Shown in pieces: positions 1-64,000 of a stretch of DNA of 64,000 bases. This DNA is from Actinokineospora sp. NBRC 105648 (GTDB lineage Bacteria; Actinomycetota; Actinomycetes; Mycobacteriales; Pseudonocardiaceae): assembly GCF_030269645.1 (NCBI RefSeq), contig NZ_BSTR01000002.1, positions 62,001-126,000 of the forward strand, written 5' to 3'. Positions within the stretch are counted from its first letter, which is position 1. Each line of letters starts with the position of its first letter. A model generated the notes under the pieces. That model did no database searches, was not told the origin of the DNA, and saw only the letters and a program-made list of their open reading frames with translations. The translations under genes were made by a program, and so were the position numbers.

Positions 1-619
1 GGTGTTCGGCGACCGGGGACAGGCCGTCACCCGAGGCCGGGCCGCTGCCCGGTGCGGTCCAGGCGGCGAGCTCGCGCTGGTAGGCGCGGTCGTGGCGGAG
101 GACGGACGCGCTGTGCACCAGGACGTGCGCGAGTTCCGCCGCGGCCGCGCCGTCGACGACCCGGGCGGACACCCCCGGCACGTCGACGCCGTGCGCGAGA
201 CCGCGCACCACCTCCGGTGCCAGGGACTCGGCGGTGAACTGGGCGCGGTGGCTGTGCCGGGACTTGATCGCCCGGTACGCCGCGAGCTCGGTGTCGGTCG
301 GTTCGAGCCGCTCGCCGGGCCGTACCCGTGCGACCTCGTTGGGCCGCACCGGGTCGGGGAACCGGCTCCACGGCGCCGTCCAGCCCAGCCGGCGCACGGC
401 CAGCCGGAGATTGGTCACCGCCGCACCGCAGGACAGCAGCCGGTCCCGGCCAAGCGGGTCGTGCCGGGGCAGTGCGATGTCGGCGCGTTCGAGCACCGAA
501 GCCGAGCGGCCGTGCAGCTCCAACAGCCACGGTTGGCTGTTGTGCACCGACGGTGCCCGGCTCATCGCCGCGGCGAGTACCGCGACCTCGGCCTGGGTCC
601 ACCGTCGCGCGTCGGTCAC
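1..619 (-). CDS. Acg-family nitroreductase-like protein, 3' part beyond window
   Basis: The open frame begins with GTG at 619 and runs off the left edge, giving 206 residues. The N-terminus has the layout of Acg-type (DosR-regulon) nitroreductases: a SRAPSVHNSQPW stretch followed by a CGAAVTNLRLAVRRLG stretch, both nearly repeated in the neighbour at 616-1608. Its GTG overlaps that gene's TGA (GTGA), so the two are probably translationally coupled. The family binds flavin and lacks a proven substrate; a role in redox stress or dormancy is inferred from family and context. The C-terminal half cannot be judged. Confidence 0.8.
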   Translation of the reverse strand, partial: MTDARRWTQAEVAVLAAAMSRAPSVHNSQPWLLELHGRSASVLERADIALPRHDPLGRDRLLSCGAAVTNLRLAVRRLGWTAPWSRFPDPVRPNEVARVRPGERLEPTDTELAAYRAIKSRHSHRAQFTAESLAPEVVRGLAHGVDVPGVSARVVDGAAAAELAHVLVHSASVLRHDRAYQRELAAWTAPGSGPASGDGLSPVAEH

Positions 620-1608
620 CGCCCCGCCCCCGCCCACCCGGTGTCGGCGAGCACGGTGGTGACGTCCTCGAGTGGACGCCGCGGTGTCGGGGCTCCGGGA
701 TAGCCGAACCCGATGCGCAGCACGACGTGCACGGCGCCGCCCATGACGGCGCTCAGGACGCGGCGCACCGCGGGGACCTCGACCGGCTGGGACAGGAACG
801 ACACCGCGAGCCCGGCGGCGCCGGCCACCAGCAGCACGCGCTGCATGGCCTGGCCCGCCGCGACGTGGTCGCCGACGGTGTCGCCGACGGTGGTCAGCAC
901 CGCGATCAGCGGCTGCCGCTCGAACGCCACGTGCCGCCCACCCGGGTCGAAGTCCCGCAGGGCGATCAGTCCGTCGGGGGACGGTGCCCGGCCCAGCGCC
1001 GAGGCGGGCAGTCCGTCCGGGCGACCTTCTCCGGCCAGCCAGGAGCCCACCTCGGCCCGGAAGGCGCTGTCCTGGCTCTGGACGTGGTCGGCCCGGCGGA
1101 TGAGGTCCGCCACCGGGCCGAGCAGTTCGGGGCGGTCGACGAGGTGCAGGCGGGTTCCCTCCTCGGCGGCCGCGCGGACCAGCGCGGCCCGCGTCGAGGC
1201 GGGCACCGGCTGGTCGAGGAAGGGCCTGCGGTTGGTGTGCCTGCGCTCGATGGCGGGTGCGAGGGTGCGCTCGTCGACCGTCGGGCGGTGCCGCGCGGTG
1301 GTGGTCACCGTGGCGAGCAGGTCCTGGTCCGCGCGGTCGGGTAGTACCGCGACCGTGGTCCGGCGGCCCGCCGCCCCCAGGGCGAGCCGGAGGTTGAACA
1401 GCGCCGCCCCGCAGGACAGCCGCGCCTCGTGGGCGTCGGGGTCGGCGACCGGCAGCACGCGGGTGCGGTCGAGCCGGACGTCGACCCGGTCGGGGCGCAC
1501 CTCGAAGCGCCACGGCTGGGTGTTGTGCGGCGAGGGCGCCCGGGTCGCGGCCAGCAGCGCCCGCCGGAGCACGGGGTCGACCCGGGTGGAGGTCGGTGTG
1601 GTGGTCAT
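616..1608 (-). CDS. Acg-family nitroreductase-like flavoprotein
   Basis: A 330-aa protein with ATRAPSPHNTQPW near residue 20, CGAALFNLRLALGAAG near residue 65 and a C-terminal RIGFGYP segment, as in Acg-like two-lobed nitroreductases of actinobacteria. The length is normal for the family, whose members belong to the hypoxia (DosR) regulon in mycobacteria and are proposed to sequester or use FMN. ATG at 1608 is chosen because codons and motifs begin there. It is the first gene of a two-gene coupled unit with 1-619. A DosR-like palindrome lies 77 bp upstream (1686-1699). The substrate is unknown. Confidence 0.87.
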   Translation of the reverse strand: MTTTPTSTRVDPVLRRALLAATRAPSPHNTQPWRFEVRPDRVDVRLDRTRVLPVADPDAHEARLSCGAALFNLRLALGAAGRRTTVAVLPDRADQDLLATVTTTARHRPTVDERTLAPAIERRHTNRRPFLDQPVPASTRAALVRAAAEEGTRLHLVDRPELLGPVADLIRRADHVQSQDSAFRAEVGSWLAGEGRPDGLPASALGRAPSPDGLIALRDFDPGGRHVAFERQPLIAVLTTVGDTVGDHVAAGQAMQRVLLVAGAAGLAVSFLSQPVEVPAVRRVLSAVMGGAVHVVLRIGFGYPGAPTPRRPLEDVTTVLADTGWAGAGR

Positions 1609-1685
1609 GGCGGGTCCTTTCCGTTCCCCACCGAGCCTGCCCGGTGGCGGTGCGGGCGGGCACCGGCTCGCGGCCCCAGTGCGCA

Positions 1686-1699
1686 GGGACCAAGGTCCC
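1686..1699. promoter_or_regulatory. DosR/DevR-like box upstream of nitroreductase pair
   Basis: The palindrome GGGACCAAGGTCCC has perfect 6-bp arms and resembles the GGGAC-N4-GTCCC core of DosR/DevR boxes. It lies 77 bp before the ATG at 1608. Related 14-mers occur at 7544-7557 and 8651-8664, also just before dormancy-type genes. No DosR gene is visible in this window, so the regulator is inferred. Confidence 0.5.
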
Positions 1700-1831
1700 G
1701 CACGAGGGGTCCCCGAGCGTCCACTGTGGATCGTTCAGTTCGTCCCGGTGCGACAGGGTCTTCGGTCGGTGTCGGAACGCCCCCGGCGGCGCGATGGTGG
1801 GAATCGGCACGCGACCACAAGGAGCCGTGCG

Positions 1832-2517
1832 ATGCCCGATCGCCCCTACCCGGTGCGGGTCACCGGTGTGCTGGAGAAGCCCGACCGCGGACTGTGGCTG
1901 GTCAAGTGGCCGCTGCTGGGTGCCGCACTACCTGGTCGTCGGCCTGCTCGTCGGCGGCGGCGCGTGGACGGCGGGCCGGGACGACTCGCACGGCTTCCAC
2001 TGGGCGGCGGGCGGTCTCGTCGGCCTGCTCGTCCTGGTCGCCGGGGTGGTCCGGCTGTTCACCGGCGGTCTCCAGCACGGGGTACGCGGTCACCACCGAC
2101 CGCCTCGCGCTGCGGTCCGATGTGGACTGGACGGCCGTCGCCGGGGTGCTCGGCCGGACGAGGGGCACGGCCGACGTGGTCGGGACCGCGCCATCCGGCC
2201 CCCGGGTGACGAGCGCTTCTGGACCGACTGGGCCACCGGCTCCGGCGAGCAGTGGATCACCTGGTCACCGCCGGGGGCGAGTGGACGGTGCTCGTGATGA
2301 ACGCCGACGCGGGTCAGGCCGTCGGAGTCCGCGCGCCGGTCGGGGCCACCCTGCCCGCGGTGCCCTGGATCGCCACCGGCCTGCTGGTCGCGGGCGCCCG
2401 GCGATGGCGGGCGGCCCGGCCATCGTCATCAGCGCCGTCCGCCGCGCCTCGGCGCGGTCGGCGGCACCGGCTCGGACCACCCGAGTCGAGACCTCGCACG
2501 GAGAGGAACGGACATGA
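1832..2517 (+). pseudogene. decayed membrane protein gene(s), DUF4389-like start
   Basis: From ATG 1832 the frame reads as a DUF4389-type start (LWLVKWPLL). The next piece, PHYLVVGLLVGG, continues only one frame over. Further family-like pieces follow in still other frames: YAVTTDRLALRSDVDW near 2090, FWTDWATGSGEQWITW near 2220 and GGEWTVLVMNADAG near 2270, then a C-terminal transmembrane remnant. At least five frame changes are needed to read through. The later pieces resemble a second actinobacterial membrane-protein family, so two genes may have fused and decayed. Neighbouring genes are intact, which argues against general sequencing error. It ends overlapping the start of the stress protein at 2514. 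Confidence 0.6.
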
Positions 2518-2957
2518 TCACTCCACGGCACATCGTCGTCGGGTTCGACGACTCACCGCGGAGCCGGAGCGCCCTGCGGTGGGCTCTCGTCGAGGCCGAG
2601 GCCACAGGTGCGGAGGTATCGATCGTGCGCGTGCTGGCACCGCGGGTGGCCTTCGTCCCCGCGGCCCCGATGGCCCCGCAACCGTACGGCGGCCCGCCCC
2701 GGACCCGGCCGGACCATGTCGACGACCTGGCCCACGAGGTCGCTGAGCTCGCGGACTCCCTCGGCTGCCCCGCGCCCGCGATCGCCCAGGTCGAGGGCCG
2801 CACCGGCCGGGTCCTGGCCGAGGCGGCGGCGGGCGCGGACCTGATCGCGATCGGGGCGCACCACTCGCCCGCCTACCTCGCCTCCGGTGTCGGCGCGTTC
2901 GCCGCCGACTGCCTGCGGCACGCCCGCTGCCCGGTCGTGATCGTCCCGGACTGGTGA
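2514..2957 (+). CDS. universal stress protein (UspA family)
   Basis: A 147-aa single-domain USP. It starts IVVGFDDSPRSRSALRWA (nucleotide-binding edge strand) and ends with a GADLIAIGAHH...CPVVIVPDW segment. The usual G-2x-G-9x-G(S/T) ATP motif is only partly kept (GAHHSPAYLASGVGAFA), so ATP binding is uncertain. ATG 2514 has GAGAGGA 6-7 bp upstream. It converges on the CBS-protein operon, with a shared hairpin at 2982-3021. Family role: cytoplasmic stress or dormancy protein; the specific function is unknown. Confidence 0.88.
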   Translation: MITPRHIVVGFDDSPRSRSALRWALVEAEATGAEVSIVRVLAPRVAFVPAAPMAPQPYGGPPRTRPDHVDDLAHEVAELADSLGCPAPAIAQVEGRTGRVLAEAAAGADLIAIGAHHSPAYLASGVGAFAADCLRHARCPVVIVPDW

Positions 2958-2981
2958 CCGGCGGCCCACGACAGCGTGACG

Positions 2982-3021
2982 GCAGGTTGCCCCGAGGAGC
3001 GTTGTCCGCGGGGCAACCTGC
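2982..3021. terminator. bidirectional hairpin terminator
   Basis: A perfect 13-bp stem (GCAGGTTGCCCCG with its complement) with a 14-nt loop sits between the converging stress-protein gene (stop at 2957) and the CBS-protein gene (stop at 3033). There is no T-tract, as is common for actinobacterial hairpins. Confidence 0.7.
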
Positions 3022-3032
3022 ATCGGTGCCGG

Positions 3033-3407
3033 TCAGGTGGCCAGGAAGCGCACCAGGTCGGTGGCGGTCAGGATGCCCTCGATGCGGCTCCCGTCGAGCA
3101 CCAGCACGACGTCGCTGCCCGCCGCGACCATCGCCGCGGCGGCCTCCCGCATCCCCGCGGACAGCGGCACGGCGGGTGCCAGGGGCCGCATCAGGGTCTC
3201 GACCAGGGTGCTGCCACTCCCGGTCGCCCAGGCGTGCCACAGCAGGTCGGACTCGTGGACCACACCGACGCACGAGCCGTCGACGATGACCGGGAGGTGC
3301 CGCACGGCCATCCCCGCCATGAGCCGCAGTGCGACCTCCGACGAGGCCGCGGGCACGATCCCGGTCACCTGGTCCCGCATGACCGCCCGCACACCGGGCG
3401 CGGTCAC
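3033..3407 (-). CDS. CBS-domain pair protein
   Basis: A 124-aa protein made of two CBS motifs, about residues 8-55 (ending GVVHESDLLWHA) and 68-122 (ending EGILTATDLVRFL). It resembles the stand-alone hypoxic response protein Hrp1 type of the mycobacterial DosR regulon. CBS pairs commonly bind adenosyl ligands; no ligand can be read here. GTG 3407 overlaps the TGA of the 69-aa gene upstream. It is the last gene of the coupled operon xfp-ack-usp-69aa-CBS. Confidence 0.85.
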   Translation of the reverse strand: MTAPGVRAVMRDQVTGIVPAASSEVALRLMAGMAVRHLPVIVDGSCVGVVHESDLLWHAWATGSGSTLVETLMRPLAPAVPLSAGMREAAAAMVAAGSDVVLVLDGSRIEGILTATDLVRFLAT

Positions 3408-3613
3408 GCCGACCGACCGGGCAGGTGGGCCCCGACGTCGGCGAGGAGTCGGACAGCGAGCCGGCGGTTCCCCGCCGCGCGATCGGCTCCGGTGGGCGGT
3501 TCTGGCTCGTCGCTCGCGTTCAGGCCGAGCATGTCCAGCAGGTCGCGCAGATCGGTGGCGTCGTGGGCGGCCGCGGCGACGACGCGGACCGCCCGGTCGT
3601 GCTCGGCGGTCAC
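3404..3613 (-). CDS. small 69-aa protein between USP and CBS genes
   Basis: The GTG start at 3613 overlaps the stop of the USP gene (GTGA), and its own TGA overlaps the start of the CBS gene (GTGA). This supports a real coupled gene of 69 aa. The sequence is acidic and alpha-helical in character (HDATDLRDLLDMLGLN, then an Asp/Glu/Pro linker and a basic helix). No signal peptide or membrane segment is visible. The function is not recognised. Its place inside a stress/fermentation operon suggests an accessory role there. Confidence 0.62.
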   Translation of the reverse strand: MTAEHDRAVRVVAAAAHDATDLRDLLDMLGLNASDEPEPPTGADRAAGNRRLAVRLLADVGAHLPGRSA

Positions 3614-4035
3614 AGCAGTGGGCCCGGGGTGAGGAACTGATCGTGCGTCTCCTGCTCGGCCATCGCGGCGGGTACCACCACGACCGGGCACGGCGAGTGC
3701 CGGACGCAGTAGGCGCTCACCGAGCCCAGCAGGGCCGAGGTGACCCGGCCTATGCCGTGGCTGCCCACGACGAGCAGTTCCGAGTTGCCCGCCAAGCGCA
3801 CCAATTCGACGCCGGGGGCACCCGTGATGTCGCGGTGCCACAAGAGGACGTCAGGGTTGGCTTCGGCCACGACGTGGATCTGCGCACGCAGCGATCGCAG
3901 TTCCGGGTCGTCGGCTTGGTGCACGGTGACCACCTGGACGCGCAGCTCGCGCCTGCGCGCCTCCCCCACCGCCCAGTCGAGCGCCGCTTGGGCCACCGGT
4001 GAGCCGTCGAAGCCGACGGTGATGTGTTCGGTCAT
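3610..4035 (-). CDS. universal stress protein (UspA family)
   Basis: A 141-aa USP with ITVGFDGSPVAQAALDWA at the N-terminus and a full ATP-binding signature LLVVGSHGIGRVTSALLGSVS followed by CPVVVVPA at the C-terminus. It is therefore likely an ATP-binding USP, unlike the gene at 2514. ATG 4035 overlaps the acetate kinase stop (ATGA). Being co-encoded with phosphoketolase and acetate kinase points to a role when respiration is limited; this is inference from context. Confidence 0.9.
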   Translation of the reverse strand: MTEHITVGFDGSPVAQAALDWAVGEARRRELRVQVVTVHQADDPELRSLRAQIHVVAEANPDVLLWHRDITGAPGVELVRLAGNSELLVVGSHGIGRVTSALLGSVSAYCVRHSPCPVVVVPAAMAEQETHDQFLTPGPLL

Positions 4036-5138
4036 GACGTCCTCCTGTCCCCGGCCGATGCCATCGCCGGGTCGTGGACTTGGCGAGCCATTTCGAGTTC
4101 TTCCCTGGCGCGGATGGTGAGTACCGCGGCGGCGGGGGGCGCGGTGACGACCTCGTCGTCCGCGGCGAACTCGGCGTCGCCGTCAGCGAGGCCGAGGTGG
4201 TGCAATGCCGCCAGGACCTCCGCGCGCAGCCCCGGGTTGTGCTCGGCCACCCCGCCGGTGAACACGAGAGCGTCGAGGCCGTCCAGCGATACCCTGGCCG
4301 CGGCGATCTCCCGGGCGATCCGGTGGGTGTAGACCGCGAGCGCGGTGCGGGCGGGTGCGTCGCCGCGGGCGCGGGCCGCGAGCAGCGTGTGCACATCACC
4401 GTCCGATCCGGACAGTCCGGCCAGCCCGGACCGGCGGGTGAGCAGGTCGTCCACCTCGGTCGGACCTCGGCCGGCGCGCAGCAGCGCCAGCACGACCTCC
4501 GGGTCGAGCGATCCGCTGCGCGTGTTGCCGGGGACGCCCTCGAGCGGGCTGTACCCCATGGAGGTGTCCGCGCTGCGACCGCGGTCGACGGCGGTGATCG
4601 AGACCCCGGAGCCGATGTGCGCCACGACCAACCGGAGTTCGTCCACCGCGCGCCCGAGCAGTCGAGCGGCACGGCGAACCGCGTACGCGACCGACAAGCC
4701 GTGGAACCCGTGTCGGCGGATTCCCAGCTCCCGTGCCAGCGCGGCGGGCACCGGGACCGCCCGCGCCCGCTCGGGAAGCCCACTGTGGAACGAAGTGTCG
4801 TAGCAGCCGAACAGCGGCACGTCCGGCAACAGCCCGGCCGCGGCGGTCGCCAGCCGGAGTCCCGCGGGCTGGTGCAACGGCGCGAGATCGGAGAACACCG
4901 CCAGCGCCGCGAGTTCGGCCCCCGTCAGCCTGGTGGGTCCGCGACGGTCGCCGCCGTGCACGATCCGCACTGCCGCCACATCGATCCCTACCCGCTTGGT
5001 GAACTCCGCCAGCGGGTCGACGCTGCCGTCCCACCTGTCGACGGTGCGCCGCTCGGTCACCTCATCGCCGTCGACGACGGCAAGCTTGAGGCTGGACGAA
5101 CCGGGGTTGACGGTGAGGACCCGGGTCACCGCGACCAC
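4032..5138 (-). CDS. ackA: acetate kinase
   Basis: A 368-aa protein with ASKHA-family acetate kinase motifs: NPGSSSLKL at the N-terminus, [22 protein letters not shown], then [19 protein letters not shown], and [13 protein letters not shown] near the C-terminus. It converts acetyl phosphate and ADP to acetate and ATP in the cytoplasm. It overlaps the 3' end of the phosphoketolase gene by 13 bp. The pair forms the end of a phosphoketolase shunt (xylulose-5-P or fructose-6-P to acetyl-P to acetate plus ATP). It is slightly shorter than the usual ~400 aa, but all motifs are present. Confidence 0.93.
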
Positions 5139-7462
5139 GTCCAGTCCCGGATCTCGGGCAGGTCGTCACCGGTGCGGCGGATGTGGGCGGAGTGCCGGGC
5201 GAGTCGACCCAGCAGGTCTTGGCGCAGGTGCCCGATCCGGTCGGCGAGGCGGGGTACGCGTTCGAGCGCGGCGAGCGCGAGGTGGAAGCGGTCGATCTCG
5301 TTGAGCACGCACATGTCGAACGGCGTCGTGGTGGTGCCGTTCTCCTGGAAGCCGTGCACGTGCAGGTCGTCGTGCCCGGGCCGGTCGTAGGTCAGCTGGT
5401 GGATGAGCCACGGGTAGCCGTGGAAGGCGAAGATGACCGGCTTGTCGGTGAAGATCTCCGCGAACGTGCGGTCGGTGGTCCCGTGCGGGTGGCGCTCCGG
5501 GCTGAACAGCCGGGCGAGGTCGACGACGTTGACCACCCGCACCCGCAGGTCGGGCACCAGCTCGCGGAGCACGCCGACGGCGGCCAGTGTCTCCTGGGTC
5601 GGCACGTCGCCCGCGCACGCCAGCACGACGTCGGTGCCGCCGTCCTGGTCGGTGCTCGCCCAGTCCCACACGCCGAGCCCCTGGGCGCAGTGCGCCGCCG
5701 CCTCGTCGCCGGTGAGGTACTGGGCGACGGGCTGCTTGCCGGAGACGATCACGTTGACCAGGCCGTGCCCGCGCAGGCAGTGGTCGGCCACGTGCAGCAG
5801 GCAGTTCGCGTCCGGCGGCAGGTAGACCCGGCTCACCTCCGGGCGCTTGGACAGCACGTGGTCGACGAACCCGGGATCCTGGTGCGACGCCCCGTTGTGG
5901 TCCTGGCGCCACACGTGCGAGGTGAGCAGGTAGTTCAGGCTGGGGATCGGCCGCCGCCACGGTATCGAGGCGGCGGTGTGCAGCCACTTCGCGTGCTGGG
6001 CGACCATCGAGTCCACCACGTGCGCGAACGCCTCGTAGGTGGAGAACAGGCCGTGCCTGCCGGTGAGCAGGTAGCCCTCCAGCCAGCCCTGGCACAGGTG
6101 CTCGGAGAGCACCTCGAAGACCCGGCCATCGGCGGCCAGGTGGTCGTCGCCCGGTTCGGTCGGCAGGCCCCAGCGGCGGCCCGTCACCGCGAAGACGGCG
6201 TCGAGCCGGTTGGAGGCGTGCTCGTCCGGGGAGAAGAACAGCAGGTTCCGCGCCTCGGCGTTGAGCGCCATGGCGTCGCGCAGGTACCCGCCGAGCACCC
6301 GCGTCGCCTCGGCCCGGACGGCGCCGGGAGCGGGCACCTCGACGGTGTGCGCGCCGACCTCGGGCAGGCGCAGCTCGCGCTGGACCTGGCCGTGCGCGAT
6401 CGGGTTGGCGCTCATCCGCAGGTCACCGCCCGGGTGCAGACAGCCCACGAGCCGGGTGGGGGAGCCGTCGGACTCGAACAGCTCCTCGGGGCGGTAGCCG
6501 CGCAGCCAGGTCTCCAGCGCGGCCAGCCGGTGCGGGTCGGTGCGCACGTCGGTGAGCGGGACCTGGTGCGAACGCCAGGTCCCCTCGACCGGCAGACCGT
6601 CCACAGTGGCCGGTCCGGTCCAGCCCTTGGGGGTGCGCAGCACGACCACCGGCCTGCCGCCGTCGGCGATCCGCAAGACGCAGTCGTCCAGCGCCGCGGC
6701 GTAGGCCTCGTGCACCTCCACGGGGTGGCTGCCCGCGACCTCGACCGGCTGCCACCCGAAGGAGGCCAGCATCGCGTGCAGGTCCGCGGCGGGCACCCGG
6801 GACCACAGCGCGGGGTTGGCGATCTTGTAGCCGTTGAGGTGCAGGATCGGCAGCACCGCGCCGTCGCGGCGCGGGTGCAGGAACCGGGGCGCGTGCCAGC
6901 TGGTGGCCAGCGGTCCGGTCTCGGCTTCGCCGTCACCGACGACGCACGCCACGAGGAGACCGGGGTTGTCGAGGGCGGCGCCGGTCGCGTGGGCCAGGGA
7001 GTAGCCGAGCTCGCCGCCCTCGTGGATGGACCCGGGCAGGTGCGCCGACGCGTGGCTGGGCACGCCGCCGGGGAAGGAGAACTGGCGGAACAGCCGCCAC
7101 ATCCCGTCGAGGTCTTGGCCGACCCCGGGGTGCAGTTCGGAGTAGGTGCCCTCCAACCACGCCGCGGCGTTGAGCGCGGCGGCGCCGTGCCCGGGGCCCG
7201 CGACGAACAGCGCGGGCATCCGCTCGCGCGTGATCACCCGGTTCAGGTGGGCGTAGGTGAGGGTGAGGCCGGGCACCGTCCCCCAGTGCCCCAGCAGTCT
7301 CGGCTTGACGTGCTCGGGTCGCAGCGGCTCGGTGAGCAACGGGTTGTCCATGAGGTAGATCTGGCCCGCGGCCAGGTAGTTCGCCGCCCGCCACCAGGCG
7401 TCAAGGCGGTCGAGCGCACCACCGCGACTGGCTACGTCGAGTCGGAGCGGACTGGCGGTCAT
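5126..7462 (-). CDS. xfp: phosphoketolase (xylulose-5-P/fructose-6-P)
   Basis: A 778-aa thiamine-diphosphate enzyme. Seen: N-terminal [27 protein letters not shown], the TPP/Mg motif region [23 protein letters not shown], and the C-terminal phosphoketolase domain. It cleaves xylulose-5-P and/or fructose-6-P with phosphate to acetyl-P. The start is set at ATG 7462, with GAGGAG 6 bp before it. The open frame continues ~138 codons upstream, but those codons read through repeats and have no family match. It is first in the operon with ackA, USP, a 69-aa gene and the CBS gene. A DosR-like box lies 81 bp upstream. Confidence 0.93.
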
Positions 7463-7543
7463 CGGGACTCCTCGGATCGGGGCATGACTCGATCCTCTCG
7501 ACACGGCGCCGCCGCGGGCAGCGGCCGCCGGCCCGTCCCGGGC

Positions 7544-7557
7544 GGGACCTTCGACCC
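7544..7557. promoter_or_regulatory. DosR/DevR-like box upstream of xfp operon
   Basis: GGGACCTTCGACCC, whose complement GGGTCGAAGGTCCC matches the box at 1686-1699 in 11 of 14 positions. It lies 81 bp before the xfp start, almost the same spacing as at the nitroreductase gene. The rest of the 385-bp gap 7463-7847 holds an 11-bp tandem repeat (7759-7802) and no gene I can support. Confidence 0.45.
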
Positions 7558-7758
7558 GTGCGGCCCGGGTCCGCCGGAGGGACGGCGACCGGGCGGGGCG
7601 GGTCCACCCGGAAACCGGAACGCCCGCACCCCACCGTGGTGGGCGCGCGTCACTCGACCGGTGCGCGCCCTGGGGCCACCCGTGGACAGCAGGCGCACCG
7701 CCAGATCGCGGGCCGGCCGGACGGCCGACGCGATCCGCTGTCGACGGCCTGCCACCTC

Positions 7759-7802
7759 GCCTGGTCGACGCCTGGTCGACCCCTGGCCGACGCCTGGTCG
7801 AC
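7759..7802. repeat. four tandem 11-bp repeats containing GTCGAC
   Basis: Units GCCTGGTCGAC at 7759, 7770 and 7792, with a variant CCCTGGCCGAC at 7781. Each contains or nearly contains the palindrome GTCGAC at an 11-bp, near-helical period. The array sits between the dehydrogenase stop and the xfp promoter region. It may be a protein-binding array or a simple replication-slippage repeat. Confidence 0.7.
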
Positions 7803-7847
7803 GGCGTCCCGGTCAGCGGGCGAGCCGCCGCCTCCGCCGCCCGTCGA

Positions 7848-8591
7848 TCACCGGTCGACCGACCGCGCGCCGACACCGGCCAGCGCCCCGCCGTCCACCA
7901 GGAATTCCCCGCCGGTCGAGTAGGTGGCCGCCGCGGCGGACAGCACTATCTCCGCCACCTCCTCGGGCCTGCCGAACCGGGCGATCGGCTGCCCCTGGAC
8001 GGCGGAGTCGGCGAAGCCGTCGGTCATCGGCGTGCGGATCGGGCCCGGGTGCACCGAGCTGACCCTGATCCCGTCCCCGGCCAACTCCAGCGCGGCGGTC
8101 TTGGTCAGGCCGCGCAGGCCCCACTTGCTCGCCACGTAGGCACCCAGGCCCGGGTAGCCGGTGAGCCCGGCGGTCGAGGAGATGTTGACGATCGCCCCGC
8201 CACCCGCGGCCCGCAGCGACGGCGCCGCCGCTCGCATGCCCAGCCACGGTCCCATCAAGTTGACGTCCAGGACGTGCTGGAACGCCTTGGGCTGCTGGGC
8301 CTCCATCGGACCCATCTCCAGCACGCCCGCGTTGTTGACCAACAGCCCGATGTGCCCCATCGCCGCCTCCACGGCGGCGACCGCGTTCCGCCAGTCCTCC
8401 TCGGACGCGACGTCGAGGTGGGTGTAGCCGATGTGGGACCCGAGCGAGCCGGCCACCGCCCGCCCCTCCTCGTCGAGCACGTCGGTGATCATCACCCACG
8501 CCCCCTCGGCGACCAGCGCCGCGGCCACCGCCGCGCCGATCCCGCGTGCGCCGCCGGTGACGAGTGCGACCTTGCCCTCGAACCTGTCCAT
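7848..8591 (-). CDS. short-chain dehydrogenase/reductase (SDR)
   Basis: A 247-aa classical SDR: cofactor motif TGGARGIG (residues ~12-19), NNAG near residue 89, catalytic Ser in NISSTAG near 138, and YVASK (Tyr-x3-Lys) near 150. The C-terminal [16 protein letters not shown] and GGEFLVDGG are typical of 3-alpha/3-beta-hydroxysteroid or related alcohol dehydrogenases. Acidic residues after the beta-2 strand (TDVLDEE) suggest NAD(H) preference. The substrate is not readable. GGAGGA precedes ATG 8591. It is divergent from the flavodoxin gene. Confidence 0.9.
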
Positions 8592-8650
8592 GACGTTCCT
8601 CCACTTCGTCGGTGTGCCACCAGCCTGTGCACCGCCGAGTCGCCCGGGCA

Positions 8651-8664
8651 GTGCCCAAGGTCCG
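8651..8664. promoter_or_regulatory. weaker DosR-like box between divergent SDR and flavodoxin genes
   Basis: GTGCCCAAGGTCCG shares the CCAAGGTCC core with the box at 1686-1699. It lies nearly midway between the two divergent starts, 59 bp from 8591 and 57 bp from 8722. Its outer arms are imperfect, so the call is weaker than the other two boxes. Confidence 0.35.
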
Positions 8665-8721
8665 TGCTCGGCGGGAGCAACGGCACTGCCGGTGCCGGGT
8701 CGGAGGGCGCACAGTCCTCAC

Positions 8722-9228
8722 ATGACTCGAGTGCTGGTCACCTACGCGAGCAAGATGGGCGCCACCAAGGAGATCGCCGACGTGATCGGTGCGGAACTGG
8801 TGGCCCGGGAGTTGACCGTCGATGTCGTGGCCGTCGGCGCGGTGCGGAGCCTGCGCGACTACGACGCGGTCGTGCTGGGCTCGGCGGTCTACGCGGGCCG
8901 GTGGCTGCGCCCGGCCGGCCGGTTCGTCCACGCCCACGCGGACGAGCTCGAACGGCGCGAAGTCTGGCTCTTCGAGAGCGGCTGGGTGGGCAAGCGACCG
9001 GTGGCTGTCACCGCCACCCGCGGTGGCCGCGCCCGCGCGGCGAAGATCGGCGCGGCGGTGCCGACCGTGTTCGGCGGCAGGCTGGACCCGGCCCTGGCCA
9101 AGGGTTTCCTCGACCGCGCACTCGCCAGGCGCATGCCGGGCGACGCCCGCGACTGGGACCGGATCCGTTCCTGGGCGCAGCGGATCGCGGTCGCGGCACA
9201 CCGGTCGGCGGACTCACACGGGGACTGA
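8722..9228 (+). CDS. flavodoxin-domain protein
   Basis: A 168-aa protein starting VLVTYASKMGATKEIADVIG, the phosphate-binding loop of flavodoxin-like domains, followed by DAVVLGSAVYAGRWL. This is the pattern of HemG/protoporphyrinogen-oxidase-like flavodoxins. It probably binds FMN and acts in cytoplasmic electron transfer; the partner is unknown. ATG 8722 is the first start matching the fold. The larger open frame upstream has no homology-like content. The divergent arrangement with the SDR and the shared box suggest stress regulation. Confidence 0.83.
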   Translation: MTRVLVTYASKMGATKEIADVIGAELVARELTVDVVAVGAVRSLRDYDAVVLGSAVYAGRWLRPAGRFVHAHADELERREVWLFESGWVGKRPVAVTATRGGRARAAKIGAAVPTVFGGRLDPALAKGFLDRALARRMPGDARDWDRIRSWAQRIAVAAHRSADSHGD

Positions 9229-9232
9229 CCCG

Positions 9233-9570
9233 GTCATCGAGACCCCCGGACTGGGCAAGGACCACGGTCGTCGACGGGCCGTGCGCCGAGTGGACCGCGC
9301 GTGCGCGCGGAGGTGTTCGGACTCCTGGGGCCCAACGGCGCGGGGAAGACCACGATCCTGCGGATGCTCGTCGACCTCATCCGCCCGACGGCGGGCCGCT
9401 TTCGGGTGCTGGGCCGCGACCTCGCCCATTCGCCCCTCGCGTTCACGGCCCCCGGCGACGCGCTGACCAACGCCTTACCGGTCCTCGGCACGGCTGCCCT
9501 GCTCGCGGTGATCGCCCCGGGGACCACCGCCGCCACCACAGCCCTCCGCCGCCGCGATCCGGACACCTGA
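9233..9570 (+). pseudogene. relic of an ABC exporter: ATPase N-terminus joined to permease C-terminus
   Basis: Reading begins VIETPGLGK without a good start codon, then shifts frame to [17 protein letters not shown], a full Walker A of a drug-exporter ATPase. After RVLGRDL the rest of the ATPase is missing. The frame runs straight into [11 protein letters not shown]...ALRRRD, which looks like the C-terminal helix of an ABC-2 permease. This implies one internal deletion that removed most of two genes, plus a frameshift near 9300. It lies directly after the flavodoxin gene. Confidence 0.6.
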
Positions 9571-9579
9571 CGCCGCCGC

Positions 9580-10293
9580 TCACACGGCCACGGTGATCTC
9601 GTACTCCGGTGCCCGTCGCCGGAGCCAGGCCTCGGCACCGGGGCCGTGGGCGAAGGCCGCGGTGGCGTAGACGTCGGCCCACAGCGGTGACGGGCCGGAC
9701 ACGGTCACCGACAGCAGGCCGGTGGCGGGCGCACCACTGCGCGGGTCGACGATGTGCGCGCCGCGGGCGGCGGTGCCCGACGTCGCGACCGCGCCGGTCC
9801 GGACCGTCCGAACGCCGAGCTGGGCGCCGCGGTCTCGGGGGTCCTCGATGCCCACCCGCCACGCGGGTCGCGACGGCGCGGCGACGTGCAGGGCGATGTC
9901 GCCCCCGGCGTTGAGGCAGTGGTCGACGTCGCCCAGGGCGTGCAGCGTGGCCGCGGCGCGCTCGACCGCCCAGCCCTTCACCAGACCGGACGGGTCGAAA
10001 CCACCGGGGAGCAGCCAGGGGTCGAACAGCCCATCCGTACGGTCCCGGGCCTCCCGGCACAGCCCGAGCACGTCCCGGACCAGCGGGTGACGAGAGGGTT
10101 CGCCCCGGCGGATCGCGCTGACCTCGCTGTCATCGCGGTAGGTGCTGAACAGGCGGTCCACGTCGCGCAGGACGGCGAACACGCCCTCGGCCGCGGCGGC
10201 CAGGCCCGGGTCCTCGCGGACACCGGGGCCGCGCAGGTGCAGGCTGACCGGCATGCCCATGACCTGCTCCACCCAGGCGCGACGCCCGGTCAC
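9580..10293 (-). CDS. apbE: FAD:protein FMN transferase (ApbE family)
   Basis: A 237-aa protein with ApbE hallmarks: MGMPVSLHL at the start, CREARDRTDGLFDPW, DPSGLVKGWAVERA, NAGGDIALHV, and TSGTAARGAHIVDPRSG, with a C-terminal WADVYATAAF. It transfers FMN from FAD onto Ser/Thr of target proteins outside the membrane. It is shorter than the usual 300+ aa, but the FAD/Mg region is complete. It overlaps by 4 bp the FMN-bind gene at 10290-10769, its likely substrate. No clear signal peptide is seen. Confidence 0.88.
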   Translation of the reverse strand: MTGRRAWVEQVMGMPVSLHLRGPGVREDPGLAAAAEGVFAVLRDVDRLFSTYRDDSEVSAIRRGEPSRHPLVRDVLGLCREARDRTDGLFDPWLLPGGFDPSGLVKGWAVERAAATLHALGDVDHCLNAGGDIALHVAAPSRPAWRVGIEDPRDRGAQLGVRTVRTGAVATSGTAARGAHIVDPRSGAPATGLLSVTVSGPSPLWADVYATAAFAHGPGAEAWLRRRAPEYEITVAV

Positions 10294-10769
10294 CGGTGGG
10301 CCGCGTCGATCGCGGACTGCAACGACCCGATGTAGCCCTCGGAGGTGTAGGTGGCGCCGCTGACGGTGTCTATCCCGGCGCTCTGCGCCTGCAGGGTCTC
10401 GCGCACCAGCACGGGCACGGCGGCGTTGTTGATCTGGACGTCACGGCGGCTCTCGCTGGGCACCCGCAGCGCCTGGGCACTGGTGATCCGCCCACCGGAC
10501 AGCGTGATCCGGACCTGCACCGGACCGTAGCGGGTGTCGACCGCGCCACCGTCGTACGTGCCGCTCACACCGGCACCCGGCGTCCCGGGGGGAGCGGTGG
10601 TGCCCGGGGACGCCGCGCCCGGCGCGGGGTTCGGCACCGCCGTGCCGACGGGCACCCGCTGCCGCGTCCCGGCGGCGGCGAGCGCGTCCGGCCGGGTGCT
10701 GGTGCGGTAGCTGAACAACAGCACGACGGCCGAGACAGTGGCCGCGAAGACCAGGGCGATCCTGCGCAT
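10290..10769 (-). CDS. FMN-binding domain protein, predicted flavinylation target
   Basis: A 159-aa protein with an N-terminal membrane anchor (residues ~3-21), a Pro/Thr/Ala-rich linker to ~68 and a C-terminal FMN_bind domain ending DTVSGATYTSEGYIGSL. The SGAT motif (Thr about residue 140) is the known ApbE flavinylation site in NqrC/RnfG-type proteins. ATG 10769 has GGGAGGA 6-7 bp upstream; the longer frame to 10880 enters the upstream gene. It lies between apbE and a ferric-reductase-like gene, which fits a membrane-anchored outside electron carrier. Confidence 0.85.
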   Translation of the reverse strand: MRRIALVFAATVSAVVLLFSYRTSTRPDALAAAGTRQRVPVGTAVPNPAPGAASPGTTAPPGTPGAGVSGTYDGGAVDTRYGPVQVRITLSGGRITSAQALRVPSESRRDVQINNAAVPVLVRETLQAQSAGIDTVSGATYTSEGYIGSLQSAIDAAHR

Positions 10770-10783
10770 TAGTCGTTCCTCCC

Positions 10784-12175
10784 CTACCAGGCGAAACTCT
10801 CGGTGTGGAGCCTGCCGCGGGCGACACCTGCGGCCCGCGCGGCGGCGATCACGGCGGCGGTCCACGCCGCGGGGCCGCACACGTAGACGTCGTGTTCGGC
10901 GATGTCGGGGACCAGGTGCCGCATGACGTGCGCGTCCGGGGCGCCTCCGTACCGGTCCGGCAGCCAGGACACCCGGTCACGGGGCCGCGGGCCGTGCAGG
11001 TAGGCCAGGCGGACGCCGCGCCGTGCCGCGATCGCGTCGAGTTCGCGGCTGAACACGGCGTCGGCGGCCGAGCCGGCGCGGTAGAGGAGCACCGCCTCGC
11101 CGTGCCGGTAGGGCATCGCCTCCAGCAGCGCCCGCAGCGGTGTGATGCCGACCCCGGCCGCGATCAGCGTGATCTTCGGACCGGCGCGTACCGAGCCGAG
11201 CCTGCCGTACGGGCCTTCGACGAGCGCTCGGGTGCCAGGACGCAGCCGGGCGAGCCGAGCGCTGCCGTCGCCCAGGTCCTTCGCCGTGATCCGCAGCCCG
11301 GTGCCGTCCGGCGCGACTGAGAGCGAGAAGGGGTGCCCGCGGCTGGCCCCGGGGCCGTCGAGGAACCGCCACACGAAGAACTGGCCCGCCGCCACCGGGA
11401 GCCGCCCGAGGTCCCGCCCGCGCAGGTACACCGACACCACGCCCGCGCCCTCACCGACCACGCGGTCGACGACCAGCCGGTGCCGCAGGTTCCGACCCAC
11501 GGGCACAACGACCCGCCACAGCAGCAGCGCCCCGGCGGCCAGCGCGTAAGCCGTCCACCAGAACGCGGTCGCGACGGGTGAGGCGGTGAAGTCCGCGCCG
11601 GTCCACAGCTGGTGCGGCAGCGCCAGTCCGACACCGAGGTAGGCGTAGAGGTGCAGCAGGTGCCAGGACTCGTACCGCAGCTTCCGGCGGGCGGCCCGCA
11701 CCGAGGTCACCGCCACGACGAGGAGGGCCACCGTCCCGGCCCCGGCCAGCAGCATCCCGGGATAGGTGGTGAGCAGCTCCCACCCCTCGCGCAGGAGACC
11801 ACTGTGGTCGGTGGCCGCGTAGCCGAGGCTGATCAGGGTGATGTGCGCGAGCACCAGCGTCACCGAGCCGGACCCCACCAGCCGGTGGCGGCGGGCGAGT
11901 TCGTCCTGTCCGTAAGCGCGTTCCGCCCACGGGATGCGGGCCATCAGCAGCACCTGGAGCAGCAGCAGGTCCGCCGACACCAGACCGGTCAGCCTGCCCA
12001 GGGAGGTCAGCGGGTCGGTCGAGAGGTCCTGCACGCCCCGGCCGGACACCCACAGCGCCACCACGGACAGCACGCTCAGCCAGACCACCAGGCCGCAGGC
12101 GTCGCGCCACCACCCCCGGGCCGGAGCCGGGTGTCTCGGCTCGAGCGAGGGGGAAGCGCGGAGGGTGGCGGTCAA
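10784..12175 (-). CDS. ferric-reductase-like transmembrane flavoprotein
   Basis: About 463 aa. The N-terminal half has about six membrane helices (from DACGLVVWLSVLSVVALWV) with histidines in helical positions (RRHRLVG, LAHITLI, WHLLHLYAYLG) fitting haem ligands of ferric-reductase domains. The C-terminal half is a ferredoxin-NADP reductase-type FAD/NAD module: GHPFSLS, GPYGRLG, AAGVGITPLRALL and VYVCGPAAW. Start TTG 12175 is preferred because AGGAG stands 6 bp before it; upstream ATGs lie inside the kinase gene. It probably moves electrons from NAD(P)H across the membrane to the flavinylated FMN protein. Confidence 0.82.
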   Translation of the reverse strand: MTATLRASPSLEPRHPAPARGWWRDACGLVVWLSVLSVVALWVSGRGVQDLSTDPLTSLGRLTGLVSADLLLLQVLLMARIPWAERAYGQDELARRHRLVGSGSVTLVLAHITLISLGYAATDHSGLLREGWELLTTYPGMLLAGAGTVALLVVAVTSVRAARRKLRYESWHLLHLYAYLGVGLALPHQLWTGADFTASPVATAFWWTAYALAAGALLLWRVVVPVGRNLRHRLVVDRVVGEGAGVVSVYLRGRDLGRLPVAAGQFFVWRFLDGPGASRGHPFSLSVAPDGTGLRITAKDLGDGSARLARLRPGTRALVEGPYGRLGSVRAGPKITLIAAGVGITPLRALLEAMPYRHGEAVLLYRAGSAADAVFSRELDAIAARRGVRLAYLHGPRPRDRVSWLPDRYGGAPDAHVMRHLVPDIAEHDVYVCGPAAWTAAVIAAARAAGVARGRLHTESFAW

Positions 12176-12239
12176 CAGCGGCTCCTGGGTCGGTTGCCGC
12201 AACACTGCGCTCGCCGGGTGAGAGGCGGGCGTGGTGTGG

Positions 12240-13595
12240 TTAAGAGTCCGGTGAGAGCCGGTCGTCTGCCACCGTGAAGCCCACCACGGCGCCACCGCCG
12301 GGCCGGGCCGCCACGACGACGTCGCCGCCATGGGTCAGCGCGACCTGCCGCACGATCGCCAGCCCCAGCCCCGACCCGGGCAGGGCGCGTGCGGTCTCGG
12401 CGCGGTAGAAGCGGTCGAACACGTGCGCCCGGTCCGCCTCGGTGATCCCGGGCCCCCGGTCGCGCACCTCGACGCGGGCACCGCGCAACACGGCGTCGAT
12501 GGGTCCGGTGGGGGCGAATTTGACCGCGTTCTCCAGCAGGTTCGTCACCGCCCGTTCGAGCGAGCGGGCCGACCCGAGCACGGACACCGCTTCGGCGTCG
12601 ACCTCGATCTCCCGCCCGGACCGGCGCCGAACCCCTCGCGCGGCACGCGCCACGACCGCGGCCAGGTCCACCGGCGCCACCGGTTCCGCCTCGTTGCGGC
12701 GAGTCGCCAGCTCCACGAGTTCGTCCACCAGGTGCGACAACTCGCGGGTCTCGCCGTCGACGTCGGCGAGCAGCCGCTCCCGCGCGCCGGGGGTGAGTTC
12801 GCCGAAGCGGCGCAGGACCCGGGCGTTGGTGCGCAGGCTGGTCAGCGGTGTCCGCAACTCGTGTGCCGCGTCCTGGACCAGCCGTTCCTGGTCCTCCCGA
12901 GAGGTGGCGAGCCTGCTGAGCATCGCGTCGAACGACATGGCGAGCCTGCCCACCTCGTCGCGGCCGTGGATGGGCACCTCGACGTCGAGACTGCCGCTGG
13001 CGCTGACCTGTTCGGCCAGCCCGGTCAACCGCACCAGCCTGCGCGTGACGCGGCGGGCGATGAACCAGCCCGCCGCCGCGGCCACCACCAGCACGAGCGC
13101 GCTGACCAGCGTGATCCGGGTGGCCAGGGAGGACAACACGTGCCGCGTCTCGTCGACGTCGACGGCCAGCTGGAGGGCACCCCCGTGCGGGTGCTGCGCG
13201 ACGGTGACCACCCGGTAGTCGTCGCGGCCCGCAGTGACGTCGTGGAAGAGGTGGTCGCCGAGCCCGCCGCGCCTGGCGAGGGCGAGTTCGTCCGGGGTGG
13301 TCGACAGGGTGACCAGGCGTCCCCCGACCCGCCGGACGCTCCCGTCGGGGCCGATCATCTGGGCGACCATCGGCTGCGCCTCGTCGTGGTCGTCGTCCGA
13401 TCCGGCGATCGCGGTGTTGGGCGCGAGCACCGCGGTCGCCCCCGCTGTGATCTCCGCCGCCGTGGTGAGCAGCGTTCGGTCGAGTTCGTCGTGCACCCGG
13501 TCGGCCGCGGTCCGGTAGCTGAGCACGCCGACCAGCACCGCGACCACGGCGCCGACAGCCGCGAACGCCAGTGCGAGCCGTGCCGCCAGGTTCAC
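12240..13595 (-). CDS. sensor histidine kinase (MprB-like)
   Basis: A 451-aa protein starting at GTG 13595, which overlaps the response-regulator stop (GTGA). It has a first membrane helix at ~6-28, an extracytoplasmic sensor ~30-165, a second helix ~170-190 and a HAMP domain. Then come HisKA with DAAHELRTPLTSLRT (phospho-His) and HATPase_c with NLLENAVKFAP, DRGPGI and GSGLGLAIVRQ. It signals to the adjacent OmpR-type regulator. The ferric-reductase gene starts 64 bp downstream, suggesting co-transcription. The signal is unknown; the family architecture resembles envelope-stress kinases. Confidence 0.9.
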   Translation of the reverse strand: MNLAARLALAFAAVGAVVAVLVGVLSYRTAADRVHDELDRTLLTTAAEITAGATAVLAPNTAIAGSDDDHDEAQPMVAQMIGPDGSVRRVGGRLVTLSTTPDELALARRGGLGDHLFHDVTAGRDDYRVVTVAQHPHGGALQLAVDVDETRHVLSSLATRITLVSALVLVVAAAAGWFIARRVTRRLVRLTGLAEQVSASGSLDVEVPIHGRDEVGRLAMSFDAMLSRLATSREDQERLVQDAAHELRTPLTSLRTNARVLRRFGELTPGARERLLADVDGETRELSHLVDELVELATRRNEAEPVAPVDLAAVVARAARGVRRRSGREIEVDAEAVSVLGSARSLERAVTNLLENAVKFAPTGPIDAVLRGARVEVRDRGPGITEADRAHVFDRFYRAETARALPGSGLGLAIVRQVALTHGGDVVVAARPGGGAVVGFTVADDRLSPDS

Positions 13596-14281
13596 CTCGA
13601 CCGCGCCGAGTAGCCGACGCCGCGCACGGTGTGGATCAGCTCGACGGCTCCCGCCCGGTCGAGCTTGCGGCGCAGGTAGCCGATGTAGACGGCGAGGTTC
13701 TTCGACTCCGCGCCGAACTCGTAGCCCCAGATCCGCTGGTAGATCGTTGCCCGGTCCAGCACGATCCCGGTGTTGCGGACGAGCAGCTCCAGCAGGTCGA
13801 ACTCGGTCTTGGACAGGGTGATCTCCGTGTCGAGCCACCAGACCCGCCGGGCCCCGGGGTCGACCGTCAGCCGGTCCAGGCGCAGCCGCTGGGCCGGACC
13901 GCCTGCGGCGTCGGGCGCGGCGCGGCGCAGCAGCGCGCGCAACCGGGCCAGCAGTTCGTCCAGCTCGAACGGCTTGGGCAGGTAGTCGTCCGCCCCCGCG
14001 TCGAGCCCGGCCACCCGATCGGAGGTCTCCACCCGCGCGGTGAGCATCAGGATCGGCGTGCCGTCCCCGTCGGCACGCAGCACCCGGCACACGGCCAAGC
14101 CGTCCACGCCGGGCATCATCACGTCCAGGATCAGCACGTCGAACCGCTCCTGCCGGGCTGTGGCCAGCGCGTCGATCCCGTCACCCACCTCGACGACCTG
14201 GTAGCCCTCCAGCTCCAGCGCTCGGAGCAGCGACTCCCGGATCGCCCGGTCGTCGTCGGCGACCAGCACTCTGCACGGCAT
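13592..14281 (-). CDS. OmpR/MprA-type response regulator
   Basis: A 229-aa protein: receiver domain VLVADDDRAIRES with phospho-Asp in VLILDVMMPG (about residue 53), LTAR, and KPF at the switch Lys. The winged-helix DNA-binding domain runs ~125-227 (EFDLLELLVRN...IWGYEF...VRGVGY). It is first gene of the two-component pair and probably of the whole set down to apbE (14281 to 9580), which is tightly spaced. Target promoters are not visible; autoregulation is likely in this family. Confidence 0.92.
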   Translation of the reverse strand: MPCRVLVADDDRAIRESLLRALELEGYQVVEVGDGIDALATARQERFDVLILDVMMPGVDGLAVCRVLRADGDGTPILMLTARVETSDRVAGLDAGADDYLPKPFELDELLARLRALLRRAAPDAAGGPAQRLRLDRLTVDPGARRVWWLDTEITLSKTEFDLLELLVRNTGIVLDRATIYQRIWGYEFGAESKNLAVYIGYLRRKLDRAGAVELIHTVRGVGYSARSR

Positions 14282-14360
14282 CGCACCATGATGCCGTCAA
14301 GCTGACCTCCCGGCCGGGCTGGACCGCTCGCACGTCCACTCCGGGTTCCGGCCACCCCGC

Positions 14361-14930
14361 CTAGCGCCCGCCCGGGGGTGCGGGCTCGGTGCTGAACTGG
14401 TCCTGCCACGTGGCGCGCGCACCCGAGTCACCGATGCGGTAGACCTGGTAGCAGGCTCCACCGGCGGCGAGCACGGCGAGGACCGCGATCACCGTGGTGA
14501 CCGGCCGGGAGGCGGGTGCCAGGAACGCTCGGCGGCCCACGGACTTCGCCGCGGGGGCGACCTTCGGCGAATCGTCCGCATCGGACGCGGCGGGTCGTGC
14601 CGCGGCGGTGCTCTCGCGCTGGCGCCACCAGACGACCAGAGCGAGGACCGCCACCGGGATGGCGACGTACAGAGCCGTGTCGCCGAGTTCGGTGTGGGCC
14701 TGGAGCAGCGATGAGCGGGTGACGCGCCGTTCGAGCCATTCGCCCGCGTCGGTGGTGATCGGGACCAGGATCAGTGCGAACGCCGCCAAGAGCGCGTTGG
14801 GCCCGGCGAGCGCGCGCCGCGCTTTCCCCCAGGCAACGCAGAGGACCAGCAGCAGCGCGCTCAACGGCAGCAGCACGACGATCGCGTGCACGAGCAGGAT
14901 GTGGGCAGGCAGGCCGTTGAGAGTGCTCAT
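14361..14930 (-). CDS. small multi-pass membrane protein (DUF2231-like)
   Basis: A 189-aa protein with about four membrane helices: LLVHAIVVLLPLSALLLVL (9-30), LAAFALILVPITT (~45-60), DTALYVAIPVAVLALVVWW (~84-103) and VTTVIAVLAVLAAGGACY (~143-162). It starts LNGLPAHILLVHAIVVLLPL, the pattern of DUF2231 membrane proteins whose conserved His may bind haem. ATG 14930 is the first in-frame start matching this. It lies upstream of the two-component pair, so it may belong to the same redox locus. Function inferred only. Confidence 0.7.
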   Translation of the reverse strand: MSTLNGLPAHILLVHAIVVLLPLSALLLVLCVAWGKARRALAGPNALLAAFALILVPITTDAGEWLERRVTRSSLLQAHTELGDTALYVAIPVAVLALVVWWRQRESTAAARPAASDADDSPKVAPAAKSVGRRAFLAPASRPVTTVIAVLAVLAAGGACYQVYRIGDSGARATWQDQFSTEPAPPGGR

Positions 14931-15141
14931 GGACTTCCTTCGCGGCAGGGTCTTGACGTCGCTGATCACCGTTGCGCAATCGGGTGAGCGCTCGATGTGA
15001 CCGCGGTGAGAATCGGGTAAGACGTGCCCGTCGGGACGGGGCGGAACAGGTGCGTCCCGACGACGCTGCGGACCTGGCGTGTTCCCCACTCCGACCGGGG
15101 TTGTCGGTGCGTGAGTCCCGGCTCCGGCGGCGCGGCCCTGA

Positions 15142-16365
15142 TCACCGCTGCCCGCCGGACCGCTCAGCGGGCGCCCTTCGCCTCGGTCGCGGTTCACCCA
15201 GGCCCGCGATCCACCGCCGCGCCCGGTCGAAGTTGTCGCACGCCTCGCGCCGCAGGTTCGCGCTCGTCTCGGCCACCTGCTTTGCGACACTCGCCCGCTC
15301 CCGGATGAGGTGCGCGAGCTTCTCGGTCAACTCCGCCGCGTCGAAGGGCTCGTTGATGTCGACGCTCCAGTGCGCCAACCGCAGCATCGCGGCCAGTTCC
15401 CCCACCTTCACGTCGTACACGAGAGCGAACGGCGGAACTCCGAGGATCGACGCCATCACGATCGCGTGCAAGCGCTCGCTGACGACGATGTCGCACTTCT
15501 GGATCACCCGCGCGGCATCCCGGGGCGTCGAGAGCTCGTGCTGAACGAAGGCGATCGAGGGGACTCGGGCGGCGAACCCCGCGAGGACCTCGGCGTCGTC
15601 GTGCTGTTTGAAACCGGTCTGCATGGGCAGCGCGTGAAGCTCGATCGGATGTCGTGCGTCGAGGGATTCGAGGGCTTGTGCGAGCCGGGACAGGAAAAGC
15701 TCCCAGTTCGCCGGGTTCTCGACGTCGAAGTTGAGGTTCAGCGCCACCCGCACCGGCGCGGGCGAGCCGTGGGACGCGGCCTGCTCGGTGCGCGAGGAGT
15801 CCTGCCCGTCGCCGAGCAGAGACTTGGCATCGACCGAGAACACCGCGTCGGTGGCAGGCCGCGGTTCGACGCCGATCGAGCGGCAGAGCGCGAGCGACCG
15901 CTCGTCGCGCACCGTCAGTTCGTCCACCTGGGACAGGATCATCCGGGAGAGACGCAGCCCGCGCGGCGTGCGCACGGGACCGACGCCCACGTTGAGCATC
16001 GCGATGGGCTTTCGCGCGACGCGCCGGGTGAACGTGACGATCGCGAGGATCATGAGCAGTGTCGAGTACCGGTTTCGCCCAGTGCCGGCGTTCAGCTCCT
16101 TGATGATGGAGCCACCGCCGAAGCACAGGGCGTCGCAGCCGACCAGGGCGCGCAGCAACCGCGTGCGGTCGGCCGCGGTGTCGATGACAGTCACGTCGAA
16201 ACGGCCTGCCAACTGGGTTCGGGTGAAGGCGGGGTCGTAGCTGTTGACGACGTAGTGGTGCTCGGTGCCGAGCCGGGTGAGGAACGTCTCGAGCAGCAGC
16301 TCGTCGCCGATGTTGTGCTGTCCGTGCGTTCCGAGGAAGACGATGCGTCGCTGCCGCGTGGTCAT
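15142..16365 (-). CDS. polysaccharide pyruvyl transferase family protein
   Basis: A 407-aa protein with the family N-terminus GTHGQHNIGDELLLETFL, a GGGSIIKE loop near residue 81 and VSERLHAIVMASILG near 300, as in CsaB/WcaK-type enzymes. These add pyruvate ketal to sugars of wall polymers or exopolysaccharide, usually from phosphoenolpyruvate. It is the last gene of the 13-kb operon and overlaps the upstream membrane-protein stop (ATGA). It suggests the operon's glycan is pyruvylated, though some family members have other roles. Confidence 0.8.
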   Translation of the reverse strand: MTTRQRRIVFLGTHGQHNIGDELLLETFLTRLGTEHHYVVNSYDPAFTRTQLAGRFDVTVIDTAADRTRLLRALVGCDALCFGGGSIIKELNAGTGRNRYSTLLMILAIVTFTRRVARKPIAMLNVGVGPVRTPRGLRLSRMILSQVDELTVRDERSLALCRSIGVEPRPATDAVFSVDAKSLLGDGQDSSRTEQAASHGSPAPVRVALNLNFDVENPANWELFLSRLAQALESLDARHPIELHALPMQTGFKQHDDAEVLAGFAARVPSIAFVQHELSTPRDAARVIQKCDIVVSERLHAIVMASILGVPPFALVYDVKVGELAAMLRLAHWSVDINEPFDAAELTEKLAHLIRERASVAKQVAETSANLRREACDNFDRARRWIAGLGEPRPRRRAPAERSGGQR

Positions 16366-19300
16366 GACGGTGGCTCCTTCGGTCGAGGCGACCGTCCACT
16401 TCGGTCGTGGTGGTCATCGTGCGGTGGCGCTTCACCCTCGACGTCCTCGGGATCGTCGGGATCGTCGGGCTGGAGTCGTGCGCGCCGGCGCACGAGCAGA
16501 CCGCTGAGGACCAGCAGGAGGAGGGTCAGTCCGATGCCCGTCCACTTCGAGCCCACGACGCCCCCCTCGGGCGGCACGAGGTCCTGCACATCAGCCGCTG
16601 CCAGGGCGAGCAGTTCGTCCTGGGTGAGATCGGCGTGGGCGGGATTGGCGGCGGGGTCGACGTAACCGTCGTTGGCGCCGGTGCTCGTGGTGTGTTCCGA
16701 GCACTCCAGTGTGTTCGGGTCCGTGATGGGCGTGACGTTCGCGGGCAGACCCAGGGACTGGTAGACGTCTTCCGGGACGAGCACCATCCCCTCGAAGAGC
16801 ATGGGGTTGGTGTCGGTCTTGTCGATGGCGAAGGTGTGCGTTCCGGCGCTCGCGTCGACGACGCCGAGGTCCTGGAAGCCGTAGCCGGAGTTGACCGGCA
16901 CGAACTCGCCCGGGATCGCGGCCTCCAACCGCTCGACGGACATCCCGGACATGTCGACGGCGACCCTGTCCTTGTCGTACACGTCGGCGGCCGGGAACAG
17001 CTTCACCTCCGCCGCCGGAGAGCGCAGTTCCAGGGTCCGGTCGTAGGAGAGCGACGCCGAGGTGACGTGCAGGGTGTTCGCGGTGTTGGCCGTGCGCATG
17101 AGCACGCGGTACCTCCCCGGCTCGGCGAGCTTCACCGGAACGCTGACCTGCGTCGCCCGCGGCAGCCCGATGAAGGAGCCGCGCAGCGTGCCGAACACCC
17201 CGGGAGTGATCATTCCGGTGCGGTTCCACTTGGTGTTCGAGAAGAGCAGGAACGACCGGAACATCGGTGAGAGGTAGTAGCTCGACGCCACCACGTCCGC
17301 GTTGAAGGCGAACATGCGCGCGTCCGGCCCGGAGAATGCCTCCGGGTGCCGGAGCAGGTACAGGTCGAGCGCGGAGGTGTGCCGGTCGTCGGTGAGCAGC
17401 ATGGTCCGCTCCCCGTCGAGGACCCGCTCCGGGTCGGCGTACGGCGTGAACTCGAAGGTGTAGCACCGGCTCAGGTCGCGCCTGCTGAACACCAGGTCGA
17501 GGTAGCTCTGCCAACTGGAGTCCACCAGCAGCGTCGGCCGATCGGCCTTGGGCTGATCGGTGATCTCGTAGAGCGCGTAGCTGCTGTTCTCGAAGCGCAG
17601 CGCGACGTCGTCGGGCAGCCGGGCCAGAGCGGGCTCGACGTAGCCCTCGACCTTCGGCAGGTACTCGGCGCCCACGCCGCGGTTCGAGTGGATGCGGCGG
17701 TTGACCACGACGTACCGCACCTCGATGTCGCGTGCCACGTTGATCCACCAGTCCTGCTGGTAGTACAGGCCGCGCAGGATGAGGAAGAACTCGAACTTGT
17801 TCTTCACGTCGCCGGTGAGCCCGTAGTAGTAGCTCGGCTTGTCGAGGTAGTAGATGAAGAACTTGTCGATGAACTTGTGGTCGACACCGTTGGCGTCGGT
17901 CACGAGCTTCGCGGTCTCGGTCGGCGGGAGCACGACCGTCTTCCCCTTGGGCAGCTGGTTGAGCGCCTGCTTCAGGTGCTTGAGGTCGTCGAGCGGGATC
18001 GGCGCGAGGAAGCCCGCCATGTCGCCCGAGGCGAAGACGCTGCGGTACGCGTCGTTGGACCAGAAGGGCGAGAAGAACACCGCGCCGATGCACGCGGTGG
18101 CCACCAGCTTGAGGGCCAGTTCGCCACTGGCGAAACGCGCGAGCGCGGCGGTCAGCGACCGGTGTGCCGAAGGCCGTTTCCGCGTGCGCGGACGCGTCGC
18201 GCGTGGCAGGCCCGCACGCGGCCGGCTGCCGCTCACCACATCGATCAGGTAGGCGAGGGTCAACGACATGACGAGCGGTGCCAGCATGAAGAGGATCAGC
18301 TGGAACCGGTGCGGGAACCGCAGGACCTGGACGACGGTGCCCGCCGCCGTGACGAGGAGGTCCCCGATCGCGGAATGGCTGTCGTTCGCGGTGATCGCGA
18401 GCGCGGCCAGCGTTCGGTGGAAGGTCGGGAACCACAGGGGCTCGCCATACCCGATCGTCGCCCACAGCGCGAAGGCGACGGCCACGTAGATCACGCCGAG
18501 CAGCTGCCGGTGGGCCCGCGTGCGGAAGAGCCGCCGTCGCACCACCGGCACGGCGAGGGGCACGAACAGCAGCAGTGTGTAGACGGCGTCCGGGTACCGG
18601 GGGACCTTCACCAGGTAGTCGCCGTAGAGGATCTTGTCCGTGATGCCCGCCAGGTCCCAGGACAGCTCGTGCAGCCACGACACCGAAGCGTCCCGGATGA
18701 AGTAGTAGTCACCGGGAACCGTGTCGGTCAGGTTCGACACCCCTGCCAACGCCACGTACTTGACGAACAGCGCGTAGGGGATGAGGGTGATCGTCGCGTA
18801 TATCGCCAGCGCGATCGACACCCGGCCCATCGTGGTGGTGCTGAAGCGGCGCTGCCACGCGCGCAGGCGTCGCCCCCGCCCGGACCCGACGGTCAGTGTC
18901 CACACGCGGCGGGGCAGCAGGACCAGGCGTGCCGGGCCGCCCCGGCGGAGCCAGTGGCCGATCTCGCCCAGCAACAGGGTGAGGACCGTCAGCCCGAGGA
19001 AGAGGCTGAAGAGGATGAGGTAGTGGATCGCGGGGTTCAGCAGCGTGGCGACGCTCGCGATCACCATGTACCGCTTCCACGCCCGTCCCGCGAACAGCAG
19101 GGCGTAGAGCATCCACAACGCCGAGACGGTCATGAGCACCAGACCCAGGATCAGCGTGTAGAAGTGCGTGATCTTCGAGTAGACCATGATCAGGTAGATC
19201 AGCGACACCGGGAAGAACGTCGCCAGGTAGACCGCCTGCGACGACAGCGACGTGAACACGCGGTCCGCGAACCGGGCGACGGTGAGGTACGCGGCCCAGA

Positions 19301-19703
19301 ACAGCGACGGGATCACGATGAGGATCGCGAAGGGCAGAACCGGGTAGTAGCGCAGCCACGTCGTCAGGAACGCGTAGCGCACCCGGAACTCGTAGCCGTT
19401 GACCAGGTCGTTGAACTGGCCGGCGGCTTGCTCCAGGAGTTGGCTGTGCCAGTTGAAGAACGGCACCAGCTCGTCGCCCGCGACGACCGCGTCGCCCCGG
19501 ATCACCGACGGGATGGCCCAGAACACGTCGCGGAAGATCACCAGCGCGGCGACGTAGTAGGCCAGGCCCGCCAGCAGGGCGATGGTCCGCGGACTGAGCC
19601 CGATGGCGCCGCCCGGCCGCGTCGGAGGTGCCGCCGCGGACTCGCGCGGGTCGGCCGCGACCTCCGGGGGCCGTGCGTGCCCGCTACGACGACGGCCGCG
19701 CAC
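16362..19703 (-). CDS. large multi-pass membrane protein with extracytoplasmic C-terminal domain
   Basis: A 1,113-aa protein of no family I can name with certainty. The N-terminal half (about 38-490) holds roughly a dozen hydrophobic helices, such as [17 protein letters not shown], with a charged DELVPFF loop early. A large polar region follows (~510-1060) rich in Tyr/Asp, including a beta-type jelly-roll-like stretch late on. One last helix [17 protein letters not shown] precedes a basic/acidic tail. The layout resembles membrane glycosyltransferases or polymerases with a sugar-binding outer domain. In this operon it could polymerise or modify the glycan. Start GTG 19703 overlaps the kinase stop by 20 bp. 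Confidence 0.65.
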
Positions 19704-22194
19704 GCGTCTCCGCTTCGACCTGGTGCGTCACGGCTTCGAGCGCGTCGCGCAGCGCGGCGAACCGCGAGGGGTCGTCGACCTGCTCGTCGGATGCCGTCTC
19801 GATGGCCAGACAGGCCGCGGCGAGCTCGGTGGCCCCGATGGCCAGGCTCGACCCGCGCAGGCGGTGGGCGAGGAAGCGCAGGTCGCCCGCCTCGCCCTCG
19901 GCCACCGCGCGTTCGAGGAGCCGCAGGTCGTCCGCGCCGCGCACCACGAAGGCGCGCAGCACCTCCGCCTTCGCCTCCGGGCCGACCTCGTCCAGTGCGC
20001 TGAACGGCACGCCGAGGTCGGCCGGACCCGGTCCGTCCTCCGCGGGCGACCGGACCTCGACGCCGAGGAAAGCCAGTTCCAGGTCGTGCGAGGTGAAGGG
20101 TTTGGCGATGTAGTCGTCCATGCCCGCGGTGAGGCAGTCGTCGCGGTCGTGGGTGGTCGCCCCCGCGGTGAGTGCGATGATGTGCGGCTGCTTGACGCCC
20201 CCGCCCGCCGCGCGGATGCGTCGCGTCGCCTCGATCCCGTCCATCACCGGCATGTGCACGTCCATCAGCACGACGTCGTAGTCACCCGATGCCACCGCCT
20301 CGACGGCGACCACGCCGTTCGGCGCGGTCGTGACCGCGTGGCCGAGCTTCTCGGCGAGTCGAGTGGACAGGTACAGGATCAACTCGTTGTCCTCGGCTAC
20401 CAGCACTCGCAACTTGCGCCGCGCCGGCCGCGCGCTGTCGACCGCGAGCGGCCGCGGAGCCCGCGGTGTGGTGTTCGAGTCCGCCGCCCGCACCGGCAGT
20501 TCCTCCATCGGGATCTCGAACCAGAACCTCGACCCCACACCCGGCGTGCTCTCGACGCGCAGCCGCCCGCCCATCAGCCCGATCAGCGAGTGGCAGATCG
20601 ACAACCCGAGGCCCGTGCCGCCGTGCACCCGGGTGATGGCGTCGTTGGCTTGGGTGAACGGCTCGAACAGCCGCCCCAGCTGATCCGCGCTGATCCCGAT
20701 CCCGGTGTCCACGACCTCGAAGCGGATCGCGCCGGGGTCGTGTCCGCGGGACACGCGCAGGCGCACCTCACCGCTCGAGGTGAACTTCACGGCGTTGCCC
20801 AGCAGGTTCACCAGGACCTGGCGCAGCCGCGCGGCGTCCCCGATGACCAGGTGGGGACAGTCCGGGGCGAAGTCCGCCACGACGGGGAGCTGCTTGCTCT
20901 CCGCGGCGTGGGAGATGACGGTCACGCTCGCGGTGACCAGCCTGTCGAGATCGAGTCGCCGCCGCTCGAGTTCGATCGCGCCTGCTTCGATCTTCGAGAA
21001 GTCGAGGATGTTGGAGATGATCTCCAGCAGGAGCGTTCCGCTCAGCGCGGCCTTCTCCACGTAGTCCCGCTGGGTCTGGTCGAGGTCGGTGTCGAGCAGC
21101 AGTTCGTTCATCCCGAGAACGGCGTTGAGCGGAGTCCGGATCTCGTGGCTCATCGTCGCGAGGAAGGTGCTCTTCGCCGATGCGGCCGCGACCGCCTGGT
21201 CGCGGGCTTGTTGCAGGTTCAGGTTCAGCTCCACCTCGCGCCGCCGTAGTCGTTCGGCGGCGACGACGGAGAGCAGCAGCCGCGCGATGCTCGCCGCCAG
21301 CGCCCCGTACGCGATGAACTCGAGCAGCAGGATCTGGCTGGTCAACTCGTTCAGGACCAGCACCGCCAGGGCGACGCTGGAGAACGCGGTGGGAGCGAAG
21401 ACGATGTAGGAGAACTCCCCGGTTCTGCGCATCGGGGGAGTCGGGGCGCACCACGACGACAGCGCGATCAGCACGGACACGAGGGGGACGAGCACGTCTA
21501 GTGGGGAGCTGTCAGGGTAGCCGCCGCCCGCGAGCGCCGAGCCCCGCGCGATGCTCCACACCACCAGGAGCAGCGCGGCCGCCATCTGCAGCCACCAGGA
21601 ACGGGTGAGCCTGCGGTCGATCGCGGCCACCTTCGCCACCAGCAGCGCGATGAAGGCCAGGGGCGCGGACGGGTAGAGCAGTTTGGCCAGCTCGCTCCCG
21701 CCGAGCTGTTCGCCCGGGGCCAGGGTGAGGTAGAAGACCGCGGCCATCAGGCTCAGCGTCGCCAGCGCACCGTCGAGCCACACCGTCGGCGACCGCCGCG
21801 AGACCCGGGCACGGGTGATCAGCACCATGGCGAGCACGAGGCTGACCGAGAAGACCAGGTAGCGGACCAGCGACGCCGTCGATCGCGAGCTGAACCCGCC
21901 GGTGCCGAGGAGACCGGTGTCGGCCGCGTCGCTCGCCACCAGGGCGGCCACGGCCAGCCCCATCAGTGCCCAGCCCGTCCGCTCCCGCGCGATGACGACC
22001 GCCCGCGCACCCAGCAGCGCGGCGCACGCGAACCCGATGCCTAGCCTGCACCCGGCGTTCCACCACTGCGCCGAGGCGGACGACGGCAACGTCCACAAGG
22101 AGATCCCGTAGACCGCCGTCAGCGCGGACAACGCGGCGAACGACCCGCGTAGGCACTGGGACCGGGACTCGAAGTAGTGCACCATTCTCGTCAC
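19684..22194 (-). CDS. hybrid sensor histidine kinase with receiver and Hpt domains
   Basis: An 836-aa protein. Residues ~15-310 hold about nine to ten membrane helices with little outside domain, then a coiled segment. HisKA has [16 protein letters not shown] (phospho-His), HATPase_c has [18 protein letters not shown] and [11 protein letters not shown]. The receiver domain ([13 protein letters not shown], phospho-Asp in [13 protein letters not shown]) is followed by a C-terminal Hpt domain with AHRLRGSS. This is a full internal phosphorelay that could pass phosphate to the stand-alone receiver just upstream (22245-22616). Start GTG 22194; ATG 22185 is an alternative. Confidence 0.88.
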
Positions 22195-22244
22195 GACTGC
22201 TGCCGCACCTCATTCCTCCACTGGTCGCGGCGGCGAACGCGGCG

Positions 22245-22616
22245 TCAGCCGCCGTTCGGGGGGAACAGTTGTCGCACCATGCCGCGCAGCGTCTCCGAGC
22301 TGACCGGTTTCGTGAGCTGGCCCGCCAGCCGCGCCGTCGTCTCGGCCGGTAGCGACGAGTACTCGATGATGCCGGTGAGCAGGACGAACGCTGCCGGGTG
22401 GGGAGACCGCTCCACCACCCGGAGAACATCGATACCGGTACCCGAGGGGAGTCGGAAGTCGGAGATCACCAGGTCGAAGTCCGCGGCGTTCAGCCGGGCG
22501 GCGGCCTCCGGCGAGTCCGCGGACTGCTCGACTGCCCATTCGAGACCGCGGAGCATGTGGCACAGGACCAGGCGCGACACGGCGTCGTCATCCACCACGA
22601 GTGCTCGGCGCGGCAT
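22245..22616 (-). CDS. single-domain response regulator (CheY-like)
   Basis: A 123-aa receiver with no output domain: VVDDDAVSR acidic pocket, phospho-Asp53 in LVISDFRLP, LLTG, and KPV at the switch Lys. ATG 22616 overlaps the STAS gene stop by one base (TGATG). Having no DNA-binding part, it must act by protein contact, as a relay to the hybrid kinase or on the partner-switch proteins encoded beside it. The link to partner switching is inferred from the operon. Confidence 0.87.
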   Translation of the reverse strand: MPRRALVVDDDAVSRLVLCHMLRGLEWAVEQSADSPEAAARLNAADFDLVISDFRLPSGTGIDVLRVVERSPHPAAFVLLTGIIEYSSLPAETTARLAGQLTKPVSSETLRGMVRQLFPPNGG

Positions 22617-22990
22617 CAGGTGGTCCCACGCGCTCGGCCGTCCACCATCGTGAAGATCTGGTCGAACTGCGTCAGGCGGAGAACGCGCATGGAATCCTCG
22701 GAGACAGGTCGGATCAGCGAGACCGAGCCGCCCGTGCGCATGCGGTCCTGCCGCGTGCGCACGAGTACCGCCAACCCCGCGCTGTCGAGGAAGGTGACGT
22801 CCGCGAGGTCGAACACCAGGTGCCCCGCGCCGGTGATGTCGGCCCGCGCCAGGCGTTCGCGCACCGCCAGGGCCTCCACCGCGTCGAACCGCCCGGCGAG
22901 GGCGATGACCGTGCGGTCCGCGGCCGAGCGCGTGACACGCAGCCGCAGCCGTGGCGGGCCCGCGTCGGTGCCGTCGTCAGAGTCCGCCAT
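22616..22990 (-). CDS. STAS-domain anti-anti-sigma factor
   Basis: A 124-aa SpoIIAA/RsbV-like protein. After a ~14-aa acidic tail comes the STAS fold, with the phosphoacceptor loop DVTFLDSAGLAVL (Ser about residue 70). It would bind the RsbW-type kinase when unphosphorylated and release its target. It overlaps the kinase gene 22977-23408 by 14 bp. Two STAS proteins flank one kinase and one phosphatase in this operon, as in partner-switch modules with two antagonists. Confidence 0.88.
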   Translation of the reverse strand: MADSDDGTDAGPPRLRLRVTRSAADRTVIALAGRFDAVEALAVRERLARADITGAGHLVFDLADVTFLDSAGLAVLVRTRQDRMRTGGSVSLIRPVSEDSMRVLRLTQFDQIFTMVDGRARGTT

Positions 22991-23408
22991 CCCTGCCCCC
23001 TCGGTCGATGCGCAGCGCCAGCTCGTTGCCTGACCTGGTGCGGCGGTAACTGAGCTCGCTCACGAGGGCGCGTGCGATCTTGATGCCGTAGCCGCGCTCC
23101 TGCAGTACTCCCTCGGCGGGGTCGGGGATCGCGGCGAGGTCGAACTCCGCGCCGCGATCCCGGACCCAGACCGTCAGGTCGGTGGAGCTGAGGACGAGGC
23201 TCAGCTCGATCACGCTGTCCGCCGGGAGGTGGGCGTGGTCGACGACGTTCATGCACACCTCGTGCACCGCGAGTTCCATCCGGGACAGCAGCGCGTCCGC
23301 GGTCTCCGCGTCGACGTGCCGCATCGCGGTTCGCAGCCATGGTCCGATCTCGCGGGTGGAGAGGACGTCCGGCGCGAGCCGGAGCGTCGCGGTCGTCACG
23401 CTCGTCAT
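22977..23408 (-). CDS. RsbW-type anti-sigma serine kinase (GHKL ATPase)
   Basis: A 143-aa GHKL protein. The N-box MELAVHEVCMNVVDHAH keeps the Mg-binding Asn, and later come DRGAEFDL and GYGIKIA (G1 and G2 boxes). It would phosphorylate the STAS proteins and, when free of them, hold a target such as a sigma factor. No sigma factor is encoded in the operon, so the target is elsewhere or non-sigma. ATG 23408 overlaps the phosphatase stop (ATGA). Confidence 0.87.
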   Translation of the reverse strand: MTSVTTATLRLAPDVLSTREIGPWLRTAMRHVDAETADALLSRMELAVHEVCMNVVDHAHLPADSVIELSLVLSSTDLTVWVRDRGAEFDLAAIPDPAEGVLQERGYGIKIARALVSELSYRRTRSGNELALRIDRGGRDGGL

Positions 23409-24802
23409 GACGCGGTGCCCCGGTGCTTCACGACGACGAGTGTCGAGTCGTCCGAGGCGGGCGTGCCTGCCGCGAACTCGGCCACCGCGTCGAAGACGCT
23501 GTCGCCGATCCGCGACGCGGGCAACGCGTGGGTGCGCTGGCAGAGCGCGTCGAACCGGTCGTACCCGAACATCGCCTCCGCCGGGTCCGCCTGCTCGACG
23601 AGCCCGTCGGAGCCCATGACCAGGCAGTCGTCGCCGCGGAGGGTGAAGGTCGAGAGCGCGGGAACCCGGTGGCGGACGATGCCCGTCGGCGGCAGGGACG
23701 CGGGAACGGCACTTGCGATCCCGTCGTGCACGTGGACCACCGGCGAGTGGCCCGCGTTCACCAGCGACACGGTGCCGCTGCCCTCGCAGACGAATCCCAT
23801 CACCAGGGTGACGAAGAGCCCGGCGTCGTCGAGGTGGTCGAAGAGTTCGTCCTCCAGCTGGGCGTAGGCGTCGATGACCGATCTCCCGCGGTGCGAGAGG
23901 AAAGTGGCCCGACAGGTCGTGACCGCCCGCGTCATGAGGATCGCGGCGGGCAAGCCCTTGCCTGCGACGTCGCCCACCGCGAACCAGATCGCTTCGTTCG
24001 TCTGCCCGAACACGTAGAAGTCACCCCCGGCGAGCGACGCGGGCTCGGTTCTCGCGAAGATGTCGAGGGTCGCGGACGTCGGGGGAGCGTCCGTGATGAC
24101 GGACTGGGCGAGCACGGATGCCAGCTCGTGTTCGCGTGCGACGGTGGCGGCCACCTGTTCCCGGCGGTGCGTCTCGTTGAAGGCGAGCAGCACCCCGAGT
24201 GCCGAGTTGATCGCCTCGACGAGCGGGATGTCGGTCGTCACGAACGGGCGATCAGTCGGGCGGAAGTAGGCCACGTGCCAACCGGTCGTGATGTCGACGT
24301 CGAGGCTGCCGACGATCGCGCTGTCGCCCGCGACGGTCCGCAGCAGCTCGCCGGGCCCTTGGGCGATGGCCTGGCGTGCCACCTCCGCGCACACCTCGAC
24401 CGCAGAGGCGTCGCCTGCGGCGTCGACCACCGTGTCCGCCTGCAGGAGCAGCACCGCGGACGCGTCCGTGAGCGCGAGCGCCCTGCCGAGCAGCAGACCG
24501 ATCGCCTCGTCACTGGCGACGCCTTGGAAGTCCACCTTCGCGATCGTCTTCATGGCGAGCAGGCGGTCCTGGCTCGCGACAAGCGCTTCGGTGAGCGCTG
24601 CCTGGAGCGACTCGAGGTCGCGGATGGCTCCGCGCACCACCGCCGCCGCGCGGTGGGCCGCGACGGTGGACCGGGGTGGTGAGAGCCGGTCGCACGACGC
24701 GGCGGTGAGCAGCAGCTCGATGGCGGCATCGGCGGAGAGCGGACGCGCCGCGTCGGTGCGCTCGGGGTGGTTGACCTGTGATGCCTGCCGGCTGGAGGTC
24801 AC
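23405..24802 (-). CDS. RsbU/SpoIIE-type serine phosphatase with GAF-like sensor
   Basis: A 465-aa protein. GTG 24802 overlaps the STAS stop (GTGA), setting the start; the longer frame upstream reads through the STAS and GT2 genes. Residues ~95-235 look like a GAF-type sensor (DASAVLLLQADTVVD). The C-terminal PP2C domain shows SLAGGDFYVFG, FAVGDVAGKGLPAAILM, MGSDGLVEQ and ASDDSTLVVV, the metal-binding Asp residues of SpoIIE phosphatases. It would dephosphorylate the STAS proteins and so switch the module on when the sensor is engaged. Confidence 0.9.
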   Translation of the reverse strand: MTSSRQASQVNHPERTDAARPLSADAAIELLLTAASCDRLSPPRSTVAAHRAAAVVRGAIRDLESLQAALTEALVASQDRLLAMKTIAKVDFQGVASDEAIGLLLGRALALTDASAVLLLQADTVVDAAGDASAVEVCAEVARQAIAQGPGELLRTVAGDSAIVGSLDVDITTGWHVAYFRPTDRPFVTTDIPLVEAINSALGVLLAFNETHRREQVAATVAREHELASVLAQSVITDAPPTSATLDIFARTEPASLAGGDFYVFGQTNEAIWFAVGDVAGKGLPAAILMTRAVTTCRATFLSHRGRSVIDAYAQLEDELFDHLDDAGLFVTLVMGFVCEGSGTVSLVNAGHSPVVHVHDGIASAVPASLPPTGIVRHRVPALSTFTLRGDDCLVMGSDGLVEQADPAEAMFGYDRFDALCQRTHALPASRIGDSVFDAVAEFAAGTPASDDSTLVVVKHRGTAS

Positions 24803-25122
24803 AGCGCCTCCGTCGAGGTGTGCTCGATGGTGAACAGCGGAGCGAGTTCGGTGATCTCGAGGATCACCCGCACCGGGTCGGACAGGTCGACGAGGACCAC
24901 CTCGCCGTCCACCGCCCGCGCCGCCTTCTGCAGCCGCACCAGTTCGGACAGCGCGGTCGAGTCGACGAAGGCGACCTGTGCGAGGTCGACGTGCAGCACA
25001 TTCGCCTCGGCGGTGACGAGCGGGTGGACGACGCCGCGGAACGCCTTCGCCTCGTGGGCGTCGAAACGGCCGACGAGGTGCACGATGCGACGCGACGGTT
25101 CGAGTTCGGTGCGGATTATCAC
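24799..25122 (-). CDS. STAS-domain anti-anti-sigma factor
   Basis: A 107-aa protein that is essentially one STAS domain: RIVHLVGRFDAHEA at the N-terminus and the phosphoacceptor loop QVAFVDSTALSEL (Ser55, with Thr56 next to it). It lacks the N-terminal tail of the other STAS protein (22616-22990). It lies 36 bp after the GT2 gene and is coupled to the phosphatase. It probably competes with the second STAS protein for the RsbW-type kinase. Confidence 0.87.
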   Translation of the reverse strand: MIIRTELEPSRRIVHLVGRFDAHEAKAFRGVVHPLVTAEANVLHVDLAQVAFVDSTALSELVRLQKAARAVDGEVVLVDLSDPVRVILEITELAPLFTIEHTSTEAL

Positions 25123-25158
25123 GGGTGGGCCCCTGTCGAAATCGGTGGATGGTGTGGC

Positions 25159-25965
25159 CTAGGCGTCGCGCCCCTCGGCGGGCCGGGTGTGCGGGTACCT
25201 GCCTCGGATGTCGTTGAGGCGGATCACCAGCAGGTCGCGCAGGAACTGCGCGCTCACCTTGGCGGCGTCGACGGTCGACCCCGGCGCGTCGATCCACTCG
25301 ACCGGTACCTCGGCCACCCGGTAGCCGAGGTGGTGCGCGAGGTACAGCACCTCCAGGTCGAAGGAGAACCCGTCGACGAGCTGCGTCGAGAACAGCGCCC
25401 GGGCGGCGTCCTGCGTGAAGAGCTTGAACCCGCACTGCGTGTCGCTCACGGTGATCCCGAACCCCCGGGACACCACCGCCCGCAGGCCGCGGCTGAGGAC
25501 TCGGCGGGTCAGGCTCTTGCCGCTCACCGCCGCGCCGTCGGCCCCGCGCGAGCCCGCGACGATGTCGAACCCCTCGCCCACGAGCGCGGCGAGTCGATCG
25601 AACTGCTCGATCGGGGTCGACTGGTCCGCGTCGGCGAACAGCACCAGCTCGCCCCGGGCGGCGAGCACACCGCGTCGCACAGCGCTTCCCTTGCCCCTGT
25701 TCCGCTCGGCGACCAGCAGGCGCAGGTTGGCGAACCTGAGATCGCGCACGAGGGAGATCGTCGAGTCGGTCGAGCCGTCGTCCGCGATGATCAGTTCCCA
25801 GGGTTGCCCGCGCGTGCTCATGTGGGTCGCGATCGCGCCGATCGTCGGCAGGATCCGCCACTCCTCGTTGTACGCCGGGATCACCACGGACACGACCGGC
25901 GGACAGGGGAGCGGCTCGGTGACCCAGGCGCGATAGGCGCGGTAGGGGGACAGCACCTCGGTCAT
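25159..25965 (-). CDS. GT2 glycosyltransferase (dolichyl-P-glucose synthase-like)
   Basis: A 268-aa GT-A fold transferase: VSVVIPAYNEEWRI at the nucleotide site, IIADDGSTDST, ERNRGKGSAVRRG, and the metal-binding ELVLFADADQSTP. DTQCGFKLF follows in the acceptor region. This pattern fits transferases that load a polyprenyl phosphate with a sugar from a nucleotide sugar. No membrane helices are evident. ATG 25965 overlaps the flippase stop (ATGA). It likely supplies a lipid-linked sugar for the operon's glycan. Confidence 0.87.
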   Translation of the reverse strand: MTEVLSPYRAYRAWVTEPLPCPPVVSVVIPAYNEEWRILPTIGAIATHMSTRGQPWELIIADDGSTDSTISLVRDLRFANLRLLVAERNRGKGSAVRRGVLAARGELVLFADADQSTPIEQFDRLAALVGEGFDIVAGSRGADGAAVSGKSLTRRVLSRGLRAVVSRGFGITVSDTQCGFKLFTQDAARALFSTQLVDGFSFDLEVLYLAHHLGYRVAEVPVEWIDAPGSTVDAAKVSAQFLRDLLVIRLNDIRGRYPHTRPAEGRDA

Positions 25966-27251
25966 GACACGGCCTCCTGGGGAGCGCGGGCGGGCGTCGT
26001 CGTCCCCCGACCGGCGAGCGCCCGTGCCCCGAGCACGGTGACCAGCACGGCCATGGTGATCGACTGGACGGCGATCAGCGCGGCCATGTCCCGGTGCCAG
26101 ACGAGCAGGAGCACGAGCTGGACGAGCGAGGCGCACAGGAGCAGCCACGACTCGGTCGCCCGGGACTGCGAGAGCCGGTAGCTGGCGACGAGGTTGCCCA
26201 CCGCGAACAGCGTCGTCGTGCCCGCGTACGCGGCCATGGGGACCGACAGGCCCCCGTACGCGGGCCCGAGTACCGCCGCGAGCACGGGTCCGCCGATCCA
26301 GAGCGCTCCCGCGGTGCACACCACACCGATGCCGACCACCGCCGCGATGCCGGTCCGCACCACCTCCGGCGACTCACGCCCGGCCGCGTGCCGCCGCGCG
26401 ACGACGGGGAAGACGACCGTCGCCACCGACCAGGCCAGGAAGAAGACGGCCCGGCCGACCAGTGCCACGGCGGCGTAGACGCCCGCCTCGGTCGGGGTGA
26501 GGAATGCCTTCGCGACGAAGATGTCGCTGTTGTTCACGATGATCTGGCCGATCAGCAGCACCGACACGAGCCCCGCGTAGGCCCGGACCTCGGCGAGGCT
26601 GATCCCGTCGCCGGTCCGGTCGCTGCGCGAGCTGTTCGCGACCCGCACGACGGCGTAGGTGGCCACGAACGACGCCGACAGGGCGACGGTCGCGCCGGGC
26701 ACACCGCCCCCCAGCGACACGATCAGCACGCCGATCCCGACGCGGGTGACCATCTCCACGACGAAGGACAGCGCGAGGGGCGCGAACCGGAGCCGTGCTT
26801 GCAGCACACCGCGCTCCACGGCCTGGACCAGCCAGAACGGGATCCCCGCGGCGAGGATCACGAACGGCCACGGCGAGGCGGTCTGGAACGTCGCCGACCA
26901 CCACGGCGCGCCGAGCCCGAGCGCGAGGCCCGCGACGGCGCCGGAGACCAGCGCGACGCGGCGGAGTCGTCGAGCCAGGAGGTCCGAGTCGCCGGGGAAG
27001 CCCAGTTCGTCCGACCGCGCGATGAACCGCACCGCCACGAGCTGCAGGCACAGCGCGACCGAGGTGAGACCGAACAGCGTCGTCACCATCAGGTTGGCGT
27101 CCGAGAACTCGGCCGGGGTCAGGACCCGACCGAGGAAGAGGCTCAGCAGGTAGTTGCCCGCGTTGGCGACCAGCATGGCCGCCGCCAGCATCGACCCGCC
27201 GGTCGCCAACCCGCGGCCCGTGCTCGTCGTGCGCTCCCCGTCCGGTCTCAT
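25962..27251 (-). CDS. polysaccharide flippase (MATE/Wzx-like)
   Basis: A 429-aa protein with about 12 hydrophobic helices, starting with GSMLAAAMLVANAGNYLLSLFLGRVLTPAEF, the N-terminal signature of polysaccharide-biosynthesis flippases of the MOP superfamily. It would move lipid-linked sugar units across the membrane. ATG 27251 overlaps the GT4 gene stop (ATGA). It keeps near-normal length and no frameshift. Together with GT4, GT2 and the pyruvyl transferase it makes a small glycan-assembly set. Confidence 0.87.
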   Translation of the reverse strand: MRPDGERTTSTGRGLATGGSMLAAAMLVANAGNYLLSLFLGRVLTPAEFSDANLMVTTLFGLTSVALCLQLVAVRFIARSDELGFPGDSDLLARRLRRVALVSGAVAGLALGLGAPWWSATFQTASPWPFVILAAGIPFWLVQAVERGVLQARLRFAPLALSFVVEMVTRVGIGVLIVSLGGGVPGATVALSASFVATYAVVRVANSSRSDRTGDGISLAEVRAYAGLVSVLLIGQIIVNNSDIFVAKAFLTPTEAGVYAAVALVGRAVFFLAWSVATVVFPVVARRHAAGRESPEVVRTGIAAVVGIGVVCTAGALWIGGPVLAAVLGPAYGGLSVPMAAYAGTTTLFAVGNLVASYRLSQSRATESWLLLCASLVQLVLLLVWHRDMAALIAVQSITMAVLVTVLGARALAGRGTTTPARAPQEAVS

Positions 27252-28474
27252 CGGCGCGCCCGACGTTCAAGCAGTCGTTCGATGTGGGCGAGGTGCCACT
27301 GCACGACCTCGGACATCGGGATGCCGGTCGCCGCGGCGAAGTTGCGGCGACCCAGCGCCGTCCGCTTGACGTGGTCGTCGAGCACCTCGGCGAGAGCGTC
27401 CGCGAGGCTGATCGGGTCGCCCGGTGCGAAGTAGACGCCGCGAAACCCCTCCTCCTCGATGACGTCGACCAGGTCGCCGATCTGCGGCAGCACGACCGCG
27501 CGCCCGTACTCACCGGCTTGGTGCAGGACGCCCGAGCTGCCCGTCGTCGACGTGTAGGGGAACGCGACGACGGAGGCCGCGAGGAACATCCCGGCAACCT
27601 GGTCCTCGGCGATGTAGCCGGGGAACTCGACGTGCGGGACGTCGGCGTACCTGGCGGCGGCCGCGGACATGTACCCGCCGGAGTTGGGACTGTCCGTTCC
27701 GGCGAGCACGAGCCGCAGATCGTCGTAGCCGCGCCGGAGCAGCTCCTGGTACGCGGCGACGAGCATGTCGACTGTCTTGTAGGTGCCCCACTTGCCGAAC
27801 GCGGTGATCGTCCGGCGCCCGGGCGGGACGGTGAAGGAAGGCGTGGCGACGTCCTCGAAGCTCCCGTGCGGAGCGAGGATGGCGTTTTCGGCGCCATAGC
27901 TCGAACGGAGGAACTCCACGTAGCGGGGAATGGTGAGCGCGACCAGATCCGCCCGGAGCAGACAGCGCGTGAGCACGCGACCGGCGAACGTCAGGAACCG
28001 CGCGGTGATCGCGGATCCGGCGAAACCCGCATCCTTCATGTCGACGTTGTCGGCCAGGTTGTGCAGCACGAGCAGCGTCGGTACGGACCGAGCGCGAAGC
28101 AACGCGGGGATCAGCAGACCCAGTGCCCCCGGGACCCGCTTGTCGCCGAAGGAGGCGAACTGGAGATTCAGCAGGACGGCGTCCGGTCCGCTCCTCGAGA
28201 TCTCCCGGGGTACCCGAAGCACGTTCGCCGGGTCGTTGAACCGCCAGCAGGGACGGAACGAGACCTTCGGCATGGGTTCCGGCGCGCCCGCGTCCGTGCG
28301 GTCGGAGTAGACAACCACCTCACCGACCTCGGGCAGTCGTGAGAGGTGCCGCACCAGGTGCAGGCCGAACTCGTTGAGGCTGTTGCGGCCGGGAGGGAAG
28401 GCCGTGACGACACCGATTCGGAGGGCGCGGTGAACGGCCCCGCTCATCGCTGGGGCCGACTGCGAAATCGCCAT
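27248..28474 (-). CDS. GT4 family glycosyltransferase
   Basis: A 408-aa GT-B fold transferase: N-terminal GVVTAFPPGRNSLNEFGLHLVRHL, middle ITAFGKWGTYKTVDML, and C-terminal SVVAFPYTSTTGSSGVLHQAGEYG (the donor-site Ser/Gly-rich loop of GT4 enzymes). ATG 28474 has GGGAGGGG 6 bp upstream. It is the first gene of the 11-gene coupled operon that ends at 15142, so its promoter region (28475-28724) probably drives the whole set. Confidence 0.88.
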   Translation of the reverse strand: MAISQSAPAMSGAVHRALRIGVVTAFPPGRNSLNEFGLHLVRHLSRLPEVGEVVVYSDRTDAGAPEPMPKVSFRPCWRFNDPANVLRVPREISRSGPDAVLLNLQFASFGDKRVPGALGLLIPALLRARSVPTLLVLHNLADNVDMKDAGFAGSAITARFLTFAGRVLTRCLLRADLVALTIPRYVEFLRSSYGAENAILAPHGSFEDVATPSFTVPPGRRTITAFGKWGTYKTVDMLVAAYQELLRRGYDDLRLVLAGTDSPNSGGYMSAAAARYADVPHVEFPGYIAEDQVAGMFLAASVVAFPYTSTTGSSGVLHQAGEYGRAVVLPQIGDLVDVIEEEGFRGVYFAPGDPISLADALAEVLDDHVKRTALGRRNFAAATGIPMSEVVQWHLAHIERLLERRARR

Positions 28475-28724
28475 TCCCCTCCCACCATGATATTCGCGCT
28501 CTCGCGATCGTGTTCAGAGCGTAGGGCATGTTCCACCCGGATGCGAGGGTGGAGAAGGCGCGAAAATGACTGGTGTACGGGTCGCGCGGAATGTCTGGCC
28601 CATCGGTATCGAATAGCAACGTATGGCATAGCTACGTCACCCAATAGTGTTGAGTTTATCCCACTCGTGTGGGTGAATATTTCCGAAATTGATCGGTGAT
28701 TCGCGAGTTTTTCGGCCCACGAGC
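28475..28724. promoter_or_regulatory. AT-rich leader/promoter region of the glycan and partner-switch operon
   Basis: This 250-bp stretch is visibly less GC-rich than anything around it (runs such as GAATATTTCCGAAATTGATC). It separates the first operon gene from a broken MFS gene. It most likely contains the operon promoter on the minus strand. I could not fix a -10/-35 pair or a sigma-B-like promoter by eye. No gene is supported here. Confidence 0.4.
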
Positions 28725-29180
28725 GCCTCGCTCACGCTTTTGGCTCTGATCTTTTCACCTCCGACTCGATGATCAACACAAACGAGCGGGAGGGCGCCGG
28801 GACGGTCACCACCGCGACGATCCCGGCCAGGACCAGGTAGGTGCCACGCCGGTCCAGGTGACTCACCAGCCAGGCTGTCAACGGGGCGAACGTCGTGCTG
28901 GCCAGTCCCCCGGCCAGCGTGAGCGGTGAGCACCCGGACGTGGTCGGGGGCGTGCCACCGGGTCAACGCGGCGAAGGCGGGCAGGGTGGAGCACCCCGCC
29001 CATCGCCACCCCGACCCCCAGCCACACCACCACGAACCACACCGGGTCAGGTGCGGTGGCGAACGCGACAGCCACCGCCAGCACCGACCCCGCCGTTGTC
29101 ACCCCGTGCGGTCCGCGTCGGTCGATCCACCGCCCGACCGGGATACCAACCACGCCACCGACCAGTCGCGCGGCCGAGAA
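28725..29180 (-). pseudogene. truncated MFS exporter of the ars locus
   Basis: The minus strand reads FSAARLVGGVVGIPVGRWIDRRG then VAVAFATAPDPVWFVVVWLGVGVAMGG, typical of a major-facilitator protein. Later pieces (TRWHAPDHVRVLTA, then LASTTFAPLTAWLV) need two more frames. The N-terminus is cut by an IS3 remnant (29176 onward), and the C-terminal half is absent. MFS exporters often follow ArsO-like genes in actinobacterial ars operons, so this was probably the exporter of the arsenic locus next door. Confidence 0.6.
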
Positions 29181-29400
29181 CGCCGCGATGGAATCCTTCT
29201 TCGCCCTGCTGCAGAAGAACGTGCTCGACCGCCGACGCTGGGACACCCGCGACGAACTCCGGTTGGCGATCGTCACCTGGATCGAGACCAAATACCACCG
29301 ACGACGCCGACAACGGAGCCTCGGGCGACTCACCCCAGTCGAGTTTGAGACCATCTACAAGGCCGCTCAGGCGGCTTGAGAACCATCAACCCCGAGTGTC
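29176..29400 (+). mobile_element. IS3-family remnant (C-terminus of transposase OrfB)
   Basis: The plus strand encodes NAAMESFFALLQKNVLDRRRWDTR and, further on, YHRRRRQRSLGRLTPVEFETIY, the last ~67 residues of an IS3 DDE transposase with its natural stop at 29379. The end-like sequence after it overlaps the 3' end of the oxidoreductase gene on the other strand. The rest of the element is gone. It interrupts the MFS gene of the arsenic locus. Confidence 0.8.
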
Positions 29401-30737
29401 AACCGAACCCGGGGCAGTCCCGGCCGCGTGGTCAGCGTCAACTCCCGCGCACCGGCAGGAGCGCCGCAGCAGCCGCCGACCTGCTCGGCGGGTGCGTCGA
29501 ACACACCCGAACCACCGCACACACCGGTCTCGGGCAGCGTCAGCTCGACCTTCCCAGCGGCTTCGTGGTCTCCGGCGATCTCGGCGACGACGCTGCGGAC
29601 CTGTTCGTAGCCGGTCAACGCCAGGAACGTCGGCGCCCGGCCGTAGCTCTTCATCCCGACCAGGTAGACGCCCGGTTCGGGGTGGCGCAGGTCGGCGGCG
29701 CCGTGCGGGTAGACGGTGCCGCAGGAGTGGACGTTCGGGTCGATCAGCGGCGCCAGCTCCTTGGGCGCCTGCAGAACCGGGTCCAGGTCAAGGCGGACCT
29801 CCGACAGCCAGGTCAGATCCGGCCGGAACCCGGTTAGCACGACCACCTCGTCCACCGGCTCGAGCCGGTGCCCGTCCTGCGAGACCAGCACCACCCGGTC
29901 GCCGTCGCGCTCGACCGACTCCGTTCGGAACCCGGTGACGACCTCGACGTGCCCGGCTCGGGCCGCTTCCTGCGCCTTGAGACCCAGGGCGCCGCGGGCG
30001 GGGAGTTGGTCGGCCTCGCCACCGCCGAAGACCGCCCCGACCTGGCCACGACGCAGCAGCCAGGTGACGTGCGTGCCCGGGTGCCGCTCAGCCAGCTCGG
30101 CGAGCGCGACCAGGGCGGTCAACGCGGAGTGCCCGCTGCCCGCGACCGCGATCCGCTTGCCCACGTACCGCCCAGCCTCTGACGCCAGGTCCGGCACCCG
30201 GTAGCCGATCCGGTCGACCGCGGCCTGCTCACCGAGTGCCGGAAGTCCGTCACCGCCCAGCGGGTTCGGTGTCGTCCAGGTTCCGGAGGCATCGATCACC
30301 GCACGAGCCGCGATCCGCTCCTCGCCGCCCGCGGTGCGCACGTGCACCGTCAACGGCTCACTGTCCCGGCCCGCGTCCACGACCCGATCGCGGCCCCGCC
30401 GGGCCACCCCGACCACCCGGGCACCCAGCCGCACCCGATCCCCGAGCGCGGCGGCCAGCGGCACCAGGTACTCCGCCGCCCACTGCGCTCCAGTCGGATA
30501 CCGGTTGCCCTCGGGCGCGGTCCAGCCCTCGCTTTCCAGGAGAGCACGGGCCGCTGGGTCCACCAGCTCCGACCACCGCGAGAACAACCGCACGTGATAC
30601 CACTGGGCGACAGCGGCGCCCGCCTGTCCGCCTGCCTCCAGCACCACGGTCGACAGCCCACGCTCCACCAGCCGCGCCGCCGCGGCCAATCCCGTGGGTC
30701 CAGCACCGACCACGACTACCGGCAACCCATCCACCAC
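29367..30737 (-). CDS. FAD-dependent oxidoreductase, ArsO-like
   Basis: A 456-aa flavoprotein monooxygenase-type protein: FAD motif VVVVGAGPTGLAAAARLVERG, an NAD(P) motif VAGSGHSALTALVALAE near residue 195 and VVVLTGFRPDLTW near 300. A Cys-rich tail (GVCGGSG, GGCCGAP) follows. Its position divergent from ArsR and before an MFS gene matches ArsO-like genes of arsenic loci; the reaction is not proven. GTG 30737 (or 30734) follows AAGGGG. The last ~20 residues are encoded by DNA that looks like the end of the IS3 remnant, so the original C-terminus may be altered. Confidence 0.78.
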   Translation of the reverse strand: MVDGLPVVVVGAGPTGLAAAARLVERGLSTVVLEAGGQAGAAVAQWYHVRLFSRWSELVDPAARALLESEGWTAPEGNRYPTGAQWAAEYLVPLAAALGDRVRLGARVVGVARRGRDRVVDAGRDSEPLTVHVRTAGGEERIAARAVIDASGTWTTPNPLGGDGLPALGEQAAVDRIGYRVPDLASEAGRYVGKRIAVAGSGHSALTALVALAELAERHPGTHVTWLLRRGQVGAVFGGGEADQLPARGALGLKAQEAARAGHVEVVTGFRTESVERDGDRVVLVSQDGHRLEPVDEVVVLTGFRPDLTWLSEVRLDLDPVLQAPKELAPLIDPNVHSCGTVYPHGAADLRHPEPGVYLVGMKSYGRAPTFLALTGYEQVRSVVAEIAGDHEAAGKVELTLPETGVCGGSGVFDAPAEQVGGCCGAPAGARELTLTTRPGLPRVRLTLGVDGSQAA

Positions 30738-30835
30738 GAACCCCTTTCATCGAACAATGTCTATCAATATGCCCGGGACTGTATCGACGTGTCTCTATGG
30801 ATGCAACCATCGACGTGGGTCTATACACTCTGTTC
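30738..30835. promoter_or_regulatory. divergent arsO/arsR promoter and operator region
   Basis: It contains a direct repeat ATCGACGTG-(n)-TCTAT at ~30783 and ~30809, and GTCTATCAATAT near arsO, fitting an ArsR operator. TACACT at 30824-30829 ends 6 nt before GTG 30836, which would suit a leaderless arsR transcript; there is no ribosome binding site. The site assignments are by eye. Confidence 0.4.
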
Positions 30836-31687
30836 GTGACGTTGACGACCGCCGCCGGGCTGCACGACCAGGACGCCGACACCTACGCCAGGTGGTTCGC
30901 CTGCCTGGCCGACCCCACCCGCGTCAAGCTTCTGCACACCGTCGCCACCGCCCCCGGTGAGATCGCTGTCGGCGCCCTCGCCGAGGCCATCGGCGTCAGC
31001 CAACCCACCTGCTCACACCACCTGCGCAAACTCGCCGACGTGGGCTTCGTCCGCCTGCGCAAGGAGGGCACCGCCACGCTGGTGTCGATCAACCCCACGT
31101 GCTGCACCGGCCTCCCGCACGCCGCCGACGCCGTCATGGGCACCGTCACCACCCGCCCTTGCTGCCCCACCGACCTCCCGACCGACGTCACCGTCCGCGC
31201 GATGACCGACGCGGACTGGGCCGACGTCCGCCGCATCCACAGCGAAGGCATCGCCACCGGCAACGCGACCTTCGAGACCGAGACGCCCAGCCGCCGCACC
31301 CTCGACACCAGATGGCTTCCCGATCACCGCTGGATCGCGGAGATCGACGGCCGGATGGCGGGCTGGGCCGCGGCCACCCCCGTCTCCACCCGTGACTGCT
31401 ACGCCGGAGTCGCCGAAACCTCCGTCTACGTCAGCGAGAACCGCCGCGGCCGAGGCGTGGGCAAAAGCTTGCTGCACAGGCAAGTCACCGCCGCCGACAC
31501 CAGTGGCCTGTGGACCCTGCAAACCTCGATCTTCCCCGAGAACCGCACCAGCATCGCGCTGCACCACTCCGCGGGCTTCCGCACCGTCGGCGTCCGCGAA
31601 CGCATCGCCCAACACCACAACACCTGGCGCGACACCGTCCTCCTCGAACGCCGCACCCAAGCCGTGGGCGAATCCAGGCGGTGGTAG
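30836..31687 (+). CDS. ArsR-type repressor fused to GNAT acetyltransferase (ArsN-like)
   Basis: About 283 aa in two domains. Residues ~1-115 are an ArsR winged helix (RWFACLADPTRVKLL, SQPTCSHHLRKLADVGFV) with a vicinal Cys pair in NPTCCTGLPHAADAVMG, typical of As(III) sensing. Residues ~120-275 are a GNAT domain (VRAMTDADWADVRRIHSEGI, RRGRGVGKSLLHRQV, FPENRTSIALHHSAGF) of the phosphinothricin/ArsN type. A fused sensor and acetyltransferase would make one protein both repressor and detoxifier. Start GTG 30836 preferred; ATG 30797 is possible. The final codons come from the IS30 left end. Confidence 0.83.
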   Translation: MTLTTAAGLHDQDADTYARWFACLADPTRVKLLHTVATAPGEIAVGALAEAIGVSQPTCSHHLRKLADVGFVRLRKEGTATLVSINPTCCTGLPHAADAVMGTVTTRPCCPTDLPTDVTVRAMTDADWADVRRIHSEGIATGNATFETETPSRRTLDTRWLPDHRWIAEIDGRMAGWAAATPVSTRDCYAGVAETSVYVSENRRGRGVGKSLLHRQVTAADTSGLWTLQTSIFPENRTSIALHHSAGFRTVGVRERIAQHHNTWRDTVLLERRTQAVGESRRW

Positions 31688-32702
31688 CAGCTGATCTTGG
31701 TGTTCGGTGGGGAAGGATTCCCTGTCGTGCGCAGGATGTTGACCTTGGCTGATCGGGAGGAGATCTCCCGCGGCCTGGTGGAGCTGTTGGAATATAAGGA
31801 CATCGCAGTGCGGATCGGTCGTGATCCGTCGGTTGTCTCACGTGAGGTGGCCCGTCACGGTGGCCGGGACGCCTACTGGGCGGTGTCGGCTGAGGCCGCC
31901 GCGGCGGTGGATCGGTCCCGGCCAAAGGTGATGGCGGGCGACCGGTCGGCTCGGACACCGACACGGGTGTGGTCGTTGTTGCCTCTGGGCTGGTCACCGG
32001 CCTCGATCGCGGGCCGGTTGGCATACGACCATCGGGTCGGGGACCCTTGCCGGGTGAGTCACGAGGCCATCCACCAGTGGGTCTACGCCCAACCGGTCGC
32101 GACCCTGCGCCGGGAGCTGGTCACGTTACGCACCGGACGGACCCGACGCACCGGTCCACGACCGACGCCGGCGCCGCGGATCCGTGAGCCCCGTTACCTC
32201 GACGAGCGCCCCGACGACGTCGAAGGCCGGGCAGTGCGCGGTCACTGGGAATAGGGACCTCGTGATCGGCAAGGACGGCACGTCGGCGGTCGCGACCGTG
32301 GTGGAGCGCACCAGCCGGTTCCTCATCCTGGTCCCGCTCACCGGTCGGGACTCGCTGACGCCGCACCCAGGCCGTCATCTCCGCAGTCGGTGGGCTCCCG
32401 GCGACGGTCAAGCGGTCGTTGACGTGGGACCGCGGTACGGAAATGGCCCTGCACAAGGAAGTCACCGCCACCGGGCTGCCGGTGTACTTCGCCCACCCGC
32501 ACTCGCCGTGGGAACGTGGCAGCAACGAGAACCTCAACCGCATCGTCCGCGAGCACCTACCCAAGGGCGTCGAGATCACCAACGACCCGACCTACCTGGC
32601 CGCGATCGCAGCGGAGATCAACGACCGACCCCGTAAGACCCATGGCTGGAAGAAGCCCAGCGAGGTATTCACCCAACTCCTCGAAGCAATGCTTTCACCG
32701 CC
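31677..32702 (+). mobile_element. IS30-family element, 1,026 bp, with defective transposase
   Basis: The ends are inverted: GGCGGTGGTAGCA at 31677-31689 and TGCTTTCACCGCC at 32690-32702 (11 of 13 pair). The inside encodes an IS30 transposase that is broken. No target duplication is seen at the ends. The left end supplies the last codons of the arsR-acetyltransferase gene, so it inserted at that gene's 3' end. With matching ends it could in principle be mobilised by a related transposase. Confidence 0.78.
31736..32690 (+). pseudogene. IS30 transposase, frameshifted
   Basis: It starts MLTLADREEISRGLVELLEY with the helix-turn-helix IGRDPSVVSREVARHGG, then GWSPASIAGRL. At 32252-32255 an extra base creates a TAG after GHWE, and the DDE core resumes one frame over (DLVIGKDGTSAVATVVERT). 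A second shift near 32360 moves to the frame of TWDRGTEMA, then FAHPHSPWERGSNENLNRI and INDRPRKTHGWKKPSEVF. Two frameshifts make it nonfunctional. Confidence 0.82.
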
Positions 32703-32769
32703 TGAGCCTGCCGTCTGCTGGGCCTTGCCGAGCCGGCGGTCTGCCGGCGGACCGCGGTGTTCGACCGGA

Positions 32770-33645
32770 CTAGGGGTTGCAGTTGAGGATCTTGGCGCCG
32801 GAGGGGTCGGAGATGTGTTTGACGAGGCAGTTGTCGGTGTCGGGGCCGCCGTCGACGGTGCCGTAGCGGTGGAACTCGTCGACGGTGATGGTGTCGCCGT
32901 CGGCGCCGCCGTTGACGGTGCCGAGGTCGCGGGAGATCTTGATGGTGTCGTTCCCGGCGTCACCGAAGGTGGTGGGTTTGGGGGTGCTGGTGTTGGTGGT
33001 CTGGGTGACCGTGAGGACGTCGTTGTCCTCGTTGCCGTGGACGGAGCCCTCGTTGTTGTCGACGGTGATCGTGTCGACTCAGGTGCCGCCGAGGATTTGT
33101 CCGGTCTTGATGTAGTTGGTGCGGACCTTGATGGTGTCGTCCCCGGCGTCGCCGTAGATGGTGCTGCTGTTGATGCCGCTGTTCGCGGTGACGGTGAGGG
33201 TGTCGTTGCCGAGGTCGCCGTGGATGATGCCGGTCACGTACGGCGTCTTGGCGTTGTCCGGGGTGGAGATCTTGTCGTCCCCGTCGCCGCCGTTGGCGGT
33301 GCCGTAGTTGAGGCTGGTGAGGGTGAGCGTGTCGTGGCCGGCTCCGCCGTTGACGACGCCGATGTTGTTGTTGGTGGTGACGGTGTCGTTGCCGTCCAAG
33401 CCGTTGACGGTGGTTCCGCTGTTGATCCCGTTGGCGCAGACGATGGTGTCGTCGCCGGGGGTGCCGTTGATGACGGTCCCGCTCTGCGTGGCGCCGTTCA
33501 CGGTGCAGTTGCTGGGACTGGCCGACGCGGGCAACGCGGGGACGAACACGGCCAGCACCACCGCCACCGCGACGGGAAGTGCGCGGTGGGGACCGAACGC
33601 GCGGACACCGACCCGTGCACGGGTGGGCTTCACAAGGACCTTCAT
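32770..33645 (-). pseudogene. secreted RTX-like repeat protein interrupted by one in-frame TGA
   Basis: From ATG 33645 (AGAGGA upstream) a long signal peptide with an ASA cleavage site leads into Asp/Gly repeats such as NGTPGDDTIVCANG, NGLDGNDTVT and NGGAGHDTLTLT, which are RTX/haemolysin-type calcium-binding nonapeptides. A TGA at 33079-33081 stops the frame after LGGT. The same frame then continues with VDTITVDNN, FGDAGNDTIKI and NGGADGDTITV to a natural stop at 32770-32772 after NCNP. Only one codon is wrong, so the mutation is recent, read through, or a sequencing error. The truncated form would be 188 aa. Confidence 0.72.
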
Positions 33646-34494
33646 GGGTTCCTCTTCTGCAGGCAACGCATCGACTGGGGCGCGGACTGGCGCCAGTCGG
33701 CAAGCTTTCAGGGTCTGCGCCGTAGCGGATATCCCTCGAACGGGGATGATGGAGGATCAAACGTCCACGATGGAGTGATCTTTCATTGAACCCCGAAATC
33801 GACAACGTTCGAGGCACGCCGTCGGATGCCCGACTACCTCTGAGGATCGATCCAGGCGCCGAGTTCACCTCACCTTCCTGCCGAACTGGAAACTTCGGGC
33901 CGGCCCGAGGGGAGTGGTCAGGACGGCCACAAGCGGATGGCCAAGCCGCCGCGCGGCCGGATTGACCACCTACTCGCGCATTTGCCCGGCGCTGATGGAA
34001 CACGTCAACCCGTACGGCACCTACGAATTCCCGGTCGAGGCCGAGTACGTCCGCATCAGCTACCGGGCCGCACCGATCCGCACTGACCCCGGTCGGGCTC
34101 CCCGCGACGGCCCGGCGGTCTTCCCCGGAGGGAACCTCTCGACCACGGGCGAGCATCCACCTGCGGGCGTCCCCGGGTCTGCACTGGGCGCGGTGCCGCC
34201 GTTGCCGGACCAAGCGCCCGAAGGGGCGGTCGGCGCGTCACATGCCCGCGATCGGGGGCGGACCGCATTCGATGGCACAGGGTATGAGGACTCTGGTGTT
34301 TCTCGAATAGTGCGGTCCTGGTTGTGGGCGACGCATACCGACAGTGCGTGTGGCGCGCCTCTTCGGGTGACTTCCTTCGGGTGGGGCTTGTGACGTGATC
34401 ATGATTGCGTGCACGCTGCGCAGACGTCGACGTTCCCAGCGGACAGGTCATATCCGAAGCGTCGACCGACCACGACATTTTCGGAAGGACGATC
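33646..34494. other. 849-bp gap without a supported gene
   Basis: It lies between the divergent RTX-like and metalloprotease genes and so holds both promoters. Around 33960-34080 the plus strand reads ALMEHVNPYGTYEF, weakly like the tail of a Tn3-family transposase, but it is too short to call. The last ~100 bp before 34495 is AT-richer, with GGAAGGA as ribosome binding site. Nothing else is recognised. Confidence 0.4.
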
Positions 34495-36054
34495 ATGTCA
34501 ATCCGGCCTACCTTCCTGCTCCGCCTGCTGGCACCGGTGGTGCTCGCCGCGGGCGTCATCGTGCCGCTCTCGGCGGGTGTCGCCTCCGCCGCGACGCCGA
34601 TCTGTCTGAGCGGCAACCTCCAGTTCGATTACCAGTCCGCCGAGGCGGGCACGGCCAAGCCGACCCTGACCAGGGCCGCTCGCAACGCCTCGGTCGAGCT
34701 CTGGGGCCGGGAGAAGTCGACCGACACCGACCACAAGCTCAACGCCGACACCCAGTTGACCGGTGCGGCCGACGGCTCGTTCACCCTCTGCCACACCCCG
34801 GTCACCACCACCACGATGGACCACTTGTTCGTGCGCTTCGCCACCCGTAACAACCAGGTGTGGCGCGTCGCCGACTCCGCAGGCACGGTCTACACCCACA
34901 CCACGCCGACGCAGACGAACGTGTCGGCGAGCGTCGCGCTCGGCGTGGTCAAACCGACCGCCGCGGCCCGCGCCTGGCATGCCTTCGACACCGTCAACCT
35001 GCTCTGGACGCGCCGCGCGAACTCGACCACCCCGTGCTGGACGACTGCCGAGACCACCGCCGCGACCTGCACCACGCTGACGGTGCGGTGGCAGACCGGG
35101 TCCGCCGACGGCCCGTACTACGACTTGGCCAACACCGTGCACCTGGCCGATGCCGACCCTGACTCCGAGCACACCGTGCTGCACGAGACGGGCCACTTCT
35201 TCCAGAACCGGTTGTACAACAGCACGTTCCCGACTGTCACCGACTGCAACCCGCACTACATCGAGAAAGCGTCCTCAGCCACCTGCGCCTGGACCGAGGG
35301 CTTCGGCGACGCCGTGGCGGCCTACCTGCTGGGCGACAACCGCTACGTGTTCCCGAACGGCTTCTCCTACCCGCTCACCGCCGCCGCGGGGTGGCACACC
35401 GGCGACCACGTGCAGGGCAACGTGGCCGGCTCGCTGCTCCAACTGTGGAACCAGGTCGACGGCAGCTGGGACCGCACCATCAAGACCCTGGCCGCGAACA
35501 CCCCCGCGACCTTCGCCGACTGGTTCACCAACGTCCGCCCCACCGCCACACCACCGCTGTCCACCACCGGCGCCGCACTGACCGCACTGGACTCGCACGC
35601 CGTCAACTACGGCCCCACCGTGGTCGACGACAACGCCTACCACGCGCTCAGCAACGGCGGCGGCGTCGCCCTGCAGCACGGCGGGACCTGCAACGTCGTC
35701 CTCCAGTCGGTGGCCGAGTTCGCCGCGCTGGACACCTCCCGCGCCTCGCAGCGCTGGAAGTTCACCGCCAACGGCGACGGCACCGTGCGGATCTACGACA
35801 GCTGCCTGGTCCCGCTCTACCTGACCGCACCGACCACCGCGGGCGGCCAGGTCCTCCTGCAGGCCGTCAACCTCGGTGCCGCCAACCAGCGCTGGCAGGT
35901 CACACGCAACAGCGTCGGCACCTACACCCTCACCAACCCCGCCACCGGATTCTCCCTGGACGGCAACGCGACCGCGGGCCAGGCCGTCACCGCCAACACC
36001 GCCTCCGCCACCTCGACCAGCCAGAAATGGGCATCGGTCTTCACCATCTCCTGA
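34495..36054 (+). CDS. secreted HETGH metalloprotease-like protein with ricin-type lectin domain
   Basis: 519 aa. A signal peptide (1-33, ending GVASA-A) precedes a beta-rich segment (~35-140: ASVELWGREKSTDTDH...) like a transthyretin-type domain. A zinc-protease motif LHETGHFFQ follows, with His230 and His234. The TEGFGDAVAAYLL segment may give the third ligand (Glu). The C-terminus (~390-519) is a ricin-type beta-trefoil with Q-x-W signatures SQRWKF, NQRWQV and SQKWAS. It is likely a secreted protease targeted to a glycan. ATG 34495 is set by GGAAGGA 5 bp upstream. Confidence 0.78.
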   Translation: MSIRPTFLLRLLAPVVLAAGVIVPLSAGVASAATPICLSGNLQFDYQSAEAGTAKPTLTRAARNASVELWGREKSTDTDHKLNADTQLTGAADGSFTLCHTPVTTTTMDHLFVRFATRNNQVWRVADSAGTVYTHTTPTQTNVSASVALGVVKPTAAARAWHAFDTVNLLWTRRANSTTPCWTTAETTAATCTTLTVRWQTGSADGPYYDLANTVHLADADPDSEHTVLHETGHFFQNRLYNSTFPTVTDCNPHYIEKASSATCAWTEGFGDAVAAYLLGDNRYVFPNGFSYPLTAAAGWHTGDHVQGNVAGSLLQLWNQVDGSWDRTIKTLAANTPATFADWFTNVRPTATPPLSTTGAALTALDSHAVNYGPTVVDDNAYHALSNGGGVALQHGGTCNVVLQSVAEFAALDTSRASQRWKFTANGDGTVRIYDSCLVPLYLTAPTTAGGQVLLQAVNLGAANQRWQVTRNSVGTYTLTNPATGFSLDGNATAGQAVTANTASATSTSQKWASVFTIS

Positions 36055-36128
36055 CACCGGCCCGCCGAACCCCACGACCTTCCCCGATCCGTAGATCCGG
36101 GGTCGGAAACCCGGCAGCCGACCCGGCT

Positions 36129-36165
36129 CGAAGGCCGGCCCGAACACCACTCGGGCCGGCCTTCG
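36129..36165. terminator. hairpin terminator of metalloprotease gene
   Basis: A perfect 15-bp stem (CGAAGGCCGGCCCGA with its complement) with a 7-nt loop, 75 bp after the stop at 36054. There is no T-run. The rest of the gap 36055-36431 shows no gene. Confidence 0.75.
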
Positions 36166-36431
36166 CGAACCTGCGACCGCTTGACCCCAGGAGTTGCCGA
36201 TCGTGCCACTGGCCAGAGGGAACAGGACTACCCGCAGGCAACCTATTGGTCAAACGCGGCGAACGTGGCTCCCGCGAAGGAACCCGGGGCTCCGTGTCAG
36301 ACGGAGGGCGCGGGTGCGCTCGCGACCTGAACGGATGAATCTGTTGCCTAACGGGTCGCACAGGTGGAACCGGGCGGCGGGGTTCGGTAGACCTCTGGAG
36401 TCCCAACGGGTTCTTCCGAAAGTGGCATCCC

Positions 36432-36656
36432 ATGTCCCGTGTGATCAAGCTGCTCGGCGTCACCTCCACCGTGGTTCTCGCCCTCTTCGTCGGTGCGCCG
36501 GGCGCGTCTGCCGACCCGGACCCCGACCTTGTCTCTGTCTCTAATTCCCTCGACCTGCACACAATCAACACCATCGTGGGATTGTGCTACGGAGACAACT
36601 GTGCCACCGCACCGAACGACGATGACACCAGGACAAGCAGGACCATGAAACGGTGA
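36432..36656 (+). CDS. small secreted peptide (74 aa)
   Basis: ATG 36432 begins MSRVIKLLGVTSTVVLALFV then GAPGASA, a standard Sec signal peptide. The mature part of ~46 aa is acidic, with two Cys in LCYGDNCATAP that could form a short disulfide loop. No strong ribosome binding site is visible. The function is not recognised. It overlaps a decayed STAS gene on the opposite strand. Confidence 0.5.
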   Translation: MSRVIKLLGVTSTVVLALFVGAPGASADPDPDLVSVSNSLDLHTINTIVGLCYGDNCATAPNDDDTRTSRTMKR

Positions 36657-36963
36657 GGTTTCGGTGATCCTGGGCATCCGGTGTCTCTGGGCGGGTCAGG
36701 ACTCGCCGCGTCCCAGCGCGAAGCGCGGCGTGTGCGCTCCCGATGATCACCCGTAGCTCCACGCCCGCATCCCGTGCGGAAGAGGTGGCCTCCATCAGGG
36801 CAGCTGGCTCCGCCGCCGATCCCGGGAAGGTGGTGCCGGACAGGTCCACCAGCACTAGGTCCGCTCCAGTCTGCGCGGCCTGCTCGATCGTCTGGGTCGA
36901 CTGCTCGACCAGGTCGGCCACCGTGCCCGAGTCGATTTCGCCGCACGCAGACACGACGACCAC
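36565..36963 (-). pseudogene. degenerate STAS-domain gene
   Basis: The frame reads VVVVSACGEIDSGTVADLV, DLVLVDLSGTTF and ARDAGVELRVIIGSAH, clearly a STAS antagonist. The phosphoacceptor loop, normally F-x-GSAGL, reads FPGSAAEPAAL, and the expected C-terminal helix is replaced by unrelated Cys/Ser-rich sequence. In-frame codons continue upstream without a usable start other than GTG 36963, which falls inside the first strand. It is probably a decaying partner of the GHKL gene at 37128. Confidence 0.55.
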
Positions 36964-37127
36964 GCCGTTCTCGGTGTGGGTGTCCTGGTGGGCGGGAGTT
37001 GGCGCTCCCTCACGCCTCGACCCAATCGCGCCATCGAGGGCCCCGCGACAGATTCGTCGCCGGGTGTGTTCCGTCCGGTTCGCGACAGTGGGGCGTGAAA
37101 GGGCGGAGGTGGGGCATTCAGGCGGGT

Positions 37128-37526
37128 ATGACCATGGTCGAGTGGGCGGTGTTCACCGCGACGGTTCCGGTGCGGGTCGAGCAGTTGGCCATGATCCGTG
37201 CCCGGGTGCGCGGGTGGGCCGACTGCAAGATCGGCCACCACGCCCGCCATGACGTGGTGTGGGCCGCGAGTGAGGCGTTGAGCAGTGCCGTCGACCACCT
37301 GCGCGCTCGCCGGGGTGGTGGGTCCGCGGAGGCGACGGTGACGCTGCACGTGGACTCCGAGGTCCTCGTGCTGACCGCGAGGGACCACCTCGCCTGGACC
37401 GACGACGGGCGCGTTCCCGGCTCGGTCGACGGGCTGCGGGTGATGCGCGAGATCACCGACCGAATGAGCCTGACCACCGACCCCGACACCGACGTGAGCA
37501 CCCTGGTCGCCGTCTCTGCCCGGTGA
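37128..37526 (+). CDS. GHKL (RsbW-like) ATPase-domain protein with eroded ATP motifs
   Basis: A 132-aa protein of anti-sigma kinase size and fold. The N-box reads WAASEALSSAVDHL, where the Mg-binding Asn is replaced by Ser. The G1 box, normally D-x-G-x-G, reads ARDHLAWTDDG. The last box, DGLRVMREITDRM, is near normal. ATP binding is therefore doubtful, and the protein may act only as a binder or be decaying. It is divergent from the STAS relic at 36565-36963, suggesting a former partner-switch pair. Confidence 0.65.
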   Translation: MTMVEWAVFTATVPVRVEQLAMIRARVRGWADCKIGHHARHDVVWAASEALSSAVDHLRARRGGGSAEATVTLHVDSEVLVLTARDHLAWTDDGRVPGSVDGLRVMREITDRMSLTTDPDTDVSTLVAVSAR

Positions 37527-37565
37527 ACCAGCGAAGGTGGACACCGAGAGCAGCCGGGTGGGCGA

Positions 37566-37992
37566 CTAGCGGGTGAGGGCGTCGAGCGCCAGCCGGACGG
37601 GCAGCAGCACCGCGTGCAGTTCCGCGGTCGCCTCGCGGGCCCGGCGTTCATAGGTCGGCGGCAGTACCAGGGTGTTGATCAGCGTGCCCAGCACCGCGCC
37701 CGGCGCGGTCTCGATGAGCCGGTCCAGCAGCATCACGTCCCGGCTGGCCCCGCTGATGGTCAGGACCAAGGACCGCTGTGACGCCGATCCACTTGCCGCT
37801 TTCCCCGAACACCGACCACGTCCCGACCAGCAGCCCAGCCAGGACGGATCCTCCGACCCCATCGCTGGTTCGGGGAACAGCCAGGACGCCAGGAACACTG
37901 GCGGATCCCCTGATCGACCGGTACACCGTCGACTCGACCATCAACACCGCCGCGTCCGGGGCCAGGAACGGCTGCGGCAAGAGCGACAGCAC
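37566..37992 (-). pseudogene. fragment of an aromatic-acid exporter (FUSC-like membrane protein)
   Basis: The minus strand reads LLPQPFLAPDAAVLMVESTVYRS then LAGLLVGTWSVFGESGKWIGVTAVL in one frame. It then shifts near 37770 to VLTISGASRDVMLLDRLIETAPG followed by TLINTLVLPPTYERRAREATAELH. This is the first-half pattern of FUSC/DUF939 exporters, but the N-terminal helices and the whole second half are missing. It is a relic. Confidence 0.6.
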
Positions 37993-38248
37993 GTCGGCTC
38001 ACTCGTCCACTTCTCCCGAATTGTCTCGTCCGACCGAAGTCGCCGGTGTCCGTCGGTGTTTGGAGGTAGGTGGTTGTCGAGGCCGCCGTGAGGCGCGCTC
38101 GCGCTCCTGGGGAGAGCACCCGGACGGGGGATACCCCACTCGGTACGACGTACGTAACTTGAAGTCAGCCAAGGATTGTCAACATGTTGACTGATCGAGT
38201 AAATGCGCAACATCGCTGCGGGTGCTGCGCGACCGAGAAGGGGGATCC

Positions 38249-38539
38249 ATGCGAAAGATCGCTGCGATCGTCGCCGCGTGCGCGTTCGCTCTGACCGGGG
38301 TCGTCGGCGCCGGAACGGCTCAGGCGGTAGCCATCCCGTGCTCCGTGAGCCACTTCACGGTCGTCTGGAGCGAAGCAGGCATCTACGACGACTACGGCAA
38401 CCCGGTGGCCGCGCTCCACTACGGCAACACCATCGATGGGCCCACCGGGGGCACCTCAGGTGGGAACACCAGGGTGTTCTGGAACGGCTACACAAGGAAC
38501 ATGGCCGACGCCGCGCTGCAGTACACCGGCTGCAACTGA
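38249..38539 (+). CDS. small secreted protein (96 aa)
   Basis: ATG 38249, with AAGGGGG 6 bp upstream, starts MRKIAAIVAACAFALTGVVG with an AQA-type cleavage site near residue 25. The mature ~70 aa has two Cys (one near its start, CSVSHF, and one at the very end, YTGCN) that may pair. The pattern CSVSHFTVVWSEAGIYDDYG resembles small secreted SH3-like or inhibitor proteins of actinomycetes. The function is not recognised. A hairpin terminator follows at 38542. Confidence 0.7.
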   Translation: MRKIAAIVAACAFALTGVVGAGTAQAVAIPCSVSHFTVVWSEAGIYDDYGNPVAALHYGNTIDGPTGGTSGGNTRVFWNGYTRNMADAALQYTGCN

Positions 38540-38541
38540 GT

Positions 38542-38582
38542 CCGCTTCCGTCCGCCCCCGGAGCAGGGACGAACGGAAGCGG
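38542..38582. terminator. hairpin terminator of small secreted protein gene
   Basis: A 10-bp perfect stem (CCGCTTCCGT / ACGGAAGCGG) with a 21-nt loop directly after the stop at 38539. Confidence 0.6.
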
Positions 38583-38654
38583 GCGGTGAGAGGTCTGCTC
38601 GGCCATCGGCAACGAGCAGCTGTCACACCTCTTCAGACCTCCAGTGACCCCGAT

Positions 38655-38710
38655 TCCGCCAAGTGGATCCGGACAACCACACAACGAACCGTCCGGATCC
38701 ACCTGGCGGA
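38655..38710. repeat. 20-bp inverted repeat with 16-nt loop
   Basis: The arms at 38655-38674 (TCCGCCAAGTGGATCCGGAC) and 38691-38710 pair with one mismatch. It stands ~115 bp after the previous terminator and is not next to a gene end, so it may be a transposon end pair, an operator or a hairpin RNA. No gene is supported from 38583 to about 38926. Confidence 0.7.
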
Positions 38711-38926
38711 CCGCAGACCAGTTGCACCATGCTCCGTCGAAGCGATACTGGTCGTCGGGTCCGTCGGCGGCCGGGGCTAGATGTGCGGCTTGTAGCCCAT
38801 TGCGGCTAGCCAAGTCCTTGTGGCTGAGTGGACTTCCAGGTCCTGGCTTGATGTCCACTTGGGGCAGTCGAGTGTCCCGCAGCCTTTGCAGACCGGGTGC
38901 CGGCGTGGTCGTGGTGCTACGTCGAT

Positions 38927-39620
38927 CACTCCGTCCTCGCGGCGCTGGACCTCGCGGTAGCCGACGGCAGGCACCACCTGGTCGTCGCGTTCGCCACCGC
39001 GTCGAGATCGCTGGTCCTGCGACCGCGGTCGTTCTGGCCGCAGCGGTTGCGCGTCGAGACCGCCGGTCTGGCCGCCGCCCGGGCCATCGGGGACCGGACC
39101 GCTGAGGTTGTCCTGTTGCGGAGGCGGGCGGACACCGCTCAGATGCTGTGCCGCAACGCTTCGCAGTGGCTCGGGTCCAGTGCGAGCGCGCCTTGCCGAT
39201 GGTCCGCGGGTCCGGCTACGTGGAGGCCGTGGTGGAGTCGAACCTGAGCCGGATCGACGCCGAGCTCGGTGACCACGAGGCCGCCTCCCGCCACGCCGAG
39301 CGGGAGTTGGCGCTTCGCACGGAAGCGGCGAGAGCGCGGGCATCGCGTACGCCCTGCACAACCTCGCCGTCGCGTGCCAAGGGCTGGGAGGCAACGAAAG
39401 TGCCATCGACCACGGTGAACGGTCGATCGAGCTGTACCGGCGGACCCCGGTCACCGATCGGTACCTGGCCGACGCCCTGGACACCGTGGCACGCTCCCTG
39501 GTGGGCACCTCGTCCGGGCCCGAGCCCTGCTGGAGGAGGCGATCACCCTGCTCGACGCGGCAGGCGACCCGCGCGCACAAGAGTTGCACGCCCGGACGGC
39601 GCGCTGCTCACCGACAGGTA
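38927..39620 (+). pseudogene. decayed TPR-type regulatory protein (C-terminal part)
   Basis: Helical TPR pieces run in order but in different frames: VLAALDLAVADGRHHLVVAF and ETAGLAAARAIGDRTAEVVL near 38930-39090, then ALPMVRGSGYVEAVVESNLS and DAELGDHEAASRHAERELAL near 39190-39320. GIAYALHNLAVACQGLGG and ERSIELYRRTPVTDRYLAD follow near 39340-39470, then LLEEAITLLDAAGDPRAQEL. These match the C-terminal repeats of SARP/NB-ARC-TPR regulators. At least three frameshifts and no N-terminal DNA-binding or ATPase part. Confidence 0.58.
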
Positions 39621-40569
39621 GGGCAATGGGGGAGCGAGGTGTCGGGGCCCGGCAGGAACTCGGTCGCCAGGGTGACCAGGTTCAGGGTGACCACGCGGTT
39701 GTCCGGCAGCGCGGGCGAGCCGGTGATCAGGCTGACGGTCCAGTGCGTGGCGAACGCGCTCGTGACACCGGCGCTCGCGGCGTTGGACGTCCTCGGCAGG
39801 GCCATCCCAAGCCTGGCCGCCACTCCGGCGAGGACCGCGCGATTCACCTCGCGCCCACCCCGCCGGGCGGGCTGGACCGGAGCCTTCGGCGGGACTGGCG
39901 GCGGCGGTGGGGGGATCGGCGGTCGCGGGCCGGGGTTCGACCGCGGCGGAGGCGGGCAGCTGCTCGGTGGCTGTTGCGTCCGTCCGTGGTCGTGTTCTCG
40001 TCTCGCGCAGGGTGTGCTCTCGGGTCAGGGGTTCCAGTGCGGAACGATCCGCCCCGGACCTGAGCGCCTTCCAGGCCTGTGTCCCCGCTGTGCGACCGGT
40101 CCACCCCGGTCGGCGGAGTCACCTGGCCCGTCATCCCGTCCAGCCCGGTCCCTGGTCAGCGAACCGGGTGATGGATGACAAGCCCAGTGCCGAGCGGCGA
40201 CGTCTGGCTATCGGGTGCGCCGGGCTTGCCGTCCTCGTCCCAACGTCAGTGGCCCTGTGTGGTGATCACGGTCAGTCACCGTCACGCTTCAACCGCGCCG
40301 GCCTCGGTCTGGTCATGATCGTCGCTCCAGCCCGGCCTGGCCGCCGTCCTGGGCGGACCCCGGTCACCGGCGCGCCCCTGCTCGGGCGGCTCGGCCAGGT
40401 GGATCACCCGCGCCTGCCGGCGGTGCCTGCGGGCGCTGTGGGTGCTGGGGACGCGCCACGGCGGTTGCCGCGTGCTCGCCGGCTGATCGGCCGATCATTT
40501 GCGCCAGGGCAAAGAGAGTCATCCATTCCCGGTTTTCTCTCTTCGTCACATATCGCAGACCGGAGACAA
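39621..40569. other. 949-bp stretch with no supported gene
   Basis: Several open frames exist on both strands, but none shows a recognisable family, signal peptide or ribosome binding site. Frames read mostly Arg/Pro-rich shadow sequence. It probably represents further decayed DNA between the TPR relic and the palindrome array. Confidence 0.45.
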
Positions 40570-40679
40570 GACCCCCGAACGGGGGTCATCGGCGAACCAT
40601 GACCCCCGAACGGGGGTCATTAGAATTGTGACCCCCGTTCGGGGGTCATCAGAAATACAAAGACCCCCGAACGGGGGTC
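40570..40679. repeat. array of four 18-bp palindromes, ~30-bp spacing
   Basis: Copies of GACCCCCGAACGGGGGTC at 40570-40587, 40601-40618 and 40662-40679, with the reverse orientation (centre GTTC) at 40630-40647. Starts are 31, 29 and 32 bp apart, about three helical turns. The spacers are 11-14 bp, differ from each other and are AT-rich (for example CATCAGAAATACAAA). Each copy can form a 7+2-bp hairpin. It follows the lectin gene's terminator on the minus strand. No copy was found elsewhere in the window by eye. Confidence 0.9.
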
Positions 40680-40709
40680 AAGGTCGCGTGGGAATCGGCG
40701 AATGGGGCG

Positions 40710-40741
40710 CGCGGGCCCGCCATCGACATGGCGGGCCCGCG
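40710..40741 (-). terminator. hairpin terminator of ricin-type lectin gene
   Basis: A perfect 14-bp stem (CGCGGGCCCGCCAT with its complement) with a CGAC tetraloop, 5 bp after the stop codon of the gene ending at 40747. Confidence 0.8.
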
Positions 40742-40746
40742 ACGGA

Positions 40747-41253
40747 TCAGACGTTGAGCTGCCACCGCTGGGAGTAGGCGATACCGCAGGTGTACTGGAA
40801 GGTCTTGCTCTTGTAGGCGTAGCTGCTGATGGTCAGGCACTTGCCGCTGTGCAGGGCGCGCAGCTGGCCGGAGGCGGGGTCGAAGCTCCACATCTGGTTG
40901 GCCGAGGACGGCCCGCACACGTACTGCTCGACCGGGGCGAAGTCGTTGAGGTCGTTGCGCGGCACGTCCGCGCAGCTGCCGCTCGCCACGTTGACCAGCT
41001 GGCCGTAGCCGGGGACGGAGCTCGGGCGGTAGATCCACTGCTGGTTGGTGCCGCCGTTGCAGTAGTAGATCTGGACCGCGACGTGGTTGTCGGTGGTCCC
41101 CCGGGGGATGTCGAGGCACATGGCGCCCGCGGGGGTGCTGATCGAGCGGTACGGCGTGTCGGCCGACGCGGTGGACGCCGAGACGACCATCGCCGCGGGG
41201 ATCACCGCGGCCGCGGCGGCGGTGGCGAACAGCCTTTTGACGAGCGAGCGCAT
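40747..41253 (-). CDS. secreted ricin-type beta-trefoil lectin
   Basis: A 168-aa protein. A signal peptide (1-~32: MRSLVKRLFATAAAAAVIPA ... ASTASA) leads to one beta-trefoil domain with three repeats marked by NQQWIY, NQMWSF and SQRWQL and conserved Cys pairs (CLDIP...YYC, CADVP...YVC, CLTIS...YTC). It is probably an extracellular carbohydrate-binding protein without a catalytic domain. ATG 41253 has AAGGAG 6 bp upstream. The palindrome array lies just after its terminator. Confidence 0.88.
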   Translation of the reverse strand: MRSLVKRLFATAAAAAVIPAAMVVSASTASADTPYRSISTPAGAMCLDIPRGTTDNHVAVQIYYCNGGTNQQWIYRPSSVPGYGQLVNVASGSCADVPRNDLNDFAPVEQYVCGPSSANQMWSFDPASGQLRALHSGKCLTISSYAYKSKTFQYTCGIAYSQRWQLNV

Positions 41254-41609
41254 GGAGCTCCTTCGTGGGTTTTCAGCGGGTACCCGACAAGGAATATCAG
41301 GCCGCTCGGAAAAATCGGTAGGATGATCCTGGAAGGTCACTCGAATTTCGTAGTGGGACAACCTGGGTGGGGTAATCAGGCGCTACCGGTCAGGCGAACG
41401 GGCGGGGTTTGGAAATTCGCCCGCAACCAGCGCGTAACGGGCGAGAGAGCGCTGATTTTCGGCGTCGGGGTGCGGCAGACAGGGGATCACGCGCCAAGAC
41501 GACCACCGATCGGGCTCGCGTGGTGTTCCCTGGGGGTTCGTCGACACCCTCGGGGAGAAGGCGAACCGCACGCACACCGCGGTGATCCTCCCGCCGTCCT
41601 GACCTTGGT
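41254..41609. other. 356-bp region upstream of the lectin gene, no gene
   Basis: It contains the lectin promoter region near 41260-41400, which is AT-richer than average (AATATCAG, AAAAATCGG). No supported coding frame is seen. Confidence 0.4.
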
Positions 41610-41919
41610 CGGCACCAGTCAGGCCGGGGCGACCAGGCCGTCGCAGATCGCCGTCACGCCCGACCCGGTCGCCACACACGCGGCGGTGACGGTGGACATC
41701 TACTGCTTGCGCCCCGCAGAGGCGCCTCCGCTCGCGCCCACCGCCACCTCGCCCGGCTTCGCCACTTCGATCACGCTGCGTGAGGCGGGCGACGGTAGCA
41801 CCGGTGGCCGAGCCTTCCGCAGGACCGGCACCGGTCCCGCTACCGCGACACCGGGCCGCTACGCGGTGACCTACGACTGCTGGCGCTGGGTCGTCCGCGC
41901 GGAGTTCGTCGTCTCCTAG
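41610..41919 (+). pseudogene. fragment of a secreted Ig-like domain protein
   Basis: The frame reads GTSQAGATRPSQIAVTPDPV, then AAVTVDIYC, TATSPGFATSITLREAG, and ends TPGRYAVTYDCWRWVVRAEF with VVS and a stop. This is a single beta-sandwich of the kind seen in small secreted actinomycete proteins with a Cys pair. There is no ATG or GTG with a signal peptide in frame, so the N-terminus is missing. Its stop overlaps the stop of the MarR relic on the other strand. Confidence 0.5.
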
Positions 41920-42090
41920 TGCAGCAGGGCGACCAGTTGGGCCACGGCCGGTCCTCGACGGCCTGGTCCAGCGCAGTGGTGAGGCGCGCGTAGGCAGGCT
42001 CGGCCGAGCGCCTGCGCTCCCGCCCGTGCTCGGTGATCATCGAGCAGATGCCGCGCCGGTCGTCGGCGCACAGTGGGCGATACCTTCCCG
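41916..42090 (-). pseudogene. C-terminal fragment of a MarR-family regulator
   Basis: The minus strand reads DDRRGICSMITEHGRERRRS and AEPAYARLTTALDQAVED, the wing and C-terminal helix of MarR proteins. A frameshift then precedes VAQLVALLH and a stop at 41916-41918. The N-terminal two thirds is absent. Confidence 0.5.
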
Positions 42091-42389
42091 CTGCCGCGGA
42101 GCCAGCTTGTCGGGCCTGTCCGGACACCGACCTCATGCGCCGGCAGCAACCTGCACCGCTGGCCGGTCCGAGCTGCGCGAGATGACCCACCCTGCAAATG
42201 CCAGGCAGCGCCGGACTCTGGCGCCATCCCGCCGCCGAGACCAACCGCGTGGTCGACCCCGCAGGTCGGCGCTCGTCCCCCGAGTTGGCTGGGACGTGGC
42301 ACAACAGCGCTGGTTCCCTCTCCGTCGCCTGCACAGCGGCCATGCGCTGCCGTGCTGGCTCGCGCCGCCTGCGTGTTAGGGCAGGACCC

Positions 42390-43093
42390 GCGTGCCACGC
42401 GTACCAATCGGTTCCGCGGGCGGGTGGTCTGCGAGTGCGGTCGCAGCATGACCGGCAACCCGCGCAACGGGGTCACCTACTACCGCTGTCATCCGGGAAC
42501 AACAACAGGGGCAGGCCGGACAAGTACGAAGGGCACCCGGCCACGGTCTACATGCGCGAGGACCTGATCATCAACGCTGTGCACAGTTTCGTCGCGGAGC
42601 GGGTGTTCGGACAGCAGCGACGCCAAGGGTTCCTGCGCCACCTCCCGCAGATCGACGACAGCGCCCAGCGTGATCGGCACGATCAGCTGCTGCGCAGCAA
42701 ACTTGCCGACATCACCCGCAAGCAGGACAACTCCCTGCGCCAAGCCGAGGACGCAGACCCCCGAGACCCGTTCACCCAAGGTCTGCGGCAGCGCTACAAC
42801 GACCTGGACACCGAACGCCAAGCCCTACGCGGCAGCATCGTCCAACTTGACGCGCGCGAGCGACAAGAGCCCGCCCGACCCGGTGTCAACCAAGTGACCT
42901 TGCTCGACGCGCTGCCCCATCTGGCGAGCACCCTGACCGGCGCACCAGAGGAGCTGCTCGACCGATTGTTCGATCTGACCACCTCACGGTCCGGGGCCAC
43001 CACGCCACCAACGAAGCCACCCTCAAGATCACCCTGCCAGCCGACGACCTGAGCGCCATCTCCGAACTCGCACACAGCGCGGACACCGCATAG
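42390..43093 (+). pseudogene. relic of a large serine recombinase (zinc ribbon and coiled coil only)
   Basis: It reads FRGRVVCECGRSMTGN and GVTYYRCHP (recombinase zinc ribbon), then shifts frame to VYMREDLIINAVHSFVAERV, a long charged helix (RSKLADITRKQDNSLRQAED, RQRYNDLDTERQALRG) and LLDALPHLASTLTGAPEELL. Another shift leads to NEATLKITLPADDLSAISEL and a natural stop at 43091-43093. The catalytic serine domain is missing. It ends 60 bp from the 3' end of a tRNA gene, suggesting an old integrated element. Confidence 0.72.
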
Positions 43094-43153
43094 GTCAGCC
43101 ACGCGGGCGAGTGTCAGGAGTCAGCAGGCCAGGACGAGTGTGCGTCCTGTACG

Positions 43154-43227
43154 TGCCCCCGGTGCGATTCGAACGCACACTGGACGGGTTTTGAGTCCGT
43201 TGCCTCTGCCGGTTGGGCTACGGGGGC
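43154..43227 (-). tRNA. tRNA with anticodon CAA (Leu), short variable arm
   Basis: A 74-nt cloverleaf on the minus strand: acceptor GCCCCCG/CGGGGGC, D arm GCC/GGC, anticodon stem ACGGA/CCCGT (one A-C mismatch at the loop end) with loop CTCAAAA. The variable loop is CCAGT, T arm GTGCG-TTCGAAT-CGCAC, discriminator A; CCA is not encoded. Anticodon CAA reads UUG (Leu). Bacterial tRNA-Leu normally has a long variable arm, but this one has only 5 nt, which is unusual. It stands just before pdtaR on the opposite strand. Confidence 0.85.
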
Positions 43228-43389
43228 GTCGGCCGGAGACTCTACGCGATCAGGTTTGGGGGGTGTTCGGAAGGTGTCAGGCTGTTGGGTGATGTCAGCG
43301 CGATCACGTTGTGGTGGTCCGTGGTCGCCCGCGGTGCGGCGGTAGTCTGCAGGCTCCGCTTTGCCGCCGCTACCGACAGGAGGACCCCG

Positions 43390-43989
43390 GTGACCGAACT
43401 GGCTGCCGAGGCCCAGCCCACCCCGCGCCGTGTGCTGGTGGCTGAGGACGAGGCGTTGATCCGGCTGGACCTGGTCGAGATGCTGCGCGAAGAGGGCTAC
43501 GAGGTCGCGGGCGAGGCGGGCGACGGCGAGGAGGCCGTGCGGCTCGCCGGGGAGTTGCGACCCGACCTGGTGATCCTCGACGTCAAGATGCCCAAGATGG
43601 ACGGCATCGACGCCGCCACGAGTATCGCGGGGGAGCGGATCGCGCCGGTGGTGATGTTGACCGCGTTCAGCCAGCGGGACCTGGTGGAGCGGGCCCGGGA
43701 TGCGGGGGCGATGGCCTACCTGGTCAAGCCGTTCGCCAAGCACGACCTGGTGCCCGCCATCGAGTTGGCGGTCAGCCGCTTCGCCGAGCTGCAGGCCCTG
43801 GAGAACGAGGTCGCCGGACTCACCGACCGCCTGGAGACCCGCAAGGTGATCGAGCGGGCCAAGGGCCTGCTGATGGCCAAGCAGGGCCTCAGCGAACCGG
43901 AGGCGTTCCGGTGGATCCAGCGGACCGCCATGGACCGGCGCACCACGATGAAGGCCGTCGCCGAGGCGGTCGTGGACAACATCACCTGA
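43390..43989 (+). CDS. pdtaR: ANTAR-domain response regulator (PdtaR-like)
   Basis: A 199-aa protein starting at GTG 43390 with AGGAGG 6-7 bp upstream. The receiver domain (VLVAEDEALIRLDLVEML, phospho-Asp in LVILDVKMPKMDG, LTAFS, KPF) runs to ~130. A coiled linker and a C-terminal ANTAR domain follow (ERAKGLLMAKQGLSEPEAFRW, then TTMKAVAEAVV). ANTAR binds paired RNA stem-loops and prevents termination. It is a conserved actinobacterial regulator, normally driven by the kinase PdtaS encoded elsewhere. Confidence 0.93.
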   Translation: MTELAAEAQPTPRRVLVAEDEALIRLDLVEMLREEGYEVAGEAGDGEEAVRLAGELRPDLVILDVKMPKMDGIDAATSIAGERIAPVVMLTAFSQRDLVERARDAGAMAYLVKPFAKHDLVPAIELAVSRFAELQALENEVAGLTDRLETRKVIERAKGLLMAKQGLSEPEAFRWIQRTAMDRRTTMKAVAEAVVDNIT

Positions 43990-44144
43990 CTCGGGGACCG
44001 TCGAGCGCCACCGGCGGGCGACCTGCTGGCCCCTGAGCCCCGAGGATGGCGCCGGTGGGGCAGGTCTGACTGATCTGTGGCCGCACACGGCGACTCCGAC
44101 TTGCGAACAGTTGCGTACCGAGTCGCGCTCGCGGGTCGTCCCGC

Positions 44145-44690
44145 GAGGACGGCATCCGTGTGACGAGCCGCGCCGAGTGCACTCGGTTGGACAAGACGTA
44201 CAGATCGCGGCACGTTACTTCGACGCGCGCTGAGAGCGTGTACGCGTCGCCCTGTGCGGACAGCAGCACGGCGTAGCGGCCCTTGCTCGACAAGAAGCGC
44301 CGACGGTACTCGCGGTCTTCACGCCAGGACGGCATCTGCGTGACGTCCTGCGCGGAGGGCACTTTCGTGTCGACTCGCGTGGACGAGACGTGCGGGTCGC
44401 GGCTCGTTCGGGGGACGCGTAGTGGTGAGGGCGTGCGCGTCGTCTTGTGCGGACATCAGTGCGGGAGTGGCGACCCTTTGCTCGACGAGTGCGCCGACGG
44501 TACTTGCGGGTCGCCACGCATGTATCGCACCTGCGTGGCGACCCGCGCGGGCAAGAATGGGCAGACCGCAACACTCTTGCGCGACTGCACGTGCGTGTCG
44601 ACCTGTGCGGACGACAACGCGCAGATGGCAACACCTGTGCGACGCACCGCGTTGACAGCTCCTGCGCGCCGACAACCGCGTGCGTGACGC
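44145..44690. repeat. three diverged tandem copies of a ~185-bp repeat
   Basis: Copy starts are near 44145 (GAGGACGGCATCCGTGTGAC), 44325 (CAGGACGGCATCTGCGTGAC) and 44516 (TGTATCGCACCTGCGTGGCG). A second marker, TTGCTCGAC...GCGCCGACGGTACT, recurs at 44283 and 44478. Shorter ~60-bp sub-repeats (TGTGCGGACA... to TTGCTCGAC) are visible inside. One plus-strand frame reads Cys-rich repeats (CVTSCAEGTF, CVSTCADDN), but frames shift between copies and no start with a ribosome binding site is clear. It fills most of the gap 43990-44712. Confidence 0.7.
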
Positions 44691-44712
44691 GAACGACCGG
44701 CCCGTGGGATCC

Positions 44713-46491
44713 CTACTCGATTGTGAACGGGGTCAGGGTCGATGACTGGCTGCCCGCCACCCCGAACACCCGTGTCTCCGCCGCGTGCGGTCCCATCGGC
44801 AGCGCGCCGAGTCCGAAGGTGTATCGCCCGCCTGCCGCCCCTGCTGTCGGTAGGCCCGCCGCCAACCTGCCGTCCAGCCACACTTGGAATCCCTGCACCC
44901 CCTCCAATCCGCCCGTATCCCACTGCGCCGCCGTGCCGTTCAACGTCACCGTTAGTACTAACCGCGCGCCCGCCGTAAGTCGGGGCGCTCCACTTGAGTC
45001 GCTAAGAGACGTTGTCGCCACCGGTAGTGCGTCCGCCTCCGGCCGCGTTCGTGCCGCCCCCGACGGCCGCACGTCGACCGCGCCCCCAGACGTGATCTCC
45101 AGGTAGCTCTCCTGCACGAGCGCCCCCGCGCCCGCTCCCGGTGCCCGCACCACGAACGGGGTCAGCGACTCGGGCCCCGATGGCCCCAACAGCCCGGCTG
45201 GTATGTCAGCCAGCACCGTCACGACTCCCACCGCGCCGGGTACCGCCTGTCGGGCCACGAGGAGGTCCGTCCCCAACTGCACCCGCACCGCCTCGAGGTC
45301 CATGCCGGGGGAGGTGGCCATCGTGATCACCACCCGAGCCGCTGTGGCGCCTGTCAGGGGGCGTCGCACGATCCCTGCCGAGGGGGCCACGGCCGACGGC
45401 TCCAGCACCTGTCGGGTCGCCAGGTTGACGGGGGACTCCACGACTCGCGGCGCCGCGGTGCGTGGTCCGCTGAAGCCCGCCGCCGCCAGGTGCACGCGGG
45501 AACGTCGCCCCTCCGGTCCGCGCATCCCGATCAGCACCGACGCTTCCCGCCACCTCGGCCCGCCCGGTGCCGACACCACCACCCGACCGTCCTGCAGCAG
45601 GGTCACCCCATCGCGGGTCACCCTCAGTTCCACCAGGTGCAACGAACCCGCGCCGCGAATGGGGGCGGGTGCTGTCACGGTCCTGTCCCCGGTGATCCGT
45701 GCCCCCGCGTCGTCCAGCACCGCTCGCACCGCGCCCGGCGGGGGAGTGGGGCTCAGCCGGTCGGCCGGGCCCGGGACCAGTTCCAGCGTCAGCCGCCCGC
45801 CCGGTCCCGCCGCGTCGGTCGACACCGCGACCCGACCGTCCTGTGTGGAGTCCTCCGGCAGTCGCATCGGTTGGCGGGCGCGGAGTACGGCCTCGTCGGA
45901 CCCACACCCCAGGTCGATCGGCAGTCCCACCTCACCGGGTGACCGCGCGCCGAGGTCCACGCACCCCCGGTAGCCGGAGAGGTGCCAGGACGACTCGATC
46001 GTGTTGTTCGGGAAGTCGTCGAGCAAACCGGTCAGGCCTGCCCGCCACGACGTGTCGCCCGGGCCCGGGACCACCGACACCGCTACCGGTTCGGACGTCC
46101 GCCCGTAGGCGTCGACCGCGCGGACCTCCACCCGGTAGGCGCGCCCGTCGGTCAGGCCGCTGATCTCGGTGTCCGCCGTTGCCACCAGCCTGCGGCCGCC
46201 GTCCCAGCGGACCTCGTAGCCCGCCGCCCGGTCCACCGCCGCCCACGACACCCTCGCCCGCCCCGGCGAGCCCGCTGCGGCGATGTCACGCGGAGTACTG
46301 GGCGCGGCGCCCGGCCGCGGTGCCACGACGTCGGGCGCGGCGTAGCGGATCACCCGTTCCGGGCGGGAAACCGGGGGAGGTAACGGCTCCGCCGACTGCG
46401 GTGCGTCATCTGACACCCGCAGCACCGCGACCGCCAGTCCCAGCAGGACGGCGCCCAACACCCAGGCCAGCACTCTTTTGTGGTGGCGCAC
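44713..46491 (-). CDS. membrane-anchored/secreted fibronectin type III protein
   Basis: 592 aa from GTG 46491. One helix at ~7-25 (RVLAWVLGAVLLGLAVAVL) is a signal anchor. A Pro-rich linker leads to one FN3 domain (~63-143: PSTPRDIAAAGSPGRARVSW ... YRVEVRAVDAYGRTS). Then follows a large LamG/concanavalin-like region (SSWHLSGYRGCVDLGA, VELRVTRDGVTLLQDGRVVV) and a C-terminal beta domain. There are no catalytic motifs. It is likely a wall-associated glycan or protein binder. It diverges from livK. Confidence 0.72.
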   Translation of the reverse strand: MRHHKRVLAWVLGAVLLGLAVAVLRVSDDAPQSAEPLPPPVSRPERVIRYAAPDVVAPRPGAAPSTPRDIAAAGSPGRARVSWAAVDRAAGYEVRWDGGRRLVATADTEISGLTDGRAYRVEVRAVDAYGRTSEPVAVSVVPGPGDTSWRAGLTGLLDDFPNNTIESSWHLSGYRGCVDLGARSPGEVGLPIDLGCGSDEAVLRARQPMRLPEDSTQDGRVAVSTDAAGPGGRLTLELVPGPADRLSPTPPPGAVRAVLDDAGARITGDRTVTAPAPIRGAGSLHLVELRVTRDGVTLLQDGRVVVSAPGGPRWREASVLIGMRGPEGRRSRVHLAAAGFSGPRTAAPRVVESPVNLATRQVLEPSAVAPSAGIVRRPLTGATAARVVITMATSPGMDLEAVRVQLGTDLLVARQAVPGAVGVVTVLADIPAGLLGPSGPESLTPFVVRAPGAGAGALVQESYLEITSGGAVDVRPSGAARTRPEADALPVATTSLSDSSGAPRLTAGARLVLTVTLNGTAAQWDTGGLEGVQGFQVWLDGRLAAGLPTAGAAGGRYTFGLGALPMGPHAAETRVFGVAGSQSSTLTPFTIE

Positions 46492-46754
46492 TCACGAAAC
46501 CCTAGGCGCACCCGTGACTCAAGGTGACAACTCGTTGTGAAGTCGAGACCCCGCGCGCCTTCCGATTCCGCACCCGATGTCCGGAGTGCGAACACACCCG
46601 CTCACTTTCGTTGCAGTCTGGTCACGAGGGCCCCAGGTGCGTGACTCCATCGCATTCGGTCACTACGTTCCGGCGCAACCCTCCAACAGGTATGAGGGCG
46701 AGGTTCGGCGTGCTTACACGCATCGTCCGGACGTAAGCGGAGAAGGGACATCAC

Positions 46755-47987
46755 GTGCGAAACCAGACGGTGAAGGCCGCGGTCCTGGTCGCCGGTGCGT
46801 TGTTGCTCGCAGCATGTGGCACCAACAAGACCGAATCGGGTGGTGCCACCTCGGGGAACGGCGGATCCTGCGACCAGAGCAAGGGCACCCTGATCATCGG
46901 CGTCATCGCGCCGCAGTCGGGCGGTCTGTCCGCGTTGGGCCTGGGCATCAAGAACTCCGCTCAGCTCGCGGCCGACCAGGCGAACGAGAAGTGCGCCGTC
47001 AAGGGCTACAAGCTCGCGGTCCAGACCGAGGACGACCAGGCCACCGCGCAGGTCGGCGCCCAGGCGGCGACCCGCCTGTCCTCCAACGCCAACGTGGTCG
47101 GCGTGGTGGGCACGCTCAACTCGTCGGTCGCGCAGAGCGTGCAGCCGATCCTGAAGAACAAGAGCATCGTTCAGGTCTCGCCTGCGAACACGAACCCGTC
47201 GCTGACCCGCGGCGCCGACTACGGCACCGCCCCCAAGCGGCAGTTCGACAACTACTTCCGCGTCTGCGCCACCGACGACAACCAGGGCCCCTACGCGGCC
47301 AAGTACCTGGTCGGCAAGGCGGGCAAGAAGAACATCGCGATCATCACCGACGGCAAGACCTACGGTGAGGGCCTCGCGGCGGAGTTCAAGAAGCAGGCCG
47401 AGAAGGACGGCGCGAAGATCGCCGCCACCGCCAAGGTCGGCGAGCGCGACACCGACTTCTCCACCGTCATCGGCACCATCACCGGCTCGCAGCCGGACGC
47501 GGTGTACTACGGCGGCGAGTACCCGCAGGCGGGTCCGCTGTCCAAGCAGATGAAGGACGCCGGGCTCAACATCCCGGTCATGGGCGGCGACGGCATCTAC
47601 GACCCGAAGTTCATCGAGCTGGGTGGCAAGGAGGGTGACCTCGCCACCTCGGTGGGTGCCCCGACCGAGACCCTGGACACCGCCAAGGCGTTCGTCGACG
47701 CCTACAAGGCCAAGGCATTCAAGGACGACTTCAGCGCGTACGGCGCCTTCTCCTACGACGCCGCGAACTCCATCATCGGCGCGCTGGCCAAGACCGTCGA
47801 GGGCGGCGACTGGAGCGACTCGAAGCGGGCCGACCTCATCAAGAACGTCCAGGCCTACTCCGGCCAGGGCGCGACCGGTGAGATCAAGTTCGACGAGTAC
47901 GGCGACAGCACCAACAAGCTGCTGACCGTCTACAAGGTCTCCGGTGGCAAGTGGGTCGCCGACGAGACCGGCACCTACAGCGGCTGA
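46755..47987 (+). CDS. livK: branched-chain amino-acid ABC transporter, substrate-binding lipoprotein
   Basis: A 410-aa protein with lipobox LLLAACG (lipid-modified Cys about residue 21), a Ser/Gly linker and a type-I periplasmic-binding fold: GVIAPQSGGLSALGLGIKN, ATRLSSNANVVGVVGTLNS, DAVYYGGEYPQAG. GTG 46755 follows AGAAGGG. It captures Leu/Ile/Val-type substrates outside the membrane for LivHMGF. A strong hairpin at 48015-48050 separates it from livH, a common way to make more binding protein than membrane parts. Confidence 0.92.
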   Translation: MRNQTVKAAVLVAGALLLAACGTNKTESGGATSGNGGSCDQSKGTLIIGVIAPQSGGLSALGLGIKNSAQLAADQANEKCAVKGYKLAVQTEDDQATAQVGAQAATRLSSNANVVGVVGTLNSSVAQSVQPILKNKSIVQVSPANTNPSLTRGADYGTAPKRQFDNYFRVCATDDNQGPYAAKYLVGKAGKKNIAIITDGKTYGEGLAAEFKKQAEKDGAKIAATAKVGERDTDFSTVIGTITGSQPDAVYYGGEYPQAGPLSKQMKDAGLNIPVMGGDGIYDPKFIELGGKEGDLATSVGAPTETLDTAKAFVDAYKAKAFKDDFSAYGAFSYDAANSIIGALAKTVEGGDWSDSKRADLIKNVQAYSGQGATGEIKFDEYGDSTNKLLTVYKVSGGKWVADETGTYSG

Positions 47988-48014
47988 CCGAGTACTTCGG
48001 TCCATAGGACGGAC

Positions 48015-48050
48015 GTGGCGGGGGTAGGCGCACCAGCCTGCCCCCGCCAC
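48015..48050 (+). terminator. intercistronic hairpin between livK and livH
   Basis: A 15-bp stem with one G-T wobble (GTGGCGGGGGTAGGC with GCCTGCCCCCGCCAC) and a 6-nt loop, ending 14 bp before the livH GTG. It could act as a partial terminator or as an mRNA 3' stabiliser for livK. Confidence 0.75.
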
Positions 48051-48064
48051 TCTTGGAGGTAGAC

Positions 48065-48994
48065 GTGGCCACGCTGCTACAGCAGCTGATTAACGGTCTT
48101 GTGCTGGGCGCAGCGATCGCCCTCATCGCGCTGGGCTACACGATGGTGTACGGCATCATCCAGCTGATCAACTTCGCCCACGGCGAGGTCTTCATGGTGG
48201 GCGGCTTCGCCTCGCTCGCCACCTATTCCTACGTCCTGCCGGACAGCTGGAAGAGCGACTGGTACCTCGCACTGCCGCTGATGGCGGTCGGTGGGGCCCT
48301 GGTCGCCGTGGTGCTGGCGGTGATCATGGAGCGGTTCGCCTACCGCCCGCTGCGCAACGCGCCGAGGCTGGCCCCGCTGATCACCGCGCTCGGTGTGTCG
48401 GTCGTGCTCAAGGAGGCCGTGCGCCTTTGGTACCCAGGGGCCACCGCCCCGGTGCCCTACCCGCGCGCGTTCGTCGACAAGCAGTTCAGCGTCGAGGCGT
48501 TCGGTGGTCGGATCACCATCGGCTCCACCGCGCTGCTCATGATCGCCGTGTCGCTGATCGGCGCGGTGGTCCTGCAGACCTACATCTCCCGCTCCCGGAT
48601 GGGCCGGGCCATGCGCGCCACCGCGCAGGACCCGGACACCGCCCGGCTGATGGGGGTCAACCCCAACCGCACGATCGTGCTGACCTTCGCCATCGGTGCC
48701 GCGCTCGCGGGCATCGCGGGCGTGCTCTACGGCATCCACTACACCAATGTGGACACCGAGGTCGGCTTCCTCTACGGCATCTTCGCCTTCACCGCGGCCG
48801 TGCTCGGCGGCGTCGGCTCGATCAAGGGCGCGGTCATCGGCGGCTTCGCGATCGGCCTGATCAAGTCGCTGGCGGGCCAGTACCTGCCCGGTGGCACGTC
48901 CTACGACCTGGTGTGGATCTTCATCCTGCTGATCGTGGTGCTGGTCTTCCGGCCGCAGGGTCTGTTCGGCGAGCCGGAAAGGGTGCGCGCATGA
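48065..48994 (+). CDS. livH: branched-chain amino-acid ABC permease LivH
   Basis: A 309-aa membrane protein with about eight helices, starting LLQQLINGLVLGAAIALIALGYTMVYG and including SRMGRAMRATAQDPDTARLMG, the cytoplasmic EAA-like loop that contacts the ATPases. GTG 48065 is chosen over TTG 48053 because GGAGGT lies 6 bp before it. Its TGA overlaps the livM ATG. It pairs with LivM as the channel. Confidence 0.93.
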   Translation: MATLLQQLINGLVLGAAIALIALGYTMVYGIIQLINFAHGEVFMVGGFASLATYSYVLPDSWKSDWYLALPLMAVGGALVAVVLAVIMERFAYRPLRNAPRLAPLITALGVSVVLKEAVRLWYPGATAPVPYPRAFVDKQFSVEAFGGRITIGSTALLMIAVSLIGAVVLQTYISRSRMGRAMRATAQDPDTARLMGVNPNRTIVLTFAIGAALAGIAGVLYGIHYTNVDTEVGFLYGIFAFTAAVLGGVGSIKGAVIGGFAIGLIKSLAGQYLPGGTSYDLVWIFILLIVVLVFRPQGLFGEPERVRA

Positions 48995-50730
48995 GCCAGC
49001 TGAAGGACGTCCTCAAGCCCGGGCTGGCCCGGCCGCTGGCGGTCGGCGGCGGCGTGCTCGCCGTCATCGCCGCGCTGCTGCCCTGGGTGACCTACAAGTT
49101 CGCGCAGTACGGCGGTGACAACTACCCGGCAGCGGCGTCGCTGCAGTTCTTCGACGCGCCGTTCCAGCTGGAGGGCTACCGCCTGCACACGCTGATCCTG
49201 GGCGTGGTCGTCGTCGTGGTGGCCCTGGCGCCCGTCCCGGCCCGGCACCGCGTCCTGCGGGCCCTGGGCTGGGGCCTGGTCGCCGTCGGCGTCATCAACA
49301 CGGTCTTCGCCGCGGTCGAGGGTGGCGGGCTCGGCGCGGTCACCGCCGCCGACGGCGCGATCGCCTTCGGCGGTTTCGCCTGCGTCGTCGCCGGTGTGCT
49401 GGCCATCCTGGCCGGGATCGCCGGTGGCATCGAGCACGTGCACGTCTGGCGCGCCAAGGTGGCCACCCCGGTGGCCTACCTGGTGCTGCTGGTCTCCTTC
49501 GTGGTGCTGCTGCTGCTCGTGGCGATGATGCTCAACGCGGGCGGCCAGGGCGGTGTCGGCAACCCGTACGCGGGCCCGATCTTCCTGTCCCTGCTGGGTT
49601 TCCTGGCCGGTGCGCTCGGCGCGCTGCACGGGGTCGGCCTCACCGGCTGGATCTCCAAGCTCTCCGACCAGCACAAGGTGTTCAGCGTCGCGGTGCTCGT
49701 GCTCTGCGCGCTGGCCCTGCCGTTCACCGAGGCGGGCACCGACTACTGGATGACCACCGCGGCCAACATCGGCATCTACGCCGCGACCGCGATCGGCCTG
49801 AACATCGTGGTGGGCCTGGCGGGCCTGCTCGACCTCGGGTACGTGGCCTTCCTGGGCATCGGCGCGTTCGTCGCGGCGAACTTCTCCGGTGCCGCGGCCG
49901 CCGCCTTCGGCGTCGAGCTGCCCTTCGTGCTCGCGGCGATCATCGCCGCGGTGGTGGCGGGCATCTTCGGCGCCATCGTCGGCTCGCCGACGCTGCGCGT
50001 GCGCGGTGACTACCTGGCGATCGTCACCCTCGCCTTCGGTGAGATCTTCAAGAAGGCCGCGCAGAACAACATCGGCGGTCTGACCGGCGGCGCCAACGCC
50101 ATCCCGAACGTGCCGCCGATCAACTGGTTCGGCCAGTCGTTCGACAAGTCGCTCACCATCGGCAGCCTCGAGCTGCCCTCGGGGGTGCTCTACTACGTCC
50201 TCATCATCGTCCTGGTGGCCCTGGTGATGGTGGTGTTCGCGAACCTGAAGAACGCGCGCATCGGCCGGGCCTGGATCGCCATCCGCGAGGACGAGGACGC
50301 CGCGCGGGCGATGGGCATCAAGACCGGGCAGGCCAAGATCCTCGCCTTCCTGATCGGCGCGACGCTGGCGGGCCTGGCGGGCGCGGTGTTCGCGCACAAG
50401 ACCTCCACCGTGGCCTACGACAGCTTTCAGTTCATCGAGTCGGTGACCCTGCTCGCCGCGGTCATCCTCGGTGGCATGGGGTCGATCCCGGGCGCGGTCC
50501 TGGGCGCGGCGCTGCTGCTGGTGCTGCCGGAGAAGCTGCGCGAGTTCTCCGACTACCGGCTGATGCTGTTCGGCCTGGCGCTGATCCTGATCATGCGGTT
50601 CCGGCCGCAGGGCCTGGTGCCCGACCGGCACCGCCGGGCCGAGTTGGCCGACGAGGGCGCGGAAGGCGTGCCGATCGAGGAGCTCAACGTGCACGACACC
50701 CCCGGCGGCAGCACGGCGGTGGCCCGATGA
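48991..50730 (+). CDS. livM: branched-chain amino-acid ABC permease LivM (long form)
   Basis: A 579-aa protein. Residues ~250-560 are the LivM permease core (IGLNIVVGLAGLLDLGYVAF, ARIGRAWIAIREDEDAARAMG). The first ~250 residues add about five more helices (LALPWVTYKFAQYGGDNYPA region and VVVVVALAPV) not found in short LivM proteins; such extensions occur in some actinobacteria. It overlaps livH and livG by 4 bp each. It ends with an acidic, likely cytoplasmic tail. Confidence 0.92.
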   Translation: MSQLKDVLKPGLARPLAVGGGVLAVIAALLPWVTYKFAQYGGDNYPAAASLQFFDAPFQLEGYRLHTLILGVVVVVVALAPVPARHRVLRALGWGLVAVGVINTVFAAVEGGGLGAVTAADGAIAFGGFACVVAGVLAILAGIAGGIEHVHVWRAKVATPVAYLVLLVSFVVLLLLVAMMLNAGGQGGVGNPYAGPIFLSLLGFLAGALGALHGVGLTGWISKLSDQHKVFSVAVLVLCALALPFTEAGTDYWMTTAANIGIYAATAIGLNIVVGLAGLLDLGYVAFLGIGAFVAANFSGAAAAAFGVELPFVLAAIIAAVVAGIFGAIVGSPTLRVRGDYLAIVTLAFGEIFKKAAQNNIGGLTGGANAIPNVPPINWFGQSFDKSLTIGSLELPSGVLYYVLIIVLVALVMVVFANLKNARIGRAWIAIREDEDAARAMGIKTGQAKILAFLIGATLAGLAGAVFAHKTSTVAYDSFQFIESVTLLAAVILGGMGSIPGAVLGAALLLVLPEKLREFSDYRLMLFGLALILIMRFRPQGLVPDRHRRAELADEGAEGVPIEELNVHDTPGGSTAVAR

Positions 50731-51617
50731 CCGCCACCCCGGTGCTCTCCGCCAGCAACGTCTCGATGGTCTTCGGTGGCCTGACCGCGCTCTCCGAGGT
50801 CAGCCTCCAGCTGCACGAGGGCCAGATCCTCGGGCTGATCGGGCCCAACGGCGCGGGCAAGACCACGTTCTTCAACTGCCTCACCGGGCTCTACACCCCG
50901 ACCAGGGGCACGGTCACCCTGCGCGGGCGCACGCTGCCCAGCGACCCGGCGGCGGTCACCGTCGCCGGGATCGCCCGCACGTTCCAGAACATCCGCCTGT
51001 TCCCCAGCATGACCGCGCTGGAGAACGTCATGGTGGGACGGCACTCGCGGATGAAGCAGGGGCCGCTGGCCTCGCTGTTCCACGGGCCCGCCTACCGCAA
51101 GGGCGAGGCGGACGCGCGCGCGCGCAGCCTGGAGCTGCTGGACTTCGTCGGCCTGACCGGTCTGGACGACGAGTTGGCCCGCAACCTGCCCTACGGCGAC
51201 CAGCGCCGCCTGGAGATCGCCCGCGCGCTGGCGACCGACCCGGCGGTGCTGCTGCTCGACGAGCCGACCGCGGGGATGAACCCGCAGGAGACCGAGGCGG
51301 CCCGGCAGCTGATCTTCGCGATCCGCGAGACCGGCGTGGCCGTGGTGGTCATCGAGCACGACACGAAGTTCATCTTCTCGCTGTGCGACCACGTCTCGGT
51401 CCTGGTGCAGGGCCAGCTGCTGGTCGAGGGCGCCCCCGAGGTGGTCCGCGGCGACCCGCGGGTCATCGAGGCCTACCTGGGCAAGCCGCCGGACGAGGTC
51501 GAGGCCGAGGTCCGGCAGTATGCCGAGGAGGCGGGCAGGCCCTCGGCGGCGGAGTCGACGATGGTGATCCCGCCGGTCCGCGAGCGCGACGGCGGCAGTG
51601 AGGGAGGCAACCGGTGA
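50727..51617 (+). CDS. livG: branched-chain amino-acid ABC ATPase LivG
   Basis: A 296-aa protein with Walker [11 protein letters not shown]-loop RTFQNIRLF, signature NLPYGDQRRLEIARAL, Walker B AVLLLDEPTAGMNP and switch His IEHD. A ~40-aa C-terminal tail extends past the family end. It energises transport by LivHM. ATG 50727 and its stop overlap its neighbours by 4 bp. Confidence 0.94.
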   Translation: MTATPVLSASNVSMVFGGLTALSEVSLQLHEGQILGLIGPNGAGKTTFFNCLTGLYTPTRGTVTLRGRTLPSDPAAVTVAGIARTFQNIRLFPSMTALENVMVGRHSRMKQGPLASLFHGPAYRKGEADARARSLELLDFVGLTGLDDELARNLPYGDQRRLEIARALATDPAVLLLDEPTAGMNPQETEAARQLIFAIRETGVAVVVIEHDTKFIFSLCDHVSVLVQGQLLVEGAPEVVRGDPRVIEAYLGKPPDEVEAEVRQYAEEAGRPSAAESTMVIPPVRERDGGSEGGNR

Positions 51618-52327
51618 CCGCACTGCTGGAGGTGCAGAACCTCAGCGTGGCCTACGGCGCGATCGAGGCGGTGCGCGATGTGTCCTTCGCCGTGGAGCAG
51701 GGCCAGATCGTCAGCCTGATCGGCAGCAACGGCGCGGGCAAGACCACCACGCTGCGCACCATCTCGGGCCTGATCCGGCCCAAGTCCGGCCGGATCCTGT
51801 TCGAGGGCAAGCCGATCGGCGACCTGGCCGCGCACAGCATCCTCGAGCGCGGGGTCGCGCACTGCCCCGAGGGCCGCAGGCTCTTCGGCCGGATGACGGT
51901 CGAGGAGAACCTGCAGCTGGGCGCCTACGTCCGCAAGGACGAGGGGGTGGCCAAGGACATGGAGCGGGTCTACGAGCTGTTCCCGGTGCTGGGCCAGCGC
52001 AAGCAGCAGAAGGCGGGCCTGTTCTCCGGCGGTGAGCAGCAGATGCTGGCCATCGGCCGGGCGATGATGTCCAAGCCGCGGCTGCTCATGCTCGACGAGC
52101 CCTCGATGGGCCTCTCGCCGATCATGACCCAGCTGATCTTCGACACCATCCGCGAGCTCCAGTCGCAGGGCACCACGATCCTGCTGGTGGAGCAGAACGC
52201 GCTGGCCGCGCTGGCGCTGTCCGACCGCGGTTACGTGGTCGACCTGGGCCGCACGACGCTCGAGGGGCCCGGCCACGAGCTGCTGGCCGACGAACGCGTC
52301 CGCGCCGCTTACCTGGGCGAGGACTAG
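51614..52327 (+). CDS. livF: branched-chain amino-acid ABC ATPase LivF
   Basis: A 237-aa protein with Walker A GSNGAGKTT, signature LFSGGEQQMLAIGRAM, Walker B RLLMLDEPSMGLSP and switch His replaced by LLVEQN as is usual in LivF. It is the last gene of the livKHMGF operon; GTG 51614 overlaps the livG stop. A hairpin at 52341 ends the unit. Confidence 0.94.
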   Translation: MTALLEVQNLSVAYGAIEAVRDVSFAVEQGQIVSLIGSNGAGKTTTLRTISGLIRPKSGRILFEGKPIGDLAAHSILERGVAHCPEGRRLFGRMTVEENLQLGAYVRKDEGVAKDMERVYELFPVLGQRKQQKAGLFSGGEQQMLAIGRAMMSKPRLLMLDEPSMGLSPIMTQLIFDTIRELQSQGTTILLVEQNALAALALSDRGYVVDLGRTTLEGPGHELLADERVRAAYLGED

Positions 52328-52340
52328 AAGTTCACTAGAT

Positions 52341-52378
52341 CGTGTGGGCCGCTCCTGGGTTCGGGGGCGGCCCACACG
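52341..52378 (+). terminator. liv operon terminator
   Basis: A perfect 12-bp stem (CGTGTGGGCCGC / GCGGCCCACACG) with a 14-nt loop, 14 bp after the livF stop. The 150 bp that follow to 52529 hold no gene. Confidence 0.78.
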
Positions 52379-52529
52379 GCCGTTCCACCCCTGCCCCACC
52401 TTGCCGCCGGGGGCCACCCGGTACAGCCCTGGTCCCAGGTCATGGGTGAACGTGCCGGGGGATCACCTGCCCGCCCGACTTGGGCGATGGCGTGAATCCG
52501 ACTGTCCACTGTGTGCGGCGCGCGAGTCC

Positions 52530-52964
52530 CTACTGCTTGTCCCCGGGAGCTCGGTCCAGCGCCACGCAGGTCAACCGCGCCGTGCAGGTGCGCTTGTCGT
52601 TCTCGTCGGTGATCACGATCTCGAACGTCGACGTGCTCCGGCCCAGGTGCAGCGGCGTGCAGACAGCCGTCACGATGCCCGCGCGTGCCGCGCGGTGGTG
52701 GGTGCAGGACAGTTCCAGGCCGACCACCAGCTTGCCCTCGGGCGCGTTCAACCCCGCCGCCACCGAGCCCAGCGTCTCGGCCAGCACCGCGTTCGCGCCG
52801 CCGTGCAGCAGGCCGTACGGCTGCAGGTTGCCCTTCACTGGCATGGTGCCCACCAGCCGCTTCGGGTCCCAGTCGGTGATCTCGATACCGAGTTTGTCCG
52901 GCAGGAACTGGTCGGCCACCTCGGGCCGCACGCCGGGCAGCCTGCTGGGGTCGATGCCGCTCAT
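52530..52964 (-). CDS. hotdog-fold thioesterase (PaaI/YdiI-like)
   Basis: A 144-aa protein with the hotdog signature LLHGGANAVLAETLGSVAA (His-Gly-Gly and catalytic Glu), then VVGLELSCTHHRAARAG. It probably hydrolyses aryl- or acyl-CoA thioesters. The 43-bp gap to the divergent polA start at 53008 must hold both promoters. ATG 52964 is the first start matching the fold. Confidence 0.87.
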   Translation of the reverse strand: MSGIDPSRLPGVRPEVADQFLPDKLGIEITDWDPKRLVGTMPVKGNLQPYGLLHGGANAVLAETLGSVAAGLNAPEGKLVVGLELSCTHHRAARAGIVTAVCTPLHLGRSTSTFEIVITDENDKRTCTARLTCVALDRAPGDKQ

Positions 52965-53007
52965 GGGTCCTCCGATGGGTGTCGGTGCCCCACCCTAGAC
53001 TCGCACC

Positions 53008-55734
53008 GTGCCCGCCAAGACTGAGACTCCCGCCACGCCCACACCGACCCCTCGGCTGCTGTTGATCGACGGGCACTCGATGGCGTACCGGGCCTTCTTC
53101 GCGCTGCCCAAGGAGAACTTCCAGACCGGCACCGGCCAGCACACCAACGCCGTCTACGGCTTCACCTCGATGCTGATCAACCTGCTGCGCGACGAGGCGC
53201 CGACGCACCTGGCGGTCTGCTTCGACGTCTCCCGCAAGACCTTCCGCAGCGAGCAGTTCGCCGACTACAAGGCCAACCGCAGCGCCAGCCCGGACGAGTT
53301 CAAGGGCCAGGTCAGCCTGATCGAGGAGGTCCTCACCGCGCTGAACATCCAGAAGCTGGCGCTGGAGAACTTCGAGGCCGACGACCTGATCGCCACGCTG
53401 ACCACGCAGGCCACCGCCGAGGGCTACCAGGTCGCGATCTGCACCGGCGACCGCGACGCGCTGCAGCTGGTCACCGACGAGGTCACCGTCCTCTACCCGG
53501 TCAAGGGCGTCTCCGAGCTGGCCCGGTTCACCCCCGAGCTGGTGCTGGCCAAGTACGGCGTCACGCCCACCCAGTACCCCGACTTCGCCGCCCTGCGCGG
53601 CGACCCCAGCGACAACCTGCCCAAGGTCCCCGGGGTCGGCGAGAAGACGATCACCAAGTGGATGCAGCAGTTCGGCTCGCTCGGCGAGCTGATCGACCGG
53701 GTGGACGAGGTCAAGGGCAAGATCGGCGAGTCGCTGCGCACCCACCTGTCCGCCGTGGTGCTCAACCGCCAGCTCACCGAGCTGGTCCGCGACGTGCCGC
53801 TGGGCGTGGCGCCCGAGGAGCTCGTCGTGCGCGACTGGGACCGCGACGCGGTGCACCGGCTCTTCGACGAGCTGGAGTTCCGCGTCCTGCGCGACCGGCT
53901 GTTCCAGACGCTGTCCACCGCCGAACCCGAGGCCGAGGAGGGCTTCGAGGTCACCGGCGGCGCGCTCGCCCCGGGTGAGCTGCCCGGCTGGCTGACCCGC
54001 CACGCGCCCAGGGGCACCCGGATCGGGCTGTCCTTCCGCGAGGTGCCGACCGGGGTGTCCGGCCAGGCCGTCGAGCTGCGCTCGGTCGCGCTGGCCACCG
54101 CCCAGGGCGAGGGCGTGTTCGTCGACGTCACCACCCTCTCCGAGGAGGACGAGACGGCGTTCCGGGCCTGGCTCGCCGACGCCGACTCGCCCAAGCTCGC
54201 CCACGACGTCAAGCGCTCCCTGCACGCCGTGCGCCACCGCGGCTGGGAGCTCGCCGGCCTGGCCACCGACACCGCGCTCGCGGCCTACCTGGTGCGCCCC
54301 GGCCAGCGCACCTTCACCCTCGACGACCTGGTGCTGCGCTACCTGCAGCGCGAGCTGCGGGTCGAGGACGGCGACGGCGAGCAGCAGCTGTCCCTGCTCG
54401 ACGACGAGGGCGAGGACGACCGAAAGCTGGCCGCGGGGGAGATCCTGCGCGCCCGGGCCATCGCCGAGCTGGCCGACGCGCTGGACAAGGCCCTGGTCGA
54501 GACCGGCCAGGCCAAGCTGCTCACCGAGATGGAACTGCCGCTGCTGCGGGTGCTCGCCGACCTGGAGGCCGTCGGCATCGCGGTGGACACCGAGCGGCTG
54601 GAGGTCCTGGAGTCCGACTTCGCCACCCGCGTCCGCGACGCCGAGCGCGCCGCCTTCGACGTGATCGGCAAGGAGATCAACCTCGGCTCGCCCAAGCAGC
54701 TGCAGGTCGTGCTCTTCGACGAGCTCCAGATGCCCAAGACCAAGCGCACCAAGACCGGCTACACCACCGACGCCGAGGCCCTCACCACGCTGTTCGAGGT
54801 CACCCAGCACCCGTTCCTGGCGCACATGCTCGAACACCGCGACGCCACCCGGCTCCGGGTCACCGTCGAGGGCCTGATCAAGTCGGTCTCCGAGGACGGC
54901 CGCATCCACACCACGTTCAACCAGACCATCGCGGCCACCGGCAGGCTCTCCTCCACCGAGCCGAACCTGCAGAACATACCCATCCGCACCGAGGCGGGCC
55001 GCACGATCCGCGAGGCCTTCGTCGTCGGCAAGGACTACGCGGAACTGCTCACCGCCGACTACAGCCAGATCGAGATGCGCATCATGGCGCACCTCTCCGG
55101 CGACGAGGCCCTGATCGAGGCGTTCAACTCCGGCTTCGACTTCCACGCCGCCACCGCCGCCCGGGTCTTCACCGTCGAGCCGACCGCGGTCACCCAGGAA
55201 CAGCGCGCCAAGATCAAGGCGATGAACTACGGCCTGGCCTACGGCCTCTCGGCGTACGGGCTGTCCCAGCAGCTCCGGATCACCACCGAGGAAGCCCGCG
55301 CCCTGATGGACGACTACTTCGAGGGCTTCGGCGGCGTACGGGACTACCTGCACGAGGTCGTCGCCCAGGCCCGCAAGGACGGCTACACCGAGACGCTGTT
55401 CGGCCGCAGGCGCTACCTGCCGGACCTGACCAGCGACAACCGCCAACGCCGCGAGATGGCCGAGCGAATGGCACTCAACGCCCCCATCCAGGGCACCGCC
55501 GCCGACATCATCAAGGTGGCCATGCTGGGTGTCCACAGTGAACTCAACGCCCAGTCCCTGCGCAGCCGCATGCTCCTGCAGGTCCACGACGAACTGGTCC
55601 TCGACATCGCCGACGGCGAACACGACCAGGTCGAGAACCTGGTCCGCACCCAGATGGCCGCCGCCTACCACCTCCGAGTCCCCCTGGACATCTCGGTCGG
55701 CTTCGGACACAGCTGGAACGCCGCCGCCCACTAA
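53008..55734 (+). CDS. polA: DNA polymerase I
   Basis: 908 aa. The N-terminal 5'-3' exonuclease (~12-300: IDGHSMAYRAFFAL, DYKANRSASPDEFK, CTGDRDALQLV, GDPSDNLPKVPGVGEKT) precedes a degenerate 3'-5' exonuclease region (~320-500) with no DxE metal residues. Then the polymerase domain: motif A LLTADYSQIEMRIMAHLSGD, motif B RAKIKAMNYGLAYGLSAYG, motif C LQVHDELVLDI. It fills and joins gaps in replication and repair, without proofreading, as in other actinobacterial PolA. GTG 53008 is the start. Confidence 0.96.
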   Translation: MPAKTETPATPTPTPRLLLIDGHSMAYRAFFALPKENFQTGTGQHTNAVYGFTSMLINLLRDEAPTHLAVCFDVSRKTFRSEQFADYKANRSASPDEFKGQVSLIEEVLTALNIQKLALENFEADDLIATLTTQATAEGYQVAICTGDRDALQLVTDEVTVLYPVKGVSELARFTPELVLAKYGVTPTQYPDFAALRGDPSDNLPKVPGVGEKTITKWMQQFGSLGELIDRVDEVKGKIGESLRTHLSAVVLNRQLTELVRDVPLGVAPEELVVRDWDRDAVHRLFDELEFRVLRDRLFQTLSTAEPEAEEGFEVTGGALAPGELPGWLTRHAPRGTRIGLSFREVPTGVSGQAVELRSVALATAQGEGVFVDVTTLSEEDETAFRAWLADADSPKLAHDVKRSLHAVRHRGWELAGLATDTALAAYLVRPGQRTFTLDDLVLRYLQRELRVEDGDGEQQLSLLDDEGEDDRKLAAGEILRARAIAELADALDKALVETGQAKLLTEMELPLLRVLADLEAVGIAVDTERLEVLESDFATRVRDAERAAFDVIGKEINLGSPKQLQVVLFDELQMPKTKRTKTGYTTDAEALTTLFEVTQHPFLAHMLEHRDATRLRVTVEGLIKSVSEDGRIHTTFNQTIAATGRLSSTEPNLQNIPIRTEAGRTIREAFVVGKDYAELLTADYSQIEMRIMAHLSGDEALIEAFNSGFDFHAATAARVFTVEPTAVTQEQRAKIKAMNYGLAYGLSAYGLSQQLRITTEEARALMDDYFEGFGGVRDYLHEVVAQARKDGYTETLFGRRRYLPDLTSDNRQRREMAERMALNAPIQGTAADIIKVAMLGVHSELNAQSLRSRMLLQVHDELVLDIADGEHDQVENLVRTQMAAAYHLRVPLDISVGFGHSWNAAAH

Positions 55735-55803
55735 CAGGCCATGGAGGAATGAGAGCGGGGGAGTGGGCGGTGCCCAGGCGAGGCCCGCGCGCGCCGCACC
55801 GGC

Positions 55804-55999
55804 TCAAGCGGCATTCCCCAGGCCGCACCCACCTCAAGTCGAGCCGTGCCAACCCAAGCAGGGTCCGCCCAAGCTGCACCCCTCAAGCTGCATCCACCGG
55901 AGCTGCATCCCTCAAGCCACGCCCACCCAAGCAGAGTCCCTCAAGCCACGCCCGCCCAGGCGGGATCCCTCAAGCCGCGCCCACCCGAGCCGTCCGTCT
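55804..55999. repeat. 29-bp minisatellite downstream of polA
   Basis: Units of about 29 bp beginning TCAAGC are clearest at 55883, 55912, 55941 and 55970 (for example TCAAGCCACGCCCACCCAAG). More diverged units go back to 55804. The period is not a multiple of three, so it is not a protein repeat. Frames across it are Pro/Ser-rich without a start. Confidence 0.75.
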
Positions 56000-56044
56000 C
56001 CGGGTGTGCCGTTCCCGCTGGTACGCAACGCGCCTGACGCGTGT

Positions 56045-56184
56045 GCTGGATTGGGTGGAGTGTCTTTGTGTGGGGTGGGGGACCCTGCAAACTCTCTGTG
56101 GCGTGGGGATCTGTTCACCCCGCCCTTTGTTCCCCACGCAGGGTCCCTAGGGGCCCCACGCAAAGACACTCCACCCAATCCAGC
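56045..56184. repeat. 140-bp element with 24-bp perfect inverted ends
   Basis: The arms 56045-56068 and 56161-56184 are perfect complements of 24 bp. Pairing continues inward with mismatches (GTGGGG, GGACCCTGC), and an inner GCGTGGGGA/TCCCCACGC pair is seen at ~56101/56131. The whole could fold into one long hairpin. It lies between convergent polA and the VOC gene, so it may be a double terminator or a MITE-like element. No flanking direct repeat is seen. No gene is supported from 55735 to 56279. Confidence 0.8.
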
Positions 56185-56279
56185 CCCACCACTCACTCGC
56201 GTACACACGACGAGCGACCCCAGCAGCAACCCCAGAGCAGCAACCTCAAGCAGCAGCCCTAAAAGCAGCAAGCAGAGCC

Positions 56280-56636
56280 TCAGCCAGCAGGCTGCCACAG
56301 CTCCACGCGATTGCCCTCCGGATCAGTGACCCACCCGAACCGGCCCACGCCCTCGAAGTCCTGGGTCTCGGCCGCCACCTCAGCCCCAAGATCGCGCAGC
56401 TGCGCCAACATGGCGTCCAGGTCGCGCACCCGGAAGTTGAGCATGGTGCCCTGCGAGCGCGATCCGAAGTAGTCCGTGTCGGCCTCGAAGGCCGCGAACA
56501 CAGTAGGCCCGGCCGCCTGCTGCCACAGGCCGTTCTCGTCGATGTCGAGGCCGAGGTTCTCCCGGTACCAGGTGCTCAGCGCCGCCGGATCCGCCGCGCG
56601 GAGGAAGTACCCACCGATGCCGACCACACGTTCCAT
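56280..56636 (-). CDS. VOC (glyoxalase/bleomycin-resistance fold) protein
   Basis: A 118-aa single VOC module: IGGYFLRAADPAALSTWYRE at the N-terminus and GWVTDPEGNRVELWQP at the C-terminus, with the metal-ligand Glu in NRVELW. The substrate is not predictable. ATG 56636. It diverges from the AraC-like regulator at 56734, which may control it. Confidence 0.88.
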   Translation of the reverse strand: MERVVGIGGYFLRAADPAALSTWYRENLGLDIDENGLWQQAAGPTVFAAFEADTDYFGSRSQGTMLNFRVRDLDAMLAQLRDLGAEVAAETQDFEGVGRFGWVTDPEGNRVELWQPAG

Positions 56637-56733
56637 GGCCGCGATCCTGCCAGGTCGGCACGTCGCCGGGACACCTGGTAGGCAGGAGCCGCACCCCAGG
56701 ACACCGACCGAACACCGCACCCAGGACGGCCAC

Positions 56734-57159
56734 GTGCGACGAGCGCAACGGACAGACGTCCTCATCCACCTCCGCAAGGCCCGCGACCTGATGGACGCCC
56801 GCTTCGCCGACCCGCTCACCCTCGACACCCTGGCCGCCGCCGCGGGTTTCTCGCGCTACCACTTCGCCCGCGAGTTCAAGGCCGCCTTCGGCGAACCGCC
56901 CGGTGCCTACCTCAGCAGGCGCCGCGTCGAGCGGGCCAAGGACCTGCTCGCCAACGCCAACCTCACCGTCACCGAGATCTGCGGGCTGGTCGGGTTCAGC
57001 AGCCTCGGCTCGTTCTCCACCCGCTTCACCGAGCTGGTCGGCTGCTCCCCGACCGACTACCGCGGCCGCGCCGAGCCCGCGATGGTGCCCGGCTGCTTCG
57101 TGATCGCGTGGACCAGGCCCGCAATCCAGGAGAAGCCCGCCGACCCCGGCGCGCCGTAG
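56734..57159 (+). CDS. AraC-family transcriptional regulator (stand-alone DNA-binding domain)
   Basis: A 141-aa protein from GTG 56734. It has two helix-turn-helix units (LTLDTLAAAAGFSRYHFARE and TVTEICGLVGFSSLGSFSTR), with the AraC signature YLSRRRVERAKDLLA between them. There is no ligand domain. It is followed at 46 bp by a VOC gene and diverges from another VOC gene, suggesting it regulates one or both, as in many VOC-AraC pairs. Confidence 0.88.
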   Translation: MRRAQRTDVLIHLRKARDLMDARFADPLTLDTLAAAAGFSRYHFAREFKAAFGEPPGAYLSRRRVERAKDLLANANLTVTEICGLVGFSSLGSFSTRFTELVGCSPTDYRGRAEPAMVPGCFVIAWTRPAIQEKPADPGAP

Positions 57160-57205
57160 CGTCGGGCCGACACGAGTCGAGCAAACACGTTCGGAAGGGA
57201 ACACC

Positions 57206-57649
57206 ATGGGCATCGCCTTGACCCACACCACCGTCTGGGTCCTCGACCAGGACTCCGCCAAGGCCTTCTACACCGAGACCCTGGGCCTCGAGCTGCGCTC
57301 GGACGTCGAGATCGGCAAGGTCGTCGAGGGCGGTGCCGAGGGCATCCGCTGGCTCACGGTCGGCCCGGCCGGCGTGCCGGGCGCCGAGTTGATCCTGGCG
57401 CACCCGGCCATGGGGCACGACCCGGAGACCGCCGAGCAGATCCGCGCGCTGGTGGCCAAGGGCGCGCTCGGGCCCGGGGTGATGACCACTGAGGACTGCC
57501 ACAAGTCCTACCGGGAGCTCAGCGAGCGCGGCGTGGTGTTCCTCAGCGAGCCCGCCGACCGTCCCTACGGGATCGAGGCGATGTTCCGCGACGACTCCGG
57601 GAACTGGTTCAGCCTCACACAGCACAAGGACTTCTACCCGGCCGGGTGA
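57206..57649 (+). CDS. VOC family protein
   Basis: A 147-aa protein: TTVWVLDQDSAKAFYTETLG at the start and GIEAMFRDDSGNWFSLTQHK at the end, two VOC half-repeats. The end lacks the usual Glu ligand (SLTQ), so metal use is uncertain. ATG 57206 follows GGAAGGGA. It is probably co-transcribed with the AraC-like gene. Confidence 0.87.
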   Translation: MGIALTHTTVWVLDQDSAKAFYTETLGLELRSDVEIGKVVEGGAEGIRWLTVGPAGVPGAELILAHPAMGHDPETAEQIRALVAKGALGPGVMTTEDCHKSYRELSERGVVFLSEPADRPYGIEAMFRDDSGNWFSLTQHKDFYPAG

Positions 57650-57665
57650 GCCATAGGCTGGCCCG

Positions 57666-58295
57666 GTGGACGTCTACGAGGTCATCGGCCGCCGCCGCGA
57701 CGTGCGGGCCGAGTTCACCGGGGAGCCGGTCGACGAGGCCGCGCTGGGGCGGGTGCTGGCCGCCGCGCACGCCGCGCCCAGCGTCGGCATGTCGCAGCCG
57801 TGGGACTTCGTGCTGGTGCGCGACCCGGTCACCCGGGCCGCCTTCCACGGGCACGTGCTGGGCGAGCGGGCCCGCTTCGCCGCCGGGCTGAGCGGGGAGC
57901 GGGCCGCCACCTTCGACCGGATCAAGATCGACGGGATCCTGGAGTCCACCCTGTCGGTGGTGGTCACCTACGACCCCGACCGCGGTTCACCCGCGGTGCT
58001 GGGCAGGCACGCCATCGCCGACGCGGGCCTCTACTCGGTGTGCCTGGCCATCCAGAACCTCTGGCTGGCCGCCACCGCCGAGGGCCTGGGCGTCGGCTGG
58101 GTCAGCTTCTACCGGGAGGACTACCTGCGGTCCCTGCTGGGTATCCCGGCCTCGGTGCGTCCGGTCGCCTGGCTGTGCCTCGGCCCGGTCGGGCGGTTTC
58201 GGGAGGTGCCCGACCTGGAGCGGCACGGGTGGCGCGGCCGGATGCCGCTGGAGGACGTGGTCCACCACGAGCGCTACACCCCGAGAGATCTTTGA
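57666..58295 (+). CDS. bluB: 5,6-dimethylbenzimidazole synthase BluB
   Basis: A 209-aa nitroreductase-fold protein with BluB features: YEVIGRRRDVRAEFTGEPVD, HAAPSVGMSQPWDFVLV, and EGLGVGWVSFYREDYLRSLL. BluB consumes its own FMN with O2 to make the lower ligand of vitamin B12. It starts at GTG 57666, 16 bp after the VOC stop. No other cobamide genes are in the window. A related nitroreductase cannot be fully excluded. Confidence 0.85.
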   Translation: MDVYEVIGRRRDVRAEFTGEPVDEAALGRVLAAAHAAPSVGMSQPWDFVLVRDPVTRAAFHGHVLGERARFAAGLSGERAATFDRIKIDGILESTLSVVVTYDPDRGSPAVLGRHAIADAGLYSVCLAIQNLWLAATAEGLGVGWVSFYREDYLRSLLGIPASVRPVAWLCLGPVGRFREVPDLERHGWRGRMPLEDVVHHERYTPRDL

Positions 58296-58340
58296 GGGCA
58301 CGGTAGCCTGGGGGCTCCAGCTGATCCGGACGGAGGCAGC

Positions 58341-58868
58341 ATGGCGGCGAAGCGGGCGTTGGTCCTGGGCGGCACGGGGATGTTGGCGGGGTGCACCGCC
58401 CGGCTCGTGGCCGACGGCTGGCACGTCGTCTTACCCAGCCGCCGCCACGCGCCACTGGCCACCGACCTGCCGACAGGCGCGGGACGCGCCCTCTGGGTCG
58501 AGGCCGACTGGTCCGACCCCGCCGCCCTGGCGGACCGGGCGGCACGCGCCCTCGGCGGGCCCGCCGACCTGCTGATCGCCTGGGTGCATGGCGACGCCCG
58601 GGTCCCCATGCTCACCGCGGTCGAGCCGCTGCTCGCCCCCGGTGCGCCGGTCGTCGAGGTGCACGGCACCCCCGACGGCACCGCCCCGGTGCTGCGCGAC
58701 CACCCGACCCAGCACGTGGTGCTGGGTGTGGTCAGCTACGCGGGCCGGACCCGTTGGCTCACCGCCGAGGAGATCACCACCGGCGTCCTCGACGGTGTCC
58801 GCAGAGCCCTCAACGGCCGGACCCCCGCCGTCCAGCACCTCGGCGAGGGCCGCGCCCGGGCCTCGTGA
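58341..58868 (+). CDS. Rossmann-fold short-chain dehydrogenase-like protein
   Basis: A 175-aa protein with LVLGGTGMLAGCTARLVADGWHVVLPSRR, a dinucleotide-binding start. It is short and has no Tyr-x3-Lys motif, and HVVLGVVSYAGRTRWLT is in the place where it would be. It may be a non-catalytic or atypical SDR. It lies after bluB but with its own ribosome binding site (ACGGAGG) at ATG 58341. Confidence 0.75.
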   Translation: MAAKRALVLGGTGMLAGCTARLVADGWHVVLPSRRHAPLATDLPTGAGRALWVEADWSDPAALADRAARALGGPADLLIAWVHGDARVPMLTAVEPLLAPGAPVVEVHGTPDGTAPVLRDHPTQHVVLGVVSYAGRTRWLTAEEITTGVLDGVRRALNGRTPAVQHLGEGRARAS

Positions 58869-58935
58869 CCGCCGGGGAGGCCCCGCCGGGCTTCCCCAGC
58901 CCCAACAACCGAGCAACCCCAACAGGTACGGACCC

Positions 58936-60117
58936 TCAGCCGGCGCGCACGTCCTGCCACCCGATCCCGTCGGCGGACAGCCGGGCCTGCCTGGTCTGGC
59001 CCGGGATGGTGGCCAGGTACCCCGACCGGGTCCACCGCACGGAGTCGATCTCCGGCCCGGCGGCGTCCGGCGCGAAGTCCGGCATCCCCGGGGACCACCG
59101 GAACCGCCGGCCCGCGTGGGTGACCGCCAGCAGCGAGCCGTCCCGCCCGACCACCAGCGGCCCCGCGGTCGGGGTGTCCGGGACCGTCCCGAGCCTGGTC
59201 CAGCTCCGGCCGTCGTCATTCGAGCGCTGGACGTAGGACGGTCCGGTGCGCATCCGCAGCACCGCGTACATCGTGGAACCCCAGCCGGACACCTCGACCC
59301 CGCTGACCACCCCCGGGACCGGGGCCAACTCCGCGGTCTCCCAGGTCGCGCCGTTGTCGCGGGTCACCGACGTCACCCAGGTCGTGCTGCCCGGCAGCGT
59401 GCCGCTGATCCACCAGTTCCCGTCGCCCGCCGGTACCCGCTGCGCGGAGATGTCGTACAGGTTGGGCTGCCCGGTCAGGAACCGGCGCTCGCCCGAACCG
59501 AGGTCGGTGACCGTCACCCGCGTGACGCAGGCCTCGAGCTCGTGGCCCACGCAGCGCGCCTCGAGGACCGTGCCCGGCTGGATCCGCGGCTGCGAACCCT
59601 TGATCTGCGCGGCGACCTCGGACCAGGTGCGGCCGCTGTCGGTGCTGAAGAACCGCCTCGGCAGGGTCGTGAGCGACATGCTGTCCGCCACCAGGAGATC
59701 ACCCCGCAGCGGGGTCACCACCGGGCGGTAGTCGGTGGTGGCCTCCCGATCGCGCACCGGCGTCGGCCTGGCCTCCCAGGTCTTCCCGTCCGGTGCCGCC
59801 CGCAAGTCCATCTGACATCGCGGTGCCAGGCACTGCAGGCGCAGCGCGTACAGGCGTGGGGCGTCGCCGACCGCGATCTGGTAGGTCTCCTCGACCCACA
59901 TCGGGCTTCGGTCGCCGACCGGCGCCACCGCGGGCACCCGCAGGATCGGGACCGTCGCGGTGGCCGCGACCACGACGAGGACCGTCGCGAGCTGCACCCG
60001 TCGCCGGGTTCGCCGGGCTCGCGCGCGACCGAGCACCACGTCCAGGTCCGGCTGCGACACCGCCGCCCCGAGCCACTCGCGCAGCCCGCTCAACCGGTGG
60101 TCCAACTGCTCAGGCAC
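58936..60117 (-). CDS. membrane-anchored Asp-box (BNR) protein next to ECF sigma factor
   Basis: 393 aa. Residues ~1-40 are a short cytoplasmic part with an Arg-rich stretch, ~42-60 a membrane helix (LATVLVVVAATATVPIL), and the rest is an outside beta-propeller-like domain with Asp-box repeats: STDSGRTWSEV, RDNGATWETA and NDDGRSWTRLG. There is no zinc-binding anti-sigma motif, but its 8-bp overlap with the upstream sigma gene and this topology suggest it acts as that factor's membrane partner. This is inference. Confidence 0.65.
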   Translation of the reverse strand: MPEQLDHRLSGLREWLGAAVSQPDLDVVLGRARARRTRRRVQLATVLVVVAATATVPILRVPAVAPVGDRSPMWVEETYQIAVGDAPRLYALRLQCLAPRCQMDLRAAPDGKTWEARPTPVRDREATTDYRPVVTPLRGDLLVADSMSLTTLPRRFFSTDSGRTWSEVAAQIKGSQPRIQPGTVLEARCVGHELEACVTRVTVTDLGSGERRFLTGQPNLYDISAQRVPAGDGNWWISGTLPGSTTWVTSVTRDNGATWETAELAPVPGVVSGVEVSGWGSTMYAVLRMRTGPSYVQRSNDDGRSWTRLGTVPDTPTAGPLVVGRDGSLLAVTHAGRRFRWSPGMPDFAPDAAGPEIDSVRWTRSGYLATIPGQTRQARLSADGIGWQDVRAG

Positions 60118-60604
60118 GGTCCACCTCCGCGGTCCGGATGTCGAGCCGCTCGGCCAGGCACTGCCGAGCGCGGGAGAGCCGGGACTTGACCGTGCCGGGC
60201 GCGATGCCGAGCAGCTCGGCGATCTCGGCCACCGGCAGGTCGGCGAGGTAGTGCAGCACCACCACCGACCGCTGGTCGACCGGCAGACCGCGGATCGCGT
60301 CGTGCAGGTCGGCGTACTCGCCCGCGGCGGCCACCAGGCCGAGCGCCGGTTCGCGGAACATGATCCGGTCGAGCATCGCCCGCCGCTTGGCCCGCCTGCG
60401 GGCCGCGTTCACCGCGACCGTGCGCAGCCACGCCTCCGGGCTGTCCGCCGCGGCGAGCGTCGACCGCTTGCGGTACCCGACCGCGAACGCCTCTTGCGCG
60501 ACCTCCTCCGCCTCGCCGAGGTCACCCAGCACGGCGTAAGCGGACAGCACCAGCCGCCGGTACCCGGACCGGTACAGCTGCTCGAACCACTCCTGCTCGG
60601 ACAC
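60110..60604 (-). CDS. ECF sigma factor (sigma-70 family)
   Basis: A 164-aa protein: region 2 YAVLGDLGEAEEVAQEAFAV and region 4 helix-turn-helix DLPVAEIAELLGIAPGTVKSRLSRAR. It belongs with the SigE/SigM-like groups of actinobacterial ECF factors and directs RNA polymerase to special promoters. It is upstream of, and overlaps, the membrane Asp-box gene. The promoter targets are not visible. Confidence 0.92.
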   Translation of the reverse strand: MSEQEWFEQLYRSGYRRLVLSAYAVLGDLGEAEEVAQEAFAVGYRKRSTLAAADSPEAWLRTVAVNAARRRAKRRAMLDRIMFREPALGLVAAAGEYADLHDAIRGLPVDQRSVVVLHYLADLPVAEIAELLGIAPGTVKSRLSRARQCLAERLDIRTAEVDRA

Positions 60605-60662
60605 CAGGCGCTACCTCCCCACCACCAAGAGGCACGAGCGGCGCCGCGGGTTCCCGGTGGAT

Positions 60663-61265
60663 CTACGCCGTACCGCGCAGCCCGCGCACCAGCGCCAGCA
60701 CCGACTCCCTGACCTCGTCGCGGGTCTGGTCGGGGGCGAAGACCTGCCAGTCGAGCGCGACCACCAGCACCGTGCCGAACAGCGCCGCGGCGGCGGTCTT
60801 CACCCGCACGCCCTCGGGCAGCTGCCCCGCGTCGGCCAACCGCTGCAGCTGCGCGCGGATGATCGCGGTGACCTGCTCGCGCAGCAGCGTGAGCGTCTGC
60901 TGCCACTGCCCCGGGGTCCGCCACAGCTCGCTGACCAGCAGCTGGGCGAAGGTCGGGTAGTCGGCGAAGAACGCCAGCATGCCGTCGACCAGCAGGGACA
61001 GCGTGTCAGCGGGCTCGACCGCGCCGTCAGCCGCGCGCAGCCGGTCGGCGAGCAGGTCGACGCCGTAGCGCAGCAGCGCGTCGATCAGGCCGTCCTTGCT
61101 GCCGAAGTTGTAGTAGACGGTGCCCTTGGCGACCCCGGCCTCGGCGGCGATCTCGTCGACGGTCAGCCCGACCATGCCGCGGCTGCCCGCCAGCCGCAGG
61201 GTCGCGTCGAACAGCTTCCGCTGGGTCGCGCCCCGCCGGGCCTGCTGGGGTCTGGCGGGTTTCAC
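60663..61265 (-). CDS. TetR-family repressor
   Basis: A 200-aa protein with helix-turn-helix LTVDEIAAEAGVAKGTVYYNFGSKDGLIDA at the N-terminus and a mostly helical ligand domain. GTG 61265 overlaps the YhgE gene stop (GTGA). It is last in the operon, and the palindrome at 63874-63897, in front of the first gene, is its likely operator (feedback control). Confidence 0.92.
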   Translation of the reverse strand: MKPARPQQARRGATQRKLFDATLRLAGSRGMVGLTVDEIAAEAGVAKGTVYYNFGSKDGLIDALLRYGVDLLADRLRAADGAVEPADTLSLLVDGMLAFFADYPTFAQLLVSELWRTPGQWQQTLTLLREQVTAIIRAQLQRLADAGQLPEGVRVKTAAAALFGTVLVVALDWQVFAPDQTRDEVRESVLALVRGLRGTA

Positions 61266-63241
61266 AGCACCAGCTCCGGCTTGAGCCGCGCGGCGGTCCA
61301 CACCCGCTGCCTGCGCGCGGCGATCGTCGACACCACGAGCCCTCCGATCAGGTAGGCGACCAACACCCCGACGTCCACGCCCAGACCGGACAGCGGCCCG
61401 CCGTAGAGCAGGTGCCGCAGACCGTCGACCACGTAACCCATCGGCAGGACCTTGTGCAGCGGGATCAGCGCGTCCGGCAGCGTCTGCCACGGGAACGTGC
61501 CGCCCGCGCTGATCAACTGCAGGATCAGCACGACCAGCGCGACGAACTTACCGACCGGGCCGAGGAACGCGTTGAGCGCGTGCACCACCGAGACGAACGC
61601 CAGCGAGGTCAGCGCGAGGAACGCCACCGTCGCCAGCGGTCGGGCCGGGTGGATGCCGATCAGCGTGGTCACCGCCGCGTACATGATCACCACCTGGGCC
61701 ACGCCGAGCGCCGCCGGGGTCAGCCAGCCCGCCAGCGCGGTGCGCACGGCCGGGTGCCCGGCCGCCAACGCCCGCGCCGACAGCGGGCGGACCAGCAGGA
61801 ACAGCACGAACGCGCCGATCCAGGTGGCCAGGCCGAGGAAGAACGGGGCCAGCCCGGCGCCGTAGCTGCCCGCGCTGTTCTCCCCGACGGTGCGCACCGA
61901 CACCGGGTCGCCGATGGCCTGCGCGGTCGCGTCCCGGGTGGCGTCGTCGGGGTGCGGGATCTGGTCGAGACCGGAGACCAGACCGTCGCGGAGCCGCACC
62001 GTGCCGTCGGCCAGGGTCTTGGTGCCTGCCGCCAGCTTGTCGGTCCCCTCCACCGCTGTCCGCTCGCCGTCGCGCAACTGGGCGGCGCCGTCGCGCAGCT
62101 GCACGGCACCGGCCGCCAGTTGGCGCGAGCCGTCGGCGGCCTTGGCGATGCCGTCGGTGAGCGCGGGCGTGGCCGCGGCCAGCGTGCTCGCGCCGTCGGC
62201 GACCTTGTCGGCACCGTCGGCGAGCGTGCGCAGCTGGGTGGAAGCGTTCTGCACCTTGGTGTTGGCCTGGTCGACGGGGGCCCGCAGGGCGCGCAGGTCG
62301 GCCATGATCTGGGTGATCCGTTCCTCCGGGACGCCAGTTTGGCGCAGCTTGGCCAAGATCTCCGCGTCGATGTCGCCGAGCTTGGCGACCACGTCCTGCG
62401 CGGCCCCCGCGACCACCTCGCCGGTCTTGGCCACCTGCTCGTTCCCGTCGGCCACCTGCCGGGCGCCGTCGGCGAGCTGGGCGGTCTGCGCCGGAAGGGA
62501 CTTCGTCTTGTCCTTCAACGTGCCCAGGCCGGTCGCCAGCTCGTTGGCGCCGGAGACGGCGGTCGAGGTCCCGTCGGCGAGCCGGGTGGCACCGTCGAGC
62601 AGCTTGCGCTGACCGTCGGCCAGCTGCGCGGCTCCCGAGTTCGCCTGGCCCGCGCCGTCGGCGAGTTTCGTCGCGCCGTCGGCGGCCTCGCGCGTGCGCT
62701 CGTAGACGGTGCCGAAACCGACCAGGAACTTCTCCGCCGCGTCCGTGCCGACCTCGGCCGCCACCGACTTGCGCACCTCGCTGACCACCCGGTCGGCGAT
62801 CGTGCCCACGAGGTAGTTGTTGGCGTCGTTGGTGGTCACCGTGATCATCCCCTGGCGCGGTGCGAACTCCGCCGAGGACGCCAGCGCCTGCGAGAAGTCC
62901 GCGGGCAGTGTCATCGAGAAGGTGTACTGGCCGGTGCGCACACCCGCCTCCGCGGCCGCGGCGTCGACCTCGTGCCAGTCGAACGCGCCCGAGCCGCGCA
63001 GGTTGTCGGCGACCTTGTGGCCCGCGTCGAGCCGGCTGCCGTCGGCCAGGGTGGTGCCGGTGTCGGCCACGACGAGCGCGGCCGGGATCTTGTCCAGCCG
63101 GTCGTAGGGGTCGGCGTTGGCGTAGAGGTAGAGCGAGCCGTAGAGCAGCGGCACCAGCACCAGGGCCAGCACGGCGAGCTTGGGCAGGGTGCCGGAGCTG
63201 ATCCGGCGGAACTCGTTGCGGGCCAGGCGCAGGACGCTCAC
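61262..63241 (-). CDS. YhgE/Pip-type membrane protein
   Basis: A 659-aa protein. One N-terminal helix (LAVLALVLVPLLYGSLYLY, ~24-42) is followed by a ~400-residue outside region with many LADG/VADG turns (GATKLADGAGQ, TQLRTLADGADKVADGASTL) typical of YhgE/Pip repeats. At the C-terminus are about six helices with ABC-2 permease character (LVLILQLISAGGTFPWQTLP). GTG 63241 overlaps the ATPase-like gene. It is probably an exporter or phage-infection-like membrane protein working with the ATPase-like protein. Confidence 0.87.
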   Translation of the reverse strand: MSVLRLARNEFRRISSGTLPKLAVLALVLVPLLYGSLYLYANADPYDRLDKIPAALVVADTGTTLADGSRLDAGHKVADNLRGSGAFDWHEVDAAAAEAGVRTGQYTFSMTLPADFSQALASSAEFAPRQGMITVTTNDANNYLVGTIADRVVSEVRKSVAAEVGTDAAEKFLVGFGTVYERTREAADGATKLADGAGQANSGAAQLADGQRKLLDGATRLADGTSTAVSGANELATGLGTLKDKTKSLPAQTAQLADGARQVADGNEQVAKTGEVVAGAAQDVVAKLGDIDAEILAKLRQTGVPEERITQIMADLRALRAPVDQANTKVQNASTQLRTLADGADKVADGASTLAAATPALTDGIAKAADGSRQLAAGAVQLRDGAAQLRDGERTAVEGTDKLAAGTKTLADGTVRLRDGLVSGLDQIPHPDDATRDATAQAIGDPVSVRTVGENSAGSYGAGLAPFFLGLATWIGAFVLFLLVRPLSARALAAGHPAVRTALAGWLTPAALGVAQVVIMYAAVTTLIGIHPARPLATVAFLALTSLAFVSVVHALNAFLGPVGKFVALVVLILQLISAGGTFPWQTLPDALIPLHKVLPMGYVVDGLRHLLYGGPLSGLGVDVGVLVAYLIGGLVVSTIAARRQRVWTAARLKPELVL

Positions 63242-63864
63242 GACAGGGACTCCAGGGGTGCGGGCTGGTCCGACTCGCCGAGCCGGGCCGGGGTCAGGGG
63301 GAGCCGCAGCGCGGTGGCGGTGCCGCACAGGACGACGACCGCGTGGCCGTCGCGCGCCTGGGCCAGGGCGGTGTCCCACCAGTCGGCCGGGTCGCCGGTG
63401 TGCCGGTCGGGGGTGTCCAGGACGAGCAGCTCGGTGCCGGGCCGGGTGGCCGCCAGCCCCACCAGCAGCGCCACCCGCTGGGCGGGGGCGACGGCCTCGA
63501 ACCGGGTGTCCGGGACCAGCCCGTGCCGGTCGAGCACCGCCTTGACCGCCGACCGCCCGGCGGGCGCGCCCGCGAGGGCCAGCTCCTCGGCGACCACGTC
63601 GGCCACCCGCAGGCTCGGCTCGGGCTCGGTGACCGCGGGCGCGTCGACCAGCACGGCGTGCGCGCGCAGGTCGGCGGCGGGCGGGCTGACGGCCCCCGCC
63701 GACGGGGTGATGCGGCCGGTGATCGCCAGCCCGAAAGCGGTGTGGCCGTCGTTGGGCTCGCCCGCGACGATCGCGAGCTCACCCGGGCGCACCCGCAGCG
63801 ACGTCGCCGCCAGCAGGGGACCGTGGGCCCCGGTCACCGCGACCCGGTCCGCGTGGACGTCCAT
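63238..63864 (-). CDS. degenerate ABC ATPase-like protein, partner of YhgE
   Basis: A 208-aa protein from ATG 63864 (AAGGAGG upstream). The Walker A place reads AGEPNDGHTAFGLAITGR, with no Lys. Walker B reads ELLVLDTPD, with no catalytic Glu, and no LSGGQ is seen (AVAPAQRVALLV). It keeps the general ABC fold order but should not hydrolyse ATP normally. It precedes yhgE and tetR, all coupled by GTGA overlaps. Confidence 0.75.
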   Translation of the reverse strand: MDVHADRVAVTGAHGPLLAATSLRVRPGELAIVAGEPNDGHTAFGLAITGRITPSAGAVSPPAADLRAHAVLVDAPAVTEPEPSLRVADVVAEELALAGAPAGRSAVKAVLDRHGLVPDTRFEAVAPAQRVALLVGLAATRPGTELLVLDTPDRHTGDPADWWDTALAQARDGHAVVVLCGTATALRLPLTPARLGESDQPAPLESLS

Positions 63865-63873
63865 GCCGCCTCC

Positions 63874-63897
63874 TTTGAACTGACTGGTCAGTTCAAA
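63874..63897. promoter_or_regulatory. palindromic TetR operator
   Basis: TTTGAACTGA-CTGG-TCAGTTCAAA, with perfect 10-bp arms, 9 bp before the ATG at 63864. It overlaps the ribosome binding site region and probably the transcription start, so a bound repressor would block the operon ABC-like/yhgE/tetR. No further gene is seen to 64000. Confidence 0.75.
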
Positions 63898-64000
63898 TAG
63901 TGCGCTCGATCGGCGGGGACCGCAAGCGGACCCGGAGTGATCCGCGTGACCCGATCGGGTGAAGACCGGACGGAAGCGGACCAACGGGTGGAAGCCGGTG

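What the first reader, a model, noticed from the sequence alone, without database searches (positions are those of the whole stretch)
15142..28474. An 11-gene coupled operon joining glycan assembly to a full partner-switching module
GT4, flippase, GT2, STAS, RsbU-type phosphatase, RsbW-type kinase, STAS, receiver, hybrid kinase, 1,113-aa membrane protein and pyruvyl transferase are co-directional, mostly with 1-20-bp overlaps. No sigma factor is present. Partner switches that control polysaccharide are known in other phyla (for example the Vibrio Syp system), but this combination with its own phosphorelay inside one operon is unusual. Inference: the module may gate glycan assembly by protein contact.
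Basis: partly seen in the sequence, partly recalled or inferred. Interest (0 to 1): 0.78.

Follow-up and report, generated by a model that had tools for sequence, protein, structure and literature searches.

The report
Phospho-switch built into glycan export genes
Eleven linked genes in this actinobacterium appear to build a surface sugar and carry their own protein-phosphorylation switch, and relatives in two bacterial phyla, some with a switch domain fused onto the sugar-lipid flippase, suggest that the switch controls sugar export by direct contact.

Summary
In detail: eleven co-directional genes, 8 of 10 junctions overlapping. They encode an ArnC/DPMS-like GT2, a GT4, a Wzx-type flippase, a GT-C-fold enzyme (the 1,113-aa protein) and a pyruvyl transferase, interleaved with STAS-PP2C-RsbW-STAS-receiver-hybrid kinase. 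Relatives are scattered over Actinomycetota and Chloroflexota. Of 37 loci examined, 22 keep RsbW, PP2C and STAS beside glycan genes in several gene orders, 7 keep STAS without the other two, and 8 are short or cut by contig ends. Four lines favour a non-sigma, contact-type output. (1) Five Chloroflexota flippases carry RsbW-like ATPase domains in frame. (2) All 40 STAS proteins in loci with RsbW+PP2C keep the phosphosite serine; 7 of 9 elsewhere have Arg or Ala. (3) 8 of 15 searched genomes with the full module have no SigB/F/G match above 142 bits (cut-off 234), though the window genome has three. (4) 10 of 10 orthologous Chloroflexota flippases adjoin a STAS gene, 0 of 14 distant ones do. 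Phosphorylation, binding and direction are inferred. New variant of a known kind.

The parts
27248..28474 (-). GT4 glycosyltransferase, first gene of the operon
   Evidence: Pfam Glyco_trans_1_4 E 1.4e-17; relatives
25962..27251 (-). Wzx-type MOP-superfamily flippase
25159..25965 (-). GT2, ArnC/DPMS-like, probably a polyprenyl-phosphate sugar synthase
   Evidence: Pfam Glycos_transf_2 E 2.6e-25 (scanned with a longer start); best solved relatives ArnC E 3.1e-18 and dolichol monophosphate mannose synthase E 1.9e-13
24799..25122 (-). STAS1, anti-sigma-antagonist-type protein with phosphosite FVDSTAL
   Evidence: Pfam STAS E 5.6e-16; site aligned
23405..24802 (-). SpoIIE/RsbU-type PP2C phosphatase
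   Evidence: Pfam SpoIIE E 2.8e-34; motifs GGDFY, GDVAGKG, SDGL, DDST present
22977..23408 (-). RsbW-type serine kinase
   Evidence: Pfam HATPase_c_2 E 5.9e-20; N-box HEVCMN, DRG and GYG boxes present
22616..22990 (-). STAS2 with phosphosite FLDSAGL
   Evidence: Pfam STAS E 8.7e-13
22245..22616 (-). stand-alone receiver domain
   Evidence: Pfam Response_reg E 1.7e-14; acidic pocket, Asp and Lys motifs by reading
19684..22194 (-). membrane hybrid histidine kinase HisKA-HATPase-REC-Hpt
   Evidence: four Pfam domains; membrane N-terminus by reading
16362..19703 (-). 1,113-aa GT-C-fold membrane enzyme with C-terminal CBM6/35-like beta sandwich
15142..16365 (-). polysaccharide pyruvyl transferase, CsaB-like
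   Evidence: Pfam PS_pyruv_trans E 1.2e-26; CsaB model 142.7 bits, cut-off 213
28487..28516 (-). only sigma70-like promoter match, 12 nt before the GT4 start codon
   Evidence: 1 found, 0.3 expected by shuffles

Best explanation
The operon is one member of a horizontally spread cassette that makes and exports a surface glycan, probably pyruvylated, and controls the export step itself. The GT2 makes a polyprenyl-linked sugar, the GT4 adds sugar, the Wzx-type flippase moves the lipid-linked product out, the GT-C enzyme transfers it outside, and the pyruvyl transferase decorates it (inferred from folds and families). The hybrid kinase and its receiver read a signal and tune the RsbW kinase / PP2C phosphatase pair. 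That pair sets the phosphorylation of a conserved serine on two STAS proteins. Unphosphorylated STAS docks on the flippase (or on the GT2-GT4-flippase assembly) and permits flipping; phosphorylated STAS does not. Shown here: anatomy, intact catalytic and phosphosite motifs, co-inheritance across two phyla, in-frame fusion of RsbW-like domains to the flippase in Chloroflexota, joint absence of kinase/phosphatase and phosphosite. Inferred: the reactions, the contact, its direction, and how the receiver feeds in.
For: Linkage: 22 of 37 loci hold RsbW, PP2C and STAS with glycan genes, in at least four gene orders. Co-occurrence in a 394-genome class sample: flippase and GT-C enzyme in the same 4, PP2C in 2 of those 4 and in no other. 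Fusion: the flippase frame carries HATPase_c_2 in five Chloroflexota sequences (whole-protein E 4.6e-12 to 3.7e-18), one on a 4.67-Mb contig and one only 47% identical to the query. Neighbour control: STAS match within 1.5 kb of 10 of 10 orthologous flippases, 0 of 14 distant flippases. Phosphosite: Ser in 40 of 40 STAS proteins of loci with RsbW+PP2C; 2 of 9 in loci without, one of these two on a contig that ends there. Sigma: of 15 searched genomes with the full module, 4 have a SigB/F/G match over the cut-off, 2 reach 209-215 bits, 8 have nothing above 142 bits and 1 MAG nothing better than E 4.5e-7. Precedents: SypA acts below transcription on an unknown target (PMC10120452 passages); the mycobacterial flippase MurJ is bound by non-phosphorylated CwlM (PMC6180346 passages).
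Against: No biochemical evidence. The window genome has three SigB/F/G proteins over the cut-off, so a sigma target cannot be excluded there. The fusion was seen only in Chloroflexota; in the window the flippase stands alone. The first fused ATPase copy lacks the N-box and the second lacks the G2 box, so the fused part may be a dead platform, and its part of the AF2 model is poor (pLDDT 25-65). L086 keeps the STAS serine with no RsbW or PP2C detected. The phosphosite losses probably represent about three events, not seven: four are in related mycolicibacteria and two in one locus. Some relatives carry DNA-binding response regulators, which point to transcription. GT2 and GT4 are as tightly linked to STAS1 as the flippase is.
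Confidence: 0.62

Rival explanations
1. The partner switch releases a sigma factor or other transcription factor encoded elsewhere, and the operon is simply its regulated target.
For: This is the textbook output of RsbU/RsbV/RsbW; 4 of 15 searched genomes with the full module, the window genome among them, have SigB/F/G matches over the cut-off and 2 more come near; some relatives carry DNA-binding response regulators beside the cluster.
Against: 8 of those 15 genomes have no SigB/F/G match above 142 bits, cut-off 234; in Agreia and three Microbacterium genomes the cluster's RsbW is the best HATPase_c_2 match by nine to ten orders of magnitude, so it is probably their only partner-switch kinase; the fusion to the flippase is unexplained.
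Confidence: 0.17
2. The STAS proteins act on the glycosyltransferases (GT2 and/or GT4) rather than on the flippase.
For: STAS1 follows GT2 or GT4 directly in the window clade and in most Chloroflexota loci, and GT2-GT4 stay with STAS where the GT-C and pyruvyl genes were not found; GT2 and GT4 are one protein in L041; a glycosyltransferase with an N-terminal STAS domain, all4160 of Anabaena, is described (PMC8256260 passage).
Against: The only kinase-like fusion seen is to the flippase; STAS2, or STAS2 plus receiver, directly precedes the flippase in the Chloroflexota loci.
Confidence: 0.15
3. The linkage is a passenger effect: a mobile island in which an unrelated regulatory operon travels with glycan genes.
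For: Patchy distribution and a tree mixing families indicate horizontal spread; the identity correlations (0.90-0.94) would also be seen for any genes that travel together.
Against: Linkage survives rearrangement over two phyla, with a phosphosite pattern that follows kinase presence and a fusion.
Confidence: 0.04

Closest known systems
Vibrio fischeri syp locus (SypA STAS, SypE kinase/phosphatase with receiver, SypF hybrid kinase)
   Same: Glycan locus with its own hybrid kinase, receiver, Ser kinase/phosphatase and STAS; phosphosite serine; STAS output below transcription on an unknown target (PMC10120452 passages); HnoX-controlled input in V. fischeri (PMC12369376, abstract start in listing) parallels the H-NOX-like genes in 7 of the relatives here
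   Different: Different phyla and enzymes; kinase and phosphatase are separate proteins; two STAS proteins; RsbW-like domains fused to the flippase in Chloroflexota. Homology of the loci was not tested
Nostoc punctiforme hmp (HmpU/V/W)
   Same: Partner switch tied to motility and polysaccharide with unknown STAS target (PMC8256260 passage)
   Different: Not interleaved with flippase and glycosyltransferases, as far as recalled
Mycobacterial MurJ/CwlM/FhaA
   Same: MOP flippase with a cytoplasmic pseudokinase domain and a phosphorylation-controlled binding partner (PMC6180346 passages)
   Different: PknB-type kinase and FHA domain, peptidoglycan lipid II; no STAS or RsbW
CsbB-GtcA-YfhO type three-component glycosylation (recalled)
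   Same: GT2 making polyprenyl-P-sugar, a flippase and a GT-C enzyme
   Different: Small GtcA-type flippase, no partner switch; no Pfam family matched the GT-C protein here
Pseudomonas SiaABCD (recalled)
   Same: PP2C/kinase/STAS with non-sigma output by contact
   Different: Target is a diguanylate cyclase; the SiaA model scores 26 bits here, cut-off 700

Membership tests
Partner-switching (RsbU/RsbV/RsbW) system | PP2C phosphatase, HATPase_c_2 serine kinase and STAS substrate encoded together | tested here: met
Partner-switching (RsbU/RsbV/RsbW) system | Conserved phosphorylatable serine after Asp in STAS | tested here: met
   FVDSTAL and FLDSAGL in the window; 40 of 40 in loci with RsbW+PP2C
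Partner-switching (RsbU/RsbV/RsbW) system | Phosphorylation-dependent exchange of partners by the kinase | not testable with these tools
   needs binding assays
Sigma-controlling RsbW/SpoIIAB subgroup | Cognate SigB/F/G-type sigma factor | tested here: inconclusive
   none matched in the operon; the window genome has three elsewhere; 8 of 15 genomes with the full module have none above 142 bits, cut-off 234; whether any is cognate cannot be told
Wzx/MOP flippase | MOP fold close to WzxE/MurJ | tested here: met
GT-C glycosyltransferase (1,113-aa protein) | GT-C fold | tested here: met
GT-C glycosyltransferase (1,113-aa protein) | Acidic catalytic residue(s) in the first outer loop (recalled) | tested here: inconclusive
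   D77-E78 after the first helix invariant in 28 of 28; topology and role not tested
Syp-type system | Homologous syp glycan genes and a fused SypE kinase-receiver-phosphatase | not tested
   no comparison with syp proteins was run; kinase and phosphatase are separate here

The most novel reading that the evidence does not exclude
A partner switch whose target is a lipid-linked-glycan flippase: STAS proteins, controlled by RsbW and PP2C under a phosphorelay, open or close a Wzx-type flippase by direct contact, with a RsbW-like docking domain built into the flippase in Chloroflexota. This would be a post-translational gate on glycan export used across two phyla, and a candidate answer to what SypA-type STAS proteins act on.
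Probability: 0.5. Interest if true: 0.86.

Novelty: new variant of a known kind. Interest (0 to 1): 0.74.

Why it matters
Partner switches are best known as sigma-factor controls; those tied to polysaccharide in Vibrio and Nostoc have an unknown target. A natural fusion of the kinase-like domain to a Wzx-type flippase, plus natural absence of the phosphosite where the kinase is absent, names a concrete target and gives simple tests. If true it adds flippase gating to the ways in which bacteria control surface glycans, in actinobacteria, mycolicibacteria and Chloroflexota.

Tried and rejected
Rejected: that the operon is unique to this genome (searches found relatives). Rejected: annotation of the 1,113-aa protein by sequence; Pfam, NCBIfam and PDB searches, also with a 28-row profile, gave nothing; only fold comparison helped. 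Foldseek rows to Cry proteins for its C-terminal part were taken as the common CBM-like sandwich and not followed. A PDB profile search with the flippase alignment gave nothing. The first phosphosite script used a text pattern that misread several sites; the counts come from the aligned version. Rows dropped before that count: STAS matches weaker than E 1e-8 in L035, L047, L048 and a partial one in L039; by reading, those in L035, L047 and L048 also lack the Asp-Ser pair. One search files L042 among loci without kinase, but its contig starts there. The seven loci with no STAS counted (L028, L032, L034, L036, L038, L039, L044) are short or cut by a contig end near the genes and tell nothing either way. 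The neighbour control used profiles built partly from sequences of this cluster, including loci from two of the ten genomes; four further distant flippase matches had no locus and were not examined. Reading the fused domain as an active kinase was not adopted, because each copy lacks one ATP-binding box. Literature: the searches, in an open-access library, listed no paper on a partner switch acting on a flippase; subscription papers are mostly missing there and only top rows were shown for two of them.

Full report
What is there. The eleven genes of the finding are present, co-directional and mostly overlapping. Eight of ten junctions overlap by 1-20 nt; the two gaps are 36 and 50 nt. The only promoter-like match of the region precedes the first gene. 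The genome is of the same family as G094, whose contig has the length of the named Actinophytocola xanthii record L027, a member of the Pseudonocardiaceae.

The switch. RsbW has its N, G1 and G2 boxes, the PP2C its acidic motifs, both STAS proteins an Asp-Ser pair at the phosphosite, the receiver its acidic pocket, and the hybrid kinase HisKA, HATPase, REC and Hpt domains.

Relatives. Named records include Actinophytocola, Rhodococcus, Agreia, Microbacterium, Mycolicibacterium, Acidimicrobiia and Chloroflexota. The window protein is about as identical to that of Agreia, another order, as to that of A. xanthii in its own family (79-80% each), and the tree mixes families, which indicates horizontal spread. 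With the fused Chloroflexota flippase as query, 10 of 249 genomes of that class (the query's own included) gave flippases at 47% identity or more; eight of these neighbourhoods were fetched.

Linkage. I examined 37 loci: the window, one class relative (G461), the 27 and the eight. In 22, RsbW, PP2C and STAS lie with glycan genes; 17 of these hold all five glycan genes, four hold flippase, GT2 and GT4, and one 6-kb contig holds the flippase only. In 7 (L029, L035, L037, L041, L047, L048, L086) there is STAS but no RsbW or PP2C was detected in the stretch held. One (L042) is cut beside STAS. In 7 (L028, L032, L034, L036, L038, L039, L044) no STAS was counted; these are short or cut near the genes. 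Gene order differs: one run of eleven genes (window, A. xanthii); two divergent units with the hybrid kinase heading the GT-C and pyruvyl genes (Agreia, several Microbacterium, Rhodococcus); STAS-PP2C-RsbW heading GT-C-pyruvyl-flippase-GT2-GT4 (a second Microbacterium type); GT2-GT4-STAS-PP2C-RsbW-STAS-flippase with receivers at varying places in most Chloroflexota. In L080 and L084 the GT-C and pyruvyl genes were not found within the 20 kb fetched, which leaves GT2, GT4, flippase and the switch as a possible core. In a sample of 394 class genomes the flippase and the GT-C protein occur in the same four, and the PP2C ortholog in two of these and in no other; these searches score only the best few candidates per genome. 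Pairwise identities of eight cluster proteins correlate with that of the GT-C protein at r 0.90-0.94, as expected of genes that travel together.

Fusion. In five Chloroflexota sequences the flippase frame, 691-722 codons (two of the five read from stop to stop), starts with about 270-310 residues that hold two HATPase_c_2 stretches, followed by the flippase. One is on a 4.67-Mb contig, one is only 47% identical to the query. The first copy lacks its N-box and keeps the G2 box; the second keeps N and G1 boxes and lacks G2 (seen in three of the five). Four of the five loci also have a separate RsbW; the fifth, L042, is cut. So the fused domain looks like a docking platform for STAS rather than the working kinase (inference). 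As a control, a STAS match lies within 1.5 kb of 10 of 10 orthologous flippases and of 0 of 14 distant flippases from the same search; the profiles came partly from this cluster.

Phosphosite. In the 22 loci with RsbW and PP2C all 40 STAS proteins keep the serine. In the others 7 of 9 have Arg or Ala; of the two that keep it, L042 is on a cut contig and L086 is a true exception, where by reading two toxin-antitoxin-like gene pairs lie in the place of STAS1, PP2C and RsbW. The naive Fisher p is 4e-7, but the changes probably represent about three events. A paired comparison is direct: L031 has STAS(Ser)-PP2C-RsbW before the GT-C gene, L029 has STAS(Ala) alone there. That STAS stays where kinase and phosphatase are missing suggests that it is the effector, and that its unphosphorylated form is permissive (inference).

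Sigma factors. Of 26 genomes searched, 9 have a SigB/F/G match over the cut-off, the window genome among them with three. Of the 15 with the full module, 4 are over the cut-off, 2 reach 209-215 bits, 8 have nothing above 142 bits, in frames of 402-540 codons as for a housekeeping sigma (inference), and one MAG has nothing better than E 4.5e-7. In Agreia and three Microbacterium genomes the cluster's RsbW is the best HATPase_c_2 match by nine to ten orders of magnitude. In these organisms a SigB/F-type target is unlikely; in the window genome it stays possible.

Inputs vary. Seven loci (mycolicibacteria, Acidimicrobiia) have an H-NOX-like gene beside a kinase (two of the seven scanned, HNOB E about 1e-33). 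The second Microbacterium type has an HTH-receiver protein and another kinase, and mycolicibacteria an OmpR-like regulator by reading. A. xanthii has an in-frame internal deletion of the hybrid kinase that leaves its N-terminus and the Hpt part. So the core is constant and the sensor is exchanged; transcriptional control may coexist.

Judgement. That this is a dedicated switch for this glycan pathway is well supported by comparison. That it works by contact with the flippase is my best reading, at about 0.6; action on GT2/GT4 or on a sigma factor are the rivals. Partner switches with polysaccharide outputs and unknown targets are known (SypA, HmpV; PMC10120452 and PMC8256260 passages), and a flippase under phosphorylation-dependent partner control is known in mycobacteria (PMC6180346 passages). 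The literature searches listed nothing that joins the two. I file it as a new variant of a known kind.

Noticed in passing
L027:6985-7491 (Actinophytocola xanthii), also L014: Hybrid kinase gene reduced in frame to about its first 43 residues plus the Hpt part, while the ten other genes are matched; a natural Hpt-only variant.
   Followed up: partly
L030, L035, L036, L037, L041, L047, L048: H-NOX-like heme protein genes beside a kinase in the mycolicibacterial and acidimicrobial versions (two of seven confirmed by Pfam); suggests nitric oxide or oxygen as input.
   Followed up: partly
L022:33-1031, and cluster members in L024, L025, L028, L040, G461: A 320-330-aa endonuclease/exonuclease/phosphatase-family protein follows the switch genes in several relatives (one scanned by Pfam); role unknown.
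   Followed up: partly
L086:7523-8907: By reading, two toxin-antitoxin-like gene pairs sit where STAS1, PP2C and RsbW lie in related Chloroflexota loci.
   Followed up: partly
L041:13163-15106 and L037:7557-10043: Further fusions in the pathway: GT2-GT4 in one frame, and flippase-pyruvyl transferase in one frame (Mycolicibacterium iranicum).
   Followed up: partly
L043:12829-15447, L046:12913-15432: Large protein with 3-keto-disaccharide hydrolase-like domains (scanned in L043) directly after the GT-C gene in Chloroflexota; may be an outer partner of the glycan.
   Followed up: partly
window 14361-14930: DUF2231 membrane protein gene 211 nt downstream of the pyruvyl transferase gene, same strand; judged not part of the operon.
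   Followed up: no
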